64,000 bases of DNA. It comes from Acetobacteraceae bacterium. Its GTDB lineage: Bacteria > Pseudomonadota > Alphaproteobacteria > Acetobacterales > Acetobacteraceae. The translations under genes and the position numbers were made by a program. Positions 1-64,000 of the stretch are shown piece by piece. The stretch spans positions 186,001 through 250,000 of the forward strand of contig JARLIM010000021.1 of the NCBI GenBank assembly GCA_031291725.1, written 5' to 3'. Under the pieces are notes generated by a model, which was not told where the DNA came from, did not search any database, and saw only the letters and a list, made by a program, of their open reading frames with translations. Within the stretch, counting starts at the first letter, position 1. Every line of letters starts with the position of its first letter.

Positions 1-1
1 C

Positions 2-1207
2 AGCAATGGACCGGAATTCGTCCAATCTCTGCGCCAGCGTCTGCCCGGCGTGGGCATTCACACATTGGCCGGTGAGAAGGAGGCCGATTTCGCCGCCGCC
101 GGTCTGCTCTGCGGCATTCCCTCCGCCGATGGCATTCTGGCAGATATCGGAGGCGGTTCGCTGGAGTTGGTGCAGATCAAGCACGGTATTCGTGGCCGGG
201 CGCAGACGCTGAAGCTCGGCGTGATCCGACTGTCTGACCGCGCGGGCGGCGATGCGGTGCGGGCGCGTGGCATTGCCGAGGCGGAATTGAGCGGCCTGCC
301 TTGGCTGGCCGAGGGCGCTGGGCGCGATCTGTATCTGGTCGGCGGCGCGTGGCGGGCCTTGGCACGAATTCACCTCGCGCAGACCGGCTATCCGCTCAAC
401 ATGCTGCATCACTACACCATCGACCGCGAGGAAGCCCGCGATCTGGCTGGCGTGATCGCCGGTGCCTCGCGCCGCGCGTTGGAGCGCATGCCGGCCGTGC
501 CGCGCAGACGTCTGGAAGATCTGCCGTTCGCTGCGGTGGTCTTGCGCCGCCTGTTGCGGGCGACGATGGCGCGACGGGTGATCTTCAGCGCCAACGGCCT
601 GCGCGAAGGCTGGTATATGTCGCAAATCCCGCCCGAGACGCAGAAGCGCGATCCGATGATCGCCGCCGGCGAGGATCTCGCCCAACGCTACAGCCGCGAC
701 CCGGCCTTGCCCCCGGCCCTGCTGCAATGGACCGACCCGCTCTTCCCCAATGAGGAAGGCGAGGCACGCCGGTTGCGCGAGGCGGCGTGTTGGATGAGCG
801 ATATCGGCAGCCACGAACATCCCGAATACCGCGCCGAACAAGCCTGTCTGCGCGTGTTGCGTCAGCCCGGCATTGGGTTGGATCACCATGCCCGCGCCTT
901 CTTGGCCACCGTGCTGGCCATCCGCTACGACGCCGACCCGGAAGCCGCCTTCCTCGCCCCCTCGCGCATCCTGCTCGGCTTCGAGGCGGCACGGCGGGCG
1001 ACGCTGCTGGGCTGTGCCCTGCGCCTCGCCTACACCCTCTCGGCGGGCACGCCGGACGTGTTGGCGGGCACGCGCTTGTTGGTCAATGGCAAGCTGATCC
1101 TGCAATTGCGCCACGGCACCGGCGTCTTCGCCGGCGAATCGCTCATCCGCCGCCTGGAACGGCTGGCCCAGGCGGTGGGGATGGAGTTCGAGACGGCGAC
1201 GGTCTGA
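2..1207 (+). CDS. ppx: Exopolyphosphatase / Ppx-GppA family phosphatase, 5' truncated by window edge
   Basis: The reading frame is open from base 2, so the N-terminus lies outside the window; 401 residues are visible. Known role of the family: processive hydrolysis of terminal phosphate from polyphosphate, or of pppGpp for GppA, in the cytoplasm. Seen: NGPEF followed shortly by GEKEADFAAAGLLCGIP and the ADIGGGSLELVQ motif, which is the second phosphate/nucleotide loop of the actin-like ASKHA fold. The sequence continues into an alpha-helical C-terminal half with the HHYTIDREEA segment and a C-terminal HD-like region. Ppx versus GppA activity cannot be separated from sequence. It ends 90 bp before a co-directional short-chain reductase, with a strong hairpin between them, so they are probably separate transcripts. 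Confidence 0.9.
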   Translation, partial: SNGPEFVQSLRQRLPGVGIHTLAGEKEADFAAAGLLCGIPSADGILADIGGGSLELVQIKHGIRGRAQTLKLGVIRLSDRAGGDAVRARGIAEAELSGLPWLAEGAGRDLYLVGGAWRALARIHLAQTGYPLNMLHHYTIDREEARDLAGVIAGASRRALERMPAVPRRRLEDLPFAAVVLRRLLRATMARRVIFSANGLREGWYMSQIPPETQKRDPMIAAGEDLAQRYSRDPALPPALLQWTDPLFPNEEGEARRLREAACWMSDIGSHEHPEYRAEQACLRVLRQPGIGLDHHARAFLATVLAIRYDADPEAAFLAPSRILLGFEAARRATLLGCALRLAYTLSAGTPDVLAGTRLLVNGKLILQLRHGTGVFAGESLIRRLERLAQAVGMEFETATV

Positions 1208-1231
1208 ACATTCGTCCGATCCTCCCTATCT

Positions 1232-1274
1232 CTGTTGTATCGTCATCGCGAGGACCGTAGTGACGATACAACAG
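1232..1274. repeat. Perfect 14-bp inverted repeat (hairpin) after ppx
   Basis: The arms CTGTTGTATCGTCA (1232-1245) and TGACGATACAACAG (1261-1274) are exact reverse complements around a 15-nt loop. There is no T-run, so it is either a non-canonical terminator or a dispersed palindromic element. It sits 25 bp after the ppx stop codon and 24 bp before the next start. Confidence 0.75.
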
Positions 1275-1297
1275 CAGGATGGCAGAGCTTTTTTCGT

Positions 1298-2074
1298 ATG
1301 AACCCTTCTTCCTCACTCCCTCGCGCCGCCCTTGTCACGGGTGGTGCCCGTCGTGTTGGGCGTGCGATTGCGCTGGCCTTGGCCGGGCGAGGCTTTTCCA
1401 TCGCCCTGCATTGCCGCGACAGCCAAGCCGACGCTGATCAGACCGCCGCCGAAATCCGCGCGTTGGGCGTGCAATGCGTTATCCTCAAGGCGCGCCTGGA
1501 GCGTGAGGACGAGGTGGCGCGGCTGATCCCGTGCGCCACAGACGCGCTCGGCCCACTCGGCGTTCTGGTCAACAATGCCTCGGTGTTCGAGCGCGATGAG
1601 TGGAACGATGCCAGCCGGGCGAGTTGGGATGCGCATATGGAGGCCAATCTGCGCGCGCCCTTTGTGCTGATGCAGGATTTCGCGCGCCTGCTGCCAGCCG
1701 ACCGCCAGGGCTTGATCGTCAATCTGCTCGATCAGCGCGTCTGGTCACTCACCCCGCATTTCGTCTCCTACACCATTTCCAAGGCAGCGCTGTGGACGTT
1801 GACGCAGACAATGGCGCTGGCACTTGCCCCGCGCATCCGCGTCAACGGCATCGGCCCTGGCCCTACATTGCCAAGTCTGCGTCAGAGCGAGGCGCAATTT
1901 GCCAACCAATGCGCCTCCGTGCCGCTCAAGCATGGCAGCTCCCCGCAGGAAATCGGTGCCGCGGTGCTCGCAATGCTGGATTTGCCCGCCATGACCGGGC
2001 AAATGATCGCACTCGACGGGGGGCAGCATCTGCAATGGAGTCCGGCCGGGACCGTGCCGGTTCTTGAGGAGTAG
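1298..2074 (+). CDS. FolM/PTR1-like short-chain dehydrogenase (dihydromonapterin/dihydrofolate reductase candidate)
   Basis: This is a 258-residue NADPH-dependent short-chain reductase. The cofactor loop near residues 14-21 reads TGGARRVG, matching the TGxxxRxG form known for pteridine reductases (PTR1, FolM) rather than the classical TGxxxGxG. An NNAS motif and the catalytic pair YTISK follow, and a GGQH tail closes the fold. It lies 4 bp upstream of folB (dihydroneopterin aldolase), which supports a pteridine/folate role such as reduction of dihydromonapterin or dihydrofolate. Start: ATG at 1298 was chosen because homology begins just after it; an upstream TTG at 1235 would add a low-complexity tail read through the hairpin. 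Family and pterin link are well supported; the exact substrate is inferred. Confidence 0.85.
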   Translation: MNPSSSLPRAALVTGGARRVGRAIALALAGRGFSIALHCRDSQADADQTAAEIRALGVQCVILKARLEREDEVARLIPCATDALGPLGVLVNNASVFERDEWNDASRASWDAHMEANLRAPFVLMQDFARLLPADRQGLIVNLLDQRVWSLTPHFVSYTISKAALWTLTQTMALALAPRIRVNGIGPGPTLPSLRQSEAQFANQCASVPLKHGSSPQEIGAAVLAMLDLPAMTGQMIALDGGQHLQWSPAGTVPVLEE

Positions 2075-2078
2075 GGCT

Positions 2079-2489
2079 ATGGATGCCATGCGACTTGCCG
2101 ATTCATCGCGCTTCCTGCGCCACGTGTTCATTCGCGACCTGATGCTGCAAGCCTCCATCGGAGTCTATCAAAGCGAACACGAAGCCCCGCAACGCATCCG
2201 CGTGAACATCGATCTCGCCGCCGATGATGAAGGCGCTTCCCCGATGTCACGCAAATCCGTCGGACGCGACGATCTTGCCCGTGTTGTCGATTACGAGGCG
2301 GTTGCCAATCAGGTTCGCGCGATTGTTTTGGCCGGGCATGTGCAACTTGTTGAAACGCTTGCAGAACGCATTGCCGAATCCATCCTGCAAGACCCACGCA
2401 TCCGCATTGCGCGCGTAAGGGTGGAAAAATTGGACGTCTTCGCGGATGCGGCAAGCGCCGGAGTGGAAGTCGAGCGTCGCCAACGCTGA
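2079..2489 (+). CDS. folB: Dihydroneopterin aldolase
   Basis: A 136-residue protein of the FolB tunnelling fold. Known reaction: 7,8-dihydroneopterin to 6-hydroxymethyl-7,8-dihydropterin plus glycolaldehyde in folate synthesis. Seen: the family start VFIRDLMLQASIGVY, the conserved His-Glu (SEHEAPQRIRVNIDL), a YEAVANQVRAIV helix, LVETLAERIAESIL, and the C-terminal VRVEKLDVF carrying the catalytic lysine. Start ATG 2079 has a GAGGA Shine-Dalgarno sequence 8 nt upstream; a TTG at 2064 is also in frame but would overlap that site. It is translated immediately after the FolM-like gene (4-bp gap), so the two form a pteridine unit. An extra loop (DDEGASPMSRKSVGRDD) is slightly longer than in short FolBs. 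Confidence 0.9.
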   Translation: MDAMRLADSSRFLRHVFIRDLMLQASIGVYQSEHEAPQRIRVNIDLAADDEGASPMSRKSVGRDDLARVVDYEAVANQVRAIVLAGHVQLVETLAERIAESILQDPRIRIARVRVEKLDVFADAASAGVEVERRQR

Positions 2490-2771
2490 TTTTGTCCACC
2501 GCATCAGCACCAATCCAATTCTTTCAATTGCATGGCAGTTTGTTTTCACTCAGCACTCTGACCGGATTTTTTGAATTCAATGAAATCAATGGGTTAAATA
2601 GAGTGCACAGAATCAAGGCAATCCGTGCGACCCTGCGGAAAACCGCGTTAAATCGACTTTCCACCGAGCTTTGCCCACAAACTTATCCACAGGAATAGTG
2701 GAAAACTATCCAGGCGTTCATCTATGTGCAGGCCGCTGCACAGCGCCTTGGAATCACGCAAAAGTTACACA
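2490..2771. other. AT-rich intergenic region with DnaA-box-like sites
   Basis: This 282-bp gap is clearly richer in A+T than the flanking genes, especially 2515-2600. It holds a perfect DnaA box (2683-2691) and weaker matches: TTGCCCACA at 2671, a TTTCCACC at about 2658, GTGGAAAAC at about 2698 (reverse-strand GTTTTCCAC) and TTTTGTCCACC near 2490. GANTC methylation sites occur at about 2609 and 2750. It could be a DnaA-controlled promoter for uvrC or a candidate origin; transcription runs in the same direction on both sides, which gives no support for an origin. Confidence 0.55.
2683..2691 (+). promoter_or_regulatory. Perfect DnaA box TTATCCACA
   Basis: TTATCCACA is an exact match to the consensus high-affinity DnaA box. 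It lies 80 bp upstream of the uvrC start inside the AT-rich gap and is followed within 10 bp by a GTGGAAAAC near-match in the opposite orientation. Confidence 0.6.
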
Positions 2772-4658
2772 ATGACATCCGATCCAGTCTCAAAATTGCG
2801 CGGCGTTCAGGTGATCGAGGCGGCGTTGGAGACCATGCCGCTCTCGCCTGGCGTCTATCGGATGCTCGATGCCAAGGGGGATGCCTTATATGTAGGCAAA
2901 GCCCGCTCGCTGAAGAAGCGCGTGGTGTCCTACACCAAAATTCCCGCCCTGCCGGAACGGTTGCGGCGGATGGTGAGTGAGACGGTGACGATGGAAATCG
3001 TCACCACGCACACCGAGGCCGAGGCGTTGCTGCTCGAAGCAAACCTGATCAAACGCCTCAAACCGCGCTACAACATCGTGCTGCGCGACGACAAATCCTA
3101 TCCGTGGCTGATGCTGACCGAGGATCACCCGTTCCCGCAGATCACCCGCCATCGCGGCGCGCAGATCCGCAAGGGCAGCTATTTCGGGCCATTTGCCTCG
3201 GCCTGGGCGGTGAACCAGACCGTGACCGCCATGCAGCGCGTGTTCCTGCTGCGCTCGTGCAATGACAGCGTGTTCAGCAACCGCGCCCGCCCCTGCCTGC
3301 TGTTCCAAATCAAACGCTGCTCGGCCCCCTGCGTCGGACGGGTGACAGAGGTGGAATATGCCGAATTGGTCGATCAGGCGCGTGGTTTCCTTGCTGGCAA
3401 GGCGGGAAAGGTTCAGGAGGCGCTCGCCCATGAGATGGAGCAGGCCGCCGAGGCACTGGAATTCGAACGCGCGGCGGCGTTGCGGGATCGTATTCGTGGC
3501 CTGACCTATGTGCAGGGCGGCGGCGTGATCAACCCGGCCTCCATCGAGGATGCCGACATCATCGCCGGCCACCAGATCGCCGGCAGCACCTGCATTCAGG
3601 TGTTTTTCATCCGCGGCGGCCGCAACAACGGCAATCGTGCCTTCTACCCCACCCACACCAAGGCGGAGGAGACGGCCGAGGTGATGGCGGCGTTCCTCTC
3701 CCAGTTCTACGACGACAAACCCCCGCCGCCCTCGGTGCTGCTCAACCACGAATTGCCGGAAGCCGAGTTGATCGCCGAGGCGCTGAGCCTGAAACGGCAA
3801 ACACTCAATCTGCGCGGGCGGGTGGAACTGGCGGTGCCGAAACGCGGCGAGAAACTGGCCGTGGTGGAACACGCGGCCATCAATGCGCGTGAGGCGTTGG
3901 AGCGCAAACTGGCCGAGACCGCCGGGCAATCGAAGCTGCTCGACGGGGTTGCCGCCTTGTTCGACCTGCCCGCCCCCCCCCATCGCATCGAGGTCTACGA
4001 CAACAGCCACATCATGGGCCGCAACGCTTACGGCGTGATGATCGTCGGTGGGCCGGAGGGGTTCGACAAGGCATCCTACCGCAAATTCTCCATCAAATCC
4101 GCCATCACGCCGGGCGACGATTTCGGCATGATGCGCGAAGTGCTCGAACGCCGCTTCGGCCGGGCGCTGAAGGACGGAGAAGAGGGCGGGCCGAGTTGGC
4201 CGGATATCGTGTTGATCGATGGCGGCGCGGGCCAACTCTCCGCCGCGCGCACGGTGCTGGACGAGTTGGGCGTCACTGACGTCAAGTTGATCGCCATCGC
4301 CAAGGGGCCGGATCGCGATGCCGGGCGGGAATGGTTCCACACCGACGGACAGGCGCCGTTCCAACTGCCGCCCCGCGATCCGGTGTTGTATTACCTGCAA
4401 CGCCTGCGCGACGAAGCCCATCGCTTTGCCATCACCACCCACCGCGCCGGCCGCAGCAAAACACTGACCACCAGTGAGCTCGATGAGGTCTCAGGCATAG
4501 GCCCCGGTCGCAAGCGGGCATTGCTGAACCATTTCGGCTCGGCACGCGGGGTCAAGCAGGCGGGCCTTGCGGATCTGGAAGCAACCCCCGGCATTTCGCG
4601 CGAGACGGCGCGGCGCATCTATGCGCATTTCCATCCGGGCTCTTCTCTTCTGGCCTGA
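2772..4658 (+). CDS. uvrC: Excinuclease ABC subunit C
   Basis: A 628-residue UvrC, the dual-incision nuclease of nucleotide excision repair, acting with UvrB-DNA. Domains in order: GIY-YIG nuclease (GVYRML at about 27-32, ALYVGKA at about 38-44) for the 3' incision; a Cys cluster region ([21 protein letters not shown]); a UVR/UvrB-binding motif ([16 protein letters not shown]); an RNase H-like domain for the 5' incision ([45 protein letters not shown]); and C-terminal tandem helix-hairpin-helix motifs ([26 protein letters not shown]). Start ATG 2772 gives [11 protein letters not shown]; an ATG at 2724 adds 16 residues with no family similarity. Length is normal. A secreted-protein gene follows after 8 bp. 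Confidence 0.97.
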
Positions 4659-4666
4659 GGAACCGC

Positions 4667-5692
4667 ATGCGCCGCTTGCTTCTCGCCCTGATGCTGATCA
4701 CCGCCGCCCTGCCCAGCCGCGCCCGCGTGCTGGAAGTGGGCGAAGGCGGTGCCTATGCGCGGCCGAGTGAGGCCGTAAAGGCGGCCCAGGATGGCGACAC
4801 CATCCACATCGCCCAAGGTGAATTCTTCGACTGCATCTCAACCAGGCTGAACCATCTCACAATCATCGGCAGCGGCCCTGACACCACGCTGACCGACCGC
4901 GCCTGTGACGATAAAGGCATTATCGTCCTCGATGGAGACGATGTCACGATCAGCGCCCTCACCCTCACCCGCGCCCGCGTGCCGGACGGCAATGGCGCCG
5001 GCATTCGGGCCGAGGGCGGCAATCTGACGCTGGATCATGTGCAGTTGATCAACAATCAGGTCGGCTTGCTGGCCACCATGCATCCGGGGGCACAGCTCAG
5101 CATCGCCCACAGCTATTTCGGCGATAACGGGGCCTGTCATGCCCGATCCTGCCAAGGGGCGATTGCGGTGGGTGACACAACGTCCCGGTTTGAACTGCAC
5201 GAAAGCATCGTCCACGCCACGCATGGCGGCCACGCCATCACCTCCGCTGCCGCCGCCACCGTGATCGTGCGCAGCAAGATCGACGATGGTGAAACCGGCA
5301 GCTCCGGCTATTTGCTGCTGGTGCAGGGCGACCTCGATATGCGTGGCGCGGTGCTGGAAAAAGGCCCGCTGACCAGCAACACCGACGCCGCCGTGCATGC
5401 CGAAGCGCCGTGGGGCCGGGATGTGAAGCTGTCATTGAGGCGCAACCATTTCACCGACAATTCCGGCGATCATGCAGCCCTGCTGCGCAACTGGACCTCG
5501 TCGGATGCCGAGATGATCGACAATCAACTCGACGGCACCGACATCGCTGAGACCAGCAACGGGAAAAATCTGCACCGGATCTACAGCCTGGCGCTGGACA
5601 CCAAGGCGGCACTGCGGCATCTCGCTGGGGTGGTCTATCACTTTGCTGCGGATATCTTGCACGCAGCACGCAGCACCCTTGGACGGGGCTAA
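4667..5692 (+). CDS. Secreted right-handed parallel beta-helix protein
   Basis: A 341-residue protein with an N-terminal Sec signal (RRLLLALMLITAALPSRA, cleavage around residue 19-20). The mature part begins EVGEGGAYARPSEAVKAAQDGDTIHIAQG, a typical opening of pectate-lyase-like beta-helix proteins, followed by short repeated strands (LTIIGSGPDTTL, VTISALTLTRARV, LTLDHVQLINNQVGLLAT, LSIAHSYFGDN) characteristic of stacked coils. I see no catalytic signature for a polysaccharide lyase, so function is unknown; envelope or exopolysaccharide binding is plausible. It sits 8 bp after uvrC and 9 bp before pgsA and is probably cotranscribed with both. In many alphaproteobacteria uvrC and pgsA are close neighbours, so this gene looks like a lineage-specific insertion into that operon. 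Confidence 0.8.
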   Translation: MRRLLLALMLITAALPSRARVLEVGEGGAYARPSEAVKAAQDGDTIHIAQGEFFDCISTRLNHLTIIGSGPDTTLTDRACDDKGIIVLDGDDVTISALTLTRARVPDGNGAGIRAEGGNLTLDHVQLINNQVGLLATMHPGAQLSIAHSYFGDNGACHARSCQGAIAVGDTTSRFELHESIVHATHGGHAITSAAAATVIVRSKIDDGETGSSGYLLLVQGDLDMRGAVLEKGPLTSNTDAAVHAEAPWGRDVKLSLRRNHFTDNSGDHAALLRNWTSSDAEMIDNQLDGTDIAETSNGKNLHRIYSLALDTKAALRHLAGVVYHFAADILHAARSTLGRG

Positions 5693-5701
5693 GGAGGGCG
5701 C

Positions 5702-6286
5702 ATGCTGACCGAACTGCCCAATCTGCTCACCCTGGCCCGCATCGCGGCGATACCGCTGCTGGTGGTGTTCGCCGGGCTACACACGCCACTGGCCGACATC
5801 ACCGCCTGTGCGGTATTCGCCCTGGCCGGCATTACCGATTATTTTGACGGCAAGCTGGCACGGGAGCGCAAGCAGACCTCCGATCTTGGCCGTATGCTCG
5901 ACCCGATTGCCGACAAATTGCTCGTCGGCGCCACGCTGATGATGCTGGTGGGCGAACATCGCCTGGGTCCGGCGGGGCTGTATCCGGCGATCGTGATCAT
6001 GCTGCGAGAAATTCTGGTCAGCGGTCTGCGCGAATATCTGGCAGCACTGCGCATCTCGCTGCCGGTGACGCAATTGGCGAAATGGAAGACCGGCTTTCAG
6101 ATGGCAGCCCTGGGCACGCTGCTGGCCGGTGATAGCGGTGCTTCGGTCATCCATCTGGATGTCCTGCCCGTGTCGATCATCGGGGCTATTCTGCTCTGGG
6201 CGGCGGCGTTGCTGACGCTGATCACCGGTTGGGACTATCTGCGCGCCGGTCTGCGCCATGCCGGGGTGTCCGGTCTGGGCGATTGA
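5702..6286 (+). CDS. pgsA: CDP-diacylglycerol--glycerol-3-phosphate 3-phosphatidyltransferase
   Basis: A 194-residue inner-membrane enzyme of the CDP-alcohol phosphotransferase family. It makes phosphatidylglycerol-phosphate from CDP-diacylglycerol and glycerol-3-phosphate, the first committed step to phosphatidylglycerol and cardiolipin. Seen: N-terminal LPNLLTLARIAAIPLL; the signature DYFDGKLAR...LGRMLDPIADKLL, matching D-x2-D-G-x2-A-R-x8-G-x3-D-x3-D with all catalytic Asp; and several hydrophobic helices. The usual C-terminal ITGWDYLRAGLRH is present. It follows the beta-helix gene by 9 bp and has an AGGAGG-like ribosome site just upstream (AAGGAGGGCGC). Confidence 0.95.
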   Translation: MLTELPNLLTLARIAAIPLLVVFAGLHTPLADITACAVFALAGITDYFDGKLARERKQTSDLGRMLDPIADKLLVGATLMMLVGEHRLGPAGLYPAIVIMLREILVSGLREYLAALRISLPVTQLAKWKTGFQMAALGTLLAGDSGASVIHLDVLPVSIIGAILLWAAALLTLITGWDYLRAGLRHAGVSGLGD

Positions 6287-6404
6287 TGCCTGGACTTCCT
6301 GCGCGGAATTGCGCAATAGCGTGGTCAAAGTTTTGGCTAAGGCTTGAGAAACGCTCGACTGACGGGCAGAGTATTGCCAGGAATTCCGGGAAGGATACCC
6401 CCAC

Positions 6405-6761
6405 ATGCGCCGTATCGCCACGCTTGGCCTTCTTCTTGCGCTGACCGGCTGCGGCGCGCAGTCGTATATGCCGACTGTCTCGTTGGGCAATCCGGCCACC
6501 GATTACGTCGGCAGCCCGTTCTCCGGCGCTGGCGGATTCGTCGCTGACACCCACACCCCGTTCCGCCACCCCAACGCACCGGTCGTCGATTCGGAGAATG
6601 TGAAGCGGGCTGTCGGTCAGGATGTCACGGCCGACCCGCTGACACCGGATCAGGGCGATGTGTGGCCCGGTGCGGTGAAGCCCTCGCCGACGCTGAGCGA
6701 AGTGGCGCACAGCATGGACGGGATTTCGCTCCATCCGGCCAAGGGCGCGGTGGCCCCGTGA
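6405..6761 (+). CDS. Small putative lipoprotein
   Basis: A 118-residue protein with a lipoprotein signal: MRR, a hydrophobic stretch, then the lipobox LTGC with Cys16 as predicted lipidated residue. The residue after Cys is Gly, so outer-membrane sorting is expected. The mature part is short, rich in Pro/Gly/Asp (NPATDYVGSPFSGAGGF, HTPFRHPNAPVVDSENVKRAVG) and resembles no enzyme I recognise. It follows pgsA after 118 bp and precedes moaD by 16 bp. Function unknown. Confidence 0.7.
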   Translation: MRRIATLGLLLALTGCGAQSYMPTVSLGNPATDYVGSPFSGAGGFVADTHTPFRHPNAPVVDSENVKRAVGQDVTADPLTPDQGDVWPGAVKPSPTLSEVAHSMDGISLHPAKGAVAP

Positions 6762-6777
6762 TCTCGGGCTGCATCGA

Positions 6778-7029
6778 ATGAAGATCCTCTATTTCGCCTG
6801 GCTGCGCGAGCGCGTCGGGCGGGGCGAGGAGGATGTGACGTTGCCGAGCGATATCTCCACGGTCGGCCAACTCGTCACTTGGTTGCGCGGCCGCAGTGCC
6901 GGACATGAAGCCGCCTTCGCGCAAGGCCGTCTGGTGCGCTGCGCCGTCAACCAGGATTTCGCCACGCCGGATGCCACCGTCACCGACCGTGACGAGGTGG
7001 CCTTCTTCCCACCCGTCACCGGCGGCTGA
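6778..7029 (+). CDS. moaD: Molybdopterin synthase sulfur-carrier subunit MoaD
   Basis: An 83-residue ubiquitin-fold protein. Known role: its C-terminal glycine is adenylated and thiocarboxylated, then donates sulfur to precursor Z in the MoaD2-MoaE2 molybdopterin synthase. Seen: the MoaD start KILYFAWLRERVG, the middle CAVNQDFATPDATVTDRDEVAFFPPVTGG, and the required terminal Gly-Gly. Immediately followed (1 bp) by moaE, its partner subunit, so stoichiometric co-expression is expected. Confidence 0.95.
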   Translation: MKILYFAWLRERVGRGEEDVTLPSDISTVGQLVTWLRGRSAGHEAAFAQGRLVRCAVNQDFATPDATVTDRDEVAFFPPVTGG

Positions 7030-7030
7030 G

Positions 7031-7492
7031 ATGGCGCGCATCGTCGTTCAGACCGAGGATTTCGACACCGGAGCCGAACTGGCACGGCTGACCGCCGGGC
7101 GCTTGGATGTTGGCGGCATTGGCAGTTTCATCGGCATCGTGCGCGACACCGCCCACGGCAACCCGATCACCGCGATGACGTTGGAGCATTATCCCGGCAT
7201 GACCGAACGGGCGATGACGCGCATTGCCGAGGCCGCCGAGGCGCGATTCGGGCTGCTTGGCTGCACGTTGATCCATCGCGTGGGGCCGTTATCGCCGGGC
7301 GAGAACATCGTGCTCGTCCTGGCCGCCGCCCCGCACCGTCAGGCGGCGCTCGATGGCACGGCATTTCTGATCGACTGGCTGAAAACCCGCGCCCCATTCT
7401 GGAAGAAGGAACGTTTCGCCGATGGCGCGCAGGGCTGGGTGGATGCGCGGGAGGCCGATGATGCGGCCGCCGCGCGCTGGGGGGCGCTATAG
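7031..7492 (+). CDS. moaE: Molybdopterin synthase catalytic subunit MoaE
   Basis: A 153-residue catalytic large subunit of molybdopterin synthase, which converts cyclic pyranopterin monophosphate to molybdopterin. Seen: GSFIGIVRD (conserved Arg), MTLEHYPGMTERAM, CTLIHRVGPLSPGENIVLVLAAAPHR, LIDWLKTRAPFWKKE with the conserved Lys residues of the active site. The start ATG 7031 directly follows the moaD stop; upstream in-frame codons overlap moaD and are not needed. Its last 6 bp overlap convergently with the end of the minus-strand DUF2177 gene. Confidence 0.95.
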   Translation: MARIVVQTEDFDTGAELARLTAGRLDVGGIGSFIGIVRDTAHGNPITAMTLEHYPGMTERAMTRIAEAAEARFGLLGCTLIHRVGPLSPGENIVLVLAAAPHRQAALDGTAFLIDWLKTRAPFWKKERFADGAQGWVDAREADDAAAARWGAL

Positions 7493-7885
7493 CGCCCGCA
7501 CCACCAGATAAGCCAAACTCGCAGCCAAGCCCGTGACGAACACCCCCCAGGCCATGTCGATCACCGACACCACCCCGGACCAGCCGATCAACGTGGCCAG
7601 ATTGGTGACGTCATACGTCCCGTAGGCCACCAAACCCAACAGCGCCCCGCCCCAGACCGCACGCCACAAACTGGCCTGATCGATGGCCGGAAAGACAGCG
7701 AAGGCGAGGATGCCGATCACGTAGAGCAGATAGAACGCCGCCGCGATGGGCATGTTCGGGCTGTCCAGCAGCAATGCCCCGATGCGCGGCTTGTAGACAG
7801 CCCCCGAGGCGAAGCTCAGCCAGGCGAAATCCATGCCGAAGAAGATGATGGCGGTGACAACATAAGCGATCAGATTGGTGCGCAT
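7487..7885 (-). CDS. DUF2177 family small membrane protein
   Basis: A 132-residue integral membrane protein with four predicted helices: LIAYVVTAIIFFGMDFAWL, AAAFYLLYVIGILAFAVFPAI, AVWGGALLGLVAYGTYDVTNLATL, and VSVIDMAWGVFVTGLAASLAYLV. The DFAWL, YGTYDVTNLATL and D-x-AWG motifs are typical of DUF2177, a family without an established biochemical role. It lies downstream of and co-directional with ilvE (54-bp gap) and overlaps the moaE 3' end by 6 bp in a tail-to-tail arrangement. Confidence 0.85.
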   Translation of the reverse strand: MRTNLIAYVVTAIIFFGMDFAWLSFASGAVYKPRIGALLLDSPNMPIAAAFYLLYVIGILAFAVFPAIDQASLWRAVWGGALLGLVAYGTYDVTNLATLIGWSGVVSVIDMAWGVFVTGLAASLAYLVVRAL

Positions 7886-7939
7886 GATGCGGGCTCCCGT
7901 GTTCTGTTCAACAACATGGGGGTCCGCACCGATTGCGCA

Positions 7940-8842
7940 TCAGGCAGCCAACGCAATGGCCACATCTTCCGGCGTCTTGCGCACCAAAGCCTCAAAATCG
8001 GCAAGCAGCGTGCGCGTCACCTCACCCGGCGTGTAATGATGTTGCGCAATCTGTCGCACCGGCGTCACTTCGGCGGCGGTGCCGACCAGGAAGACTTCCT
8101 GCGCCAGCGCCAATTCCTCCGGCACGATCACCCGTTCGACCACCGTGTATTGCCGCTGACGGGCAAGGCGCATCACCGCCCGGCGGGTGATGCCGTCGAG
8201 GAAGCAATCCGGAATCGGCGTATGGATTTCGCCGTCAAAGACGAAGAACACATTCGCTCCGGTGGCTTCGGCCACCTGTCCGCGCCAATCGAGCATCAGC
8301 GCATCATTGAACCCGGCCGCCTCGGCCGCGTGCTTGGCCAGCGTGCCGATCATATAAAGGCCGGAGGCTTTCGATGCCGTCGGCGCGGTCTCAGGATGCG
8401 GGCGTTTCCACGTGGCGATATCCAATGTCACGCCCTGCATCCTGTCGTTGCCGAACATGTTGGGCCCGGCCCAGCACGCCACCATCAGATGAATCCGGCT
8501 TGCCTGCGCCGACACCGAAATCTGCTCGGCCCCCCGCCACGCAATCGGGCGGATATAGGCATCGACCATCCCATTGGCCGCCACCACCGCCTTGCAGGCC
8601 GCATCGATTTCCTCGGCAGAAAACGGAATATCGAAGCCCAGAATGCGGCCGGAGTTGATCAATCGCTCGGTATGGGCGCGCAATTGGAAGATGTTGCCTG
8701 CATATGCACGCTCGCCTTCAAAAACAGCCGAGGCATAATGCAGCCCATGCGACAGGACATGGATTTTTGCCGCGCGCCAGGGCACCATGACACCATCGAA
8801 CCAGATCAGGCCATCGCGGTCATCGAAAGGAATGAGCGCCAT
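7940..8842 (-). CDS. ilvE: Branched-chain amino acid aminotransferase (class IV, PLP)
   Basis: A 300-residue fold-type IV PLP aminotransferase, reversible transamination of leucine/isoleucine/valine with 2-oxoglutarate. Seen: WFDGVMVPWRAAKIHVLSHGLHYASAVFEGERAY, a typical BCAT N-terminus; PIAWRGAEQISVSA; the PLP lysine in GTLAKHAAEAAGFNDALMLD (LAKH replaces the more common ANY-x-x-S); GANVFFVFDGEIHTP; VFLVGTAAEVTPVRQI. Start ATG 8842 gives MALIPFDDRDG; ten further codons upstream are in frame but not conserved. It diverges from a MarR-type regulator across a 119-bp gap. D-amino-acid aminotransferases share this fold, but the ILVE-like sequence makes BCAT the best call. Confidence 0.9.
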   Translation of the reverse strand: MALIPFDDRDGLIWFDGVMVPWRAAKIHVLSHGLHYASAVFEGERAYAGNIFQLRAHTERLINSGRILGFDIPFSAEEIDAACKAVVAANGMVDAYIRPIAWRGAEQISVSAQASRIHLMVACWAGPNMFGNDRMQGVTLDIATWKRPHPETAPTASKASGLYMIGTLAKHAAEAAGFNDALMLDWRGQVAEATGANVFFVFDGEIHTPIPDCFLDGITRRAVMRLARQRQYTVVERVIVPEELALAQEVFLVGTAAEVTPVRQIAQHHYTPGEVTRTLLADFEALVRKTPEDVAIALAA

Positions 8843-8961
8843 AACGTTGTTCTCCGTAATATTATTGCCCAAGACCAGCCAAAGCTAAAATACGCCCCCA
8901 TATACGTCAACAATGCTGACTCATTTTCGAGGTATGTCAGATATGCCAGTCCTGCGGGCGC

Positions 8962-9519
8962 ATGCCCATGAGTGACCAACGATCCGCGTCTCGGACGTCG
9001 GCTTCCGCCGCCCAACCGGCAGCGGCGGGCAGCAATTTGCTGTTCTTGCGTGAGGAGGAAATTCGCAGCGCGCAGGATTTGCTGTTCTTCGCCTATCGCG
9101 ATTTCACCAATGCGGCCGATGTGATTCTTGACGAGATCGGCCTTGGTCGCGCGCATCATCGCTGCCTGCATTTCATCGGCCGCAATCCCGGCCTTGCCGT
9201 CACCGACCTGCTTGGCCTGCTGCGCATCACCAAGCAGAGTCTGGCCCGCGTGCTCGGTCTGTTGGTCGATGAGGGCTATGTGGCGCAATCGCCCGGACGG
9301 GCCGATCGGCGGCAGCGTCTGCTCACCCTGACCGAGCGCGGGCAGGCCTTGGAGCGGCGATTATTCGAACAGCAGCGCGACAGGCTGATCGCCGCCTATC
9401 GCGAGGCTGGCAGCGGGGCGGTGGAGGGGTTTCGGCGCGTGATGCGTGGCATCATGGACGACGAGGCCCGCCAGTATATCGATAGCGCCGATACATCGGC
9501 ACGTGGCCGGAAAGGATGA
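8962..9519 (+). CDS. petP: MarR family transcriptional regulator (PetP-like)
   Basis: A 185-residue winged-helix MarR regulator. The N-terminal 25 residues are low-complexity (SASRTSASAAQPAAAG), followed by EEEIRSAQDLLFFAYRDFT, HRCLHFIGRNPGLAVTDLLGLLRITKQSLARVLGLLVDEGYV (recognition helix) and the wing GRADRRQRLLTLTERGQ. The sequence style and the position directly upstream of an OmpR-type response regulator match petP-petR of Rhodobacter, where the pair sits near the cytochrome bc1 genes; bc1 genes are not in this window. The response-regulator gene begins 4 bp later and a histidine kinase follows, so all three are probably one operon. ATG 8968 is an equally possible start. Confidence 0.8.
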   Translation: MPMSDQRSASRTSASAAQPAAAGSNLLFLREEEIRSAQDLLFFAYRDFTNAADVILDEIGLGRAHHRCLHFIGRNPGLAVTDLLGLLRITKQSLARVLGLLVDEGYVAQSPGRADRRQRLLTLTERGQALERRLFEQQRDRLIAAYREAGSGAVEGFRRVMRGIMDDEARQYIDSADTSARGRKG

Positions 9520-9523
9520 CGCG

Positions 9524-10231
9524 GTGAACGACGAATCCCTCATCCTGGTTGTCGATGACGATCAACGCCTGCGCAGCCTGTTGCAACGCTTCCTGGCCGA
9601 TAACGGCTTTCGCGTCACCACCGCCGAAAACGCCGCCGAGGCGCGCGACCGGTTGCGGTTTCTGCAACCGGAATTGATTGTGCTCGATGTGATGATGCCC
9701 GGCGAATCCGGCCTCTCGCTCACCCATGCGCTGAAAGCCGAACAGCCGCAGATCCCGATCATCCTGCTCACCGCGGCAGGCGACCCGGAGGATCGGATCG
9801 CGGGATTTGAGGCCGGGGCGGATGATTATCTGCCCAAGCCGTTCGACCCGCGCGAATTGGTGCTGCGCATCCGCGCGATGCTGCGCCGCGCGGCCAATGT
9901 CGCCCCGCCGACGGTGGAAGCGCCCTCCGGCCCGGTGCCGCTCGGCAAGCTGGTGTTTGACCCCGCGCGCGGCGAATTGCGCGGTCCGACAGGTGCCATT
10001 CGCCTGACCGGTGGTGAGGCGGCTTTGCTGACCGCGATGGCCGCCCGCGCACATGAAGTGCTCTCCCGCGAAGACATCGCCGCAGCCCTCGGCACCGACG
10101 AGTCGAGCGAGCGCGCCATTGATGTGCAAATGACCCGTCTGCGCCGCAAGATCGAGGTAGACCCGCGCGATCCCCGTTATCTGCACACCGTGCGCGGGCG
10201 CGGCTATGTGCTCAAACCGAGTGCCACCTGA
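9524..10231 (+). CDS. petR: OmpR-family response regulator (PetR-like)
   Basis: A 235-residue two-domain response regulator. Receiver: ILVVDDD acidic pocket at 7-13, phosphoacceptor Asp55 in IVLDVMMPGESG, LLTAAGD (Thr) and YLPKPFDP (Lys). The C-terminal winged helix is of the OmpR/PhoB type: LTGGEAALLTAMAARAHEVLSREDI and DVQMTRLRRKIEVDPRDPRYLHTVRGRGYVL. The GTG start at 9524 was chosen because it is 4 bp after the marR stop and places the receiver at the N-terminus; a longer frame would overlap the upstream gene. It overlaps the kinase gene by one base (TGATG), implying translational coupling. Confidence 0.92.
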   Translation: MNDESLILVVDDDQRLRSLLQRFLADNGFRVTTAENAAEARDRLRFLQPELIVLDVMMPGESGLSLTHALKAEQPQIPIILLTAAGDPEDRIAGFEAGADDYLPKPFDPRELVLRIRAMLRRAANVAPPTVEAPSGPVPLGKLVFDPARGELRGPTGAIRLTGGEAALLTAMAARAHEVLSREDIAAALGTDESSERAIDVQMTRLRRKIEVDPRDPRYLHTVRGRGYVLKPSAT

Positions 10232-11562
10232 TGCGCCTGCGCCTGCCGCATGCCTTGCGCCCGCTGAAGCGCTATTTGCCGCAATCGCTGCTCGGCCGAT
10301 CACTGCTGATCATGCTGGTGCCGCTGGTGGTGGTGCAATTGGTGGCGTTGCAGATTTTCTACGGCAGCGATCAGGTGATCGTCTCCCGGCGCTTGGCGAC
10401 GGCCATTGCTGGAGAAATCGCCATCACCGCCGAGCAATTCCAACGCTATCCCTCGGCAGAGGATCGCGCCTGGGCGATGCGAATGGCCAGCTTGCATCAA
10501 CAATTGCAGATGCATTTCCGACCAGCCGCGACACTCGATCCCGCCAGCGAGCATCGGATGTGGGCCTTCTCCGGCAGCCTATCGGCGGCGATGCGGGAAA
10601 TGGTGGCACGCCCCTTCGTCGCCGATTGGCGCAGCGTTCCGGATGAGGTGGTCATCCAGGTGCAATTGCCCGATGGCGTGCTGGACACCCTCGCCCCGCG
10701 CAAACGGCTCTACATCAACACGGTCTATCTGTTCGTCATTTGGTTGGTCGGCTCGGCGGTGCTGCTGTTCAGCGTGGCGGCGATGTTCATGAGCAATCAG
10801 GTCCGCGCCCTGCGCCGTCTGGCCGCAGGGGCCGAGGCGTTCGGGATGGGGCGCGATCATGGATCGATCAAGCCAGAGGGTGCCTCCGAAATCCGACAGG
10901 CGGCAACCGCCTTCAACCGCATGCAAGAGCGCGTGCGCCGCTTCCTCGGCCAACGCACCGCCATGCTGGCCGGCGTATCGCATGATCTGCGCACCCCCCT
11001 CACCCGCCTGCGTCTGGCACTCGCCCTGCTGGGCACCCGCCCGGAACTGGCGGAGGATGTGGCGGATATGGAGGCCGATATCGCCGAGATGGATCGGATG
11101 ATCGAAGGCTATCTCGCTTTTGCCCGCGGTGAGGGTTCAGAGAAGGCGCAACCGACGGATGTGTCGGGAATCCTGGAAGACGTCGCCGCCAATGCCCGCC
11201 GCGCCGGGGCCGATGTGTCGCTCGACCCGACCGAGGAATTGGTGGTGCTGCTGCGGCAGGATGCAATGCGGCGGGCTATCACCAATCTGGTCGGCAACGC
11301 CAGCCGCCACGCCCGTCACGTCTTCCTCACCCTACGCCGCCCCGACCCGCGCCGGTTGGAAATCCTGGTCGATGACGATGGTCCGGGCATTCCCGTCGAT
11401 CAGCGCGAGACGGTGTTTCGTGCCTTTGCCTCCGGCAAAAAGGGTGGCACCGGGTTGGGGCTGACAATTGCACGCGACATCGTGCATGCGCATGGCGGCG
11501 AAATCTTGTTGGAGGACAGTCCGCAGGGGGGCCTGCGGGCGCGGATCGTGTTGCCGATTTGA
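10231..11562 (+). CDS. EnvZ-type sensor histidine kinase
   Basis: A 443-residue inner-membrane sensor kinase, the likely partner of the preceding response regulator. Seen: TM1 about 22-45 (LGRSLLIMLVPLVVVQLVAL), a periplasmic loop of about 115 residues, TM2 about 163-187, a HAMP segment (NQVRALRRLAAGAEAFGMG), the H-box GVSHDLRTPLTRLR with His251 as phosphorylation site, N-box (DAMRRAITNLVGNASRHA), G1 (DDDGPGIP), F/G2 (GGTGLGLTIA). In domain order and size it resembles EnvZ. The input signal is unknown. An ATG overlapping the regulator stop codon suggests the two are made in a fixed ratio. Confidence 0.93.
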   Translation: MRLRLPHALRPLKRYLPQSLLGRSLLIMLVPLVVVQLVALQIFYGSDQVIVSRRLATAIAGEIAITAEQFQRYPSAEDRAWAMRMASLHQQLQMHFRPAATLDPASEHRMWAFSGSLSAAMREMVARPFVADWRSVPDEVVIQVQLPDGVLDTLAPRKRLYINTVYLFVIWLVGSAVLLFSVAAMFMSNQVRALRRLAAGAEAFGMGRDHGSIKPEGASEIRQAATAFNRMQERVRRFLGQRTAMLAGVSHDLRTPLTRLRLALALLGTRPELAEDVADMEADIAEMDRMIEGYLAFARGEGSEKAQPTDVSGILEDVAANARRAGADVSLDPTEELVVLLRQDAMRRAITNLVGNASRHARHVFLTLRRPDPRRLEILVDDDGPGIPVDQRETVFRAFASGKKGGTGLGLTIARDIVHAHGGEILLEDSPQGGLRARIVLPI

Positions 11563-11637
11563 TCCAGATCCTTGATCGATGGAAATTGTCGGCGCATCAG
11601 ACCGCAAGATGCGGGCGGTGTTTGGGGAGTTGTGCTG

Positions 11638-12684
11638 TTGTCGGATGAAACGGACCCTGCTTCGGCAGAGGCTGCGAACGCGCCTGACATGATGGATCTG
11701 GCGCGCGAAAAGCTGCGCGAATTTTTCCGCCTCCCCCGGCTCGGCCAACGCGGCGCCCGCCTATTGGGCGGCATGGTGTTTGGGCTTTGGGTGGTTTCGG
11801 GTGTCTATATGGTCCGCCCCGACGAACAGGGCATGGTGATCCGCTTCGGCAAATGGATCGACACCACCTCTCCCGGCCTGCATTACCATCTGCCCTACCC
11901 GATTGACGTTGTGGCGCTGCCGCGCGTGACGCAGGTCAATCAATTGCAGATCGGCCTGGGCGGTCCGATGGCGACGAAGCAATCGGCCCAGATGCTCACC
12001 GGCGATGAGAACATTCTCGAAGCCAATTACGTGGTGTTCTGGAAGATCAACGACCCGGCAAAATTTCTCTTCAAGCTCTACGACCCGGAAGACATGGTGC
12101 GCATGGCCGCTGAGAGCATGATGCGCGAAGTGGTCTCACGCTTCCCGATCCAGGCCGTGCTGTCCGACAAGCGCCAGCAGGTGGCCGATCAGGCACGTGT
12201 TGGGCTGCAGAGGCTGCTCGATTCCTATCAGGCCGGCATTCAAATCCGTGAAGTCCAGCTGTTGCGCGTCGATCCGCCCAACGCGGTGATCGACGCCTTC
12301 AACGACGTCCAACGCGCCCGCGCCGACCAAGAGCGCGCCCGCAACGAGGCCGATGCCTACCGCAACGACATCCTGCCCCGTGCCCGAGGCGAGGCACAGC
12401 ATATCGTGCAACAGGCCGAGGCCTATAAGACGCAAGCCATCGACCTCGCCACCGGTGAAACGTCGTCCTATCGCGCCTTGCAGGACGTCTACCGCACAGC
12501 GCCCGCAGTGGTGTCTTGGCGGTTGTATCTGGACAGCATGGATGAGGTGCTGCGGCACGCCAAATCGGTGCTGGTCGATGTCTCCGGCAAGGGCGTGGGC
12601 GCGGTGCAGCCCTATCTTCCGATGGATTTGCAAAAGCCCGCCTCACCCGCTGCCGCCCCTGTCGCGGCTGGGGGGACGAAGTGA
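11638..12684 (+). CDS. hflK: FtsH protease modulator HflK
   Basis: A 348-residue SPFH/band-7 protein, single-pass inner-membrane, known to assemble with HflC around FtsH and limit its access to membrane substrates. Seen: TM helix RLLGGMVFGLWVVSGVYMV, then VRPDEQGMVIRFGKW, GLHYHLPYPIDVV, the SPFH core with LTGDENILEANYVVFWKI, AESMMREVV, and a long coiled-coil RARADQERARNEADAYRNDILPRARGEA. Start: TTG 11638 is favoured because GGGGAG lies 8 nt upstream; GTG 11632 and an ATG at 11572 are alternatives. It lacks the long Gly-rich N-terminus of E. coli HflK. Overlaps hflC by one base. Confidence 0.92.
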   Translation: MSDETDPASAEAANAPDMMDLAREKLREFFRLPRLGQRGARLLGGMVFGLWVVSGVYMVRPDEQGMVIRFGKWIDTTSPGLHYHLPYPIDVVALPRVTQVNQLQIGLGGPMATKQSAQMLTGDENILEANYVVFWKINDPAKFLFKLYDPEDMVRMAAESMMREVVSRFPIQAVLSDKRQQVADQARVGLQRLLDSYQAGIQIREVQLLRVDPPNAVIDAFNDVQRARADQERARNEADAYRNDILPRARGEAQHIVQQAEAYKTQAIDLATGETSSYRALQDVYRTAPAVVSWRLYLDSMDEVLRHAKSVLVDVSGKGVGAVQPYLPMDLQKPASPAAAPVAAGGTK

Positions 12685-13571
12685 TGCGCGGTCTTGCTGC
12701 CAAACTCACCATCGGCGCGCTGCTTCTGGCCGCGGTTTCGATGTTCAATGCGCTCTATGTGGTCAATGAAACCCAACAGGCATTGTTGCTGCGCTTCGGC
12801 AAGCCGGTGGGGGTGGATTCCGAGCCTGGGTTGAAAATCAAGGTGCCGTTCATCGACACCGTGATCTTCTACGACAACCGGCTGCTGCCGCTGCAACCGA
12901 CGTCTGAACAGATCATTCTGGGCGACCAGAAACGGCTTGATGTGGACACCTACACGCGCTTTCGCATCGCCGACCCGCTGCGTTTTTATCAATCCGTGCG
13001 CACGCTGGAAGCCGCGCAGAGCCAGTTGACGCAACTCGTCGGCTCCTCGCTGCGGCGGGTATTGGGTCAGGTCAAGCTGACCTCGCTGCTCAGCAAAGAG
13101 CGCGATCAGGCGATGGCGGCAATTTTGACCGAGGTTTCCACCAATGCCCGCCCGCTGGGCATCGAGGTGGCCGATGTGCGTATCCGCCGCGCCGATCTGC
13201 CGGCGGAGACGTCGCAGGCGATCTATGACCGGATGAAATCCGAACGTCAGCGCGAGGCGAAGGAATTGCGCGCACAGGGCTTCGAATGGGCGCAGGAAAT
13301 CACCGCGCGCGCCGATCACGAGCGCACCGTGCTCCTTGCCGAGGCACAGCAGAAAGCCAAGGTTCTGCGGGGCGAGGGCGATGCGCAAGCGGCCAAATTG
13401 GCGGCCGATGCGTTCGGCACGGACCCGAAATTCTATGCCTTCACCCGCGCCTTGCAGAGCTACCGCACGGCGCTGTCCGATTCCGCCCCCACTTTGGTCC
13501 TCACCCCGGAAAGCGGCCTGCTGCGCGTGTTCGCCAACGGGCCAGACGCCAGCAAGGCGGCCGGTCAGTGA
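12684..13571 (+). CDS. hflC: FtsH protease modulator HflC
   Basis: A 295-residue SPFH protein, the obligate partner of HflK. Seen: N-terminal anchor LTIGALLLAAVSMFNALYVV, VNETQQALLLRFGKPV, GLKIKVPFIDTVIFYDNRLL, the EQIILGDQKRLDVDTYTRFRI segment and the coiled-coil ERQREAKELRAQGFEWAQEITARADHERTVLLAEAQQKA with the family AQ-x-GEGDA motif (RGEGDAQAAKLAADAF). It starts inside the hflK stop codon (TGATG). Its own stop overlaps the GTG start of an Nramp-like transporter (GTGA), an unusual partner: in gammaproteobacteria hflC is usually followed by other genes, and in several alphaproteobacteria by a DegP-type protease. Confidence 0.94.
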   Translation: MRGLAAKLTIGALLLAAVSMFNALYVVNETQQALLLRFGKPVGVDSEPGLKIKVPFIDTVIFYDNRLLPLQPTSEQIILGDQKRLDVDTYTRFRIADPLRFYQSVRTLEAAQSQLTQLVGSSLRRVLGQVKLTSLLSKERDQAMAAILTEVSTNARPLGIEVADVRIRRADLPAETSQAIYDRMKSERQREAKELRAQGFEWAQEITARADHERTVLLAEAQQKAKVLRGEGDAQAAKLAADAFGTDPKFYAFTRALQSYRTALSDSAPTLVLTPESGLLRVFANGPDASKAAGQ

Positions 13572-14818
13572 GCGAAGCCGTTATGCGTCCACCTTCGGCC
13601 TGGATGCGCATCCTGCTCGCCTTCGGTCCTGGGCTGGTGGTGATGCTGGCCGACACCGATGCGGGCAGCGTGATCACCGCCGCCCAATCCGGAGCGCAAT
13701 GGGGCTATCGGCTGCTCGGCCTGCAATTCGTGCTGATCCCGGTGCTCTACATGGTGCAGGAGCTCACCATCCGCCTCGGTCTTGGCACCGGGCGCGGGCA
13801 TGGCGAGTTGATTGCCAGCCATTTCGGCAAAATCTGGGCCCGGCTGAGTGTGGCAACCTTGGTGATCTCCTGCCTGGGCGCGCTCGTCACCGAGATGAGC
13901 GGGCTGGCGGGCATCGGCCAGATGTTCGGCATTCCAGCGTGGCAAAGCGTGGGGGCAACCGCCGTGGTGATCTTCGCCATGGTGCTCAGCGCCAGCTATC
14001 GCGGTGTGGAGAAGGTCGCGATCCTGCTCGGCTTGGGCGAACTGGGCTTTCTGGTCGTCGCCTGGGCGGCGCATCCGAATGGGGCGGAGATGCTGCGGCA
14101 GAGCGTGCATCTGCCGCTCGGCAATCGGGATTTTCTCTATCTGATCGCCGCCAATCTGGGCACCTGCGTGATGCCGTGGACGGTGTTCTATCAGCAATCC
14201 GCCATCGTCGATAAAGGCCTGGACCGCAGCGATCTGCGCATGGCACGACTGGACACGCTGGGGGGGGCGATTGTCTGTCAGGTGGTCACTGCCGCCGTGC
14301 TGATCGCCGCGGCTGTCGCCCTGGGCAGCAAGGCGGTGCCGACCGGCCTGGAAGACGTGCCCGCCATCGGCCATGCTTTCGCAGCCCTGGTGGGCAGCGG
14401 ATGGGGGCGCTGGGTGTTCGCGGCGGGGTTGGGGGGCGGCTGTCTGGTGGCCACCATCGTCGTCTGCCTGACGGTGGCCTGGACGTTGGGCGAAGTGACC
14501 GGCCAGCAGCATTCGCTTGCCGACCATCCGATGCAGGCCCCGTGGTTTTACGGTGCGTTCGGCGTGGTGCTGGCAGCCGGTGCGGTGCTGGTGGCGTCCG
14601 GGGTCGATCTGGTCGGGCTGTCGATTGGCGTGGGGGTGTTGAACGCCATTCTGCTGCCGGTGGTGCTGGCCGGGCTCTATCTGCTCGCCTGCCGTGTTCT
14701 GCCAGATGGGCTGCAGCTGTCGGGCACGTATCGCGTGGTGGTGGTGGTGGTGTTCGTGCTGACCGGCGGGCTGGGGTTGATTGCCGGCGTGCTTGGCGTG
14801 CTCGGCGGACAGGGTTAG
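13568..14818 (+). CDS. Nramp-related divalent metal transporter with altered metal site
   Basis: A 416-residue polytopic membrane protein with about 11 hydrophobic helices and clear Nramp architecture. The canonical helix-1 metal motif DPGN is replaced by DAGS (residues 31-34, in MLADTDAGSVIT) and the helix-6 motif MPH by MPW (GTCVMPWTVFYQQSA). The Asp and the sulfur-bearing Met remain, but the Asn and His are lost. Substrate could be Mn, Fe, Mg or another divalent ion; this divergent Nramp-like class is poorly characterised. Start: GTG 13568, overlapping the hflC stop by 4 nt, with the reading frame beginning at the first helix. It is followed 9 bp later by a TerC protein. The overlap chain hflK-hflC-nramp argues for one transcript. 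Confidence 0.85.
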   Translation: MSEAVMRPPSAWMRILLAFGPGLVVMLADTDAGSVITAAQSGAQWGYRLLGLQFVLIPVLYMVQELTIRLGLGTGRGHGELIASHFGKIWARLSVATLVISCLGALVTEMSGLAGIGQMFGIPAWQSVGATAVVIFAMVLSASYRGVEKVAILLGLGELGFLVVAWAAHPNGAEMLRQSVHLPLGNRDFLYLIAANLGTCVMPWTVFYQQSAIVDKGLDRSDLRMARLDTLGGAIVCQVVTAAVLIAAAVALGSKAVPTGLEDVPAIGHAFAALVGSGWGRWVFAAGLGGGCLVATIVVCLTVAWTLGEVTGQQHSLADHPMQAPWFYGAFGVVLAAGAVLVASGVDLVGLSIGVGVLNAILLPVVLAGLYLLACRVLPDGLQLSGTYRVVVVVVFVLTGGLGLIAGVLGVLGGQG

Positions 14819-14827
14819 AGCAGCCAC

Positions 14828-15796
14828 ATGACCCCTCTGGCCTTCTCCCTGTCCTGGTTCGCGTTGCTGGCCGAAGTGGTGGCGGTTGATCTGCTGCTGG
14901 GTGGCGACAACGCGCTGTTGATTGCGATGGCCTGCCGCGACCTGCCCGCCGCCTTCCGGCATCGCGCGATGCTGTTGGGCGCGTTCGGTGCGGTGATTGC
15001 CCGTCTGGTGCTGGCGCTGATCGCCTCCACCCTGATCGATATTCCCAGCCTGCGCCTCATCGGCGGGCTGCTATTGGCGACGATTGCAATCAACCTGGCC
15101 GTGCCCCCCAAGGAGGAGGACGACGCCAGGCCGTTCAATGCCGGATCGCAAATCTTCGGCGTCGGGCTTGTCATCATCGTCTCCGATCTGGTGATGAGCC
15201 TGGACAATGTGGTGGCGCTGGCCGCCATCACGCGGGGCGACTATGTGCTGTTGGCCTTGGGTCTGGTGCTGTCCATCCCGGCACTGATGTGGGGTGCGGT
15301 GCTGATGACGGCACTGCTCAAACGCCATCCCTGGACGGTGGAGGTGGGTGCCGCATTGCTCGGCTGGATTGCCGGGGATTTCGCGATCAGTGATCGGCTG
15401 TATGCCGATTGGATTTCCAGCCAATCCCCGGCCTTGAGTTTCGCCGTGCCGCTGACGATGGCGCTGTATGTGGTGGCGCAGGCACGGATACTGGCCCAAG
15501 GCCCACGCCGCAAGAAGCCGGGTGTCGCCAAGCGCGTGCTGCCAGTGAGGGCCAAGCCGGTGGTGGTGAAGCAGACCGCGATCGCACCGCCGCCTCCGCC
15601 TCCGCCGCCACCTCCACCTCCACCCCCGCCCATGCCGGAGCCCAAAGCTGAGCCGGAATTCGTCCCCGCCCCTGTCGGCTATCCCCCCGTCAGTGGGCCG
15701 GAACGCTACGTGCTGTGGGTGTTCGCCGCTCTGTTCGCGACAATTGCCATCATCCTGTTAATAACAATTTATGCAGGACATGGCAGCGACGGTTGA
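14828..15796 (+). CDS. TerC family membrane protein with 15-residue polyproline tract
   Basis: A 322-residue membrane protein of the TerC/YjbE family, some members of which export Mn or protect metalation of secreted proteins. Seen: two conserved acidic helices, LLLGGDNALLIAM near residue 25 and MSLDNVVALA near 120, plus about six or seven transmembrane segments. After the core there is a basic linker (GPRRKKPGVAKRVLPVRAK), a run of 15 consecutive prolines near residue 255, a Pro/Glu-rich stretch and then an extra C-terminal TM helix (YVLWVFAALFATIAIILLI). Such a tract normally needs EF-P for translation. It lies 9 bp after the Nramp-like gene. Confidence 0.88.
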   Translation: MTPLAFSLSWFALLAEVVAVDLLLGGDNALLIAMACRDLPAAFRHRAMLLGAFGAVIARLVLALIASTLIDIPSLRLIGGLLLATIAINLAVPPKEEDDARPFNAGSQIFGVGLVIIVSDLVMSLDNVVALAAITRGDYVLLALGLVLSIPALMWGAVLMTALLKRHPWTVEVGAALLGWIAGDFAISDRLYADWISSQSPALSFAVPLTMALYVVAQARILAQGPRRKKPGVAKRVLPVRAKPVVVKQTAIAPPPPPPPPPPPPPPPMPEPKAEPEFVPAPVGYPPVSGPERYVLWVFAALFATIAIILLITIYAGHGSDG

Positions 15797-15806
15797 CAGC
15801 CGCCTT

Positions 15807-18176
15807 TCACCCCAACAACACCTGCGCGCATGCATCCAAGATCGCCGACATATCGATGCCATATGCGCGATAGAGATCGGGGATATCGCCCGCCTGCCCG
15901 AAATGGTCCGGCCCCAACGCCGCCACACGCTGCCCCCGCACCGCACCGAGCCAGGCCAATGACGCCGGATGGCCGTCCAGCACCGTCACCAAACCGCTGC
16001 CCACCGCCATCGGGGCCAGCAGCGTCTCGATATGGCTCTGCGCCGCCTCCCCCGCCCGGCGTTTGCGGGATGCGTCGAGCCAGCCCGCATGCAAACGATC
16101 CGGGCTGGTGATGGCGAGCAGCCCCGCCCCCGGCTCCTCGGTGCGCAGTTCCGCGAATGCCTCCCACGCCTCGGGGGCGACCGGCCCCTGATAGGCAATC
16201 GCAATCCGCGCCCCTGGTGCGGGCGGCACCGCCCAATAGGCACCCGCGATCACGGCGGCGGCATCCAGCACCCGCTCCGGCTGCGCAATCTGTCGGGTGG
16301 ACAGCCGCAGCCACACCGCCGAGCCATCCGGCTTCTGCATATGCGCGAACGCATGCCGCAGCAGAATGGCAAGTTCATCGATATGTGCCGGCTCGTAACT
16401 CGCAAGCCTGTCCGACGACATGCCGATCAGCGGTGTGTTGATCGATTGATGCTGCCCGCCTTCCGGCGCCAGGGTGATGCCCGAGGGCGTGGAGACCAGC
16501 AGGAAGCGGGCGTCCTGATAGCAGGCATAAATCAGCGCATCGAGGCCGCGATTGACGAACGGGTCATACACCGTGCCGATCGGCAGCACCCGCGCGCCAT
16601 GCAGCGCATGCGACATGCCCGCCGCCCCCAGCAGCAGGAACAGATTCTGCTCGGCAATCCCCAGCTCGATATGCTGCCCCAGCGGCGTCATGCCCCAGCG
16701 TTGGGCAGAGGCGAGTTTGGCATCGCGAAACACATCGTTGCGCGTATGACGATCGAACACACCGCGCCGGTTCACCCAGGGGCCCAGATTGGTCGAGACC
16801 GTGACATCCGGGCTGGTGGTGACGATATGCGCCGCCAATTGCTTGAACGGGCCTTCCTTGCGACCGATCTCGGCGAGGATTTCACCGAAGCCCGATTGCG
16901 TCGCCATCTTCCGCCCGGCGGTGTCCGGCGCGGGCAATGCCTCCGGCACCGCCACGATCGGCGCGGTCAAAGCGCGCCCGGCGGGCGTCAGAGGCTGAGC
17001 GAAGGGACGGCTGCTCACGAAGGCTGAAATCTCCTCCGGCGTGGCGTCCAGCCCTTCCCAAAGATCGAATTCATGGCCGGGGCGAATGCCCATATCGCGC
17101 CGGAATTGCTCCATCTGCTCGCGCGTCATCAGCCCGGCATGATTGTCCTTATGCCCTGCGAAGGGCAGCCCCATGCCCTTGACGGTGTAGGCGATGAAAC
17201 AGGTGGGCTGATCCCCCGCCGCATCGGCCGCGCGCAGATGTTCGATGATCGTCTCGATATCGTGACCGCCGAGATTGTTCATCAGGCTGGCCAGATCGGC
17301 ATCGCTCAGCGGATCGATGATCGCGCGCACCAGCGCATTCCGCCCCAGATCGGCCAGAATCGCCGCCCGCCATGCCGCCCCGCCCTGGAAGGTGAGCGCC
17401 GAATACAGGCTGTTCGGGCAATCGTCGATCCAATCCCGCAGCACCCCGCCACCCGGACGGGCGAAGGCCGCTTCCAGCTTGCGGCCATATTTCATCGTCA
17501 CCACGTTCCAGCCCATATCGCGGAACAGGCCCTCGATGCGGCCGAACAACCGATCCGGCATCACGCTGTCCAGGCTCTGGCGGTTGTAATCGACGATCCA
17601 CCAGACATTGCGGATGTCGTGCTTCCAGCCCTCCAGCAACGCCTCGTAAATATTGCCCTCATCCAACTCCGCATCGCCGCAAATGGCGATGTGGCGGCCC
17701 TGCGGCACTTGGCGATCCTCGGCCAAGCCGTGCAGGCGCACATAATCGGCCATCAGGGACGAAAAACTGGTCATCGCCACACCGAGGCCGACCGAGCCGG
17801 TGGAGAAATCCACCTCCGCCCCATCCTTCACCCGGCTGGGGTAAGGCTGTGCGCCGCCGAACTGGCGTAAGGCCGCCATTTTCTCCGGCGTCTGGCGGCC
17901 ATAGAGCAGGTTCATCGCGTGAAACACCGGCCCGGCATGCGGCTTGACCGCCACGCGGTCCTGTGGGCGGAGCATGTCGAAATACAGCGCCGTCATGATC
18001 GAGATCACCGACGCACAGGACGCCTGATGTCCGCCCACCTTCAGCCCGTCGCGATTGGGGCGCAGATGGTTGGCGTTGTGGATCATCCACGCCGACAACC
18101 ACAGCAGCTTGCGCTCGATCTGATGCAGCAATTCCACACGACGCGAGACAGACAGGCCGGGGAACTGGGCGTTCAT
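15807..18176 (-). CDS. Thiamine-diphosphate enzyme, transketolase / pyruvate dehydrogenase E1-like
   Basis: A 789-residue homodimeric-type ThDP enzyme. N-terminal pyrophosphate domain: HLRPNRDGLKVGGHQASCAS, TGSVGLGVAMTSFSS, and the ThDP/Mg motif beginning GDAELDEGN and ending VDYNRQ. The central pyrimidine domain has GIAEQN with the catalytic Glu, and TVYDPFVNRG. The GDAELDEGN variant and TVKGMGLPFAGHKDNH resemble AceE-type E1 proteins more than classical transketolases, but at 789 residues it is shorter than AceE (about 887). It is 4 bp downstream of malonyl-CoA decarboxylase and cotranscribed with it, so the pair may act on the same C3/acetyl-CoA pool. No E2 or E3 genes are nearby. Substrate not known. 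Confidence 0.8.
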   Translation of the reverse strand: MNAQFPGLSVSRRVELLHQIERKLLWLSAWMIHNANHLRPNRDGLKVGGHQASCASVISIMTALYFDMLRPQDRVAVKPHAGPVFHAMNLLYGRQTPEKMAALRQFGGAQPYPSRVKDGAEVDFSTGSVGLGVAMTSFSSLMADYVRLHGLAEDRQVPQGRHIAICGDAELDEGNIYEALLEGWKHDIRNVWWIVDYNRQSLDSVMPDRLFGRIEGLFRDMGWNVVTMKYGRKLEAAFARPGGGVLRDWIDDCPNSLYSALTFQGGAAWRAAILADLGRNALVRAIIDPLSDADLASLMNNLGGHDIETIIEHLRAADAAGDQPTCFIAYTVKGMGLPFAGHKDNHAGLMTREQMEQFRRDMGIRPGHEFDLWEGLDATPEEISAFVSSRPFAQPLTPAGRALTAPIVAVPEALPAPDTAGRKMATQSGFGEILAEIGRKEGPFKQLAAHIVTTSPDVTVSTNLGPWVNRRGVFDRHTRNDVFRDAKLASAQRWGMTPLGQHIELGIAEQNLFLLLGAAGMSHALHGARVLPIGTVYDPFVNRGLDALIYACYQDARFLLVSTPSGITLAPEGGQHQSINTPLIGMSSDRLASYEPAHIDELAILLRHAFAHMQKPDGSAVWLRLSTRQIAQPERVLDAAAVIAGAYWAVPPAPGARIAIAYQGPVAPEAWEAFAELRTEEPGAGLLAITSPDRLHAGWLDASRKRRAGEAAQSHIETLLAPMAVGSGLVTVLDGHPASLAWLGAVRGQRVAALGPDHFGQAGDIPDLYRAYGIDMSAILDACAQVLLG

Positions 18177-18180
18177 CGCG

Positions 18181-19572
18181 CTAGACCCAACCGCGCGCCA
18201 GCTTGCGCACCACGGTGGAGGCGTGGCGCTTGCCCGAGCCGGCGTAATCCTCGTGATAGCTCTCGATCTTGCCGGGGTCGTAGAGATAATTGACCATCAT
18301 CGCCGCACTCTCCTTCACCCCCTTCTCGGAGACGTCGGCGCCGGCATTGATCCGCTCCACCCGTGCGCCGTTGGACAGATGGAAATGCGCCACCGGGTCC
18401 AGCGCCTTGCCGCCCCGGCTTTCGGCCAGCAGATAGCGGGCGCACAGGCGGATCAGGATCGGGTCGAGCACCTTCGTCGCTGCCGGATCATGCCGCCAAC
18501 GCGGTTTGGCGAGAGCGGATTGCAATGCCGCGGCCCCCGTCTCACCGGGCTGCAACCCGGCCAGTGCGGCCAGCTCTTCCTCGACCAGCAAATGCGGGTC
18601 GGCCGTGGAAATCTGCTTGTCCAGCCAACGGCGGAAGCCGGGAATCGGGCTGAGGGTGGCGAAGGTTTTCAGATTGGGGAATTCCGGCGAAAGCTCGCCC
18701 ACCACACGCTTGATCAGAAAATTGCCGAAGCTGATGCCGGACAGCCCGCGCTGGCAATTGCTGATCGAGTAGAAAATCGCCGCATCCGCCTGCGTCGGAT
18801 CGCCCACCGGCGCATCCTCATCCAGCAGACGCTGCACCGAATCGGCCAAGCCCTTCACCAGCGCCACCTCGACGAAAATCAGCGGCTCATCGGGCATGCG
18901 CGGGTGGAAGAAGGCATAGCAGCGGCGGTCGCTGTCCAGCCGGTTCTTCAAATCGCGCCAGGAGGTGATTTCATGCACCGCCTCATACCCCACCAGCTTT
19001 TCGAGCAATGCCGCCGGCGTGTTCCAGTCGATGCGATGCAGTTCCAGGAAGCCGTAATCGAACCAATTGGCGAGCAGGAAGCGCAGATCCGCCTCCAGCG
19101 CCGCCAGCATCGGGTCCGACTTCGCCAGCCCCAGCAGCGTGTGGCGCATCTCAACCAGGAATTTCATGCCGTCCGGGATCGAGGTGAACTGTGTCAGCAG
19201 CCGCTGGCGTGGCGGCTCCAGCACGCGACGCAGGGCGGATTTGGCCGCAGCACGCTCCGGGCCGGTGGCGCGCTCGACGGCTTTGGTCGCCTTGGCCAGT
19301 TCGGCGTCATCCGTGTCGAAACCGGCGGCAATGCGCAGGAATTCATGGCGACCCTCGGCATCGAGCGACAGATAGGTCTCGGCCAGCTTCGCCGCACGGT
19401 TGCGCGCCGAAACCTCACCGCCATGACCGGCAAGACAGGCGCGCATCAGCGTCTCGGTGCTGGTATCTTCCTCCCGCGACACGCTGGCCGCCATGTCACG
19501 CCAGACGCTGGTGATGCGACGAAGGGCACGATCCAGCAGACGCGGCGCTGCGACGGTCAATGTTTCAGGCAT
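18181..19572 (-). CDS. mcd: Malonyl-CoA decarboxylase
   Basis: A 463-residue malonyl-CoA decarboxylase of the eukaryotic-type (MatA/MLYCD) family: malonyl-CoA to acetyl-CoA and CO2. Seen: an N-terminal helical domain, then the GNAT-like catalytic domain with FYSISNCQRGLSGISFGNFLIKRVV (the segment holding the catalytic Ser), FATLSPIPGFRRWL, and VAHFHLSNGARVERINAGAD with the catalytic His. Start ATG 19572 has an AGGAG site 7 nt upstream; an in-frame ATG 18 nt earlier would lie on top of it. No malonyl-CoA synthetase gene follows in this window. Downstream is the transketolase-like gene, 4 bp away. Confidence 0.95.
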   Translation of the reverse strand: MPETLTVAAPRLLDRALRRITSVWRDMAASVSREEDTSTETLMRACLAGHGGEVSARNRAAKLAETYLSLDAEGRHEFLRIAAGFDTDDAELAKATKAVERATGPERAAAKSALRRVLEPPRQRLLTQFTSIPDGMKFLVEMRHTLLGLAKSDPMLAALEADLRFLLANWFDYGFLELHRIDWNTPAALLEKLVGYEAVHEITSWRDLKNRLDSDRRCYAFFHPRMPDEPLIFVEVALVKGLADSVQRLLDEDAPVGDPTQADAAIFYSISNCQRGLSGISFGNFLIKRVVGELSPEFPNLKTFATLSPIPGFRRWLDKQISTADPHLLVEEELAALAGLQPGETGAAALQSALAKPRWRHDPAATKVLDPILIRLCARYLLAESRGGKALDPVAHFHLSNGARVERINAGADVSEKGVKESAAMMVNYLYDPGKIESYHEDYAGSGKRHASTVVRKLARGWV

Positions 19573-19710
19573 TCGGACGCTCCTTTGCAACCAATCTAGC
19601 CATAGATGGGGAGGATTGCGAAGTGTTGCACCTCTTCAGACAGTGGCAGGCGGATTGCTTGTCTGTATGGTGAATTTGCCACATGGGTGGTCAGACAAAG
19701 GCGGTTCACG

Positions 19711-20340
19711 ATGGCATTGGTACTGACAATCGCACAGCAGAAGGGTGGTGCCGGCAAGACGATGCTGGCGGCCAATCTTGCCGCTTTTTGGGCACCGACC
19801 TGCCGTGTCGCCTTGCTTGACATCGACCCGCAACGCAGCCTGTCGCATTGGCACCGTCTGCGCGCCGGGGCGAAGGCGGCGCAGGGGGCGGTTCACCTCA
19901 GCGAAGTCGCGGGCTGGCGCATGGCCGCCGAACTCGACCGGCTGCGCGAGGCGCACGACATCGTGATCGTGGACAGTCCACCGCAAATCGAAACCGAGGC
20001 GCGTCTGGCCATCCGGGCCGCCGATCTGGTGCTGGTGCCGGTGCAGCCAAGCCTGCCCGATGCCTGGGCTGCCGAGGGGACGTTGAAACTGGCCACCGCC
20101 GAACGCCGCCCCTCATTGGTGGTGCTCAATCGAGCCCCCGCCAAATCGGCCCTGCGCACGCAGGTGGAGACGCTGCTGGGCAAGGCAGGCGCTGCGGTGA
20201 TGACGGCAACCCTCGGCAACCGCGCCGGTTACGCCACGGCCTTCGGACGCGGTCTGGGCGTCAGCGAGAGCGCGCCGAAATCCTTGGCGGCCGCCGAAAT
20301 CGCGGCGCTGGCGGCGGAGTTGTGGCCAGCGCCACGGTGA
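19711..20340 (+). CDS. Orphan ParA/MinD-like ATPase
   Basis: A 209-residue deviant-Walker ATPase. Seen: QQKGGAGKTMLAANLA (P-loop with the signature Lys), LLDIDPQRSLSHW, IVIVDSPPQIETEARLAIRAADLVLVPVQPS (Walker B). The short length, the lack of a DNA-binding N-terminus and the absence of a parB neighbour indicate an orphan COG1192-type ParA rather than a chromosome-partition pair; such proteins can position protein clusters or plasmid-like cargo. It faces MCD divergently across 138 bp and ends 3 bp from a convergent SDR gene. Start: ATG 19711 puts the P-loop at residue 10; a longer frame from 19606 has no similarity. Confidence 0.88.
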   Translation: MALVLTIAQQKGGAGKTMLAANLAAFWAPTCRVALLDIDPQRSLSHWHRLRAGAKAAQGAVHLSEVAGWRMAAELDRLREAHDIVIVDSPPQIETEARLAIRAADLVLVPVQPSLPDAWAAEGTLKLATAERRPSLVVLNRAPAKSALRTQVETLLGKAGAAVMTATLGNRAGYATAFGRGLGVSESAPKSLAAAEIAALAAELWPAPR

Positions 20341-20343
20341 AGC

Positions 20344-21051
20344 TTAACCCCGAACCGCCTCGATCAACTGGCCATGCACGCGCGTCTGCGGCATGCACAG
20401 ATCGGCGATCTGCGGTGCCACCGTCTCCGGCCCCGGCACGGTCTGCGGATCCTCACCCGGCATGATCTGGGTGCGCAGCTTGCCACGGATGATGCCGGGT
20501 TCGAACAGATTCACCCGCAATGCCGTCGTCTTGGTCTCATCGGCCCAACAGCGCACCAGATATTCCATCCCGGCCTTCGTCGCCCCATAGGCGCCCCAGA
20601 ACGACAACGGCGCCTGCGCTTGCCTGGCCGTCAGGAACACCGCACGCCCGGCCGGAGCGATCCCCAGCAGCGGGCCGCAACTGCGGATCAGATGCCAATT
20701 GGCGGCGAGGTTCACCCCCACCACGGCGTCCCAATCCTTCGGCAGAATATGCGGCGCAGGTGTCAGCTTGCCCAGCGTGCCCGCATTGCTGACCAGAATA
20801 TCCAGCCGACCGAACCGCTCCAGCAACGACGGCCCGATGCAATCCACCGCCTCGCCATCCATCAGATCGAGCGGCAACAGGGTGGACGACCCGCCCGCCG
20901 CACGGATCGCGTCGTCGGTGGCTTCCAGGCCGCCTTGCGTGCGGGCGGTGAGCACCACATGCGCACCACGCGCAGCAAGTTCAATGGCGGTGGCGGCCCC
21001 GATGCCACGGCTGGCACCGGTGACGAGGGCAATCTGGCCGTGCAGCGACAT
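20344..21051 (-). CDS. Short-chain dehydrogenase/reductase (YciK-like)
   Basis: A 235-residue classical SDR. Seen: TGASRGIGAA cofactor loop at about 11-20, SNAG, GRLDILVSNAGTLGKLTPAPHI, and YGATKAG catalytic Tyr-x3-Lys. The position usually occupied by the catalytic Ser (13 residues before the Tyr) is Ala or neighbouring Thr (VFLTARQAQAPL), which is unusual and may alter activity. It starts 1 bp after the purF stop and is the last gene of a seven- or eight-gene minus-strand run, an arrangement (purF then SDR) seen in several alphaproteobacteria. Substrate unknown. Confidence 0.87.
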   Translation of the reverse strand: MSLHGQIALVTGASRGIGAATAIELAARGAHVVLTARTQGGLEATDDAIRAAGGSSTLLPLDLMDGEAVDCIGPSLLERFGRLDILVSNAGTLGKLTPAPHILPKDWDAVVGVNLAANWHLIRSCGPLLGIAPAGRAVFLTARQAQAPLSFWGAYGATKAGMEYLVRCWADETKTTALRVNLFEPGIIRGKLRTQIMPGEDPQTVPGPETVAPQIADLCMPQTRVHGQLIEAVRG

Positions 21052-21052
21052 C

Positions 21053-22525
21053 TTAGCGGCCTCGCTCCGTCAGCAACGACAATTGCGGACCATCCGGCTG
21101 TTCCAGGTCGCGCAGTGCAATCGGGTATTCGCCGGTGAAACAGGCATCGCAATATTGCGGGGCGTCGGCGTTGCGCTTCTCATGGCCGAGGGCGCGATAC
21201 AGGCCGTCGGCAGAGATGAACGCCAGACTGTCCGCCCCGATCAATTCGGCCATTTCCTGCACATTGTGTCGGGCGGCGAGCAGCTTGGAGCGTTCGGGCG
21301 TGTCGATGCCGTAGAAGCAGCTATGAGTGGTCGGCGGCGAGGAGATGCGCATATGCACCTCGGCAGCGCCCGCAGCGCGCACCATTTCGACAATCTTGCG
21401 GCTGGTGGTGCCACGCACGATGCTGTCATCGACCAGCACAACGCGCTTGCCCTCCAGCACCGGCTTATTGGCCGAGTGCTTCAATTTCACGCCCAAATGC
21501 CGAATGGAGTCGGTCGGCTCGATGAAGGTGCGGCCCACATAGTGGTTGCGAATGATGCCGAGTTCGAACGGAATGCCGCTCTGTGCGGCATAGCCCATCG
21601 CCGCCGGCACGCCGCTATCGGGCACCGGCACGATCACATCGGCCTCCACATTGCTCTCACGCGCGAGTTCGGCGCCGATCCGCTTGCGCACCTCATAGAC
21701 CGCGCGGCCTTCCATCACCGAGTCGGGACGGGCGAAATAGATATATTCGAACACGCAGAACCGGCTGGCGGTTTTGTTGAACGGCTTGATGGAATGCACG
21801 CCGCGATCGTCGATGACCACGATCTCGCCCGGTTCCACATCGCGGACGAATTCCGCGCCGCAGATTTCCAACGCACATGTCTCAGATGCCAACACCCAAC
21901 CGATCGTGCCATCGGCCTGCGGCAGTCGGCCCAGGATCAGCGGACGCACGCCCAACGGGTCGCGCACACCCAGCAGCGCCTCATTGGACAAGGCGATCAG
22001 CGAATACGCCCCTTCCACCTGCTTGAGCGCATCGATCAGCCGGTCCACCACGGTGGAATACAGGCTGATGGCGATCAGGTGGATGAACACCTCGCTGTCC
22101 ATGGTGGACTGGAACAGGCAGCCCCTGCGCACCAGCGCGCGGCGCAGCGTGGCGGCGTTGGTCAGGTTGCCGTTATGGGCGACGGCAAAGCCGCCGAACT
22201 CGAAATCGGCATAGAGCGGCTGCACATTGCGCAGCACCGTCTCGCCGGTGGTGGCATAGCGGTTATGGCCGATGCCGCGATTGCCGGGCAGACGCGCCAT
22301 CACGCGGGCATCGGAGAAATTCTCGCCCACCAGGCCAAGACCGCGATGCGAATGGAAGCGGCCACCGTCATAGGAGACGATGCCGGTGGCTTCCTGGCCG
22401 CGATGCTGAAGCGCATGCAGGCCGAGTGCCGTCAGCGCCGCCGCATCGACGCAATTCCACACGCCGAATACGCCGCATTCCTCATGCAGCTTGTCGTCGT
22501 CGAGGGTCATCGTGTCCATATCCAT
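21053..22525 (-). CDS. purF: Amidophosphoribosyltransferase
   Basis: A 490-residue PurF: glutamine plus PRPP to 5-phosphoribosylamine, the first committed step of purine synthesis. Seen: a 16-residue propeptide before the catalytic Cys17 (HEECGVFGVW), the class II glutaminase motifs (LHALQHRGQEATGIVSYDG, GNRGIGHNRYATTG, FAVAHNGNLTN), and the PRTase PRPP loop VVLVDDSIVRGTTSRKIVEMVR. A Cys-containing C-terminal part (CFYGIDTPERSKLLAARH, YCDACFTGEYP) fits the Fe-S-containing PurF type. Start ATG 22525 gives MDMDTMTLDDD; upstream codons in frame overlap cvpA and are not conserved. Its order cvpA-purF is conserved in proteobacteria. Confidence 0.97.
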   Translation of the reverse strand: MDMDTMTLDDDKLHEECGVFGVWNCVDAAALTALGLHALQHRGQEATGIVSYDGGRFHSHRGLGLVGENFSDARVMARLPGNRGIGHNRYATTGETVLRNVQPLYADFEFGGFAVAHNGNLTNAATLRRALVRRGCLFQSTMDSEVFIHLIAISLYSTVVDRLIDALKQVEGAYSLIALSNEALLGVRDPLGVRPLILGRLPQADGTIGWVLASETCALEICGAEFVRDVEPGEIVVIDDRGVHSIKPFNKTASRFCVFEYIYFARPDSVMEGRAVYEVRKRIGAELARESNVEADVIVPVPDSGVPAAMGYAAQSGIPFELGIIRNHYVGRTFIEPTDSIRHLGVKLKHSANKPVLEGKRVVLVDDSIVRGTTSRKIVEMVRAAGAAEVHMRISSPPTTHSCFYGIDTPERSKLLAARHNVQEMAELIGADSLAFISADGLYRALGHEKRNADAPQYCDACFTGEYPIALRDLEQPDGPQLSLLTERGR

Positions 22526-22559
22526 TGCGAAATCTCCCACGCCAGTCTCCGGCGCGCTT

Positions 22560-23132
22560 TCAGGGACGGGTCGCCAGGGCTTTACCCTGCGGCGCGACAT
22601 GCATCAGATCCTCAGCCTTCGTCACCTTACCAGCCGGAGGTGCCGAGAGTTGCGGGCGATAATTCTGTGGAATCAAACTCACCACCCAGACCGCGCCTTC
22701 ATAGGCATAAGGCAACGCCCTGGCCTGCAAGACAGGGTCGGGCCATTTATCGGCCGTCACGACAAGCCCAGCACCGATATAGACAAACACCACCAAGGCC
22801 AGACCGCGCAGCACGCCATACGCCATGCCAAGCGTACGATCCACACCGCCAAGCACCGAGCCACGCACCACGGCGCCCACCATGCTCGCCACCACCGACA
22901 GCACCAGCAAGGCCAAGGTGAACATCGCCCCGAACGCCGCCGGATCGGCGATGTCCGGATTGACCAGCCATGCGCGGAACCGATCCTGCACGAACGGGAA
23001 GGCCCAGACCGCGAAGAAGCCTGCACCCACCCACGAGCCGATGCTCAGCACTTCACGCACAAGCCCGCGCATGAATGCCAGCAGCGCCGAGATGGCGACG
23101 ACGCCGAGGATGGTAAGGTCAACCCAATTCAC
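22560..23132 (-). CDS. cvpA: CvpA family inner-membrane protein
   Basis: A 190-residue membrane protein. Seen: MNWVDLTILGVVAISALLAFMRGLVREVLSIGSWVGAGFFAVW, the family start with the conserved RG(L)VRE motif; four transmembrane segments; and a polar C-terminal tail after about residue 140. CvpA is linked in E. coli to colicin V secretion and purine-operon expression, and elsewhere to bile resistance; its molecular role is not settled. It is located between radA and purF, 34 bp upstream of purF, in the conserved radA-cvpA-purF order. Confidence 0.93.
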   Translation of the reverse strand: MNWVDLTILGVVAISALLAFMRGLVREVLSIGSWVGAGFFAVWAFPFVQDRFRAWLVNPDIADPAAFGAMFTLALLVLSVVASMVGAVVRGSVLGGVDRTLGMAYGVLRGLALVVFVYIGAGLVVTADKWPDPVLQARALPYAYEGAVWVVSLIPQNYRPQLSAPPAGKVTKAEDLMHVAPQGKALATRP

Positions 23133-23191
23133 ACGCAGTTCCCGTCAGGTTCGAGGCATATATCGCCCGGAACCGCCCCAGCACCAGCCTG

Positions 23192-24613
23192 TCATGAAGA
23201 TGACATGGTTGCGCGCGGCGCGGAGGCTCCGGGTTTGTTTGAAAACCGCGCGACCAGATCGGACAAATGCCCGATCTCTCGCAGTGTCAGACCGGGCGGC
23301 GCGGTCAATTTTCGATTGCCCGAGGCGATGCGGCGCGGCAGGCAGGCCGAGTCGAAGCCCAGCTTTTCCGCCTCTTTCAACCGCGCTTCGGCCTGCGCCA
23401 CCTGCCGGATTTCCCCCGACAGACCCACTTCGCCGAAGAAGACCATGCCGGGATCCGTCGGCGTTTCGGTTGCCGCCGAGATCAGCGCCGCCGCCACCGC
23501 CAAATCCGCCGCCGGCTCGCCAATCCGCAAGCCGCCCGCCACGTTGAGATACACATCGGTTGCGTTGAACTTCACCCCGCAGCGCGTCTCCAGCACCGCC
23601 AGCAGCATCGACAGCCTGCCGCCATCCCAGCCCACCGTGGAGCGGCGCGGGCTGCCCCCGGCATTGGCGGCCAGCAGACATTGAATTTCCACCAACACCG
23701 GCCGCGTGCCCTCAAGCCCGGCGAACACCGCCGATCCCGCGATATTGCCGCGTCGCTCGGCCAGGAACAGCGCCGAAGGGTTGGGCACTTCGGCCAGCCC
23801 CTGCTCGCCCATTTCGAACACGCCGATTTCGTCCGTCGCCCCGAAGCGATTCTTCACCCCGCGCAGAATGCGGAATTGATGGCCCCGGTCGCCTTCGAAA
23901 TACAGCACCGCATCCACCATATGCTCCAGCACGCGCGGCCCGGCGATGGCGCCATCCTTGGTGACGTGGCCGACCAGGACGACAGCGAAATTGCGGGTTT
24001 TGGCGGCGCGGATCAGTTCGAACGAACAGGCGCGCACCTGCGAGACGGTGCCGGGGGCGCTGTCGATCTCGTCCAGCCACATCGTCTGAATCGAGTCGAT
24101 CACCACCAGCGTGGTGTCGCCCGCCGCTTCCAGGCTTGCGATGATGTCGCGCAGATTGATCGCCGCCGCCAGCCCGAGCCTGGCATCCGCAAGCCCCAAC
24201 CGCCGCGCGCGCAGCCGCACCTGCTCGATGGCCTCTTCACCCGAGATATACAGAACCTTCCGCCCACCGCGCGCCAGCGAGGCGGCGGCCTGCAACAGCA
24301 GCGTGGATTTCCCAATGCCCGGATCGCCACCCAGCAGAATCGCCGAGCCCGGCACCAATCCACCGCCCAACACACGGTCCAATTCGCCAATGCCCACCGA
24401 GGCACGCGGTGGCGGGGCGGCGGTGCCGGCGAGATCGACGAACTCGATCTTGCGCGCGGCCGATTTCACCCCCTTGGCGGACAGCCCCGGCGCCTGCTCG
24501 GTTTTCTCCTCGGCAATCGAGTTCCACGCCTGACATGTCTCGCAGCGTCCCGCCCATTTGGCGGTGATCGCGCCACATTCGGTGCAGACAAAGCGGGTGG
24601 TGGGGCGTGCCAT
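23192..24613 (-). CDS. radA: DNA repair protein RadA (Sms)
   Basis: A 473-residue RadA, a RecA-like helicase that extends recombination intermediates. Seen: N-terminal C4 zinc finger (C10-x2-C13...C24-x2-C27), Walker A GGDPGIGKST near residue 95, Walker B region LVVIDSIQTMW, the RadA-specific VKNRFGATDE (KNRFG) motif, and a C-terminal Lon-protease-like domain (NATDVYLNVAGGLRIGEPAADLAVAAALISA, VFFGEVGLSGEIRQV). Normal length. It ends 59 bp before cvpA and begins 3 bp after a hypothetical secreted-protein gene, within the minus-strand run from mlaE to SDR. Confidence 0.97.
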   Translation of the reverse strand: MARPTTRFVCTECGAITAKWAGRCETCQAWNSIAEEKTEQAPGLSAKGVKSAARKIEFVDLAGTAAPPPRASVGIGELDRVLGGGLVPGSAILLGGDPGIGKSTLLLQAAASLARGGRKVLYISGEEAIEQVRLRARRLGLADARLGLAAAINLRDIIASLEAAGDTTLVVIDSIQTMWLDEIDSAPGTVSQVRACSFELIRAAKTRNFAVVLVGHVTKDGAIAGPRVLEHMVDAVLYFEGDRGHQFRILRGVKNRFGATDEIGVFEMGEQGLAEVPNPSALFLAERRGNIAGSAVFAGLEGTRPVLVEIQCLLAANAGGSPRRSTVGWDGGRLSMLLAVLETRCGVKFNATDVYLNVAGGLRIGEPAADLAVAAALISAATETPTDPGMVFFGEVGLSGEIRQVAQAEARLKEAEKLGFDSACLPRRIASGNRKLTAPPGLTLREIGHLSDLVARFSNKPGASAPRATMSSS

Positions 24614-24616
24614 CGC

Positions 24617-25177
24617 TCAGCGCAGCCCAGAGACGGAGCGCCCGCCGGCTTTCAGGTGCAGCATGCCCTCCACCACCGTGCCCAACCAGCGCTCCTCGCT
24701 TTGCTCGTCGATCAGAATGAACTGCCATTCGCGCTGCGTATCGGGATTGGCCGGAATCCAGCGCCCGGCCGAGCCGCGCACGGTGTTCCACACCCAGGCC
24801 CCGTTGATCGAAATCGACAGATCGCCGCCACGTAGACCGATCGGACCATCCATCCGATAAGCCCCAGGCACATCGGCCGTCCGCGCATAGGAAACGCCCT
24901 CGGCCTCGGTGTGCCAAATGCCGGTGAACACACGGCTCGTCGCATCCTGATTATGGCCATGAAGTGTGGTGCCATAGACCGTGCGGTCGTGATCCTCGCC
25001 GGGGGCGGCGGGCAGGTCGAAATAAGTATAACTCGGAATCGTGCCATCCGGGCAGGTGACGGTATCCAGTGCCACCGCCTTGCCGGCGCAGACGAAGGTG
25101 CCCGCCAGCGCCGGGCGGGCGGCCAAGACGGCCAGGCCCGACATCAGCCCAAGACGCAACATCCCGCGCCGCTCCAT
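24617..25177 (-). CDS. Hypothetical exported protein
   Basis: A 186-residue protein with a signal peptide starting MERRGMLRLGLMSGLAVLAARPALA, cleavage about residue 25. The RRGML run followed by a mild hydrophobic stretch could act as a Tat signal, though a Sec signal is equally possible. The mature domain begins FVCAGKAVALDTVTCPDGTIP with two Cys that may pair, and contains GHNQDATSRVFTGIWHTEAEGVSYARTADVPGAYRMDG. I do not recognise the fold. It is tightly packed between panC (12 bp) and radA (3 bp), so it is expressed with them. Confidence 0.75.
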   Translation of the reverse strand: MERRGMLRLGLMSGLAVLAARPALAGTFVCAGKAVALDTVTCPDGTIPSYTYFDLPAAPGEDHDRTVYGTTLHGHNQDATSRVFTGIWHTEAEGVSYARTADVPGAYRMDGPIGLRGGDLSISINGAWVWNTVRGSAGRWIPANPDTQREWQFILIDEQSEERWLGTVVEGMLHLKAGGRSVSGLR

Positions 25178-25189
25178 CGCCGCTCTCTC

Positions 25190-26053
25190 CTATGCCGCAG
25201 CCGCAATGGCGATGTTGTCGATCAACCGCACCCCGTCCAGCCACGCCGCCACCAGCAAGCGCGCGGGCACATCCGGGCGATCCAGCACCGCCAGATCGGC
25301 TTCCGCGCGCAGCTCCAGATATTCCACCGCCTGATAGCCGCCCGCGACAATCGCCGCCTTGGCATCCTCCAGACAGGCCGACATCGCCGCACCGCCCGCC
25401 AGACGCCCCGCCACGCGCTGAAGTTCGGCATACAGCGACGACGCCACAGCGCGGGCCTCGGCCGACAACCGCGTGTTGCGCGACGACATCGCCAACCCGT
25501 CCGTCTCACGCAAGGTGGGGCAGCCGATCACCTTGATCTGCAAATCCAAATCCGCCGCCAGCCGCGTGACGATGCACAGCTGCTGGAAATCCTTCTGGCC
25601 GAAATACGCCAAATCGGCCGTGGTCTGGGTGAACAGCTTCGTCACCACCGTGGCCATGCCCGCGAAATGGCCAGGGCGATAGGCACCGCACAGCCCCTCG
25701 CTCAAGCCCGCCACCTCCACCGTGGTGGCAAAGCCCGGCGGATAGACCGTGGCACCGTCGGGCACATAGACGATATCGGCCCCTTGGCCCGCCAATTTCA
25801 GCCGATCGGCCTCCTCGGTGCGCGGATAGGCGTCCAGATCGGCCTGACTGTTGAATTGGCGCGGGTTGACGAAGATCGTCACGATCACCCGATCCGCGTC
25901 TGCTGCCGCACGACGCACCAGGCTGAGATGGCCTTCATGCAGGGCGCCCATCGTTGGCACCACCGCCACGCTCTCCCCCGCGCGCCGCCATGCGGCCACA
26001 CGGGCGCGCAGGCCAGGAAGGTCGCGGACGATATCAGGCAATCCGGTGATCAT
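25190..26053 (-). CDS. panC: Pantothenate synthetase
   Basis: A 287-residue PanC: pantoate + beta-alanine + ATP to pantothenate, AMP and PPi. Seen: VPTMGALHEGHLSLVRRA with the HxGH nucleotide motif, TIFVNPRQFN, LDAYPRTEEAD, TVVTKLFTQTTADLAYFGQKDFQQL (conserved GQKDxQQ), CPTLRETDGLAMSSRNTRLS (the KMSKS-like signature), and YLELRAEADL. It starts 2 bp after the mlaF stop codon. No panB or panD is in the window, so the rest of the pathway lies elsewhere. Confidence 0.96.
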   Translation of the reverse strand: MITGLPDIVRDLPGLRARVAAWRRAGESVAVVPTMGALHEGHLSLVRRAAADADRVIVTIFVNPRQFNSQADLDAYPRTEEADRLKLAGQGADIVYVPDGATVYPPGFATTVEVAGLSEGLCGAYRPGHFAGMATVVTKLFTQTTADLAYFGQKDFQQLCIVTRLAADLDLQIKVIGCPTLRETDGLAMSSRNTRLSAEARAVASSLYAELQRVAGRLAGGAAMSACLEDAKAAIVAGGYQAVEYLELRAEADLAVLDRPDVPARLLVAAWLDGVRLIDNIAIAAAA

Positions 26054-26055
26054 GA

Positions 26056-26832
26056 TTATTTCCGCAATTCCATCTGGATCGGCCCCTCACGGCGGCCGTG
26101 GGTGAATTGATCAACCAACTCATTGCCGCTCTCCAGCAGCGACGAGGCAAGTCCTTCCCAGACGATCCGCCCTTTATAAAGCATCGTCGCCCGGTCGCCG
26201 ATGCGCGTTGCACTGGCCATGTCATGCGTGATGGCAATCGCCGTGCTGCCCATGCGTTTGACGCAATCGACAATCAGCCCGTCAATCACCGCGCCCATGA
26301 TCGGATCAAGCCCGGTGGTGGGCTCATCGAAGAACATGATTTCCGGCTGAGACGCAATCGCCCGCGCCAGCCCCACGCGCTTCTGCATGCCGCCGGACAA
26401 TTCGGATGGCGACATCTCACCCACGCTCGCCGCCAACCCCACCTGCGCCAGCACCTCCGCCGCGCGGGCCTTGGCCTCCGCACGGGAGCATTTCTTCTGG
26501 GCGAGCAGGCCGAAGGCCACGTTTTCCCACACCGGCAGGCTGTCAAACAGCGCCCCGTTCTGGAACAACATGCCGATGCGCGACCGCAACTCAGCCTGTT
26601 GTTCGCGCGGCGCGGTCAGCACATCCACGCCATCGATCTCAATCGTGCCCGCATCCGGCTCGATCAGCCCGAGGATGCATTTCAGCAGCACCGACTTGCC
26701 CGACCCCGAGCCGCCAATGACCACCATGGAGGTGCCGGCGGCAACGTCGAGATCGACCCCGTCCAACACCTTCTTATCGCCGAAGGCCTTGGAGACACCG
26801 CGCAAGCGGATGGTGACGTTGGGCGCGCTCAT
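26056..26832 (-). CDS. mlaF: MlaF-type ABC transporter ATPase (phospholipid/organic solvent transport)
   Basis: A 258-residue ABC ATPase of the Mla/Ttg2A family, which powers lipid movement between the inner membrane and periplasmic MlaD. Seen: Walker A GGSGSGKSVLLK, Q-loop NGALFDSLPVWENVAF (the SLxVxENV motif typical of this family), signature MSPSELSGGMQKRVGLARA, Walker B EIMFFDEPTTGLDPI, and H-loop THDM. It overlaps mlaE by 4 bp, so the pair is one unit; mlaD and mlaC are not in the window. Confidence 0.93.
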   Translation of the reverse strand: MSAPNVTIRLRGVSKAFGDKKVLDGVDLDVAAGTSMVVIGGSGSGKSVLLKCILGLIEPDAGTIEIDGVDVLTAPREQQAELRSRIGMLFQNGALFDSLPVWENVAFGLLAQKKCSRAEAKARAAEVLAQVGLAASVGEMSPSELSGGMQKRVGLARAIASQPEIMFFDEPTTGLDPIMGAVIDGLIVDCVKRMGSTAIAITHDMASATRIGDRATMLYKGRIVWEGLASSLLESGNELVDQFTHGRREGPIQMELRK

Positions 26833-27614
26833 CGGGCGAAGAACAATTCGGTCAGCACATAGTCAAACGCCAGGATCAGCACCGAGGCCGACACCACCGC
26901 CGATGTCGTCGCAGCACCCACGCCTTGCGCGCCGCCCTTGGAGTTGTAGCCCTGATAGCAGCCCATCAAGACGATCAGCACACCGAACACCGCCGCTTTG
27001 ACGAGGCCAGACACCACGTCGTCGGTCTGGATGAAATCGAGCGTGCTGTTCAGATAGGTGATGGCGTTGAAGCCCAGCTTCTCGGTTGCGATGATGAATC
27101 CGCCCATCACCCCCAAAATATCGGCCACCACCACCAGCAAGGGCAGCGCGATCAGCCCGGCCAGCAGGCGGGGGGCGACGAGGTATTTCATCGGGTTGGT
27201 GGACAGGGTGGAGAGCGCATCGATCTGATCCGTCACCCGCATCGTGCCGATCTCGGCCGCAATCGACGCCCCCACCCGGCCCGCCACCATCAACCCCGCC
27301 AGCACCGGGCCGAGTTCGCGGGTGACGGAGAGCACAACCAGGCTCGCCACCGCCGAATCGGCGGAGAAGCGCGACAATCCGGTGGAGCTTTGCAGCGCCA
27401 GCACCATGCCGGTGAAAATCGCCGTCAGCGCCACCACCGGCAGCGAGAAATAGCCGATCTCCACGAAGGCGCGCAGAAACATGCGCCCGTAGAAGGGCGG
27501 GCGGGCGATGTGAGACAGGCCGTTGATGCAGAACAGCGCCAGTCTGCCGCTGGCAACACACGCCCCAAGCAGAATTCTGCCCAGCCAGGCGACGAAATCG
27601 AGTGCGGCGGTCAT
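26829..27614 (-). CDS. mlaE: MlaE-type ABC transporter permease
   Basis: A 261-residue inner-membrane permease of the MlaE family. Seen: hydrophobic helices FRRALVEIGYFSLPVVALTAIFTGMVLALQ-like region, the conserved SVTRELGPVLAGLMVAGRVGASIAAEIGTMRVTDQIDAL signature (ERELGPVLxxLxxAGRxGxxxxAExGxMxVxEQIDAL), and LVAPRLLAGLIALPLL. First gene of the minus-strand run; its start lies 73 bp after a large palindrome downstream of clpA. Overlaps mlaF by 4 bp. Confidence 0.93.
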   Translation of the reverse strand: MTAALDFVAWLGRILLGACVASGRLALFCINGLSHIARPPFYGRMFLRAFVEIGYFSLPVVALTAIFTGMVLALQSSTGLSRFSADSAVASLVVLSVTRELGPVLAGLMVAGRVGASIAAEIGTMRVTDQIDALSTLSTNPMKYLVAPRLLAGLIALPLLVVVADILGVMGGFIIATEKLGFNAITYLNSTLDFIQTDDVVSGLVKAAVFGVLIVLMGCYQGYNSKGGAQGVGAATTSAVVSASVLILAFDYVLTELFFAR

Positions 27615-27686
27615 TCCCTCGTCCGATCCAAAGCCGCCGCATGGCTACCAGCGGGGGGCGGCGACGTCAAAGATGTGTTGGAAAAC

Positions 27687-27770
27687 GTAGGGCGGACAAG
27701 CCATGCGCAGTCCGCCATTGTCACCGGTGAGCCGGACAATGGCGGACTGCGCTGCGCTGGTCCGCCCTAC
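27687..27770. repeat. 84-bp near-perfect palindrome between clpA and mlaE
   Basis: Outer arms GTAGGGCGGAC (27687-27697) and GTCCGCCCTAC (27760-27770) and inner arms of 18 bp (27705-27722 with 27735-27752, starting GCGCAGTCCGCC) are exact inverted repeats with a 12-nt loop; the bases between the two stems are unpaired 7-nt segments on each side. It may terminate clpA transcription, which ends 13 bp away. The GTAGGGCGG core recurs in a hairpin at 60701-60725, so it looks like a dispersed palindromic element. No transposase. Confidence 0.85.
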
Positions 27771-27782
27771 GCAATCAGTGGC

Positions 27783-30137
27783 TTACTCCGCCGTTTCAGC
27801 CTCACGCTCGTGATCGTCGCCTTCGCCTTCGCTCTCCGGCTCCACCTTGGCCGGTGGCGCGTTGGCTTCGACGACATCGAAATCGAGCTTGTTGTCCTTC
27901 AGCGTCACCTTCACCGAACCGCCCTTGACCAGACGGCCGAACAGCAACTCCTCCGCAAGCGGCTTCTTGATGTATTCCTGGATCACCCGGCTCAGCGGAC
28001 GCGCGCCATACAGACGGTCATAGCCACGCTCGGCCAACCATTCCTTGGCGCCCGAGGAGAGTTCGATCGTCACATTGCGGTCGGCAAGCTGTGCCTCCAG
28101 CTGCATGACGAATTTCTCGACCACATGGCCGACGATCTCCGGCGTCAATGCCGCGAACGGCACAATGGCATCCAGGCGATTGCGGAATTCCGGCGTGAAC
28201 AGACGCTTGATCGCATCGCTGTCCTCACCCTCACGGGTGTCACGCCCGAAGCCGATGGCCTCCTTGGCCATGTCCGACGCACCGGCATTGGTGGTCATGA
28301 TCAGGATCACGTTGCGGAAATCGACCGTCTTGCCGTTATGGTCGGTCAGTTTGCCGTGGTCCATCACCTGCAACAGGATGTTGTAGAGATCCTGATGCGC
28401 CTTCTCGATCTCGTCGAGCAGCAGCACGCAATGCGGATGCTGGTCGATGGAATCGGTGAGCAGACCGCCCTGATCGAAGCCGACATAGCCCGGCGGTGCG
28501 CCGATCAGGCGGCTGATCGAATGGCGCTCCATGTATTCGGACATGTCGAACCGGATCAGCTCAATGCCCAAGGTGGAGGCCAATTGGCGTGCCACTTCGG
28601 TTTTGCCAACACCCGTCGGCCCCGAGAACAGGTAATTGCCGATCGGCTTCTCCGGCTCCCGCAGACCCGCCCGCGACAGCTTGATGGCGGCCGACAGCGC
28701 GTCGATGGCCTTGTCCTGGCCGAAGACCATCGATTTCAGATCGCGCTCCAGATTGCGCAGCGTCTCCTTGTCGTCCGCCGAGACGGATTTGGGGGGAATG
28801 CGCGCGATCTTGGCGACGATCTCCTCCACATCCTTCAAGGTGACGGTCTTGCGGCGCTTGCCCTCGGGCAGCAGCATCCGCGAGGCACCCACCTCGTCGA
28901 TCACATCGATGGCTTTGTCGGGAAGTTTGCGGTCGTTGATGTATTTCGCGCTCAACTCCACCGCCGCCCGGATGGCCTCTTCGGTGTAGCGCACCTTGTG
29001 GTGCTTTTCGTAATTCGTCTTCAGCCCACGCAGAATCTTCACCGCATCCTCAATCGACGGCTCATTGACGTCGATCTTCTGGAAGCGCCGCACCAGGGCG
29101 CGGTCTTTTTCGAAATAGGTGCGGAATTCCTTATAGGTGGTCGAGCCGATGCAGCGCAGCGTGCCCGCCGCCAGTGCCGGCTTGAGCAGGTTGGAGGCAT
29201 CCATCGCCCCGCCCGACGTGGCGCCCGCACCGATGACGGTGTGGATTTCGTCGATGAACAGCACCGCATTCGGCTGCGCTTCAAGTTCGGTGACAACCGC
29301 CTTCAGACGTTCCTCGAAATCGCCACGATAGCGGGTGCCCGCCAGCAGAGCCCCCATATCGAGCGAATAGATCACCGCCTTGATCAGCACCTCCGGCACA
29401 TCGCCCTCGACGATGCGCTTGGCAAGACCTTCGGCGATCGCCGTTTTGCCCACGCCCGGATCGCCCACATAAAGCGGGTTGTTCTTGGTGCGGCGGCAGA
29501 GGATCTGAATGGTGCGCTCGATCTCCTGATCGCGACCGATCAACGGATCGATCTTACCAGCCAGCGCCTTCTTGTTGAGGTTGACGCAGTAATTGCTCAG
29601 CGCATCTTGACCGCGCTTGGCGCTCTTTTCCTCGCGCTCATTTTCCTGCGCCGGTTCAGCAGGCGTGCCGGAGCCCTGCACCGGGCGGGCCTGGCTGCGA
29701 CCGGGGGCTTTGGCGATGCCGTGACTGATGAAGTTCACCGCGTCCAGCCGCGTCATGTCCTGCGCTTGCAGGAAATAGACAGCATGGCTTTCACGTTCGC
29801 TGAACAGCGCCACCAGCACATTGGCCCCGGTGACCTCCTCCTTACCGGAAGACTGCACATGGATCGCCGCACGCTGTACCACGCGCTGGAAACCGGCGGT
29901 CGGTTTCGGATCGCCCGGACGGTCAGTGGCAAGGCCCGATAATTCCTTATCGAGGAATTCGGTCAGGTCATTGCGTAGCTTGTCGAGATCAACACCACAG
30001 GCGCGCAGCACGGTGGCGGCGTCGGTGTCATCGACAAGGCCGAGCAGCAGATGTTCCAACGTGGCATATTCATGCCGGCGCTCACTGGCCAAAGAAAGCG
30101 CGCGATGGAGCGTCTGTTCGAGATTGCGGGAGAGCAT
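27783..30137 (-). CDS. clpA: ATP-dependent Clp protease ATP-binding subunit ClpA
   Basis: A 784-residue Hsp100 unfoldase that feeds substrates to ClpP. Domains: N-terminal Clp-N repeats (residues 1-145; [36 protein letters not shown]), first AAA+ module with [15 protein letters not shown] and [13 protein letters not shown], second AAA+ with [17 protein letters not shown] and [14 protein letters not shown]2 sensor/IGF-like loop with [13 protein letters not shown] that contacts ClpP. Lacks the ClpB middle coiled coil. Start ATG 30137 has AGGAG upstream; an earlier in-frame ATG adds nine residues. An adaptor clpS gene is usually adjacent in other bacteria but is not visible here. Confidence 0.96.
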
Positions 30138-30407
30138 GGGATCAACGCTCCTGAATTCTGGCAAGACAGGTCAACAAAAACTGGGCCCGACATCGAACAC
30201 GCATACAGCGTGCCGGTCTGTTCGGATGTGGTCACTCCGCGCCGCGAAAACAGGCCCCCAAGCCATTTGGACCATTCACGCCAGCGCGCTTCTCCCCCCT
30301 GATGGGCATTCTGTCCCCATAAGGGCGAGGGATGCATCACCTAATTTCACACAAACAGGTTAAAATCCGCCCACACCCGCAGCGCGATGCCAGAAGGCCG
30401 ACGCAGA
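30138..30407. other. Intergenic gap between glpD 3' end and clpA start
   Basis: 270 bp on which I see no credible coding frame, no RNA gene and no strong repeat. It must hold the clpA promoter (minus strand); a TTGACC hexamer lies about 40 bp upstream of the clpA start on the minus strand, but I cannot find a convincing matching -10. Confidence 0.4.
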
Positions 30408-31910
30408 TCAGCCCCCCGCCACCAGCCGGGCAACGGCTTCGTTGACCGTTTGCCGCTGTGCGGCGTCCAGACGCAGTCCGAGCTTGCTGCGCCGCCAGAG
30501 CACGTCATCACCGGCCTGCACCCATTCGCGCCGGACCAGATAAGCCAATTCCGCCTCTGTCAGCCCCGCGCCGTATTCAGTGCCGAGATCGGCCATGCTG
30601 TGCGCCGTGCCGAGGATCTCCGCCGAGTCGGTGCCATAGGCCCGCACCAGACGCTTCGCCAGCCGCCCGGACAACCAGGGCCGCGTCTCCCGCAGGGTTG
30701 CGACAAGGCGGCCGAAGCCGTCGGTGGGGAAATCGCCGCCGGGCAAAGCGGCATCGGCCGTCCACCCCGCCGATTTGCCCGCAACCTTGGGCAGATGCGG
30801 CCCAATCCGCGCCAGCGCCGATTCGGCAAGCCTGCGATAGGTGGTGATCTTGCCGCCGAACACACTCAGCAACGCCGCCTCACCCGCGGGGGCATCCAGC
30901 GTGAGCACGTAATCCCGCGTTGCCTCCTGCGCGGCCGAGGCACCGTCATCATATAAAGGGCGCACTCCGGAATAGGTCCACACCACCATCTCCGGCGTGA
31001 TCGGGGTGCGGAAATAGCCGCTGGCACCGGCGCAGAGATAGGCAATCTCGTCGGCACTGATCGCAACCTCACCCGGATCACCCTGATAGTCGCGGTCGGT
31101 GGTGCCGATCAGGGTGAAATCCGTCTCATAGGGTATCGCGAAGAAGATACGCTGATCGGCGTTCTGGAAAATGTAGCAATGCGGCCCGTCATAAAGTTTG
31201 GGCACCACGATATGACTGCCCTGCACCAGCCGCACCCGATCGCTGGAATTCGTCCGCACCACCTGCCCCAGCACCTGCGCCACCCAAGGCCCTGCGGCGT
31301 TGACCAAGGCCCGCGCCTGGATCGTGCTGTCCTGCCCGGCCGCATCGCGCAGCACGACCTGCCAGAGGCCGTCTGCGCGACTGGCAGCGATCACCTGGGT
31401 GCGCGTGCGGATATCCGCCCCCCGTGCCGCCGCATCGCGGGCGTTGAGCACCACAAGGCGCGAATCCTCCACCCAGCAATCGGAATATTCAAAGCCCTTG
31501 GTGAATTCCGGCTTCAGAATGCCGTCATTGAGGGCGCGCATCTCGGTGGCGGGCAGTTTCTTGCGGCCGCCAATGTGGTCGTAGAGGAACAGCCCCAACC
31601 GCAGCAGCCACGCCGGGCGGAGTCCTTTATGATAAGGCAGCACGAAACGCAGCGGCCAGATGATGTGCGGCGCGATGCCCCACAGCACCTCACGCTCCTG
31701 CAACGCCTCGCGCACCAGTCGAAATTCGTAATGTTCCAGATAGCGGAGACCGCCGTGCACCAGCTTGGTCGATGATGCGGAGGTGGCACCGCCGAGATCG
31801 GATTTTTCCGCCAGCAGAACCTTCCAGCCACGGCCAGCGGCATCGCGCGCAATGCCCACGCCATTGATGCCGCCGCCGATAATGGCGAGATCGAACATCT
31901 TTTGTGCCAC
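30408..31910 (-). CDS. glpD: Aerobic glycerol-3-phosphate dehydrogenase
   Basis: A 500-residue FAD-dependent enzyme, membrane-associated, oxidising glycerol-3-phosphate to dihydroxyacetone phosphate and passing electrons to quinone. Seen: dinucleotide loop IIGGGINGVGIARDAAGRG, the GlpD signature SASSTKLVHGGLRYLEHYEFRLVREALQER, and RIFFAIPYETDFTLIGTTDRDYQGDP. The C-terminal domain is present (ETRPWLSGRLAKRLVRAYG, TEAELAYLVRREWVQAGDDVLWRRSKLGLRLD). No glpK or glpF neighbours. It diverges from fabD, the two starts 109 bp apart. Confidence 0.95.
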   Translation of the reverse strand: MAQKMFDLAIIGGGINGVGIARDAAGRGWKVLLAEKSDLGGATSASSTKLVHGGLRYLEHYEFRLVREALQEREVLWGIAPHIIWPLRFVLPYHKGLRPAWLLRLGLFLYDHIGGRKKLPATEMRALNDGILKPEFTKGFEYSDCWVEDSRLVVLNARDAAARGADIRTRTQVIAASRADGLWQVVLRDAAGQDSTIQARALVNAAGPWVAQVLGQVVRTNSSDRVRLVQGSHIVVPKLYDGPHCYIFQNADQRIFFAIPYETDFTLIGTTDRDYQGDPGEVAISADEIAYLCAGASGYFRTPITPEMVVWTYSGVRPLYDDGASAAQEATRDYVLTLDAPAGEAALLSVFGGKITTYRRLAESALARIGPHLPKVAGKSAGWTADAALPGGDFPTDGFGRLVATLRETRPWLSGRLAKRLVRAYGTDSAEILGTAHSMADLGTEYGAGLTEAELAYLVRREWVQAGDDVLWRRSKLGLRLDAAQRQTVNEAVARLVAGG

Positions 31911-32019
31911 GCGTTGCCTCCATCACCACAGCCGTCGCGGCAGACAACCGCCAGCAGACATTGACAGATTTGCGCCTTCGCTGGATACCGCGCGCCTCGT
32001 GTCCATGGAACAAAATATC

Positions 32020-32967
32020 ATGGCTGTGTACGCATTCGTCTTTCCGGGCCAAGGTAGCCAGAGCGTCGGCATGGGCCGCGATCTAGCTGCATCGTTCAGT
32101 GCTGCCCGCGAAGTGTTTCAAGAAGTTGACGATACGCTCGACCAGAAGCTGTCTCAACTGATGTTCGAAGGCCCCGCCGAAGACCTTACCCGCACTGAGA
32201 ACACCCAGCCTGCCCTGATGGCGCATTCGCTGGCGGTGCTGCGTGTGCTCGAACGCGAAGGCGGCGTGACGCTGGCCGACAAGGCAACCCTGGTCGCCGG
32301 TCATTCGCTGGGCGAATATTCAGCCCTCGCCGCAGCAGGCAGCTTCAGCGTCGGCGGTGCAGCCAAGCTGCTGCGTCTGCGCGGTCAGTCGATGCAGAAG
32401 GCCGTCGCCCCCGGTGTGGGGGCCATGGCGGCCCTGCTGGGTGCCGAGATGGAACTCGCCTTGGAAATCTGCGCCGAGGCCTCGCAGCCCGGTTCGATCG
32501 TCGAGCCCGCCAATGACAATGGTGGCGGTCAGGTGGTAATCTCCGGCCATAAGGAAGCCGTCGAACGGGCCATTGAGGTTGCCAAAACCCGGGGCGTGAA
32601 ACGCGCGATGCTGCTGCCGGTGTCAGCCCCCTTCCACTGTGCCCTGATGGCCCCCGCCGCGGATGCGATGGCTGAAGCCCTTGGCCTGAACCCGCCCGCC
32701 CCACCCGCCGTGCCGCTGGTGGCCAATGTCACGGCGGCGAAGGTGACGGACCCGGCAGACATCGCCGACCTTCTGGTGAAGCAGGTCACCGCCACCGTGC
32801 GCTGGCGCGAGAGCGTGCAGGCGATGGTGGCGATGGGCGTGGACACCTTCGTTGAAATCGGCGCTGGCAAGGTGCTCTCCGGCCTGCTGCGCCGCATCGC
32901 ACCCGAGGCAGCTGCGATTTCGGTGGGTGCGCCCGCCGACATCGAAGCTTTGCTCAAGACCTTATAA
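32020..32967 (+). CDS. fabD: Malonyl-CoA:ACP transacylase
   Basis: A 315-residue FabD that transfers malonyl from CoA to ACP for fatty-acid synthesis. Seen: AFVFPGQGSQSVGMG, VAGHSLGEYSALAA with the nucleophilic Ser96, VSAPFHCALM with the catalytic His, and VANVTA. Start: ATG 32020 (MAVYAFVFPGQGSQ) matches the usual FabD beginning; ATG 32005 in frame is also possible, and neither has a strong Shine-Dalgarno. It opens the fabD-fabG-acpP-fabF-mltG cluster, followed 11 bp later by fabG. Confidence 0.95.
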   Translation: MAVYAFVFPGQGSQSVGMGRDLAASFSAAREVFQEVDDTLDQKLSQLMFEGPAEDLTRTENTQPALMAHSLAVLRVLEREGGVTLADKATLVAGHSLGEYSALAAAGSFSVGGAAKLLRLRGQSMQKAVAPGVGAMAALLGAEMELALEICAEASQPGSIVEPANDNGGGQVVISGHKEAVERAIEVAKTRGVKRAMLLPVSAPFHCALMAPAADAMAEALGLNPPAPPAVPLVANVTAAKVTDPADIADLLVKQVTATVRWRESVQAMVAMGVDTFVEIGAGKVLSGLLRRIAPEAAAISVGAPADIEALLKTL

Positions 32968-32978
32968 AGGACAGGGAT

Positions 32979-33716
32979 ATGTTCCGGTTGGACGGCAAGA
33001 CCGCCCTGGTGACTGGTGCCTCTGGCGGCATCGGGGCAGCCATCGCCCGCACCCTGCATGCGCAAGGTGCCAATGTGGTGCTCTCGGGCACCCGCCGTGA
33101 GGCGCTCGAGTCGCTGGCCGCCGAACTCGGCGCGCGCAGCTTCGTCTGCCCGGCTGATCTGCGCGACTCCGCTGCCGCCGATGCGCTGGTCGCTGAGGCT
33201 GAAGCCGCTGGCGGTCCGCTCTGGGCGCTGGTCAACAATGCGGGGCTGACCCGCGACATGTTGGCGCTGCGCATGAAGGACGAGGACTGGCAGACGGTGC
33301 TTGATGTCGATCTCACCGCCCCGTTCCGCCTCGCCCGCGCCGCGCTGAAGGGCATGCTCCGCCGCAGGGCCGGCCGGATCATCGGCATCGGCTCCATCGT
33401 GGGAGCCACCGGCAATCCGGGTCAGGCCAATTATGCCGCGGCAAAAGCCGGTTTGGTGGGCATGACCAAGGCGCTGGCCCAGGAAGTCGGCGCGCGCGGT
33501 ATCACGGTGAACATGGTCGCCCCCGGCTTTATCGACACGCCGATGACCCATGTGCTCACCGATGCGCAGAAAACCAAGCTGTCCGAGTCGATTCCGCTCG
33601 GCCGCCTCGGTCAGCCCAGCGACATTGCGTCCGCAGTGCTCTATCTTGCCAGCCAAGAGGCCGCCTGGGTGACGGGTGCCACGCTGCACGTCAATGGCGG
33701 GATGGCCATGCTGTAA
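32979..33716 (+). CDS. fabG: 3-oxoacyl-ACP reductase
   Basis: A 245-residue SDR: NADPH-dependent reduction of 3-oxoacyl-ACP in the elongation cycle. Seen: TGASGGIGAAIA cofactor loop, NNAG, GSIVGATGNPGQANYAAAKAG with Ser and Tyr-x3-Lys, GITVNMVAPGFIDTPMT, and a C-terminal TGATLHVNGGMAML. Its position between fabD and acpP, and the FabG-typical GNPGQANY, make the assignment secure. A GGACAGGGAT leader precedes ATG 32979. Confidence 0.96.
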   Translation: MFRLDGKTALVTGASGGIGAAIARTLHAQGANVVLSGTRREALESLAAELGARSFVCPADLRDSAAADALVAEAEAAGGPLWALVNNAGLTRDMLALRMKDEDWQTVLDVDLTAPFRLARAALKGMLRRRAGRIIGIGSIVGATGNPGQANYAAAKAGLVGMTKALAQEVGARGITVNMVAPGFIDTPMTHVLTDAQKTKLSESIPLGRLGQPSDIASAVLYLASQEAAWVTGATLHVNGGMAML

Positions 33717-33782
33717 AATCCGGTCCAAAGCTTGCAAAAAGGCAGGCCTGGATTGGCGAGTGTGACAAAATCGTGCTAAGCG

Positions 33783-33809
33783 CCCCCCCGGTTCAGCCGG
33801 TCGGGGTTT
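33783..33809 (+). terminator. Terminator-like GC hairpin after fabG
   Basis: A C-rich arm followed by CCGG, a short loop TTCAG, then CCGGTCGGGG and TTT gives an imperfect stem-loop 66 bp after the fabG stop. The short T-run makes it weak; it may only attenuate, letting acpP have its own promoter in the rest of the 174-bp gap (a TATAGA hexamer is at 33861). Confidence 0.4.
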
Positions 33810-33890
33810 GGCATAAAACAGGCCTGTCGCCGGGGCCATGAGTATCCGGCGCGAATTTGGTATAGAACCGGCACTTAGGAGTTTGAAATC

Positions 33891-34130
33891 ATGAGCGATG
33901 TCGCTGACCGCGTGAAGAAGATTGTTGTCGAACACCTCGGCGTTGAAGAAGTGAAGGTCACCCCAGAAGCCTCCTTCATCGATGATCTGGGCGCGGACAG
34001 CCTCGACACCGTCGAACTGGTGATGGCGTTCGAAGAAGCCTTCGGCGTGGAAATCCCGGAAGAAGCCGCGGAGAAGATCGCGACCGTCAAGGACGCGGTG
34101 GATTACATCGAAGCGCACCAGAACGCCTGA
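33891..34130 (+). CDS. acpP: Acyl carrier protein
   Basis: A 79-residue ACP. The phosphopantetheine attachment site is Ser37 in [12 protein letters not shown]; the acidic helix II and the closing [21 protein letters not shown] are typical. Preceded by AGGAG 9 nt before the ATG. The 174-bp gap upstream, much longer than other gaps in this cluster, is consistent with separate, high-level transcription of acpP. Confidence 0.98.
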
Positions 34131-34199
34131 TTTCGGGCAGACGGTAACGACGCCGCCACGGAACCCCGTGGCGGCAGAATAAAGACGAGGATGGTTCAG

Positions 34200-35462
34200 A
34201 TGCGGCGAGTTGTCGTCACCGGGATGGGCATTGCATGTCCGCTCGGCCTCGGTGTTGAGCATGTGTGGCAGCGCCTGTTGCGCGGCGAGTCCGGCATCGG
34301 CACTATCCAGTCTTTCGATACGTCGGACATTCCGGCCAAGATCGCAGGCGAGTTGCCCAAGGGCACTCGCGCCGAAGGCGGTCTGGATATGGCGGAATGG
34401 ATCCCGACCAAAGATCTGAAAAAGATGGATCGCTTCATCCAGTACGGTCTGATCGCCGCCACACAGGCGGTGGAGGATTCGGGCTGGGTGGCGCAGACCG
34501 ACGAAGACCAGTGGAACACTGGGGTGATGATCGGCTCGGGCATTGGCGGCCTGGAGACCATCTACGAGGCAGCCCAGCTGCTGCATGAAGGCAAGCTGCG
34601 TCGGCTGTCGCCGTTCTTCATCCCCTCGGCGCTGATCAACCTCGCCTCGGGGCATGTGTCGATCAAATACGGCTTCAAAGGCCCGAACCACGCCGTCGTC
34701 ACCGCATGCGCCACCGGCGTGCATGCCCTTGGCGATGCGGCCCGTCTGATCGCCTTCGGCGATGCCGATGTGATGGTGGCCGGCGGTGCCGAGGCTGCGG
34801 TCAACATGATCGGCATGGCCGGCTTCTGCGCAGCGCGCGCTTTGTCCACCGGCTTCAACGACACCCCCACCAAGGCCTCGCGCCCGTGGGACCGTGATCG
34901 GGACGGCTTCGTGATGGGCGAAGGTGCGGGCGTTGTCGTGCTGGAGGAATACGAGCACGCCAAGAAGCGCGGCGCGAAGATTTACGCCGAAATCGCAGGC
35001 TATGGCCTGTCCGGCGATGCGCACCACATCACAGCCCCGGCCGAAGGCCACGATGGCGCGTTCCGGGCGATGAAGGCGGCTTTGCGCAATGGCTCGGTGG
35101 CGCTGGAAGATATCGGCTACATCAACGCGCATGGCACCTCCACCCCGATGGGGGACGATCTGGAACTGGAAGCCGTCGAACGCTTCTTCGGCGATCACGG
35201 CCGGCGCGTGGCGATGTCGTCCACCAAATCGGCAACCGGGCATTTGCTGGGGGCCGCAGGTGCGATTGAGGCGGTGTTCTCCATCCTGGCCATCCGCGAT
35301 CAGGTGGCACCGCCCACGCTGAACCTGGAAAACCCGTCGCGTGAGAGCGTGATCGACCGTGTGGCGTTGCAAGCCCAGCCGCGCGCGATCAAGGCGGTGC
35401 TGTCCAACAGCTTCGGCTTCGGTGGCACCAACGCCTCGATCATCTTCAAGCAGGCGGCCTGA
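34200..35462 (+). CDS. fabF: Beta-ketoacyl-ACP synthase II
   Basis: A 420-residue condensing enzyme that elongates acyl-ACP with malonyl-ACP. Seen: MRRVVVTGMGIACPLG start, catalytic Cys170 in VVTACATGVHALGDA, His in YINAHGTSTPMGD, and His in SATGHLLGAAGAIEA, with GFGGTNASIIF at the end. Start choice: GAGG lies 9 nt before ATG 34200 and directly abuts ATG 34191, so 34200 is better. Next gene mltG follows after 25 bp. Confidence 0.97.
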   Translation: MRRVVVTGMGIACPLGLGVEHVWQRLLRGESGIGTIQSFDTSDIPAKIAGELPKGTRAEGGLDMAEWIPTKDLKKMDRFIQYGLIAATQAVEDSGWVAQTDEDQWNTGVMIGSGIGGLETIYEAAQLLHEGKLRRLSPFFIPSALINLASGHVSIKYGFKGPNHAVVTACATGVHALGDAARLIAFGDADVMVAGGAEAAVNMIGMAGFCAARALSTGFNDTPTKASRPWDRDRDGFVMGEGAGVVVLEEYEHAKKRGAKIYAEIAGYGLSGDAHHITAPAEGHDGAFRAMKAALRNGSVALEDIGYINAHGTSTPMGDDLELEAVERFFGDHGRRVAMSSTKSATGHLLGAAGAIEAVFSILAIRDQVAPPTLNLENPSRESVIDRVALQAQPRAIKAVLSNSFGFGGTNASIIFKQAA

Positions 35463-35487
35463 TCCGCCTGCGCGGGAAGGAGAGCCC

Positions 35488-36453
35488 ATGTTCCGCCGGT
35501 TGTTGATGGCACTGGTTGTGCTGGTGCTGCTGGCCACGGCCGCCGTGGGCACCTTGTTGTTCGGCTTCAAAGCCTACAACAAGCCCGGCCCGCTGGAGGC
35601 GAGCAAGGTGGTGATCGTCCCGCACGGCACGCCCAGCGAGGTGGCCGATCTGCTGGCGCAGGCCGGCGTGATCGCCAGCAAAACCGGATTTCGCATCGCC
35701 GTCTCGGCATCGCATTCCAGCGGATTGCTGAAATCGGGGGAATTCACCTTCCCCGAACATGCCAGCCTGATGGCCGTCATGTCGGTGCTGCGCAACGGGC
35801 GCCCGGTGCAGCACAAGGTCACGTTGCCGGAAGGGCTGACGGTCTATCAAATGACCAACATCCTCACCCGCGCCGCGGCCTTTGATGGCGACGTGCCGCA
35901 CTTCGCCGAGGGTGAAATCTTCCCCGACACTTACAACTACACCTATGGCACCCCCCGCGCGCAGATCATCGAACGTGGACGTGCCGAGATGGACCACACC
36001 CTCGCCCGCGTGTGGGATGCCCGCGACCCGACAATTCTGCTCACCTCACCGCGCCAATTGCTGATCCTGGCCAGTCTGGTCGAGCGCGAAACGTCGCGCC
36101 CGGAAGAACGGCCGCATGTGGCGGCGGTCTATCTCAACCGTCTGAAGGCCAATATGCGCCTGCAATCCGATCCGACAGTGGCCTATGTCGCCTCGGGCGG
36201 GCAGACCAACAGCGAGCGCGGCATCACGCGGGCGCAGTTGGAGACGGCCAATCCGTATAATACCTACATGGTCAACGGCCTGCCCCCCGGCCCGATCGCC
36301 AGCCCGGGCCTTGCCTCGCTTCTCGCCGTGGCGCATCCGCTGGCGAGCGACGATCTGTATTTCGTCGCCGACGGTGAAGGCGGACACGCTTTTGCCAAAA
36401 CCCTCGATGAGCACAACAAGAACGTGGCGAAGTACCGGGCGGCGTTGAAATAG
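35488..36453 (+). CDS. mltG: Endolytic peptidoglycan transglycosylase MltG
   Basis: A 321-residue single-pass inner-membrane lytic transglycosylase (YceG family) proposed to cut nascent glycan strands and set their length. Seen: N-terminal TM helix RLLMALVVLVLLATAAVGTLLFG, a LysM-like region (VVIVPHGTPSEVADLLAQAGVI), the catalytic segment ILASLVERETSRPEERPHVAAVYLNRL with the catalytic Glu in LVERET, then LQSDPTVAYV and NPYNTYMVNGLPPGPIASPG, the family signature. Start ATG 35488 has a GGAAGGAGA ribosome site. The fabF-mltG order is conserved in alphaproteobacteria. Confidence 0.95.
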   Translation: MFRRLLMALVVLVLLATAAVGTLLFGFKAYNKPGPLEASKVVIVPHGTPSEVADLLAQAGVIASKTGFRIAVSASHSSGLLKSGEFTFPEHASLMAVMSVLRNGRPVQHKVTLPEGLTVYQMTNILTRAAAFDGDVPHFAEGEIFPDTYNYTYGTPRAQIIERGRAEMDHTLARVWDARDPTILLTSPRQLLILASLVERETSRPEERPHVAAVYLNRLKANMRLQSDPTVAYVASGGQTNSERGITRAQLETANPYNTYMVNGLPPGPIASPGLASLLAVAHPLASDDLYFVADGEGGHAFAKTLDEHNKNVAKYRAALK

Positions 36454-36515
36454 ACGGCTCAAGACCGCCATTGCGGGATGGCGACAATTCAATAATAAAT
36501 TCAATAAGCTGCATG

Positions 36516-36539
36516 TTGTTCGTTAAAATAACGGAACAA
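36516..36539. terminator. AT-rich hairpin after mltG
   Basis: TTGTTCGTTA (36516-36525) pairs with TAACGGAACAA (36529-36539) with one bulged base around an AAA loop, in a locally AT-rich stretch 62 bp after the mltG stop and 29 bp from the stop of the convergent orphan gene. It could be a bidirectional terminator or a protein-binding palindrome. Confidence 0.45.
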
Positions 36540-36567
36540 TATAATCGCAATTCCGCCCATACCCCCT

Positions 36568-37149
36568 TCACGTGAGGCAAAACCGTCGCTTTCGCACCGC
36601 CGTCAGCACGCCCCTGGGCAGCGGAATCCGCCCCCAATCGATCTTCGGGCGCGGCTTGCGCAGCCGAGGCTTCACCGCGCGCGCAACAGGTTCCGGCTTC
36701 ACGCAACCCGGCTGCAACACCGCCGTCTCGATGGCCAGCATCCGGCACACCGGGCGCAATATCCGCGCAGCCTGGGGAGCAGCCTTCAGGAGCTCCACCA
36801 TCTCCGGCTGCTCCAAAATCTGACGCAGCTGCGATCCATATCCCGCCGCCTGAAACGATGCCGCCCGCACCAGCCAGCCAAACCGGCCCGGCCACAGCCG
36901 CGCACCCGTCTTGGCCGCACGCCGCGTGCCGACACCGGCCCCAGGGCCGCGAACCCACAGCCGCCCCGCCTGAAACCGCACCGCCAATCGCTCGATGGCC
37001 GCCGCGATCTCCCCCAACCGCCGATGCAACAGCAGCGCCAGCATGTGGTTCACCAGCCCGCGCACCGTCCAGCCGCCCAACTCACCGCGCAATGCTCGCA
37101 GCACCGCCGGCAGGGTCAGATATGGGGAATGTGGGGTGGATGAGTGCAT
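36568..37149 (-). CDS. Hypothetical basic protein, orphan gene
   Basis: A 193-residue open frame on the minus strand with coding-like composition, flanked by AT-rich DNA. It is strongly basic and starts MHSSTPHSPYLTLPAVLRALRGELGGWTVRGLVNHMLALLLHRRLGEIAAAIERLA. Its C-terminus ends RKPRPKIDWGRIPLPRGVLTAVRKRRFCLT, an Arg/Lys/Pro-rich tail that could bind nucleic acid. No domain or enzyme motif is recognised. A perfect 19-bp inverted repeat lies 5 bp upstream of the start. It may be a lineage-restricted or acquired gene; the true start could be a later codon. The opposite-strand frames are weaker. Confidence 0.6.
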   Translation of the reverse strand: MHSSTPHSPYLTLPAVLRALRGELGGWTVRGLVNHMLALLLHRRLGEIAAAIERLAVRFQAGRLWVRGPGAGVGTRRAAKTGARLWPGRFGWLVRAASFQAAGYGSQLRQILEQPEMVELLKAAPQAARILRPVCRMLAIETAVLQPGCVKPEPVARAVKPRLRKPRPKIDWGRIPLPRGVLTAVRKRRFCLT

Positions 37150-37153
37150 CCGA

Positions 37154-37172
37154 AACTAACGTCACGTTAGTT
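37154..37172. promoter_or_regulatory. 19-bp perfect inverted repeat upstream of the orphan gene
   Basis: AACTAACGT-C-ACGTTAGTT: two exact 9-bp arms separated by one base, 5 bp before the start codon of the 36568-37149 gene. Its symmetry and AT-rich half-sites fit an operator for a dimeric repressor (TetR- or autoregulator-like), though no bound factor is known. Confidence 0.6.
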
Positions 37173-37246
37173 GGCTTAACTCAAGACAAATCGCACCACA
37201 CCCAACCATCATGGCGCGGCGCACCACCCCATCGCGATGCCGCCGA

Positions 37247-37266
37247 TGCGGCAATGGCTTGCCGCA
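37247..37266. terminator. Perfect hairpin downstream of bcp
   Basis: TGCGGCAA (37247-37254) and TTGCCGCA (37259-37266) are exact inverted arms with a TGGC loop, 22 bp beyond the bcp stop codon on the minus strand. No T-run follows, so a termination role is only likely by position. Confidence 0.5.
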
Positions 37267-37287
37267 CGTGCAATGCCGATACAGCCC

Positions 37288-37752
37288 CTACAATGCCGAC
37301 ACTGCCTTGCCCACCTCCGCCGCATGCCCGTCAATCTTCACCTTCGGCCAGATGGCCGCGATCTTGCCCTCGGCGTTGACGAGGAAGGTGCTGCGTTCCA
37401 GGCCCATATATTTGCGGCCATACATCGACTTCTCCACCCACGCGCCATAGGCCTGCGCCACGCTGGTGTCCTCGTCGGAGGCCAGCGGGAAGGTCAGGCC
37501 GTATTTTTCGGCGAATGTCTCAATCGGCTTCATCCTGTCTTTCGACACGCCGATCACCGTCACCCCCAACTTGCCCAGTTGCGGCAACGCCTCCTGAAAC
37601 GCGCAGGCTTCCTTGGTGCAGCCGGGGGTGTCGGCCTTGGGATAGAAATAGAGGACAAACGGGCTGCCCTTCAGACCTTCCAGGCTGACCGTGCGGCCAC
37701 CGCTGGCGGGCAGGGTAAAATCGGGGGCGGCGTCACCAACGGAAAGGCTCAT
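37288..37752 (-). CDS. bcp: Thioredoxin-dependent thiol peroxidase (Bcp-type peroxiredoxin)
   Basis: A 154-residue peroxiredoxin of the BCP/PrxQ class that reduces hydrogen and organic peroxides. Seen: VGDAAPDFTLP, YFYPKADTPGCTKEACAFQE with peroxidatic Cys45 and resolving Cys50 (the Cys-x4-Cys form typical of Bcp), GVSKDRMKPIETFAEKYGLTFPLASD, and RSTFLVNAEGKIAAIW. Its start overlaps the end of glnE by 4 bp, so the two are translated as a unit. Confidence 0.95.
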   Translation of the reverse strand: MSLSVGDAAPDFTLPASGGRTVSLEGLKGSPFVLYFYPKADTPGCTKEACAFQEALPQLGKLGVTVIGVSKDRMKPIETFAEKYGLTFPLASDEDTSVAQAYGAWVEKSMYGRKYMGLERSTFLVNAEGKIAAIWPKVKIDGHAAEVGKAVSAL

Positions 37753-40658
37753 ATCTCGGGGTCTCCAATCAGGCGGACAAACAGCGCGCGCACATCACGC
37801 GCCAATCTCTCCAAGATGATCTGCAACGCGCCGACGTCAACCGCCTCCACGCCGGCATGGCGCATCGCCTCCAGAATGGCCGGTATCGCGCTGGGGGCGA
37901 GATCCTGCGGCGGTTTGCCGCCATGGGTCAGGCGGAGGATGGATTGCAGCGCGCGCCAGATTCGGTCGGCGCGGATGAGCAGCCCGGCATCGTCGGGCGC
38001 GATATGCCCCTGTGCCTCCAGCCCTGCCACCGCCACGCGCAGGGTGGGAGCGACCGGGCCATGCAGCAATTGCAGCACCTGGGCGATGAACTCCACTTCC
38101 ACCTGCCCGCCGCGCCGCTGCTTGACATCCCACGGGCCGGAGGCTGGCAGATCGCGCAGCACGCGGGCGCGCATCGCCACCGCGTCGGAGCGGATTTTCG
38201 CCGGATCGCCACTGCTGATCGCCACCCGGATCGCCGCCTCCACCTTGCGGCGCAAGGCGGGCGGACCGGCGACAACACGGGCACGGGTGAGCGACATCCG
38301 CTCCCACGTCCAGGCATCGCGGGCATGATAGCCGGTGAAGGAGGCCAACGAGACCGCCACCGGCCCCTTATTGCCGGATGGCCGCAGCCGCATATCGACC
38401 TCATAGGTCGGCCCCTCGGCATCCGATGACGTCAGCGCGGTCACATAGGCGCGCACGGCATGGATGAACCACTGGCTGGCGGGCATCGCGCGGCTGCCCT
38501 CGCTGTGGGTGATTTTCGGCTTGTGGTCATAGATCAGCATCAAATCGAGATCCGACCCCGCCATCGTCTCCCGCCCACCGGCCTTGCCGAGCGCCACCAC
38601 CGCCAGGCCGCCGCCCTTCATCTCGCCGTGGCGACGGGCAAAATCCTTCAGCACCAGCGGCAGCAATGCGGACATCGCCGCATCGGCCAGATCGGCACGC
38701 AACAGCCCGGCCTCATCGGCATTCATCCGGCCTTCCAGCGTTGCCACCGAAATGGCGAAATCCCGCTCGCGCACCGTGCCGCGCACGGCGGCCACCGCCT
38801 CTTCCAAATCCGCCGCCGCCGCCAAGCGCAGGCGCATGCGGCGGGCGGCGGGTGTGGGGTCGGGCAGTGCCAACAGCCCCTCCAGCGCCGAGGGCGTGCG
38901 GGCGAGATGTTCGGCCAGTTGCGGCGCCGCCCCCAGCACATCGGCAATCCGCGCGGCCAGGCCGGGATTGCGTTGCACCAGCGAGAGAATCTGCACGCCG
39001 GCGGGTAGATTTTCGATAAAGCGGGCAAAGCGCATGAAGGCGGCGTCCGGCTCGCGTTGGCGGGCCAGGGCGGTCAGCAGCGAGGGCAGGACGGTGCCGA
39101 GCAATTCCCGCGCCCGCTCCGAGCGCAGCGCCCGCGCCCGCCCGGCAAGCCAGCCCGCGACGACATCGGCAATCCGCGCCGGTTCGGCGAACCCCATCTC
39201 GCGCAGCTTGGCCAAGGTCTCGTGCCGGGCCTCCACATCGCCGAACACCAAGCCATGACCGTCGCCGCCCTCCAGCGTGGAGAACAGCTCATCGAAACAG
39301 CGCGACACCCGTTCCAGATGACGCAGCAACCACGCCGCGAAACGCTCGGCATTCGGCTCGCCGAAGAAGACGGCGAAATCGGCCAGCCCGTGCAGACGAT
39401 CCGGCAACACATGGGTCTGCCGGTCGGCGACCATTTGCAGGCGATGCTCCACCCGGCGCAGAGCGCGATAGGAGATCGCCAGGTCGCGCGCGGTCTGTGG
39501 GGTGAGATGACCGGCACGGGCGAGCAGGCGCAAGGCGGGCAGCGTGCGGCGGTCGCGCAATTCGGGATTGCGGCCACCCCAGACCAGTTGCAGCGTCTGC
39601 ACCAGGAACTCGATTTCCCGAATTCCGCCCTGACCGAGCTTGACGTTGTGCCCCACCACCCGCGCATGCGGCGCGGCGCTGGCGGCCAGTCCGGTCTTGC
39701 GATGCTCATCGATGCGCCGCTTCATCGCGTGAATGTCAGCAATGGCGGCGAAATCCAGATGGCGCCGCCAGACGAAAGGCCGTATCGCATCCAGGAAATG
39801 CCAACCTGCCGCCACATCCCCCGCCACAGGTCGCGCCTTGAGCATGGCGGCACGTTCCCAATTCTGCCCCATGCTCTCGTAATAGATCAGCGCCGCATGC
39901 ACGCTCAGGCTGGGTGGCGTGGCGGCGGGGTCGGGGCGAAGGCGCAAATCGGTCCGAAAGACGTAACCATTTGCATCACGGGCCTCCATCAGGGTGACGA
40001 GGTTGCGTGCCAATCTGCTAAACCAGGACGTGGCCTGATCGCCGCGATAGAGTCCGGCCTCCTGGTCGTGGAGAAGCACAAGATCGATATCGCTCGAATA
40101 ATTCAGCTCGCGTGCGCCAAGCTTACCCATGGCGAGCACCACGAAGCCGCTGCCCCATTCGGGCCGCGTCGGGTCCGGCAGCACCAGGTCGCCCCGCGCA
40201 TGTCCGGCGGCGAGCAGATGCGCGACCGCTGCACGCAACGTGGTTTCGGCAAGGTCGGACAATGCTTCGGTCACGCGCTCCAGCGTCCAGATGCCGCCGA
40301 TATCGGCCAGGGCCGTCGCCAACGCCACTTGCCGCTTGGCCTGGCGCATCAGCGCGGCCAGTTGCGGTTGCGGGGCGGCGTGCGGCAGGGCGGCGACGTG
40401 GGCGAGGGCGTCTTGCACCACCCCGCTCGGCCCCTCGCGCAGCACACGGGCGAAACTGTCGGATTCGCGCAGCGCCAGATCCGACAGATATGGGCTGTTG
40501 CCGCCCAGACAGCCAAGCACCGCCCTGCCCGCTCCGGCGGCAAGGGCGGCCTGTTCGGGGCCGCGTTCGGCAAATCGCTCGATCAGCAGATCGGCGGCTT
40601 TGAGATCGACCGGCGCGGGCCAGGACGCGGGCCATGTCTGTGTGGGTTGGCGTGTCAT
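37749..40658 (-). CDS. glnE: Bifunctional glutamine synthetase adenylyltransferase/adenylyl-removing enzyme
   Basis: A 969-residue GlnE. It modifies glutamine synthetase: the N-terminal nucleotidyltransferase domain removes AMP and the C-terminal one adds it, under PII control. Seen: N-terminal active-site NYSSDIDLVLLHD (about residue 190) and C-terminal MAGSDLDLMLIYDH (about 695), each with the DxD pair; RGGQVEVEFIAQVLQLLHG and GGIREIEFLVQTLQLVWGG linker repeats. Start ATG 40658 (MTRQPTQ) was preferred over a codon 42 nt upstream that overlaps the divergent gene. Its start codon is only 14 bp from that of the AsmA-like gene. Confidence 0.96.
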   Translation of the reverse strand: MTRQPTQTWPASWPAPVDLKAADLLIERFAERGPEQAALAAGAGRAVLGCLGGNSPYLSDLALRESDSFARVLREGPSGVVQDALAHVAALPHAAPQPQLAALMRQAKRQVALATALADIGGIWTLERVTEALSDLAETTLRAAVAHLLAAGHARGDLVLPDPTRPEWGSGFVVLAMGKLGARELNYSSDIDLVLLHDQEAGLYRGDQATSWFSRLARNLVTLMEARDANGYVFRTDLRLRPDPAATPPSLSVHAALIYYESMGQNWERAAMLKARPVAGDVAAGWHFLDAIRPFVWRRHLDFAAIADIHAMKRRIDEHRKTGLAASAAPHARVVGHNVKLGQGGIREIEFLVQTLQLVWGGRNPELRDRRTLPALRLLARAGHLTPQTARDLAISYRALRRVEHRLQMVADRQTHVLPDRLHGLADFAVFFGEPNAERFAAWLLRHLERVSRCFDELFSTLEGGDGHGLVFGDVEARHETLAKLREMGFAEPARIADVVAGWLAGRARALRSERARELLGTVLPSLLTALARQREPDAAFMRFARFIENLPAGVQILSLVQRNPGLAARIADVLGAAPQLAEHLARTPSALEGLLALPDPTPAARRMRLRLAAAADLEEAVAAVRGTVRERDFAISVATLEGRMNADEAGLLRADLADAAMSALLPLVLKDFARRHGEMKGGGLAVVALGKAGGRETMAGSDLDLMLIYDHKPKITHSEGSRAMPASQWFIHAVRAYVTALTSSDAEGPTYEVDMRLRPSGNKGPVAVSLASFTGYHARDAWTWERMSLTRARVVAGPPALRRKVEAAIRVAISSGDPAKIRSDAVAMRARVLRDLPASGPWDVKQRRGGQVEVEFIAQVLQLLHGPVAPTLRVAVAGLEAQGHIAPDDAGLLIRADRIWRALQSILRLTHGGKPPQDLAPSAIPAILEAMRHAGVEAVDVGALQIILERLARDVRALFVRLIGDPEI

Positions 40659-40672
40659 ATGCGAGGCTGGGC

Positions 40673-43600
40673 ATGACCCGCACGCCCGGTCAAGCGGCAC
40701 GTCATGGTGCCCGCGAAGCCGCCTTGCGCCATGCCCGGCAATTGCATTTCATCGGCCAGTTCCTGGTCGGTGTCGTGCTGGCAACGCTGGTGGTGATCGG
40801 TGCGGCGGCGGTGCGGTTGAGCCAGGGACCGTTGCCCGCGGCGTGGCTCGCACGGCAGGCGGCAGTGGCGCTGAGCGGCGATGGTCGCAACGTGCGGGTT
40901 GGCGGGGCGGACATCACCTGGGAGGGCTTTCAGGCCGGAATCGACCGGCCCATCGATGTGGTGCTGCGCGACGTGCATCTGGATGATCCGGCCAGCGGGC
41001 TGGTGCTGACTGTGCCGCGTGCGGCGGTGTCGCTGTCGTTGTTTGACGCCGTGCAGGGCCGTTTTGTACCGCGTGCGGTGGCGCTGGATGGTGTGTCGGC
41101 TGTTTGGCAGCATGACACCGCCGATGCCGCGATTGTCTCCAACACCGATTGGCGCGCGCAGGCGGCGGCGTTGATGCAGGAGCTGCGCAAGCCCACCGAG
41201 CCAAGCGGCATCCGCTCCGCCACGATCTGGGGGCGATTGCTGCGGCTGCGCATCTCCAACACGGCCATCACGGTGCATGAGCCCGTCACCGGCGTGGTGG
41301 CGGATCTGTCAGGGCTGCAATTCGACCTCACCCGCGCGCCGACTGGCGGGGTTGGGCTGAGTGCGGATGGCACAATTGCCATCGGTCAGGCGAGGATCAA
41401 GCTGCACGCCGCCGTCAATCTGCCGGTGAAATCAGACGATGTGCTGCTGAATTTTGCACTCGAACCGTTCACCCCGGCACAGCTCGCCGGCAGCGCCGAC
41501 CTGCTCGCTCCGCTGGTGGCGGCGCAATTGCCGGTGGCGATCAACGGCCAGGTGCATCTCAACAGCAACCTCTCCCTGCACGATGCGGGGCTTGATGTTC
41601 AGGCGCAGGCGGGCAGTCTGCTGTTGGCCGATGGCGCGATGCCGGTGCGCAGCGCCGAATTTCACACCGCGCTGACACCGGATCATCTGACGCTGATGCT
41701 GCGCCAGTTGGTCCTGCAGCCCAATCCCGCCAATCCGCCGAGCCATGTCTCCGCGACACTCTCCGCGCATCTGGCGCCATTTGCGGGCCAGCCGGGCCTT
41801 GCCGCCGATCTGACCCTGGACGCCGATCAGGTGGCGGTGGACGATTTGCCGGCCATCTGGCCGCTCGGCGTGGGCGGGCCGGGCACGCGGCCCTGGCTGG
41901 TGGCCAATCTGCATGGCGGCTCGGCCCATAACGCCCATTTCGCCCTCAGCCTGGCCGCCCCGCTCGATTTCTCCGACGCCGTGGTGTCGCGGCTGGAGGG
42001 CGGGCTGGACGGGACGGATTGCGGCGCCACCTGGCTGCCAACCGTGCCACCGCTGGAACATGCCAGCGGCAAGCTCGTCTTCACCGGGCCGGATACGATG
42101 GAAATCCAGGTCAATTCCGCGCATCAAGCGGGCACCGATCTCGTCAGCAATCAGGCACTCCTGAAATTCTGGGGGCTGGCCGGGCATGACCAGTTCATGT
42201 CCATCGACGCCGATCTGGCGGGGAAATTGGCCGATGTGGTGGGGCTGCTGAAGCATCCGCGTATTCATCTGCTGCAAAAGAGCCATCTGACGGTGCGCGA
42301 TCCGTCCGGCCAGCTCACCGGGCATCTGAAGATCGCATTGCCGTTGAAGACCGATCTGTTGTTCGACGATGTGGACATCCACGCCAACGGCAAGCTCATC
42401 GACGCCCATATTGGCGGGCTGGCGGGCGGGCGGGATGTGGACCATGCCGGCATCGATTTCAGTGTCGATAAAAAAGGGCTGCAACTCGCAGGCACCGCCG
42501 AAGTGGCCGGCGTGCCGGGGAATGTGACCGGCAAGATGGATTTCCGCGACGGCCCGGCCAGCCAGATCACCGAACAGGTGAACGCCAGCGCCACAGTGCC
42601 GGTTGAACGGATGACCGCACTCGGCCTGAACAGCGGCGGCGCGTTGACCGGGGCGGCGCAGATGCAATTGTCGTATCAGGAACGCCGAAGCGGCGATGGC
42701 GACGTGCGGGTGCAGGGCGATCTGGGCGGGCTGGGCATCGCCGATCCTCGGCTGGCCTGGAGTAAATTGCCACAGGCGGCCGGTCAGGTGGAGATTCACG
42801 CCCTGCTGCACGGTGGCGCTATCTCCGCCCTGGACCGCATCTCTGCCGACGCCCCCGGCCTGATGCTGCGTGGCACCGCGACGTTCTCGCCCACCCTCGG
42901 CAGCACCCTCCATCTCGACACGCTGCATCTGGGCGAGACGACCGATCTTGTCGCCACGCTGCATCGCGCGCCCGGCGATGATGCCGCCACTGACATCACC
43001 CTCCATGGCACGGCCATCGATCTGTCGCGTCTGCTGGTCCATCGCGCCACCGACCGTAAGGCGCGGGGGCCGGCCTATCGCGTGATCGCCACTCTCTCCC
43101 GCGCGACGATGGCCAACGGGCGGGTGTGGCAAAACGTGGAGGCCGATGTGGCCAGTGATGGTCTGATCACCACCCATGCCAGCGTCGATGCCATCGCGGG
43201 CAGTGGCCGCACCAGCATTCGCATCACCCCCTCCGTCGGCGGGCGGGAGCTGGACGCCAAATCCGATGACGCCGGTGCGATGCTGGGCGCGCTCGATCTG
43301 TCGCAGCGCATGGACAGCGGTCAACTTGTCGCCACCGGGCATTACAATGACACCGACGCCAATCATCCGCTGGATGGCAGTGCGGAGATCGACGAGTTCC
43401 GGGTGCGCGATGCACCGGCGGTGGTGCGGCTGTTGCAGGGGATGTCGCTCTACGGCCTGATCGAAATCGCACGTGGGCCGGGCTTGGGCTTCACCAAGGC
43501 CATCGCCCCATTCCGGCTGACCGATGACGCGCTGACCTTGCGCAACGTGCGCGCCTATTCCGCCTCGCTCGGCTTCACCGCCAAGGGTGGGATCGATCTG

Positions 43601-43834
43601 AACACCCATGTGGCCGATATTGAGGGCACGGTGGTGCCGCTGTATTTCTTCAATTCGATGCTCGGCAAGCTGCCGCTGCTGGGCAGGCTGTTCAGCCCGG
43701 AGACCGATGGCGGGTTGCTGGCGGTGGCCTATAGCATTCGTGGCAATCTGGACGACCCGAAAGTGGGGGTGAACCCGCTTTCGGCGCTCACACCGGGCAT
43801 GTTACGCGATTTCTTCGACATATTCGGCAATTGA
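40673..43834 (+). CDS. Large AsmA/YhdP-family envelope protein (DUF3971 region)
   Basis: A 1053-residue protein: short cytoplasmic N-terminus, one TM helix (FIGQFLVGVVLATLVVIGAAAV), then a very long periplasmic beta-rich region. Features include PLPAAWLARQAAVALSGDGRNVRVGGADITWEGF, many repeated short strands, and a C-terminal AsmA-like block (RLLQGMSLYGLIEIARGPGLGF, AYSASLGFTAKGGIDLNTHVADIEGTVVPLYFFNSMLGKLPLLGRLFSPE, GVNPLSALTPGMLRDFF). This is characteristic of YhdP-like AsmA proteins, bridge-like channels proposed to move phospholipids to the outer membrane. Start ATG 40673 has GAGG 6 nt upstream. A longer start at 40634 would overlap glnE. Confidence 0.88.
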   Translation: MTRTPGQAARHGAREAALRHARQLHFIGQFLVGVVLATLVVIGAAAVRLSQGPLPAAWLARQAAVALSGDGRNVRVGGADITWEGFQAGIDRPIDVVLRDVHLDDPASGLVLTVPRAAVSLSLFDAVQGRFVPRAVALDGVSAVWQHDTADAAIVSNTDWRAQAAALMQELRKPTEPSGIRSATIWGRLLRLRISNTAITVHEPVTGVVADLSGLQFDLTRAPTGGVGLSADGTIAIGQARIKLHAAVNLPVKSDDVLLNFALEPFTPAQLAGSADLLAPLVAAQLPVAINGQVHLNSNLSLHDAGLDVQAQAGSLLLADGAMPVRSAEFHTALTPDHLTLMLRQLVLQPNPANPPSHVSATLSAHLAPFAGQPGLAADLTLDADQVAVDDLPAIWPLGVGGPGTRPWLVANLHGGSAHNAHFALSLAAPLDFSDAVVSRLEGGLDGTDCGATWLPTVPPLEHASGKLVFTGPDTMEIQVNSAHQAGTDLVSNQALLKFWGLAGHDQFMSIDADLAGKLADVVGLLKHPRIHLLQKSHLTVRDPSGQLTGHLKIALPLKTDLLFDDVDIHANGKLIDAHIGGLAGGRDVDHAGIDFSVDKKGLQLAGTAEVAGVPGNVTGKMDFRDGPASQITEQVNASATVPVERMTALGLNSGGALTGAAQMQLSYQERRSGDGDVRVQGDLGGLGIADPRLAWSKLPQAAGQVEIHALLHGGAISALDRISADAPGLMLRGTATFSPTLGSTLHLDTLHLGETTDLVATLHRAPGDDAATDITLHGTAIDLSRLLVHRATDRKARGPAYRVIATLSRATMANGRVWQNVEADVASDGLITTHASVDAIAGSGRTSIRITPSVGGRELDAKSDDAGAMLGALDLSQRMDSGQLVATGHYNDTDANHPLDGSAEIDEFRVRDAPAVVRLLQGMSLYGLIEIARGPGLGFTKAIAPFRLTDDALTLRNVRAYSASLGFTAKGGIDLNTHVADIEGTVVPLYFFNSMLGKLPLLGRLFSPETDGGLLAVAYSIRGNLDDPKVGVNPLSALTPGMLRDFFDIFGN

Positions 43835-43853
43835 TCAGGCAAGGACGACCAAG

Positions 43854-44561
43854 ATGCAGGGATTGAAGGCGATTCTGTTCGACACGTTTGGCACGGTTGT
43901 CGATTGGCGCGGCAGCCTGATTGCCGAGCTGAGCGCCTTCGGGGCCGCGCGCGGGCTTGATGTCGATTGGACGGCGTTCGTCGATGCGTGGCGCGATGCC
44001 TATAAGCCGTCGATGGATCGGGTGCGCACGGGCGAAGTGCCGTGGACGATCCTGGATACGCTGCACCGCGAATCGCTGGAGATGCTGGTGACCAAATTCG
44101 GCATCGCCGGCCTGACCGACGATGATCTCGCCCATCTGACCAAGGGCTGGCACCGGCTGCATGGCTGGCCGGATTCGGTGGCCGGACTGACCCGTCTGAA
44201 GTCCAAATTCATCATCTCGCCGCTGTCCAACGGCAATGTGGCGCTGCTGGTGAACATGGCGAAATTCGCAGGCATTCCGTGGGACATGGTGTTCGGCTCG
44301 GAAATCCCGCGCGCCTACAAGCCCGATCCGCAGGTCTATCTCGGCGCGTGTTCCATGCTCGGCTGCATGCCGGGTGAGGTGATGATGGCCGCCGCCCACA
44401 ACTACGACCTCGCCGCCGCCCGCGCCCTGGGCATGCGCACCGGCTTCATCGCCCGCCCCACCGAATACGGCCCCAGACAGAGCAAGGATCTGCGGGCAGA
44501 AAGCGATTGGGATGTGATCGCAACGTCGATTGAGCATATGGCCGATCAATTGGGCTGTTGA
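43854..44561 (+). CDS. HAD-superfamily hydrolase, haloacid dehalogenase type II-like
   Basis: A 235-residue HAD hydrolase. Motif I is LFDTFGTVVDWRGS with nucleophile Asp10; motif II SPLSNGN; motif III Lys in RAYKPDPQVYLGA; motif IV AAHNYDLAAARALGMRTGFI. These, and the WRG segment, match 2-haloacid dehalogenases (type II), which hydrolyse L-2-haloacids; in many genomes proteins annotated thus act on other small phosphate or halide substrates. It lies 19 bp after the AsmA-like gene and is followed by the 125-bp tandem repeat, so its transcript likely ends there. Confidence 0.85.
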   Translation: MQGLKAILFDTFGTVVDWRGSLIAELSAFGAARGLDVDWTAFVDAWRDAYKPSMDRVRTGEVPWTILDTLHRESLEMLVTKFGIAGLTDDDLAHLTKGWHRLHGWPDSVAGLTRLKSKFIISPLSNGNVALLVNMAKFAGIPWDMVFGSEIPRAYKPDPQVYLGACSMLGCMPGEVMMAAAHNYDLAAARALGMRTGFIARPTEYGPRQSKDLRAESDWDVIATSIEHMADQLGC

Positions 44562-44585
44562 GAGAGCCGCCAATCATAGCTCCCC

Positions 44586-44879
44586 CGTCATGGCGCGCGC
44601 GTTGCCGCCATCCACCGCGATGCAGCCAAACCCCGCGATGGAGTGCGGCTCTACGTGCCGCAATGACGGTTTGAGGGGGCAAAGAGGCGAACCCCCAACC
44701 CTCATCCCCCCGTCATGGCGCGCGCGTTGCCGCCATCCACCGCGACGCCGCCAAACCCCGCGATGGATTGCGGCTCTACGTGCCGCAATGACGGTTTGAG
44801 GGGGCAAAGAGGCGAACCCCCAACCCTCATCCCCCCGTCATGGCGCGCGCGTTGCCGCCATCCACCGCGACGCCGCCAA
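44586..44879. repeat. 125-bp tandem repeat, two full copies plus a partial third
   Basis: The same CGTCATGGCG landmark occurs at 44586, 44711 and 44836, exactly 125 bp apart. Copies 1 and 2 differ at only a few positions; copy 3 stops matching after about 44 bp, within the 3' end of nnr. Each unit contains a short hairpin TGCGGC...GCCGCA and a terminal CCGTCAT/ATGACGG palindrome, so each could fold as a REP-like structure. Minus-strand reading of copy 3 encodes the last residues of Nnr. No coding role seen for the rest. Confidence 0.85.
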
Positions 44880-46317
44880 CCCCCGCCAGCACAGCCGGAA
44901 GCAACCCCGGTAAATCCTCGGCGATCAGCCCCACCCCGAAGCGCTGTGCCGCTGCCCCGTGCAGCCATGCGGCGGCGCAGGCGGCTTCGAAGGCGGGCAT
45001 GCCTTGAGCGAGCAGGCCGGTGATCATCCCGGCCAACACGTCACCGCTGCCGCCGGTGGCAAGCGTCGGCGGTGCGTTGGCATTGATCGCCGCGCGCCCA
45101 TCGGGGGCGGCGATCACCGTATCTGACCCCTTGAGCAACACCACCGCCCCGGATTGCGCCGCCGCCCTGCGCGCGCGGCTGAGTTTGTCGCCGGTGGCGG
45201 TGAACAGCCGGGCGAATTCGCCCTCATGCGGGGTCAGCACGCAGGGGCCGGCAATGGCGGCGAACAGCCGGGCGGGATCGGCGGCAAAGCTGGTGATGGC
45301 GTCGGCATCGATCGTCATCGCGCGGCCCGTGGCAAGACTGGCCAGAACGGCCTCCCGCGTCGCCTCCCCCACACCGGCGCCGGGGCCGATCAGGATGGCG
45401 TTGCGGCGGGGATCGGCCAACAGGGCTGTGAAATCGGCCAGATCATCCATCGGCTGCACCATCGCCGAGAGCAAATGGGCCGCATAGACGCTCCACGCCG
45501 CCCGTGGGGCCGCCACCGTCAGCAGACCGGCGCCCACCCGCATCGCCGCCAGCGCCGACAGACGGGCCGCCCCCGTCAGGATCGCGCCGCCCCAGATCAG
45601 CGCATGGCCACGATGGAATTTGTTGCTCGTCGCCCGCAGGCTGGGCATGGCCGCGCGCCACAGACCGGGGGCGTTTTCCCAACAGCGTGCCTGGCTGTGC
45701 GCCAGCAGCGCGGTGGGAATGCCGATATCGGCCAACACCACTTCGCCGCACAACTCCCGCCCTGGCTGCAACACATGACCCGGCTTTTTGCGAAAGAATG
45801 TCACCGTCAGCCGTGCGGGCGCTGTCACGCCGCGCAGCTGTCCGGTGGCACCATCAAGGCCGCTTGGCACGTCAACCGCGCAGATATCCACGCCGCGTGC
45901 GATCAGCAGCGAAATCGTCACCGCCGCATCGCCGTCGATGTCGCGCGACAGCCCGGCACCAAACAGCGCATCGATCACCAGCGGCGAATCGTCGAGCATG
46001 TCGGGCGAAAACGGCTCGATCTTTCCACGCCACAGCGCCGCGTGCTGTCCGGCATCGCCGCCCGGCATCGCGCCGTTCAGCGCCAGCCGCACCGGCCAGC
46101 CGGCCTGCGCCAGCCGTCGCGCGGCCACGAAGCCGTCACCGCCATTATTGCCGGGACCGCAGAGCACCAGCGTCGGTCGCAGGCGCCAGCGCGCCATCAC
46201 GGCAGCGGCCACCGCCCGCCCGGCATGGTCCATCAGCACCGCACCGGGAATGCCCGCCGCCATAGCCGCCCGGTCCATCCCGGCCATCTCGGTGGGGGTG
46301 AGCAGCGTGGTGTCCAT
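44827..46317 (-). CDS. nnr: Bifunctional NAD(P)H-hydrate epimerase / ADP-dependent dehydratase
   Basis: A 496-residue repair enzyme for damaged (hydrated) NAD(P)H. N-terminal YjeF-N epimerase domain (about 1-210): LCGPGNNGGDGFVAARRLAQAGW, PLVIDALFGAGLSRDIDG, CAVDVPSGLDGATG. C-terminal ribokinase-like dehydratase domain: FHRGHALIWGGA, GPGAGVGEATRE, LTPHEGEFARLF, VLLKGSDTVIAAPDG, ATGGSGDVLAGMITGLLAQG. The last 18 or so residues (GVGGVAVDGGNARAMTGG) are encoded by the third tandem-repeat copy, so the original stop seems to have been replaced by repeat DNA. Its start overlaps the stop of the FadR-type regulator gene by one base. Confidence 0.93.
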   Translation of the reverse strand: MDTTLLTPTEMAGMDRAAMAAGIPGAVLMDHAGRAVAAAVMARWRLRPTLVLCGPGNNGGDGFVAARRLAQAGWPVRLALNGAMPGGDAGQHAALWRGKIEPFSPDMLDDSPLVIDALFGAGLSRDIDGDAAVTISLLIARGVDICAVDVPSGLDGATGQLRGVTAPARLTVTFFRKKPGHVLQPGRELCGEVVLADIGIPTALLAHSQARCWENAPGLWRAAMPSLRATSNKFHRGHALIWGGAILTGAARLSALAAMRVGAGLLTVAAPRAAWSVYAAHLLSAMVQPMDDLADFTALLADPRRNAILIGPGAGVGEATREAVLASLATGRAMTIDADAITSFAADPARLFAAIAGPCVLTPHEGEFARLFTATGDKLSRARRAAAQSGAVVLLKGSDTVIAAPDGRAAINANAPPTLATGGSGDVLAGMITGLLAQGMPAFEAACAAAWLHGAAAQRFGVGLIAEDLPGLLPAVLAGVGGVAVDGGNARAMTGG

Positions 46318-47090
46318 CAGTTTTTCCCGGACCAGACGATATCCTGCCGGTCGATACGCCGCAGCGAGGTGGCCAGACGGATGTCATCGAGGCGAATTTC
46401 CTCAATGGTCGCCTGGGTGAAGCGGACATGCGCGGCAGCGGCCTTTTCCGCCACCTTCTGATCGCCGGCAATCACCGCCTCGCCAATCGCCACATGCTGG
46501 GCCAACAACGCCTCCCGCACCCCGGCGCGTCGATAGAGCTGTTCGCGATTGTAGAAGATGTTCTTGCGCATCAACTCAGACAGCACCCGCATGATGTGCA
46601 ACAGCATCACATTGTGAGAGGCTTCATAGATCAGGCCATGCAGGGTCACATCGCAATCCGCCTCATCGGTCGGATCCTCCGCGCGATGGGCGATCTTCAT
46701 CCGTTCCAGACAGGCGGCAATGGCACTGCGATCCAAATCGGTGGCGCGGCGGGCGGCGAAGACGGTGGCTTGGGGTTCCAGCGTCAGCCGATATTCGAAA
46801 TAATCCGCCGCCACCCGCTCATCATCGGCCAGCAACGCCTCCAACGGATCGGACAGCCCCTTGAGGAAACGGGCGACAACCGTGCCGGAGCGCGTGGTGA
46901 TCAGAAGCCCCTTCTGTTCGAGGATCGCCAGCCCCTCCCGCAGGGACGGCCGTGAAACACCCAGCGTTTCGGCCAATTCCCGCTCGGCGATCAGCTTCTC
47001 CCCCGGACGCAGAACGCCCTCCAGGATCATCGTTTGCATGCGCTCGGCAATCGTCTCAGCCAAACGAACGGGGCGGATTGGGTCGGCCAA
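46317..47090 (-). CDS. lldR: FadR-subfamily GntR regulator (LldR-like, probable lactate repressor)
   Basis: A 257-residue GntR-family regulator. N-terminal winged helix: RLAETIAERMQTMILEGVLRPGEKLIAERELAETLGVSRPSLREGLAILEQKGLLITTRSGTVV. C-terminal all-helical FCD effector domain with metal/ligand residues in DCDVTLHGLIYEASHN and VGEALLAQHVAIGEAVIAGD-like helices. It faces lutABC-lldP divergently, with a TGGT-N3-ACCA palindrome between, which is the standard FadR-family operator, so L-lactate is the likely inducer. Start: TTG 47090 is preferred because GAGGA lies 7 nt upstream; ATG 47114 in frame is an alternative. Confidence 0.85.
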   Translation of the reverse strand: MADPIRPVRLAETIAERMQTMILEGVLRPGEKLIAERELAETLGVSRPSLREGLAILEQKGLLITTRSGTVVARFLKGLSDPLEALLADDERVAADYFEYRLTLEPQATVFAARRATDLDRSAIAACLERMKIAHRAEDPTDEADCDVTLHGLIYEASHNVMLLHIMRVLSELMRKNIFYNREQLYRRAGVREALLAQHVAIGEAVIAGDQKVAEKAAAAHVRFTQATIEEIRLDDIRLATSLRRIDRQDIVWSGKN

Positions 47091-47136
47091 TGGGGTTCCT
47101 CGGCATGTTCTCATTCTTGGTATGGGGAGTGGACCA

Positions 47137-47147
47137 TGGTTTCACCA
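47137..47147. promoter_or_regulatory. Operator candidate TGGT-N3-ACCA for the FadR-type regulator
   Basis: TGGTTTCACCA is a perfect palindrome matching the TGGT-N3-ACCA core bound by FadR/LldR-type GntR proteins. It lies between the divergent regulator and lutA; a further TTGG/CCAA pair is at about 47177-47197. Confidence 0.65.
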
Positions 47148-47190
47148 GATTTGGGAATAAAGGATTCCATGCGGCGTTGGTAAAATTATC

Positions 47191-47218
47191 TTGCCAATTA
47201 TCGTTTGGTTATTATACA
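47191..47218 (+). promoter_or_regulatory. Candidate lutA promoter
   Basis: A -35-like TTGCCA (47191-47196), 16-bp spacer and a -10-like TATACA (47213-47218) lie about 70 bp upstream of the lutA start, with the operator candidates upstream of and overlapping it. Confidence 0.45.
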
Positions 47219-47288
47219 TGCGCAACTCATGGTCGCAATCGTCGGCCAGACCAAGAACATCGCCCTGAGCGCCAGGGGGAGGAAAAAC

Positions 47289-48062
47289 GTGTCCGTCACC
47301 AGCATCGACACTCCGCGCGTCGGCCTGTTTGTCACCTGTCTGGTGGACGCCATGCGGCCGCGCATCGGCTTTGCCGCCATCGCCCTGCTGGAAGCCGCAG
47401 GCTGCGTGGTCGATATCCCCCAGCGCCAGACCTGCTGCGGCCAACCGGCGCTGAATTCCGGCGACCATGACGGCACGGTGGCCATCGCCCAGCAGACCAT
47501 TGCGCTGCTGGAGGGCTATGATCACGTCGTCATCCCCTCCGGCTCCTGTGCGGCGACGATCTGCGGGCATTATCCGGAGCTGTTTCCAGTGGGCTCGCCC
47601 TGGTACGAGCGCGCCTCGGCTCTGGCGGGCAAGACGTTCGAGTTGATCAGCTATTTGGCCGATATCCGCCATTGGAGCCCCGATCGCGTGGCATTGGCCG
47701 CACATGCCACCTATCACGACAGCTGCTCCGGCCTGCGCGAACTCGGCATCAAGGCCCAGCCGCGCCGTTTGCTGGCCGGTGTCGCGGGGCTGAGCATCAC
47801 CGAGATGGAAGGGGCGGAGACGTGCTGCGGGTTCGGCGGCACGTTTTGTGTGAAATACCCATCGATTTCCAACGCCATCGTCGATGAGAAGGCCAGCCAC
47901 GTGACGGCCTCTGGCGCGGGCTTGCTGCTCGGTGGCGATCTTGGCTGCCTGATGAACATGGCGGGCAAGCTGCACCGCAGCGGCTCCCCCGTGCGCGCCT
48001 TTCACGCCGCCGAAGTGCTGGCCGGCATGGCCGATGGCCCGGCGATCGGAGAGGAGCCATGA
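47289..48062 (+). CDS. lutA: L-lactate utilization protein LutA (CCG domain Fe-S protein)
   Basis: A 257-residue subunit of the LutABC L-lactate oxidase-type complex that converts L-lactate to pyruvate. Seen: FVTCLVDAMRP, QRQTCCGQPALNSGD (first CCG motif), HATYHDSCSGLRELGIK and GAETCCGFGGTFCVKYPSIS (second CCG motif), the two Cys-rich repeats that bind iron-sulfur or heterodisulfide-type cofactors. Start: GTG 47289, with GGGGGAGG 6 nt before; a longer frame from 47205 would add a non-conserved N-terminus. It overlaps lutB by 4 bp. Confidence 0.93.
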   Translation: MSVTSIDTPRVGLFVTCLVDAMRPRIGFAAIALLEAAGCVVDIPQRQTCCGQPALNSGDHDGTVAIAQQTIALLEGYDHVVIPSGSCAATICGHYPELFPVGSPWYERASALAGKTFELISYLADIRHWSPDRVALAAHATYHDSCSGLRELGIKAQPRRLLAGVAGLSITEMEGAETCCGFGGTFCVKYPSISNAIVDEKASHVTASGAGLLLGGDLGCLMNMAGKLHRSGSPVRAFHAAEVLAGMADGPAIGEEP

Positions 48063-49459
48063 GCACCGCCTTCACCGCCCGCGTCGACGCGGCGCTGGCA
48101 GACCGCACGCTCAAGATCGCCATCGACCGCACCACCGGCACCGCGCGCTCCAAACGGGCCGCCGCCGTCGCCGCATGGCCGCACTTCCAGCAGGCGCGCG
48201 CGCTGGGGCGGGATATCAAGGCGCATGTCACCGCCAATCTGGCGCATTACCTTGCCGAATTCGAACGCAACGCCATCGCGTCCGGCGCGCAGGTGCATTG
48301 GGCGCGCAATGCCGAGGAAGCCTGCGAGATTGTCATCGGCCTGTGTCGCCAGGCCGGTGCGCGCAGCGTCACGCGGGCGAAATCGATGCTCGGCGAGGAG
48401 ATCGGCCTGCCGCACGCCCTGGCCGAGGCCGGGATCGAACGGGTGGAGACCGATCTGGCCGAGCACATCGTGCAACTGGCCGGCGATACGCCGTCGCACA
48501 TCGTCTGGCCCGCCCTGCACAAAACCCGCGAGCAGGTGGGCGAGCTGTTTCGCGCCAACCACGCCGATCCCGGAGCACTGGCCAGCGTCGAAGCGATGGT
48601 GGGCAGTGCGCGGCGGCAGTTGCGGGCGAAATTCATGGCGGCCGATGTGGGCATTTCGGGCGCGAATTTCCTCATCGCCGATACGGGTGCCATCTGCACC
48701 GTCACCAATGAGGGCAACGCCGAACTGACCACCACGCCGCCGCGCGTGCACATCGTCACCGCCGGGATCGAGAAGCTGGTGCCGAGCCTGTCGCATGCGA
48801 TGAGCCTGCTGCGGCTGCTGGTGCGCTCGGCGACCGGTGCCGAACTGACGCAATACACCACCTTCCATTGCGGCCCGAAGCGGGCGGGCGATGCGGATGG
48901 GCCGCAGGCGTTTCACATCGTGCTGGTCGATAACGGCCGCAGCAAAATGCTCACCGACGGCTTGGCGGAGATGTTGAGCTGCCTGCGCTGTGGGGCCTGT
49001 CTGAACCATTGCGTCGTCTATCGCCACATCGGCGGCCACGCCTATGGCGGCACCTATCCGGGGCCGATGGGCTCGGTGCTGACGCCGGTGCTGGACGGGT
49101 TGGAAACATCCAACGATCTGCCGAAAGCCTGCACGCTGAACGGACAGTGCCAGGAGGTCTGCCCGGTGATGATCCCGCTGCCCACCTTGCTGCGCGGCTG
49201 GCGGGATCGGTCTTGGCGCGAGGGGCTGGAGCCCGCCACGGTGCGCGGCGCGGTGTGGGCGTGGCGCTTGATGGTGATGCGGCCCGGCCTGTATCGCCTC
49301 GCCACCCGCATCGCCGTGCCGATGATGCGGCTGTTCGCGCGGCGTGGCTGGATTGCCGCGATGCCGCTGGCGGGCGGATGGACGCGGCATCGGGATTTCC
49401 CGGCACCGGCCAGACAAACCTTCATGGACCAGATCCGTCAGCAGCGGGGCCAATCATGA
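48059..49459 (+). CDS. lutB: L-lactate utilization protein LutB (Fe-S electron transfer subunit)
   Basis: A 466-residue LutB. Seen: N-terminal LUD domain (AGARSVTRAKSMLGEEIGLPHALAEAGIERVETDLAEHIVQL), then a ferredoxin-like pair of cluster motifs: CLRCGACLNHCVVYRHIGGH and LNGQCQEVCPVMIPL, typical of the [4Fe-4S] centres passing electrons from lactate. The C-terminal half is helical and partly hydrophobic, suggesting membrane contact. Overlaps lutA (ATGA) and lutC (ATGA), which enforces equal translation of the three subunits. Confidence 0.95.
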   Translation: MSTAFTARVDAALADRTLKIAIDRTTGTARSKRAAAVAAWPHFQQARALGRDIKAHVTANLAHYLAEFERNAIASGAQVHWARNAEEACEIVIGLCRQAGARSVTRAKSMLGEEIGLPHALAEAGIERVETDLAEHIVQLAGDTPSHIVWPALHKTREQVGELFRANHADPGALASVEAMVGSARRQLRAKFMAADVGISGANFLIADTGAICTVTNEGNAELTTTPPRVHIVTAGIEKLVPSLSHAMSLLRLLVRSATGAELTQYTTFHCGPKRAGDADGPQAFHIVLVDNGRSKMLTDGLAEMLSCLRCGACLNHCVVYRHIGGHAYGGTYPGPMGSVLTPVLDGLETSNDLPKACTLNGQCQEVCPVMIPLPTLLRGWRDRSWREGLEPATVRGAVWAWRLMVMRPGLYRLATRIAVPMMRLFARRGWIAAMPLAGGWTRHRDFPAPARQTFMDQIRQQRGQS

Positions 49460-50100
49460 CCGACGCACGCAGCGCGATTTTCGCCGCCATCGCCACCCCC
49501 TCCCGCCCGCCGGCCGACATCGCCCGCGCGGCATCGGCTCTGTTGGCGCGGGTGCCCGCGTTGCGGCCGGATCGGGTGGGCGACGATGTGGCCGCGGCCT
49601 TCTTCGCCCGCGTCACCGGCCCGGCGATCGGGGCGAGCGGGGCCAAGGTGGCGTCGCTGTCCGACGTGCCGGGGGCGGTCGGCGCCTATCTCGCCGCCCA
49701 TGATCTGGCCGCCCGCGTGGCGGTGCAGCCGCATCCCGCCCTGTTGGACCTGCCCTGGCGGGACATCGTCGCCCATCGCGACATCGCCGTCGATGAACCG
49801 GTCGCGATCGGCATCGCCGATTATGCGGTGGCCGAGACCGGATCGCTGGTCTTCCGCTCCGGTGCCCACACCCCCACGCTGTTCGCCTTCCTGCCGCTGC
49901 ATCACATCGTCGTCGTGCGGGCGGACGGCGTGATGGCGTGGCTGGAAGATTGCGCCGCCGCCGAATCCCGCCTGCCGGCACCGCGCAATCTCAACCTCGT
50001 CACCGGCGCCAGCGGCACCACCGACATCGAAGGCGCACTGGTCCGGGGCGCGCACGGGCCGGGCTATCTGCACGTCATCCTCGTTCAATCCCCCCTCTAA
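49456..50100 (+). CDS. lutC: L-lactate utilization protein LutC (LUD domain)
   Basis: A 214-residue LUD-domain protein. Seen: VDEPVAIGIADYAVAETGSLVFRSGAHTPTLFAFLPLHHIVVVRADGVMAWLED, and the closing NLVTGASGTTDIEGALVRGAHGPGYLHVILV with the conserved GPSRTADIE-like motif here in the form GASGTTDIE, and G-x-HGP. It starts inside the lutB stop (ATGA). The N-terminus is rather Ala/Pro-rich (PSRPPADIARAASALLARVP). A lactate permease follows 15 bp downstream. Confidence 0.93.
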   Translation: MTDARSAIFAAIATPSRPPADIARAASALLARVPALRPDRVGDDVAAAFFARVTGPAIGASGAKVASLSDVPGAVGAYLAAHDLAARVAVQPHPALLDLPWRDIVAHRDIAVDEPVAIGIADYAVAETGSLVFRSGAHTPTLFAFLPLHHIVVVRADGVMAWLEDCAAAESRLPAPRNLNLVTGASGTTDIEGALVRGAHGPGYLHVILVQSPL

Positions 50101-50115
50101 CCAAGAAGTCCCCCT

Positions 50116-51747
50116 ATGTTTCAACAACTTCTGACACCCGTGGGCGGCTCGCTGTCGCTCTCGTTCCTGGTGGCGGTGCTGCCTGTCGTGGCGGTGCTGG
50201 TGCTGCTGGGCGTCTTCCGTCGCCCGGCATGGCAGGCGGCCCTGATGGGGCTGATCATTGCCCTGATCGTCTCGGTCACCGCGTGGCAGATGCCGGTGGG
50301 GCTGGCGGTGAATGCGGTGGTCAACGGCGCGGTGTTCGCGGTGTGGCCGGTGATGTGGATCGTGGTCAACGCGCTGCTGCTGTACAACATCGCCGTGACA
50401 TCCGGCCGGTTCGATGCCTTCCGCGTCTGGGTGATCGACCATCTGCCCAATGACCGCCGCGTGGTGCTGGTGGTGATCGGCTTCTGCTTCGGCGCATTGC
50501 TGGAAGGTGTGTCCGGCTTCGGCACGCCGGTGGCCATCACCTCCTCGCTGCTGATCCTGGTGGGCTTCGATCCGCTGGAAGCCTTGGTGTTCGTGTTGAT
50601 CTTCAACACCGCCCCGGTGGCCTTCGGGGCCCTCGGCGCCCCGGTGACGGTGCTCGGCGCCGTCACCGGCCTGCCCGCCTCTGCGCTCGGTGCGATGATC
50701 GGGCGGCAATTGCCGGTGCTGGCGCTGTTCCTGCCATTCTATGTGATGGCGGTCTATGGCGGTCTGCGCTCGGTGAAGGCGTTGTGGCCGGTGCTGCTGG
50801 TGGCCGGCGGCTGCTTTGCGGTGTCGCAATTCGTCGCCTCCAACCTGCTCGATTACGCGCTGACCGACGTTCTGGCCTCGCTCGGCTCGCTGATTGGCAC
50901 GCTGGTGTTCCTGCAATTCTGGAAGCCCGCCCCGGACGCCGAATTCGCCATCGCCAAAACCACGTTGGACGCCGAGCGCGCCAGCACGGCGGCCGGTGTA
51001 AACTCGGTGCCGTCATGGCAGGGCTGGCTGCCCTGGCTGATCGTGTCGGCGATTGTGATCGTCTGGACGCATTTCAAATGGTTCGCCATCGGTCAGCAGG
51101 CAATCGACTGGCCCGGCCTGCACAATGCCATCTCGATCACATTGTATGGCGGCAAGCCCTATGCGGCGGTGTGGGTGTTCCAGCCGCTGGGCACCGGCAC
51201 GGCCATTCTGCTCGCCTGCGTGATCACCGCGCTGATCGTGCGGCTGTCGGTGGCCGATTTCATCGGCTGCATCGGCCGCACCATCAAACAGGCCTGGCTT
51301 GCGGTGGTGACGGTGATGTTGATTGTCGGTCTGGCCTATCTGCTCAACTATTCCGGTCTTGCCTACACGCTGGGCAAGGCGGTGGCCTCGACCGGGTTGT
51401 TCTTCATCGTGCTCTCGCCGTTCCTGGGCTGGATCGCGGTGATGCTCTCGGGCTCCGACACCTCGGGCAATGCGCTGTTCGGCAATTTGCAGGTGGTCGC
51501 GGCGCGGCAGCTCAGCCTCAACCCGGTGCTGTTCGCGGCCACGAACTCCTCGGGCGGTGTGATGGGCAAGATGATCTCGCCGCAGAACATCGCCACCGGC
51601 GTGTCGGTGACGAACCTCAAAGGCCAGGAAGGCGTGGTGTTCGCGCGCACCTTCTGGCACTCGGTGGTGCTGTCGTTGATCCTGGTGGTGCTGGTGATCA
51701 TCCAGCAATTCCTGATCCCGTGGATCATCCCGGTCGTCGCAGGCTGA
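50116..51747 (+). CDS. lldP: L-lactate permease (LctP family)
   Basis: A 543-residue inner-membrane transporter of the LctP family, importing L-lactate (some also glycolate) with protons. Seen: about 12-14 hydrophobic helices, GFCFGALLEGVSGFGTPVAITSSLLILVGFDPLEAL, the AFGALGAPVTVLGAVTGLP motif, and LSGSDTSGNALFGNLQ with NSSGGVMGKMISPQNIATG. The last three are strong LctP signatures. It is the final gene of the lutABC-lldP operon, with a perfect GC-hairpin terminator 10 bp after its stop. Co-location with lutABC defines a complete uptake-and-oxidation unit. Confidence 0.95.
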   Translation: MFQQLLTPVGGSLSLSFLVAVLPVVAVLVLLGVFRRPAWQAALMGLIIALIVSVTAWQMPVGLAVNAVVNGAVFAVWPVMWIVVNALLLYNIAVTSGRFDAFRVWVIDHLPNDRRVVLVVIGFCFGALLEGVSGFGTPVAITSSLLILVGFDPLEALVFVLIFNTAPVAFGALGAPVTVLGAVTGLPASALGAMIGRQLPVLALFLPFYVMAVYGGLRSVKALWPVLLVAGGCFAVSQFVASNLLDYALTDVLASLGSLIGTLVFLQFWKPAPDAEFAIAKTTLDAERASTAAGVNSVPSWQGWLPWLIVSAIVIVWTHFKWFAIGQQAIDWPGLHNAISITLYGGKPYAAVWVFQPLGTGTAILLACVITALIVRLSVADFIGCIGRTIKQAWLAVVTVMLIVGLAYLLNYSGLAYTLGKAVASTGLFFIVLSPFLGWIAVMLSGSDTSGNALFGNLQVVAARQLSLNPVLFAATNSSGGVMGKMISPQNIATGVSVTNLKGQEGVVFARTFWHSVVLSLILVVLVIIQQFLIPWIIPVVAG

Positions 51748-51756
51748 AATACCCAA

Positions 51757-51786
51757 CCGGCCCCGTGTGATGCGGGGCCGGGTTTT
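51757..51786 (+). terminator. Rho-independent terminator after lldP
   Basis: Perfect 9-bp arms CCGGCCCCG (51757-51765) and CGGGGCCGG (51773-51781), 7-nt loop TGTGATG, followed by GTTTTG. It can also serve the convergent MarR gene whose stop is at 51798. Confidence 0.85.
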
Positions 51787-51797
51787 GTCTGGGCGGG

Positions 51798-52262
51798 CTA
51801 TGCGCTCGCCGACACCCGCAGCAGCAATTTGAGCAGCACCGCGCGCTCCTCCACGGTGAGCATCTCCACCGCCCGGTCTTCCAGGGTGCGGATTTGCGGA
51901 TCGACCTCCTGAAACAACGCCTCGCCCTTCTCTGAAAGCCGGATCAGCGCGGCCCGGCGCTCACCGGGGTCGGCGACGCGGACGATCAACCCGTCTTGTT
52001 CGAACTGCGTCAGCAGGGCCGCGAGGTTGGACGGTTTGACGCGCAAGGCATCGGCAATCTGGCCGGGGCGGCTGTCCGGGTTGTCGTGCAGAACCGCCAG
52101 CAGCGAATAGCGCGCCGGCGTGAGCGCATTATCGGCCTGGGATTCGTGGAAGGCCTCGTAGATCTTCAGCTGCGCCAACCGCACCAGAAATCCGGTCATG
52201 CTTTCAAGCCGCTGCAAATCGATGCGGCCGGCGACGGTCTGGGTGGAATCGGATGGCGACAT
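51798..52262 (-). CDS. MarR family regulator of the hydroxycinnamate cluster (inferred)
   Basis: A 154-residue MarR-type winged-helix repressor. Seen: LTPARYSLLAVLHDNPDSRPGQIADALRVKPSNLAALLTQFEQDGLIVRVADPGERRAALIRLSEKGEALF, containing the recognition helix and wing (DPGERRAALIRL). It is transcribed away from the crotonase/acyl-CoA-ligase operon, with 135 bp between starts. MarR proteins in this context (FerC, CouR) bind hydroxycinnamoyl-CoA thioesters and release DNA, so the same mechanism is likely. The palindrome over the operon's -10 is the probable target. Confidence 0.87.
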   Translation of the reverse strand: MSPSDSTQTVAGRIDLQRLESMTGFLVRLAQLKIYEAFHESQADNALTPARYSLLAVLHDNPDSRPGQIADALRVKPSNLAALLTQFEQDGLIVRVADPGERRAALIRLSEKGEALFQEVDPQIRTLEDRAVEMLTVEERAVLLKLLLRVSASA

Positions 52263-52324
52263 GCTCTGGCTCTATGCCCTGCCCGCCTCCTGCGCAAGCG
52301 GATTTGCGGCCGATCACGGAATGC

Positions 52325-52361
52325 TTGACAGCGTGAGATGAGACTTGCTTATGTTTCATAA
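52325..52361 (+). promoter_or_regulatory. Promoter with overlapping MarR-type operator
   Basis: A consensus -35 TTGACA (52325-52330), 18-bp spacer and -10 TTATGT (52349-52354). A palindrome TTATG-TTT-CATAA (52349-52361) lies directly on the -10. This layout (operator on the -10, facing the divergent marR gene) is typical of repression by MarR proteins; downstream the GTG of the crotonase gene is at 52398. Confidence 0.65.
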
Positions 52362-52397
52362 CAAAATTCACCCCATCCGATTGGGGCAGGAGGACAC

Positions 52398-53210
52398 GTG
52401 GACGACAACGCTGCCACAGCCATCGATCTGCCGGGATTGCCCGACAGTCTGCAGGCGTCTCGCGTGGACAATATCGCCATTCTGCGCCTGACCCGGCCGG
52501 GGAAGCGCAACGCCATCGACAACGCGATGATCGCGGGCATCGATCTGTTCTTCTCCACCCTGCCGCATGACATCCGCGCCGTGGTGATCCATGGCGAGGG
52601 CGATCATTTCTGCGCAGGCTTGGATCTGTCCAGCCTGACCGAGACCGACGCCTATGAGGCCGTGCTGCATTCGCGGGCATGGCATCGGGCGTTTGCCAAG
52701 ATTGAAAAGGCCGAGATGCCGGTGATCGCCGTGCTGCATGGTGCAACCGTCGGCGGCGGGCTGGAACTGGCGGCGGCTGCGCATATTCGCGTCGCCGAGC
52801 GCAGCACGTTCTACGCCCTGCCAGAAGGTCAGCGCGGCATTTTCGTCGGCGGTGGCGCCTCGGTGCGGGTGCCCAAGCTGGTCACCCTTGCCCGCACGAT
52901 GGACATGATGCTCACCGGGCGAACCTATGGCGCGCAAGAGGGTGTCACCCTCGGCTTCTCGCAATACCTCGCCGAGAACGGTGCGGGTTTTGCGCACGCG
53001 ATGGAATTGGCGCGCAAGATCGCCAGCCACGCGCCTTTGTCCAATTTCTCCGTTTTGCACGCCATGCCGCGCATTGCGGAAAGCCAGGATGAGGCAGGCT
53101 TCTTTATCGAAAGCCTGATGTCCGCCGTGGCCTCCTCCGACAAGGACGCCAAAGGCCGGTTGCGGGCGTTTCTGGAAAAGCGGGCCCCGAAAGTGACCCA
53201 TAGCGGCTGA
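52398..53210 (+). CDS. Enoyl-CoA hydratase/isomerase (crotonase) family protein
   Basis: A 270-residue crotonase-fold protein. Seen: NIAILRLTRPGKRNAIDNAMI, the oxyanion segments HGEGDHFCAGLDL and HGATVGGGLELAAAAHIRVAE, and LPEGQRGIFVGGGASVRVPKLV with a Glu at a usual catalytic position. It is followed at once by a feruloyl-CoA synthase-like gene, so it may hydrate the CoA thioester of a hydroxycinnamate. It does not show the distinct N-terminus of known hydroxycinnamoyl-CoA hydratase-lyases (Ech/FerB), so whether the chain is cut by retro-aldol cleavage or by beta-oxidation is open. GTG start with GGAGG upstream. Confidence 0.88.
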   Translation: MDDNAATAIDLPGLPDSLQASRVDNIAILRLTRPGKRNAIDNAMIAGIDLFFSTLPHDIRAVVIHGEGDHFCAGLDLSSLTETDAYEAVLHSRAWHRAFAKIEKAEMPVIAVLHGATVGGGLELAAAAHIRVAERSTFYALPEGQRGIFVGGGASVRVPKLVTLARTMDMMLTGRTYGAQEGVTLGFSQYLAENGAGFAHAMELARKIASHAPLSNFSVLHAMPRIAESQDEAGFFIESLMSAVASSDKDAKGRLRAFLEKRAPKVTHSG

Positions 53211-53241
53211 ACCGCCACACGCGCGGGAGGAAACATAAGCA

Positions 53242-55041
53242 ATGAAAACCAGACCAGTCCGCCTCGGCCGACACACGCCGCGCTTTGCCTATCGCCCCGA
53301 TGGCAGCATCATCGTCGATAGCCCCGATCCGCTCGGCAGCTTCCCGCGCGCGATCACCGAGCGGCTGGAGCATTGGGCACTCGTCGCCCCGGATCGCGTC
53401 TTCCTCGCCGAGCGCGACGCTGCCCGAAATTGGCGGCGTGTGACCTATGCCGAGGCTTTCGCCCTGGTGCGCGCCATCGGCCAAGGTCTGCTCGATCGCG
53501 GCCTGTCCGCCGAGCGGCCGGTGATGATCCTGTCGGGCAATGACATCAATCACGCCCTGCTCGGTCTGGCGGCGATGCATGTGGGCATACCCTATGCGCC
53601 GATCTCAGTGCCCTATTCCACCGTTGCCACCGATTTCGCCCGCCTGCGCCACATCTTCGCCAAGCTGACGCCGGGCCTGGTGTTCGCCGCCGCCGCCAGC
53701 CCGTTCGCCCGCGCCATCGAGGCGGTGGTGCCACGTTCGGTGGAGATCGTGCTGACTTCAGGCGAGTTGACCGACCGCGCCCATACCGGCTTCGACGATC
53801 TTGCCGCCACCCGCGCCACCCCCGCCGTCGATCAGGCGCATGCGCGGATCGGGGCTGCGACGATTGCGAAATTCCTGTTCACCTCCGGCTCCACCGGACT
53901 GCCGAAAGGCGTGATCAACACCCAGCGCATGCTGTGCTCGAACCAGCAGATGATCCTCGAATCGCTGCGCTTCATGGAGGACACGCCGCCGGTGATCGTC
54001 GATTGGCTGCCGTGGAACCACACCTTCGGCGGCAACCACAATGTCGGCCTCGTCGTCTATAATGGCGGCTCGCTCTACATCGATGACGGCGCACCCACGC
54101 CCACCGGCATCGCCCGCACGGTGGAAAACCTGCGCGACATTGCCCCCACGGTCTATTTCAACGTGCCGAAAGGCTATGAGGAACTTGTCGCCCATCTGCG
54201 TCGCGATGCCGATTTCGCGCGGCATTTCTTCTCGCGGCTGGAGCTGATGTTCTATGCCGGGGCCAGTCTGGCGCAACATGTGTGGGACGAACTCAACACC
54301 ATCGCCTTGGCATTGACCGGCGAGCGTGTGGTGATGATCACCGGCCTGGGTTCCACCGAAACCGCCCCCTATGCGCTCGCCTGTCGCTCCGATGTGACGG
54401 GTTCGGGCATTGTCGGCCTACCGGTGCCGGGGGTGGAGATGAAGCTGGTGCCCAATCAGGGCAAGCTCGAAGCCCGCGTGCGCGGCCCCAACATCACGCC
54501 GGGCTATTGGCGCGAGCCGGGGCTGACGGCGGCGGCCTTCGATGAGGAGCAGTTTTACCAACTCGGCGACGCGCTGGCCTTCGTCGATGCGGCCGCCCCC
54601 GATAAAGGCTTCCGTTTCGATGGCCGCGTGTCGGAGGATTTCAAACTCGCCACCGGCACCTGGGTCAGCGTGGGGCCGCTGCGGGCTCGGGTGGTGGCCG
54701 GTCTTGCCCCTTATGTGCGCGATGTGGTGGTGGCAGGCGCGGATCGCGATTACGTGGCGGTGATCATCGTGCCGGACCCGGCGGCATGCGCGGGGCTGGA
54801 CGATGCGGCGTTGCGGGCCGCGATCCATCCCCTGCTGGCCGATCTGGCATCCCAGGCGGCGGGGAGTTCGAACCGGGTGATGCGGGCGGTGCTGCTCGAC
54901 GCGCCGTTGTCGCTCGATGCGGGCGAGGTGACGGATAAGGGCTCGCTCAATCAACGCGCCGTGCTCGCCGCCCGCACAACGCTGGTGGAGGCACTCTACG
55001 CCCCCGCCCCCGCCCCCTCCGCCGACATCATCGCCCTCTGA
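53242..55041 (+). CDS. fcs: Feruloyl-CoA synthase-like acyl-CoA ligase
   Basis: A 599-residue ANL-family ligase: hydroxycinnamate (ferulate, p-coumarate) + CoA + ATP to acyl-CoA, AMP and PPi. Seen: the ATP loop [12 protein letters not shown] at residues 212-223, [20 protein letters not shown]-like adenylate region ([15 protein letters not shown]), [10 protein letters not shown], and the C-terminal hinge [26 protein letters not shown]. The [14 protein letters not shown] block and the [18 protein letters not shown] block are, in my recollection, typical of feruloyl-CoA synthases rather than fatty acyl ligases. It lies 31 bp after the crotonase with its own GGGAGGA site. Substrate is inferred from family and context. 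Confidence 0.88.
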
Positions 55042-55058
55042 GGCAGAAAGGACGCATC

Positions 55059-55820
55059 ATGCATTACGCAGGACATGCCGCCATCGTCACCGGCGGGGCT
55101 TCGGGATTGGGCCTCGCCACCGCGCAGGCCCTGGCCGCTCTTGGCTGCAAGGTCACGCTGCTCGACCGCAATGAAGAGGCAGCAATGGCAAGGGCTTGCG
55201 AACTCAATGGCCTGGGCATCGGCTGCGACGTGGCCGATGCGGCGGGCGTGGAAGCGGCCGTGGCGCAGGCACGCTCGGCACATGGCCCGGCACGGGTGCT
55301 GGTCAATTGCGCGGGCATCGGGGTCGCCGGCCGCGTGGTCGGGCGCGATGGGCCGCAACCGCTGGCCGATTTCGAGCGCGTGATCCGCGTCAATCTGATC
55401 GGCACCTTCAACGTCCTGCGCGTGGCCGCCGCCGACATGGTCGGGCTGGAGGCGTTGCCGAGTGGCGAGCGCGGCGTGATCGTCAACACCGCCTCCTGTG
55501 CGGCCTTCGACGGCCAGATCGGTCAGGCGGCCTATGCCGCATCCAAGGGTGGCGTTGCCGCGATGACCTTGCCGATCGCGCGCGAACTCGCCCGCTTCGG
55601 CGTGCGCGTTGCAACCATCGCGCCCGGCCTGTTCCAGACGCCCCTGCTCGCCAATCTGCCGCAGGACGCCCAGGACAGCCTGGGCGCTGCCATCCCGTTT
55701 CCCTCCCGCCTGGGCAAGCCGGAGGAATTTGCCGATCTCGCCGTGCACATCATCGCCAACCCGTATCTGAACGGCGAGACGATCCGCCTCGACGGCGCCC
55801 TTCGCATGGCGCCGAAATAG
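55059..55820 (+). CDS. SDR family 3-hydroxyacyl-CoA dehydrogenase (HSD17B10-like)
   Basis: A 253-residue SDR. Seen: [80 protein letters not shown], a Ser in [25 protein letters not shown], and [16 protein letters not shown]. The IAPGLFxTPLL and YAASKGGV blocks are typical of type-2 3-hydroxyacyl-CoA dehydrogenases such as HSD17B10. Third gene of the operon, 17 bp after the CoA ligase. With the crotonase it could oxidise a 3-hydroxy-3-phenylpropionyl-CoA, giving a beta-oxidation route; a thiolase is absent. Confidence 0.87.
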
Positions 55821-55854
55821 CCGACGACCACGCAACACCAGGGAGGATAAAACA

Positions 55855-57063
55855 ATGAAAAAACTATTGCTCGCCGCCATCGCCTTGCCATTGCTCGCCA
55901 CCGCCGCCTTCGCGCAGGCGCCGATCCGTATTGGCGTGCTGAACGACCTTTCCAGCGTCTATGCCGATTATCAGGGCATCGGCTCGGTGATCGCCGCCCA
56001 GATGGCCGCTGACGATGTCGGCCCGGTGGCCGGACACAAGGTGGAAATTCTGAGTGCGGACCATCAGAACAAGCCCGATGTCGGCTTGGCGATCAGCCGC
56101 AAATGGTTCGACACGGACGGTGTGGCGGTGGTGATGGACGTGCCGAACTCCGCCATCGCCCTGGCGGTGAGCGATCTGGCGCGTGACAAGAACCGGATGT
56201 TCATCGGCTCGGGTGCCGCCATCGATCTGCTCACGGGTGCCAAATGCACCCCCAACACCATCCATTGGACCTACGACACCTGGGAAGCCGGCCACGCTTT
56301 GGCCAATGCCGTGGTGGCCGGCGGTGGCAAGAAATGGTACTACCTCACCGCCGATTATGCCTTTGGCGACGTGTTGCAGGCGCGGATGAGCGAAGAAGTG
56401 GTGGCCGATGGCGGCACCAATGTCGGGGCGGCACGCCATCCGTTGGGAGCGTCGGATTTCTCCTCGCAGCTGGTCTCGGCACAGAACTCCGGAGCGGACG
56501 TGCTGGGTCTGGCCAATGCGGGCGGGGACAGCGTGAATGCGATCAAACAGGCGAAGGAATTCGGTCTGACGCCGAAGATGAAAATCGCCGGTCCGCTGAT
56601 CAACATCAACCACATCGACGCGCTTGGCTTGGCCGAAACACAGGGCGTGATGGGGGCGACGCCGTATTATTGGGATCTCAACGACGGCACCCGCGCCTTC
56701 GCCAAGCGATTTGCCGAGCGTCATCCGCGTCATATGTATCCCAACGACATGCAGGCAGGCATGTATTCCGCCGTGCTGCACTTCCTCAAGGCCGCAAAAC
56801 AGCTGAACGGCGAGGTGCTGGATGGGGCGAAAATGGTGGCCGCGATGAAGGCGATTCCCACCGATGACCCAATCTTCGGCAAAGGCTCCATCCGCGCCGA
56901 TGGCCGCAAGATCCATCCGGTCTATCTGATCGAGACCAAGACCGAGGCGGACTCGAAATCGCATTGGGACATGTTCAAGATCATGGCCACCATCCCTGCG
57001 GACAAGGCTTTCCGCCCGATGAGCGAAGGCAAGTGCCCATTGGTATCATCCGCCAAGCCGTAA
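55855..57063 (+). CDS. Periplasmic substrate-binding protein, ABC transporter (LivK/aromatic type)
   Basis: A 402-residue protein with a Sec signal (MKKLLLAAIALPLLATAAFAQA). The mature protein is a type I periplasmic binding fold: IRIGVLNDLSSVYADYQGIGSVIAAQMAADDVG, VPNSAIALAVSDLARDKNRMFIGSGAAIDLLTGAKCTPNTIHWTYDTW, FGDVLQARMSEEVVADGG, GLANAGGDSVNAIKQAKEFG. Such proteins bind branched-chain amino acids or aromatic acids; the operon context suggests a hydroxycinnamate or other lignin-derived acid. No permease or ATPase genes follow, so partners are elsewhere. It ends before a rho-independent terminator. Confidence 0.87.
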   Translation: MKKLLLAAIALPLLATAAFAQAPIRIGVLNDLSSVYADYQGIGSVIAAQMAADDVGPVAGHKVEILSADHQNKPDVGLAISRKWFDTDGVAVVMDVPNSAIALAVSDLARDKNRMFIGSGAAIDLLTGAKCTPNTIHWTYDTWEAGHALANAVVAGGGKKWYYLTADYAFGDVLQARMSEEVVADGGTNVGAARHPLGASDFSSQLVSAQNSGADVLGLANAGGDSVNAIKQAKEFGLTPKMKIAGPLININHIDALGLAETQGVMGATPYYWDLNDGTRAFAKRFAERHPRHMYPNDMQAGMYSAVLHFLKAAKQLNGEVLDGAKMVAAMKAIPTDDPIFGKGSIRADGRKIHPVYLIETKTEADSKSHWDMFKIMATIPADKAFRPMSEGKCPLVSSAKP

Positions 57064-57092
57064 TTTTCCAACTACATTTCAATGCATTAAAA

Positions 57093-57122
57093 GCCAGACG
57101 ATCATATCGTCCGGCTTTTTTT
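57093..57122 (+). terminator. Rho-independent terminator of the hydroxycinnamate operon
   Basis: GCC-A-GACGAT pairs with ATCGTC-C-GGC around a short loop (one A/C mismatch), followed by seven T residues, 29 bp after the binding-protein stop. Confidence 0.85.
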
Positions 57123-57271
57123 GTTTATAAATCAACACAAACACCTGACGTGCGTAACCCTCACGGGAGTGTGCATGATGAAATTCGTCGCGATTGTTTT
57201 ATATCAAATGATCTGACACCAAAAAACGATAGACGGGCGATATAGGATGAACACCGTAGGGGAAACGTATA

Positions 57272-58663
57272 ATGCGAATGAGCGGATATCGGGTCGGCAT
57301 TTTGCCATTATCCCTGGTCGCAGCGATGGCGATAGCTGTCAAACCCGCTGAGGCGATTCCGGCGTTTGCCCAGCAAACCGGCCAGCCTTGCACCGCCTGC
57401 CATGTTGGCGCTTACGGACCGCAACTCACCCCAACCGGGCGCGCATTCAAGATCGGCGGCTACACGCAAGGCGGCGGTGATGGCTGGACGGCAAGCATGC
57501 CGCTGTCGGTGATGGCCGTCACCAGCCTCACCCATCTCAATACAGGCTATCCAACCGGTGGAGCGCCGCAGGATTTCGGCACCAATAACAATCCCTCGAT
57601 TGACCAAGCCAATGTCTTCATCGGTGGCGGTCTGAGTGATCACACCGGCGGATTGATGCAGATCACGTGGCAGAATATCGGCACCAGCTACGATAACTTC
57701 CACCTCGACAACACCGATCTGCGTCCTTACGTGACCACGTTCAGCGTCGGCGGCAAGGATCTGGTGGTCGGCACCACGTTGAACAACACGCCGACGGTGC
57801 AAGACCCCTACAACACGACGTTCGCCTGGGGTTATCCCTACGTTTCGCCCAATTCCAATTTGGCCCCGGCTCCGGCAGCGAACGTGATGCTGGCAGGCGC
57901 GTTGGCCGGCAACTCGATCGGTTACACCGCCTACGCCCAGTACGACGGCAAGCTCTATCTCGAAGCGGGCGCTTACAGCACCCCCGGTCGTTGGACGCTC
58001 GCACGGCTCGGCAACCCCGACTCCTTCGGCAGCATCTCTGGCGCGGCCCCCTATCTGCGCGGTGCCTATGAATGGCAGTGGGGCACCAATGCGGCCCATG
58101 TCGGTGCGATGTTCATGCAAGCCGACATCAATCCGTCAACCGGGCTGGCATACCAGACCTCCAGTGCCACCGGCAGGAACCGCTATGCCGATTATGCCGC
58201 TGATGCGGCCTATCAGTTCCTCGGAGACGGCACGCATATCGTCACCGTTCAGGGAATCTACACCTACGAAACGCAGAACATCGCCGCGGGCAATGCGATG
58301 AGCGGCGTTACGTCGAAATACACACTGAACCAAATCAGGGCAAATACGTCCTATTGGTACAAAAACACCTACGGCGCCACGCTCGGCTGGCAGAAGACGT
58401 GGGGTCCGGTGAACCCTGATCTCTACGGGGCCGCGGGGGGCAGCGCCAATAATCGGCCAGACAGCAACGCCTTCATCGCCGAGGCGGACTGGGTGCCGTT
58501 CGGCAAGGACGACAGCCGTTGGGCGCCGTTTGCGAACCTGAAATTGGGCGTTCAATACACTGCCTATACCCAGTTCAACGGCGGCAACAAAAACTATGAT
58601 GGCAACGGGCACAACGCCAGCGACAACAATACGTTGATGCTGTTCGCCTGGATGATCTTCTGA
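57272..58663 (+). CDS. Outer-membrane fused monoheme cytochrome-porin (Cyc2-like)
   Basis: A 463-residue secreted protein. Signal about 1-28, then IPAFAQQTGQPCTACHVGAYGPQLTPTGRAFKIGGY: one heme site C40-x2-C43-H44 embedded in the A-x-P-x-FA-x-x-TG...C-x-x-CH...L-T-x-x-G-R-x-FK-x-x-GY pattern I associate with the Cyc2 family of fused cytochrome-porins. From about residue 70 on the sequence is beta-barrel-like: alternating aromatic/polar strands rich in Gly, Asn, Tyr, and it ends in Phe (FAWMIF), a barrel-insertion signature. Length fits Cyc2 (about 400-490). Known Cyc2 proteins oxidise Fe(II) at the cell surface; here the electron donor is unknown. First gene of a five-gene group; AGGGGA lies 8 nt before ATG 57272. 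Confidence 0.82.
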   Translation: MRMSGYRVGILPLSLVAAMAIAVKPAEAIPAFAQQTGQPCTACHVGAYGPQLTPTGRAFKIGGYTQGGGDGWTASMPLSVMAVTSLTHLNTGYPTGGAPQDFGTNNNPSIDQANVFIGGGLSDHTGGLMQITWQNIGTSYDNFHLDNTDLRPYVTTFSVGGKDLVVGTTLNNTPTVQDPYNTTFAWGYPYVSPNSNLAPAPAANVMLAGALAGNSIGYTAYAQYDGKLYLEAGAYSTPGRWTLARLGNPDSFGSISGAAPYLRGAYEWQWGTNAAHVGAMFMQADINPSTGLAYQTSSATGRNRYADYAADAAYQFLGDGTHIVTVQGIYTYETQNIAAGNAMSGVTSKYTLNQIRANTSYWYKNTYGATLGWQKTWGPVNPDLYGAAGGSANNRPDSNAFIAEADWVPFGKDDSRWAPFANLKLGVQYTAYTQFNGGNKNYDGNGHNASDNNTLMLFAWMIF

Positions 58664-58670
58664 GCAGAGC

Positions 58671-58692
58671 GACGGGTGCGAGAGCGCCCGTC
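58671..58692 (+). promoter_or_regulatory. Stable hairpin with GAGA loop after the cytochrome-porin gene
   Basis: GACGGGTGC (58671-58679) pairs with GCGCCCGTC (58684-58692, one G-U) around a GAGA tetraloop, followed by TTTC. It is 7 bp after the stop codon; the short U-tract suggests attenuation or mRNA 3' end protection, giving a higher dose of the porin than of downstream genes. Confidence 0.6.
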
Positions 58693-58733
58693 TTTCGCTT
58701 GGCACCGACCGTTTCATATTTGGAGGGTACGTC

Positions 58734-59288
58734 ATGAACCGACGCTCAACGAAGTTTCTCGTCCTGGCCGGCCTCACCACCGCCGCATTGTTCACCCCGC
58801 AGGGCGGGGCTCGGGCACAGACCCCATCGACCGTTCATCCCATGCCGCAATCGCTGATCAACGAACACGCGGAGGATTTCGAAAAACTCGAAATCCTGTC
58901 CAAGCGGCCCGGCAAGGTCGGCGAGATCGCCCGCAAGGCGGTTGCTCTGTTCAAGCGGCATGAAGCCACCGAAAAAGACTACATCATGCCACCTTTGACC
59001 CTGCTGCCCAGCCTGGCAGACGGTCAGGTGACACCTGACATGGCCTGGGCGATTGCGATGACGGATAAGGTCAGGGCGAACCGGGAGCTGATCTTTCAGC
59101 AGCACACCGAAATGACCGACATTCTCAGTGAGCTGGTCGTGGCGGCCGAGGCGGCGCATGACCAAGATGCCAAGGAATTCGCCGAGGCGGCGGCGGGAGA
59201 CTCCCTCAATGACGTGGAGATCCTGGAGCCGATGGTACTGGTGCTCGGCGATTATCTGAAGATGAAACTGGCAGCTTTGCCGAAATAA
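58734..59288 (+). CDS. Secreted hemerythrin-like four-helix protein
   Basis: A 184-residue protein with a signal peptide (residues 1 to about 29, RAQ at the end). The mature part is nearly all-helical: SLINEHAEDFEKLEILS (His45), ALFKRHEATEKDYIMPPLTLLP (His76, Glu80), IFQQHTEMTDILSELV (His124), and DSLNDVEILEPMVLVLGDYLKMKL. The pattern His...His-x3-Glu-x6-PPL...His is that of hemerythrin/HHE di-iron proteins. In the fourth helix the expected His and Glu positions appear to be Asp156 and Asp160, so the metal centre may be modified or incomplete. Role (iron, oxygen or NO sensing/binding in the periplasm) is inferred. GGAGG precedes the start. Confidence 0.65.
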   Translation: MNRRSTKFLVLAGLTTAALFTPQGGARAQTPSTVHPMPQSLINEHAEDFEKLEILSKRPGKVGEIARKAVALFKRHEATEKDYIMPPLTLLPSLADGQVTPDMAWAIAMTDKVRANRELIFQQHTEMTDILSELVVAAEAAHDQDAKEFAEAAAGDSLNDVEILEPMVLVLGDYLKMKLAALPK

Positions 59289-59336
59289 TCCATACGCATT
59301 CACGTTCACAGACAATCCGCGATGAGGAGATTTCTC

Positions 59337-59729
59337 ATGAATGAACGCACATTGCGCTCGATGCTTTCGGTGTTCCTGATGTCCGGCGCATTGGCTGCCG
59401 CTTTCGCTGCCCCCGCCCTGGCCGGTGACGCCAGCGCCGGGCAGTCGGTGTTTAAATCAGTCTGTTCGATGTGCCATTCCAATCAGCCTGGGCAGAACAA
59501 GATCGGGCCGTCGCTGTTCGGCGTGGTCGGGCGCAAGACCGGCTCAGCCGAGGGCTACACGTATTCGCCGGCCAATCAGGGGGCCAATCTGACCTGGGAC
59601 GAAGCGACGCTGGACAAATACCTCATCGCGCCACGGACGGTGATTCCCGGCACCAAAATGACCTATGGCGGCATGAAGGATGATGAGAAGCGCGGCAATT
59701 TGATCGCCTATCTGGCGACGCTGAAGTAA
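59337..59729 (+). CDS. Periplasmic class I cytochrome c
   Basis: A 130-residue secreted monoheme cytochrome. Signal about 1-29 (LMSGALAAAFAAPALA), heme site C43-S-M-C46-H47 (VFKSVCSMCHSNQPGQNKIGPSLFGVVGRKTGS, a form found in mitochondrial-type cytochrome c), and axial Met108 in VIPGTKMTYGGMKDDEKRGNLIAYLATLK. Start ATG 59337 has AGGAG 7 nt before it; the ATG at 59322 overlaps that site. Located between the hemerythrin-like and membrane genes, it is the obvious soluble carrier between the outer-membrane cytochrome and the inner membrane. Confidence 0.92.
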   Translation: MNERTLRSMLSVFLMSGALAAAFAAPALAGDASAGQSVFKSVCSMCHSNQPGQNKIGPSLFGVVGRKTGSAEGYTYSPANQGANLTWDEATLDKYLIAPRTVIPGTKMTYGGMKDDEKRGNLIAYLATLK

Positions 59730-59759
59730 AATCGCCAGGTCAGCAGGAAGACACGCACA

Positions 59760-60326
59760 ATGGAGATCTCGCTTCGCGACCTCGTCACAGTCTTGCACGG
59801 TATGGGCTTTGGCACGTTGTTTATGATGGCATTCTCGGGTGCCATCGGGGTGATTTATGTCACCGCCTTCGTCGGCGTGCAGCCCATCGCCCAGCGCGCC
59901 ACCACGCTGATGTTCCGCTTCTACCTCGTCAGCATGGTGGTGCTGTCCTGGCTGACCGTGCTGTCGGGCACGTACCTGATCTACCCTTGGTATCGTGCCA
60001 AGCCACCGGCAGGGACCACCGATCTGTCGCTCTATCCGCGCTCCTTGCTGCTATCCAGCCCAAGGACCAGCGGGTGGCATGATCTCGGCATGGAGTGGAA
60101 AGAGCACATCGCTTGGTTCACGCCGATCGCGATGACGATGGTGGCGTACGTCTTCATCAAATACGGCCCGCAGATCGCCTTGCATCGGCAGTTGCGCAAC
60201 GCGGTGCTGGGCTTCACGGCTGCCGCGTTCTTCGCCACGGCTGTCGCCGGCGGCGTTGGTGCATTCCTGAACAAGAACGCACCCGTGCGCGGCGGTGCGC
60301 AGATCATTTTGTATCGGGGTGAATAA
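59760..60326 (+). CDS. Four-helix inner-membrane protein, candidate heme b/quinone-interacting subunit
   Basis: A 188-residue protein with four hydrophobic segments: about 8-38, 54-77, 116-135 and 147-170. Conserved-looking polar residues sit at membrane edges: His13 (VLHGMGFG), the block GTYLIYPWYRAKPP after TM2, then SGWHDLGMEWKEHIAWFTPI with His107 and His116, and His142. His13 and His116 are placed such that a b-type heme between helices is possible. I do not assign a family name. No signal peptide; the N-terminus is short and likely cytoplasmic. It follows the cytochrome c gene by 30 bp and precedes a small membrane gene by 1 bp. Confidence 0.7.
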   Translation: MEISLRDLVTVLHGMGFGTLFMMAFSGAIGVIYVTAFVGVQPIAQRATTLMFRFYLVSMVVLSWLTVLSGTYLIYPWYRAKPPAGTTDLSLYPRSLLLSSPRTSGWHDLGMEWKEHIAWFTPIAMTMVAYVFIKYGPQIALHRQLRNAVLGFTAAAFFATAVAGGVGAFLNKNAPVRGGAQIILYRGE

Positions 60327-60327
60327 C

Positions 60328-60681
60328 ATGGCCACCACACCGAACTTCCACAACGAAACCCTGCGACGACCCAACGGTTCCGGGGCCGCCGCGATTCTGG
60401 CCGCCGGAATTGGCGCAGGCGTGCTGGGCATTCTTGCCTTGGCTTCCGATGCGATCCCTGCGGTGAACCACGTCTTCCAATTCGCTCCTGCCAGCGGAGA
60501 CCTCTCCGGGGTGACGACGACCTCGGTGATTATCTGGCTGCTGGTCTGGTTCGGCCTGTCCCGCCATTGGCGTGGCCGTGACGTCAATCTGCTGCCGATC
60601 AATCTGGCAGCCCTGGCGCTGCTGGCAGCGGGGCTTCTGCTGACATTTCCTCCCTTCATGGATCTGTTGGAAGGCAAATAG
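60328..60681 (+). CDS. Small three-helix membrane protein
   Basis: A 117-residue protein with three hydrophobic segments (GAAAILAAGIGAGVLGILAL about 19-38; TTSVIIWLLVWFGL about 64-78; NLAALALLAAGLLLTFPPF about 92-110) and the charged WFGLSRHWRGRDVNLLPIN between TM2 and TM3. A histidine-rich N-terminus (NFHNET) and the FPPFMDLL end are notable. Function unknown; tight linkage to the preceding membrane gene (1 bp) suggests the two form one membrane subcomplex. A palindrome at 60701-60725 closes the cluster. Confidence 0.7.
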   Translation: MATTPNFHNETLRRPNGSGAAAILAAGIGAGVLGILALASDAIPAVNHVFQFAPASGDLSGVTTTSVIIWLLVWFGLSRHWRGRDVNLLPINLAALALLAAGLLLTFPPFMDLLEGK

Positions 60682-60700
60682 GATACGCAGACGCGGGAGT

Positions 60701-60725
60701 GTAGGGCGGGTGCACCCCGCCCTAC
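60701..60725. repeat. GTAGGGCGGG palindrome between convergent genes
   Basis: GTAGGGCGGG (60701-60710) and CCCGCCCTAC (60716-60725) form a perfect 10-bp stem with a 5-nt TGCAC loop. It lies between the last electron-transfer gene and the convergent ABC permease and can end both transcripts. It shares its GTAGGGCGG core with the 84-bp palindrome at 27687. Confidence 0.8.
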
Positions 60726-60737
60726 AGCCAACCTCGA

Positions 60738-61577
60738 TCAGTGCCCGCCCTTCTTCGCCCGCGTGACGATTTGGGTGGGATTGACAAACCGCAATGCCAG
60801 CAACAGCCAGGCCAGCGTGGTGACCATGTAGATCACCGCCATCGCATCCACCGACTGCCCCGCCCGCACGCCGGCAGCGAAGACGGCGTAATACAGCGCC
60901 ACCACCAAGGTCTGGTTTTCCGGCCCGGCGGTGAGGAATGTCAGTTCGAACATCGCAATCGTGCGCACCAGCACCAGCAGCAGCGCCGCCAGGATGCCCG
61001 GTGTCAGCAGCGGCACCAGTACGTTGGTGAACATGCGGAACGTGCCAGCACCAAACACGCGGGCGGCCTGCTCCACGCGCGGGTCGATCTGCTGGATGAA
61101 CGGGATCATCACCAGGATCACGAACGGCACTGTCGGCACCAGATTGGCCAGGATCACGCCCGAGGCCGAGCCTGCCAGACCTGCCTTGTAGAGCACGGTT
61201 GCCAGTGGAATGCCGAAGGTGATCGGCGGCACCAGCATCGGCAGCAGGAACAGCAGCATGACGAATTTCTTGCCCGGAAACTCCCGTCGCGCCATCGCAT
61301 AGGCCGCCGGTACCCCGATCAGGCCGGAGAGCAGCACAACGGCCCCCACCACTTCGAAGGTCGCCATCAGAATGTCGGGCAGCTGGAACTCCTCCCAGGC
61401 CGACAGATACCATTTCACGGTGAAGCCCACCGGCAGCCAGGTGGTGAACCAGCGGGTGGAGAACGAGTTCACCACCACGGTTGCGATCAGCGCCAAGAGA
61501 TTGACGATGAAAAAGCCCACCAGCAACCACACGGCCCAGACCCAAAGTCGGCTGGCAACAGATTCTGTGCGGATCAT
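60738..61577 (-). CDS. ABC transporter permease (PotC-type)
   Basis: A 279-residue integral membrane permease of the binding-protein-dependent type. Seen: six hydrophobic helices, N-terminal WVWAVWLLVGFFIVNLLALIATVVVNSF, and the EAA loop EQAARVFGAGTFRMFTNVLVPLLTPG that contacts the ATPase. It is the last gene of a four-gene importer (binding protein, ATPase, two permeases) and starts 4 bp after the other permease. Substrate of PotABCD-like systems can be polyamines, 2-aminoethylphosphonate, iron or others; not determined here. Confidence 0.9.
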   Translation of the reverse strand: MIRTESVASRLWVWAVWLLVGFFIVNLLALIATVVVNSFSTRWFTTWLPVGFTVKWYLSAWEEFQLPDILMATFEVVGAVVLLSGLIGVPAAYAMARREFPGKKFVMLLFLLPMLVPPITFGIPLATVLYKAGLAGSASGVILANLVPTVPFVILVMIPFIQQIDPRVEQAARVFGAGTFRMFTNVLVPLLTPGILAALLLVLVRTIAMFELTFLTAGPENQTLVVALYYAVFAAGVRAGQSVDAMAVIYMVTTLAWLLLALRFVNPTQIVTRAKKGGH

Positions 61578-61581
61578 TGTC

Positions 61582-62448
61582 TCACCCTTTCCCGCCGCCG
61601 GCCGGACCGCTGTAGAACAGCGATTGCAGCCCCAGCAGCAGCGCCACGATGCCCACCTGAACGGCGGCCATGATCATCGCGATCGCCGATGCCATTGAAT
61701 AATCATATTCCTCGAACGCCGCCGTGTAGGCCGCAACCGAGATCACCCGCGTGATGCCGGCAGGCGCGCCCAGCAACACCGCCGATGGGAACACCGAGAA
61801 TGCCTGCACGAAGGACAGGCAGAAGGTGATCATCAGCCCCGGCAGCAGCAGCGGCATCAGGATGTGGCGGAAGCGATCCCATCCCCGCGCCCCCAACATC
61901 GCCCCCGCCTGCTCCAGCGCCGGATCGATGCCGGTGACGTAGGACAGCGTGAGCAGGAAGGTGAACGGGAAGCCGGTGATCACCAGCGACAGGAACACGC
62001 CCCAGTAATTATGGATCAGATGCAGCGGCTCGCTGACCAGGTGGAATTCCATCAGGAACCGGTTCAGCCAGCCGCGCGGGCCGAAATAGTTCAGCATCCC
62101 CTCGGCCACCAGCACGGTGCCCAGCGTGATGGGGATGACCAGAATGGTGGTCAGCAATTTCGGCTTGAGCATCAACCGCACCCGCAGCGCCACCGGCACC
62201 GAACAGGCAAGGTTCATGATCGTCACCGGCACGGCGACCAGCAGGGTCTTGCCGATGGTGTCGTAGAGGAACGGGTCAGAGAAGAACTTGGCATAATTGC
62301 CCAGCCACCATCCGCCGTCCTTGGGCGCGAAGGAGAGGAACAACCCGTAGAGAAACGGGTAGATGAACAGGGCGATCACGAAGAACACCGCCGGCAATAG
62401 CAGCAGCGTGACCCCGTCGAACCCCTTGCGTGCCAGGGCGCCCTTCAT
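61582..62448 (-). CDS. ABC transporter permease (PotB-type)
   Basis: A 288-residue permease. Seen: LLPAVFFVIALFIYPFLYGLFLSF, central helices, and the EAA loop EQAGAMLGARGWDRFRHILMPLLLPG. Paired with the PotC-type permease, overlapping the ATPase gene by 4 bp (start codon within the ATPase stop region). Both permeases are needed for a heterodimeric channel. Confidence 0.9.
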   Translation of the reverse strand: MKGALARKGFDGVTLLLLPAVFFVIALFIYPFLYGLFLSFAPKDGGWWLGNYAKFFSDPFLYDTIGKTLLVAVPVTIMNLACSVPVALRVRLMLKPKLLTTILVIPITLGTVLVAEGMLNYFGPRGWLNRFLMEFHLVSEPLHLIHNYWGVFLSLVITGFPFTFLLTLSYVTGIDPALEQAGAMLGARGWDRFRHILMPLLLPGLMITFCLSFVQAFSVFPSAVLLGAPAGITRVISVAAYTAAFEEYDYSMASAIAMIMAAVQVGIVALLLGLQSLFYSGPAGGGKG

Positions 62449-63491
62449 GCGGCGTACACCAGAATGCGGTGCGGCTCCGCAGAGAGGCGAATGGCCTCGC
62501 CTTGGCTGACCGAGACCTCGGAGCGGAAATACAGCTCAGTGCCATCCTGCGTGAGCGCCACGCCGAAGAAATCGCGACCGCGATATTCCGCCGTCTGCAC
62601 GATGGCCGAAATCGGGCCATCGGCGGTCACGGACAGATCCTCCGGCCGAATGGCGGCCAACGCATCGCCACTGGCGACGATATCGACCGAGGTGCCCCAT
62701 AGTTTCGCGCCGCCGATGGTCACTTCAAGGTGTTCACCCAAAATGGCGGCGGTTTTGACGATGTTGCGATAGCCCATGAACTCCGCCACATCGGAATGCG
62801 CCGGGCGGCCATAAAGTTCGGCGGGCGTGCCGATCTGGCGCGTCTGACCGTCGCGCAGCACCACGATGCGATCGGCCAGCGACAATGCTTCGTCCTGGTC
62901 ATGCGTGACGTAGATCGTCGCACAGCCAAGCGAGGCATGGATGCGACGGATTTCGGCGCGCATCTCCAGACGCAGTTTGGCGTCCAGATTCGACAACGGC
63001 TCATCCATCAGCACCAAAGGCGGCTCGACAACGATGGCGCGGGCGATGGCGACGCGCTGCTGTTGGCCGCCCGAAAGCTGCCCCGGCAGTTTGTCGCCCT
63101 GGTTGGTGAGGCGCACAAGGCGCATCGCCTCCTCAACCCGCCGCGCAATCTCGTCCTTCGGCCGGTTCTGCATGCGCAGACCGAAGCCGATATTCTTGCG
63201 AACCGTCATATGCGGAAACAAGGCGTAGTTCTGGAACACCATCCCGAAGCCGCGCCCTTCCGGCCCGAGGGTGTCGATGCGCTTATCGTCCAGCCAGATC
63301 GCCCCCGATGACAGCGGGAGCAGCCCGGCCAGACAATTCAGCGCAGTGGATTTACCACAGCCCGACGGCCCGAGCAGGGCGATGAACTCGCCCCGCTCGA
63401 CGTTGAGTGTGATGCCCTTCAATGCGTTGAGCGAACCGAAGTCGCGGCTCATCGCATCCAGACGCAGCGCCTTGAAATTCCGCAAGCTCAT
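62445..63491 (-). CDS. ABC transporter ATPase (PotA/UgpC-type)
   Basis: A 348-residue ATPase with a C-terminal regulatory region. Seen: Walker A LGPSGCGKSTALNCLAG, Q-loop QNYALFPHMTVRKNIGFGL, signature LPGQLSGGQQQRVAIARAI, Walker B PLVLMDEPLSNLDAKLR, H-loop THDQDEALSLAD, then a TOBE-type C-terminal domain (AIRPEDLSVTADG, VQTAEYRGRDFFGVAL). This architecture is that of carbohydrate/polyamine/iron importers. Cotranscribed with both permeases and the binding protein; 5 bp from the latter's stop codon. Confidence 0.93.
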   Translation of the reverse strand: MSLRNFKALRLDAMSRDFGSLNALKGITLNVERGEFIALLGPSGCGKSTALNCLAGLLPLSSGAIWLDDKRIDTLGPEGRGFGMVFQNYALFPHMTVRKNIGFGLRMQNRPKDEIARRVEEAMRLVRLTNQGDKLPGQLSGGQQQRVAIARAIVVEPPLVLMDEPLSNLDAKLRLEMRAEIRRIHASLGCATIYVTHDQDEALSLADRIVVLRDGQTRQIGTPAELYGRPAHSDVAEFMGYRNIVKTAAILGEHLEVTIGGAKLWGTSVDIVASGDALAAIRPEDLSVTADGPISAIVQTAEYRGRDFFGVALTQDGTELYFRSEVSVSQGEAIRLSAEPHRILVYAA

Positions 63492-63496
63492 GATGA

Positions 63497-64000
63497 TTAC
63501 TTACCCACCTTGGCGCCGACCTGCTGGTCCCAGCGCTGGAATGCATAGACCATCGGTTCAGCGTCCAGCGGCAGTTCGATGGGGTTGTCGGCGATGAGCT
63601 TGGCGTATTCCGGACGGCCATACTCGGCGATCACGTCCCGGCTCTCTTTCGGAGCCTGATCGATCGTCACACCTGCGCGGGCCGGACCCGGATAGAAATA
63701 GCCCTTGTCGAACGTATAAGCCTGGGCGGCCGGCTGCATCATGTAGGTGACCAGTTCCAGCACCAGCGCCAGCTTGTCGGCGGTCAGGCCCTTGGGCACG
63801 CACATGAAGTGGCTGTCGCCGATCCAGTGGAAGCCCTTGATCGGCTGGATCTTGGCTTCCTTCGGCACGGTGCCGAGAGCGCGCGGGTTGATATCCCAGC
63901 CGACATGCGAGGCGATGATGGAGCGCGTGCCTTCGGCAAGTTCCTTCATCGTGGCACCGGTGCCGGTGGGGTAGTATTCGATATACTTGCCGAGCTCTTC
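63497..64000 (-). CDS. ABC transporter substrate-binding protein, N-terminus beyond window
   Basis: The C-terminal 167 residues of a periplasmic solute-binding protein; the frame stays open to base 64000, so the signal peptide and first domain are missing. Seen: GTGATMKELAEGTRSIIASHVGWDINPRALG, KIQPIKGFHWIGDSHFMCVPKGLTADKLALVLELVTYMMQPAAQAYTFDKGYFYPGPA, and ESRDVIAEYGRPEYAKLIADNPIELPLDAEPMVYAF. This is the family-1/PotD-like fold. It heads the operon with the ATPase and two permeases. Ligand unknown. Confidence 0.85.
   Translation of the reverse strand, partial: EELGKYIEYYPTGTGATMKELAEGTRSIIASHVGWDINPRALGTVPKEAKIQPIKGFHWIGDSHFMCVPKGLTADKLALVLELVTYMMQPAAQAYTFDKGYFYPGPARAGVTIDQAPKESRDVIAEYGRPEYAKLIADNPIELPLDAEPMVYAFQRWDQQVGAKVGK

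Follow-up and report, generated by a model that had tools for sequence, protein, structure and literature searches.

Can five genes in a member of the Acetobacteraceae carry electrons from an external donor through the outer membrane and, if so, is the conduit a known one? The question is raised by genes A to E of the window, by which we mean the whole 64,000-nucleotide stretch of DNA that was analysed (Acetobacteraceae bacterium, assembly GCA_031291725.1, contig JARLIM010000021.1, positions 186,001 to 250,000). A sequence-only reading had described them as consecutive co-directional genes built around a Cyc2-like fused cytochrome-porin. All five are present on the plus strand, span positions 57272 to 60681 and are separated by gaps of 70, 33, 30 and 1 bp. 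The features of the locus are as follows.

57089..57122, plus strand: intrinsic terminator, a hairpin with a U run (MFE -19.4 kcal/mol, z-score -6.78 against shuffles; also detected by pattern scan)
57272..58663, plus strand: gene A, 463 aa, predicted fusion of a Cyc2-like monoheme cytochrome with a 16-strand porin of the outer membrane (motif AIPAFAQQTGQPCTACHVGAYGPQL, model, porin fold matches, tree)
58671..58692, plus strand: GC-rich hairpin with a short T tail between A and B (pattern scan)
58734..59288, plus strand: gene B, secreted helical protein, weakly hemerythrin-like (profile search, ortholog alignment)
59322..59729, plus strand: gene C, periplasmic monoheme cytochrome c, c-550/CycA-like, CSMCH (PF00034, NF043008)
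59760..60326, plus strand: gene D, four-helix membrane protein of no known family, 188 aa (profile searches, alignment, model)
60328..60681, plus strand: gene E, small membrane protein of no known family, 117 aa (profile searches, conserved LSG and LTFPP motifs)

The start of gene E is likely the ATG at 60328 rather than the GTG at 60295 that opens the longest frame. The hairpin between A and B is a putative attenuator, which would possibly yield more A than products of the remaining genes. The terminator at 57089..57122 divides the cluster from a transport gene upstream (55855-57063), and the downstream neighbour is encoded on the opposite strand. With a strong terminator ahead and an opposite-strand gene behind, the cluster forms an isolated unit. 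The region upstream (52398-57063) holds an aromatic-acid-like set comprising an enoyl-CoA hydratase, a feruloyl-CoA-synthetase-like enzyme, an SDR and a binding protein of the branched-chain type; near a gene A relative of 38% identity in L082 lie a synthetase of similar kind and an SDR.

Cyc2 proteins are marked by the motif AXPXFAR[Q/K][T/Y], a CXXCH heme site, a PXL motif, a length of at least 365 aa and a barrel (PMC8406198). Gene A encodes a signal peptide, as judged by eye, and a single N-terminal CXXCH (...VKPAEAIPAFAQQTGQPCTACH). This heme site, CTACH, follows AIPAFAQQT and is itself followed by PQL; both of its Cys residues and its His are invariant in 24 gene A relatives. The protein of 463 aa is above the minimum length. 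An AlphaFold2 model built from 24 sequences showed exactly 16 barrel strands (pTM 0.75, mean pLDDT 69.9), with fair quality in the barrel and poor quality in the N-terminal heme region, where pLDDT is below 50 for residues 1-36. The Foldseek matches listed for this model are outer-membrane barrels with E-values down to 2.8e-09, among them OprP (E=1.7e-08) and OprO (E=8.7e-08), the pair reported as similar to Cyc2 (PMC8406198). A PDB profile search gave chance-level matches only, such as azurin at E=0.05, and Pfam searches on gene A alignments returned no consistent family. The signal peptide, single CXXCH, 16-strand model and porin fold matches agree with the earlier description of the first gene as an outer-membrane monoheme cytochrome-porin. 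Comparison of gene A with the fused cytochrome-porin type had been set beforehand as a test, with failure as the refuting outcome; a match was found.

Gene A departs from the published motif at one residue: AIPAFAQQT fits AXPXFAR[Q/K][T/Y] except for Gln in place of Arg. The same departure occurs in 33 of 40 scored relatives. Arg is kept in the other seven, which include L025, L031, L033, L035, L037 and L038 and belong mostly to deeper branches. In all scored relatives, as in gene A, PQL lies five residues past CXXCH, one more than the published spacing of four. Homology to proteins with the exact motif nevertheless extends over almost the full length: a Caballeronia plasmid protein (ALPAFARQTG..CVACH) shares 36% identity over 96% of gene A (E=5e-55), and the L025 protein with AVPAFARQT is 51% identical to it. 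Given the exchange of Arg for Gln, the shift of PXL by one residue and the retention of Arg in only 7/40 relatives, we place gene A, on its sequence, in a variant lineage of cytochrome-porins homologous to Cyc2 and do not count it as a strict Cyc2. A published Cyc2 screen dropped sequences lacking AXPXFAR[Q/K][T/Y] (PMC8406198). Since the motif Arg is missing, the filter behind the published Cyc2 tree of 1,593 sequences would discard the gene A lineage.

Gene C matched PF00034 with E=5.3e-09, which bears out the proposed mono-heme cytochrome c; its match to NF043008 (CycA), with E=1.2e-28, is still below the family cut-off. A c-type cytochrome gene also follows gene A relatives on plasmids of Polymorphobacter, Caballeronia, Acidithiobacillus ferrooxidans, Acidiphilium cryptum, Ideonella and Methylocystis, and a cytochrome of this type is the most widespread partner of gene A relatives. 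A closely similar plasmid segment carrying an A relative, a cytochrome c and pdxS/U32 peptidase genes is found in A. ferrooxidans YQ-N3 and A. cryptum JF-5 (L071/L093), which suggests that the Cyc2-like gene has been passed between acidophiles.

The second gene had been read as a secreted hemerythrin-like protein. Secretion holds; the resemblance to hemerythrin is weak. Gene B matched PF01814 (hemerythrin) at E=0.0069 and 17.3 bits, under the curated cut-off of 25.3, and 10 of 20 gene B orthologs matched the same family with E-values up to 0.1 (best 4.9e-05). A PDB profile search found no relative of gene B. Among the orthologs His76, Glu80 and Asp160 are invariant and His124 is present in nearly all, but first-helix His44 is replaced in many and the fourth helix has no conserved His, so that the canonical diiron ligand set of five His and two carboxylates is not conserved. 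Strong orthologs of gene B occurred in 10 of 299 Acetobacteraceae genomes. Every one of these carries gene A, compared with 73 of the 289 others (p=1.8e-6); this and the other co-occurrence p-value are only indicative, since the genomes compared are related. One candidate for a second A-B link, a hemerythrin gene close to a Cyc2 relative on a plasmid of Paraburkholderia, was rejected because its product has no signal peptide and shows no relation to B.

Neither membrane protein belongs to a described family. Profile searches with gene D gave no match in Pfam or NCBIfam and only chance-level matches in PDB, and 13 members of the family showed no consistent Pfam match; gene E likewise has no Pfam, NCBIfam or PDB relative. 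The model of gene D contains four long helices at low confidence (mean pLDDT 52.8). Across 17 aligned sequences, of which 16 are from Acetobacteraceae and the last is encoded on a Burkholderia plasmid, His13 and His116 are conserved wherever the region is covered, and the motif reads GMEWKEH.(A/S)W. Together with His107 they make up the conserved His residues of the protein, which helix order places on a common side of the membrane; positive-inside charge counts left the topology ambiguous. A four-helix membrane protein with histidines, as previously proposed, is consistent with these data. Three conserved His on one side differ from the two His ligand pairs of a di-heme cytochrome b, and gene D has no family match to the b561 or bc1 type. 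A membrane heme or quinone site in D, as once suggested, is compatible with the conserved His but remains putative, given the poor model and the ambiguous topology. The dN/dS of gene D was 0.04-0.22 in four pairs, indicating purifying selection.

Gene D was found in 10/299 Acetobacteraceae genomes, and gene E adjoins it in the window and in all nine loci fetched around other D matches. When 385 Alphaproteobacteria and 398 Pseudomonadota, evenly drawn, were searched, the window genome alone gave a convincing match. Gene A is present in 7 of the 10 genomes with D and in 76 of the 289 without it (p=0.006). Conversely, D-E is missing from 76 of 83 genomes with gene A and hence is not required for A to work. 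The pair also occurs outside the operon: alone in L076 and L077, next to a cytochrome b561 gene in L075, divergent from a multiheme cytochrome gene in L079, and on the Burkholderia contaminans plasmid pB1701 beside a Tn3 transposase and near chromate and mercury resistance genes. Because D-E is also found without any Cyc2-type gene, it is not a dedicated Cyc2 partner; it is a pair able to move separately, sometimes with other redox proteins.

In the neighbourhood survey the five genes were found together elsewhere, as the earlier reading had required. The order A-B-C-D-E is kept in seven genomes (window, L002, L003, L004, L005, L019 and L028); L006 shows A-B-C-D up to the contig end, and the same genes are rearranged in L007, L016, L010, L011 and L014. 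Genome counts anchored on D and on A overlap (G105=L003, G073=L016, G021=L007). L028 is the cultured Rhodopila globiformis DSM 161, with a complete operon. This strain has two A-type genes, the second in an A-B-C-C arrangement without D-E (L021). The operon-borne A proteins form a single clade of seven sequences with support 99/95; L005 is not placed in the printed tree. Conservation of the order across genera, together with purifying selection on D, argues that the grouping is not due to chance. A gene for a multicopper oxidase of the CopA/CueO type adjoins the cluster in L002, L003, L007, L011 and L014; no homolog of it was found in the window genome. In L002, L003, L006, L010, L011, L014 and L019 groEL lies beside the cluster, pointing to a common ancestral location that is absent in the window genome. 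Seven congeners of the window genome have neither B nor D-E, and five of them carry A proteins, in other branches where placed. The G+C content of the cluster is 0.601 compared with 0.643 for the window; values as low were seen in 9 of 303 same-size sliding windows, some of which necessarily overlap the cluster. The congeners without B and D, the position of their A proteins and the low G+C suggest that the window genome gained the operon by horizontal transfer.

The host carries a Calvin-cycle operon (cbbR, cbbL, cbbS, cbbX, cbbF, cbbP, cbbT and cbbA), three COX1-type heme-copper oxidases, of which one belongs to a cbb3-type gene set, and a bc1 operon with all cofactor ligands, namely CTHLGC and CPCHGS of the Rieske protein and both His pairs of cytochrome b, with cytochrome c1 present. 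Host gene names were assigned by sequence inspection, family searches aside. The third heme-copper oxidase gene set (L089:14282-16542, G000 contig 1) lies approximately 3 kb from the Calvin-cycle operon. This is the gene set of an aerobe that could use an inorganic donor for CO2 fixation. Photosynthetic use of the cluster in this host was rejected, as reaction-centre genes had no match in the assembly, which is 92% complete and was searched with a control list without a purple bacterium. A deranged bc1 complex is described for acidophilic Acetobacteraceae (PMC10715153). A role of D-E as a bypass for such a complex is rejected for this host, whose bc1 ligands are intact, and for the same reason D-E is not needed as its sole link to quinone.

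We propose that the operon probably mediates outer-membrane electron transfer on a Cyc2-like cytochrome-porin, with electrons passing, most likely from Fe(II), to a periplasmic cytochrome c. By sequence and model, A is a predicted 16-strand porin with an N-terminal c-type heme, C a predicted periplasmic and B a predicted secreted protein, and D-E a linked membrane pair; electron direction, substrate and the role of D-E are inferred. By analogy with Cyc2, the heme of A would accept a single electron at the outer membrane from a reduced metal in solution, Fe(II) being the likeliest, and A would hand this electron to cytochrome C. Judging from the host genome, C would supply the heme-copper oxidases for energy, and some electrons would go uphill via bc1 to NADH for CO2 fixation. 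More speculatively, D-E might be an inner-membrane docking or redox unit taking electrons from C, conceivably through a heme or a metal that His13 and His116 coordinate, and B might be a periplasmic metal-binding accessory that handles iron. The Cyc2-type conduit anticipated for this cluster draws support from its anatomy, from homology and from the metabolism of the host: by the motif, length, heme and barrel of A and its full-length homology to exact-motif relatives, by the cytochrome c partner, the conserved order, the 99/95 clade and the association of B and D with A. The cytochrome b561 or multiheme cytochrome beside D-E outside the operon also counts in favour. The proposal is weakened by the Gln for Arg, the PXL spacing of five, the frequent absence of D-E and the congeners without B and D-E. 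The function of the divergent Cyc2 Cluster 3, to which gene A may or may not belong, has been called uncertain (PMC8406198).

Cyc2-type proteins have also been tied to Fe(III) reduction (PMC8790237), and at low oxygen quinol electrons could leave through D-E, C and A to reach Fe(III) or some other acceptor outside the cell. Acidiphilium and Acidocella, both Acetobacteraceae, reduce ferric iron, and a Cyc2-type protein is the proposed terminal reductase in Acidithiobacillus (PMC8790237, PMC10715153); the plasmid of A. cryptum JF-5 bears an A relative followed by a cytochrome c gene, and the cytochrome b561 linked to D-E in L075 would suit a quinol-to-cytochrome step. We consider this outward flow unlikely, since the Calvin-cycle operon and three heme-copper oxidases better suit electron intake for autotrophy and the multicopper oxidase attached in five genomes points to oxygen. 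That same oxidase could instead point to a metal-stress module, in which A, B and the multicopper oxidase would act at the envelope to oxidise and detoxify a metal such as iron or copper, yielding no energy, and the resistance genes near D-E on the B. contaminans plasmid fit this. Such a role is improbable: no homolog of the oxidase was found in the window genome, the cluster has neither an efflux pump nor a metal regulator, and two cytochromes with a conserved cytochrome c partner suit electron transfer. Finally, the divergent heme-region motif, and the porin part that makes up most of A, might mean a porin with a structural or sensory heme among five genes that are mere neighbours. The order kept across genera, the supported clade, the invariant heme site and the cytochrome c partner of distant A relatives make this very improbable.

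Compatible with electron intake through A is a further, rather doubtful role for D-E, as a small inner-membrane redox complex of a new type with heme b or a metal at His13/His116, linking cytochrome c to quinone past bc1 and joinable to different electron sources. If so, a Cyc2-type conduit could feed quinone without the bc1 complex. Little is known of how such conduits join up with the inner membrane, and what they do beyond classical iron oxidisers is uncertain; to them the operon adds a periplasmic accessory and a pair of membrane proteins without a known family. Rhodopila is one of the taxa to which Fe(II)-oxidation transcripts from iron snow were assigned (PMC8305228). In R. globiformis DSM 161, a cultured purple phototroph, it is directly testable whether the operon serves to oxidise iron, to support photoferrotrophy or to reduce iron. 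The suggestion that the module is undescribed holds in part. No description of the operon or of D-E was found in the literature searched, most subscription papers lying outside its coverage, and the new part is B, D-E and the five-gene operon; Cyc2 beside a cytochrome c in Acetobacteraceae is already known (PMC10715153). The operon can be set beside three known systems.

The rus operon of Acidithiobacillus ferrooxidans comprises Cyc2, Cyc1, an aa3 oxidase and rusticyanin. The present cluster resembles it in joining an outer-membrane cytochrome-porin and a periplasmic cytochrome c in one unit (PMC8790237), but has D-E in place of rusticyanin, the diheme Cyc1 and the oxidase genes. The A-C pairing and the proposed role in iron are shared with Acetobacteraceae Cyc2 homologs that have an adjacent mono- or diheme cytochrome c; that account does not mention hemerythrin, and the D-E pair, the multicopper oxidase and the five-gene order do not appear in the passages of it that were consulted (PMC10715153). 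With Cyc2 of Mariprofundus and Acidithiobacillus (PMC8406198, PMC7029218), gene A has in common the signal peptide, the N-terminal CXXCH, a downstream PXL, a length above 365 aa and a 16-strand OprO/OprP-like barrel. It differs from these proteins in the Gln for Arg and in the five residues from CXXCH to PXL, and its setting differs in the c-550-like monoheme cytochrome partner and in the operon with B, D and E.
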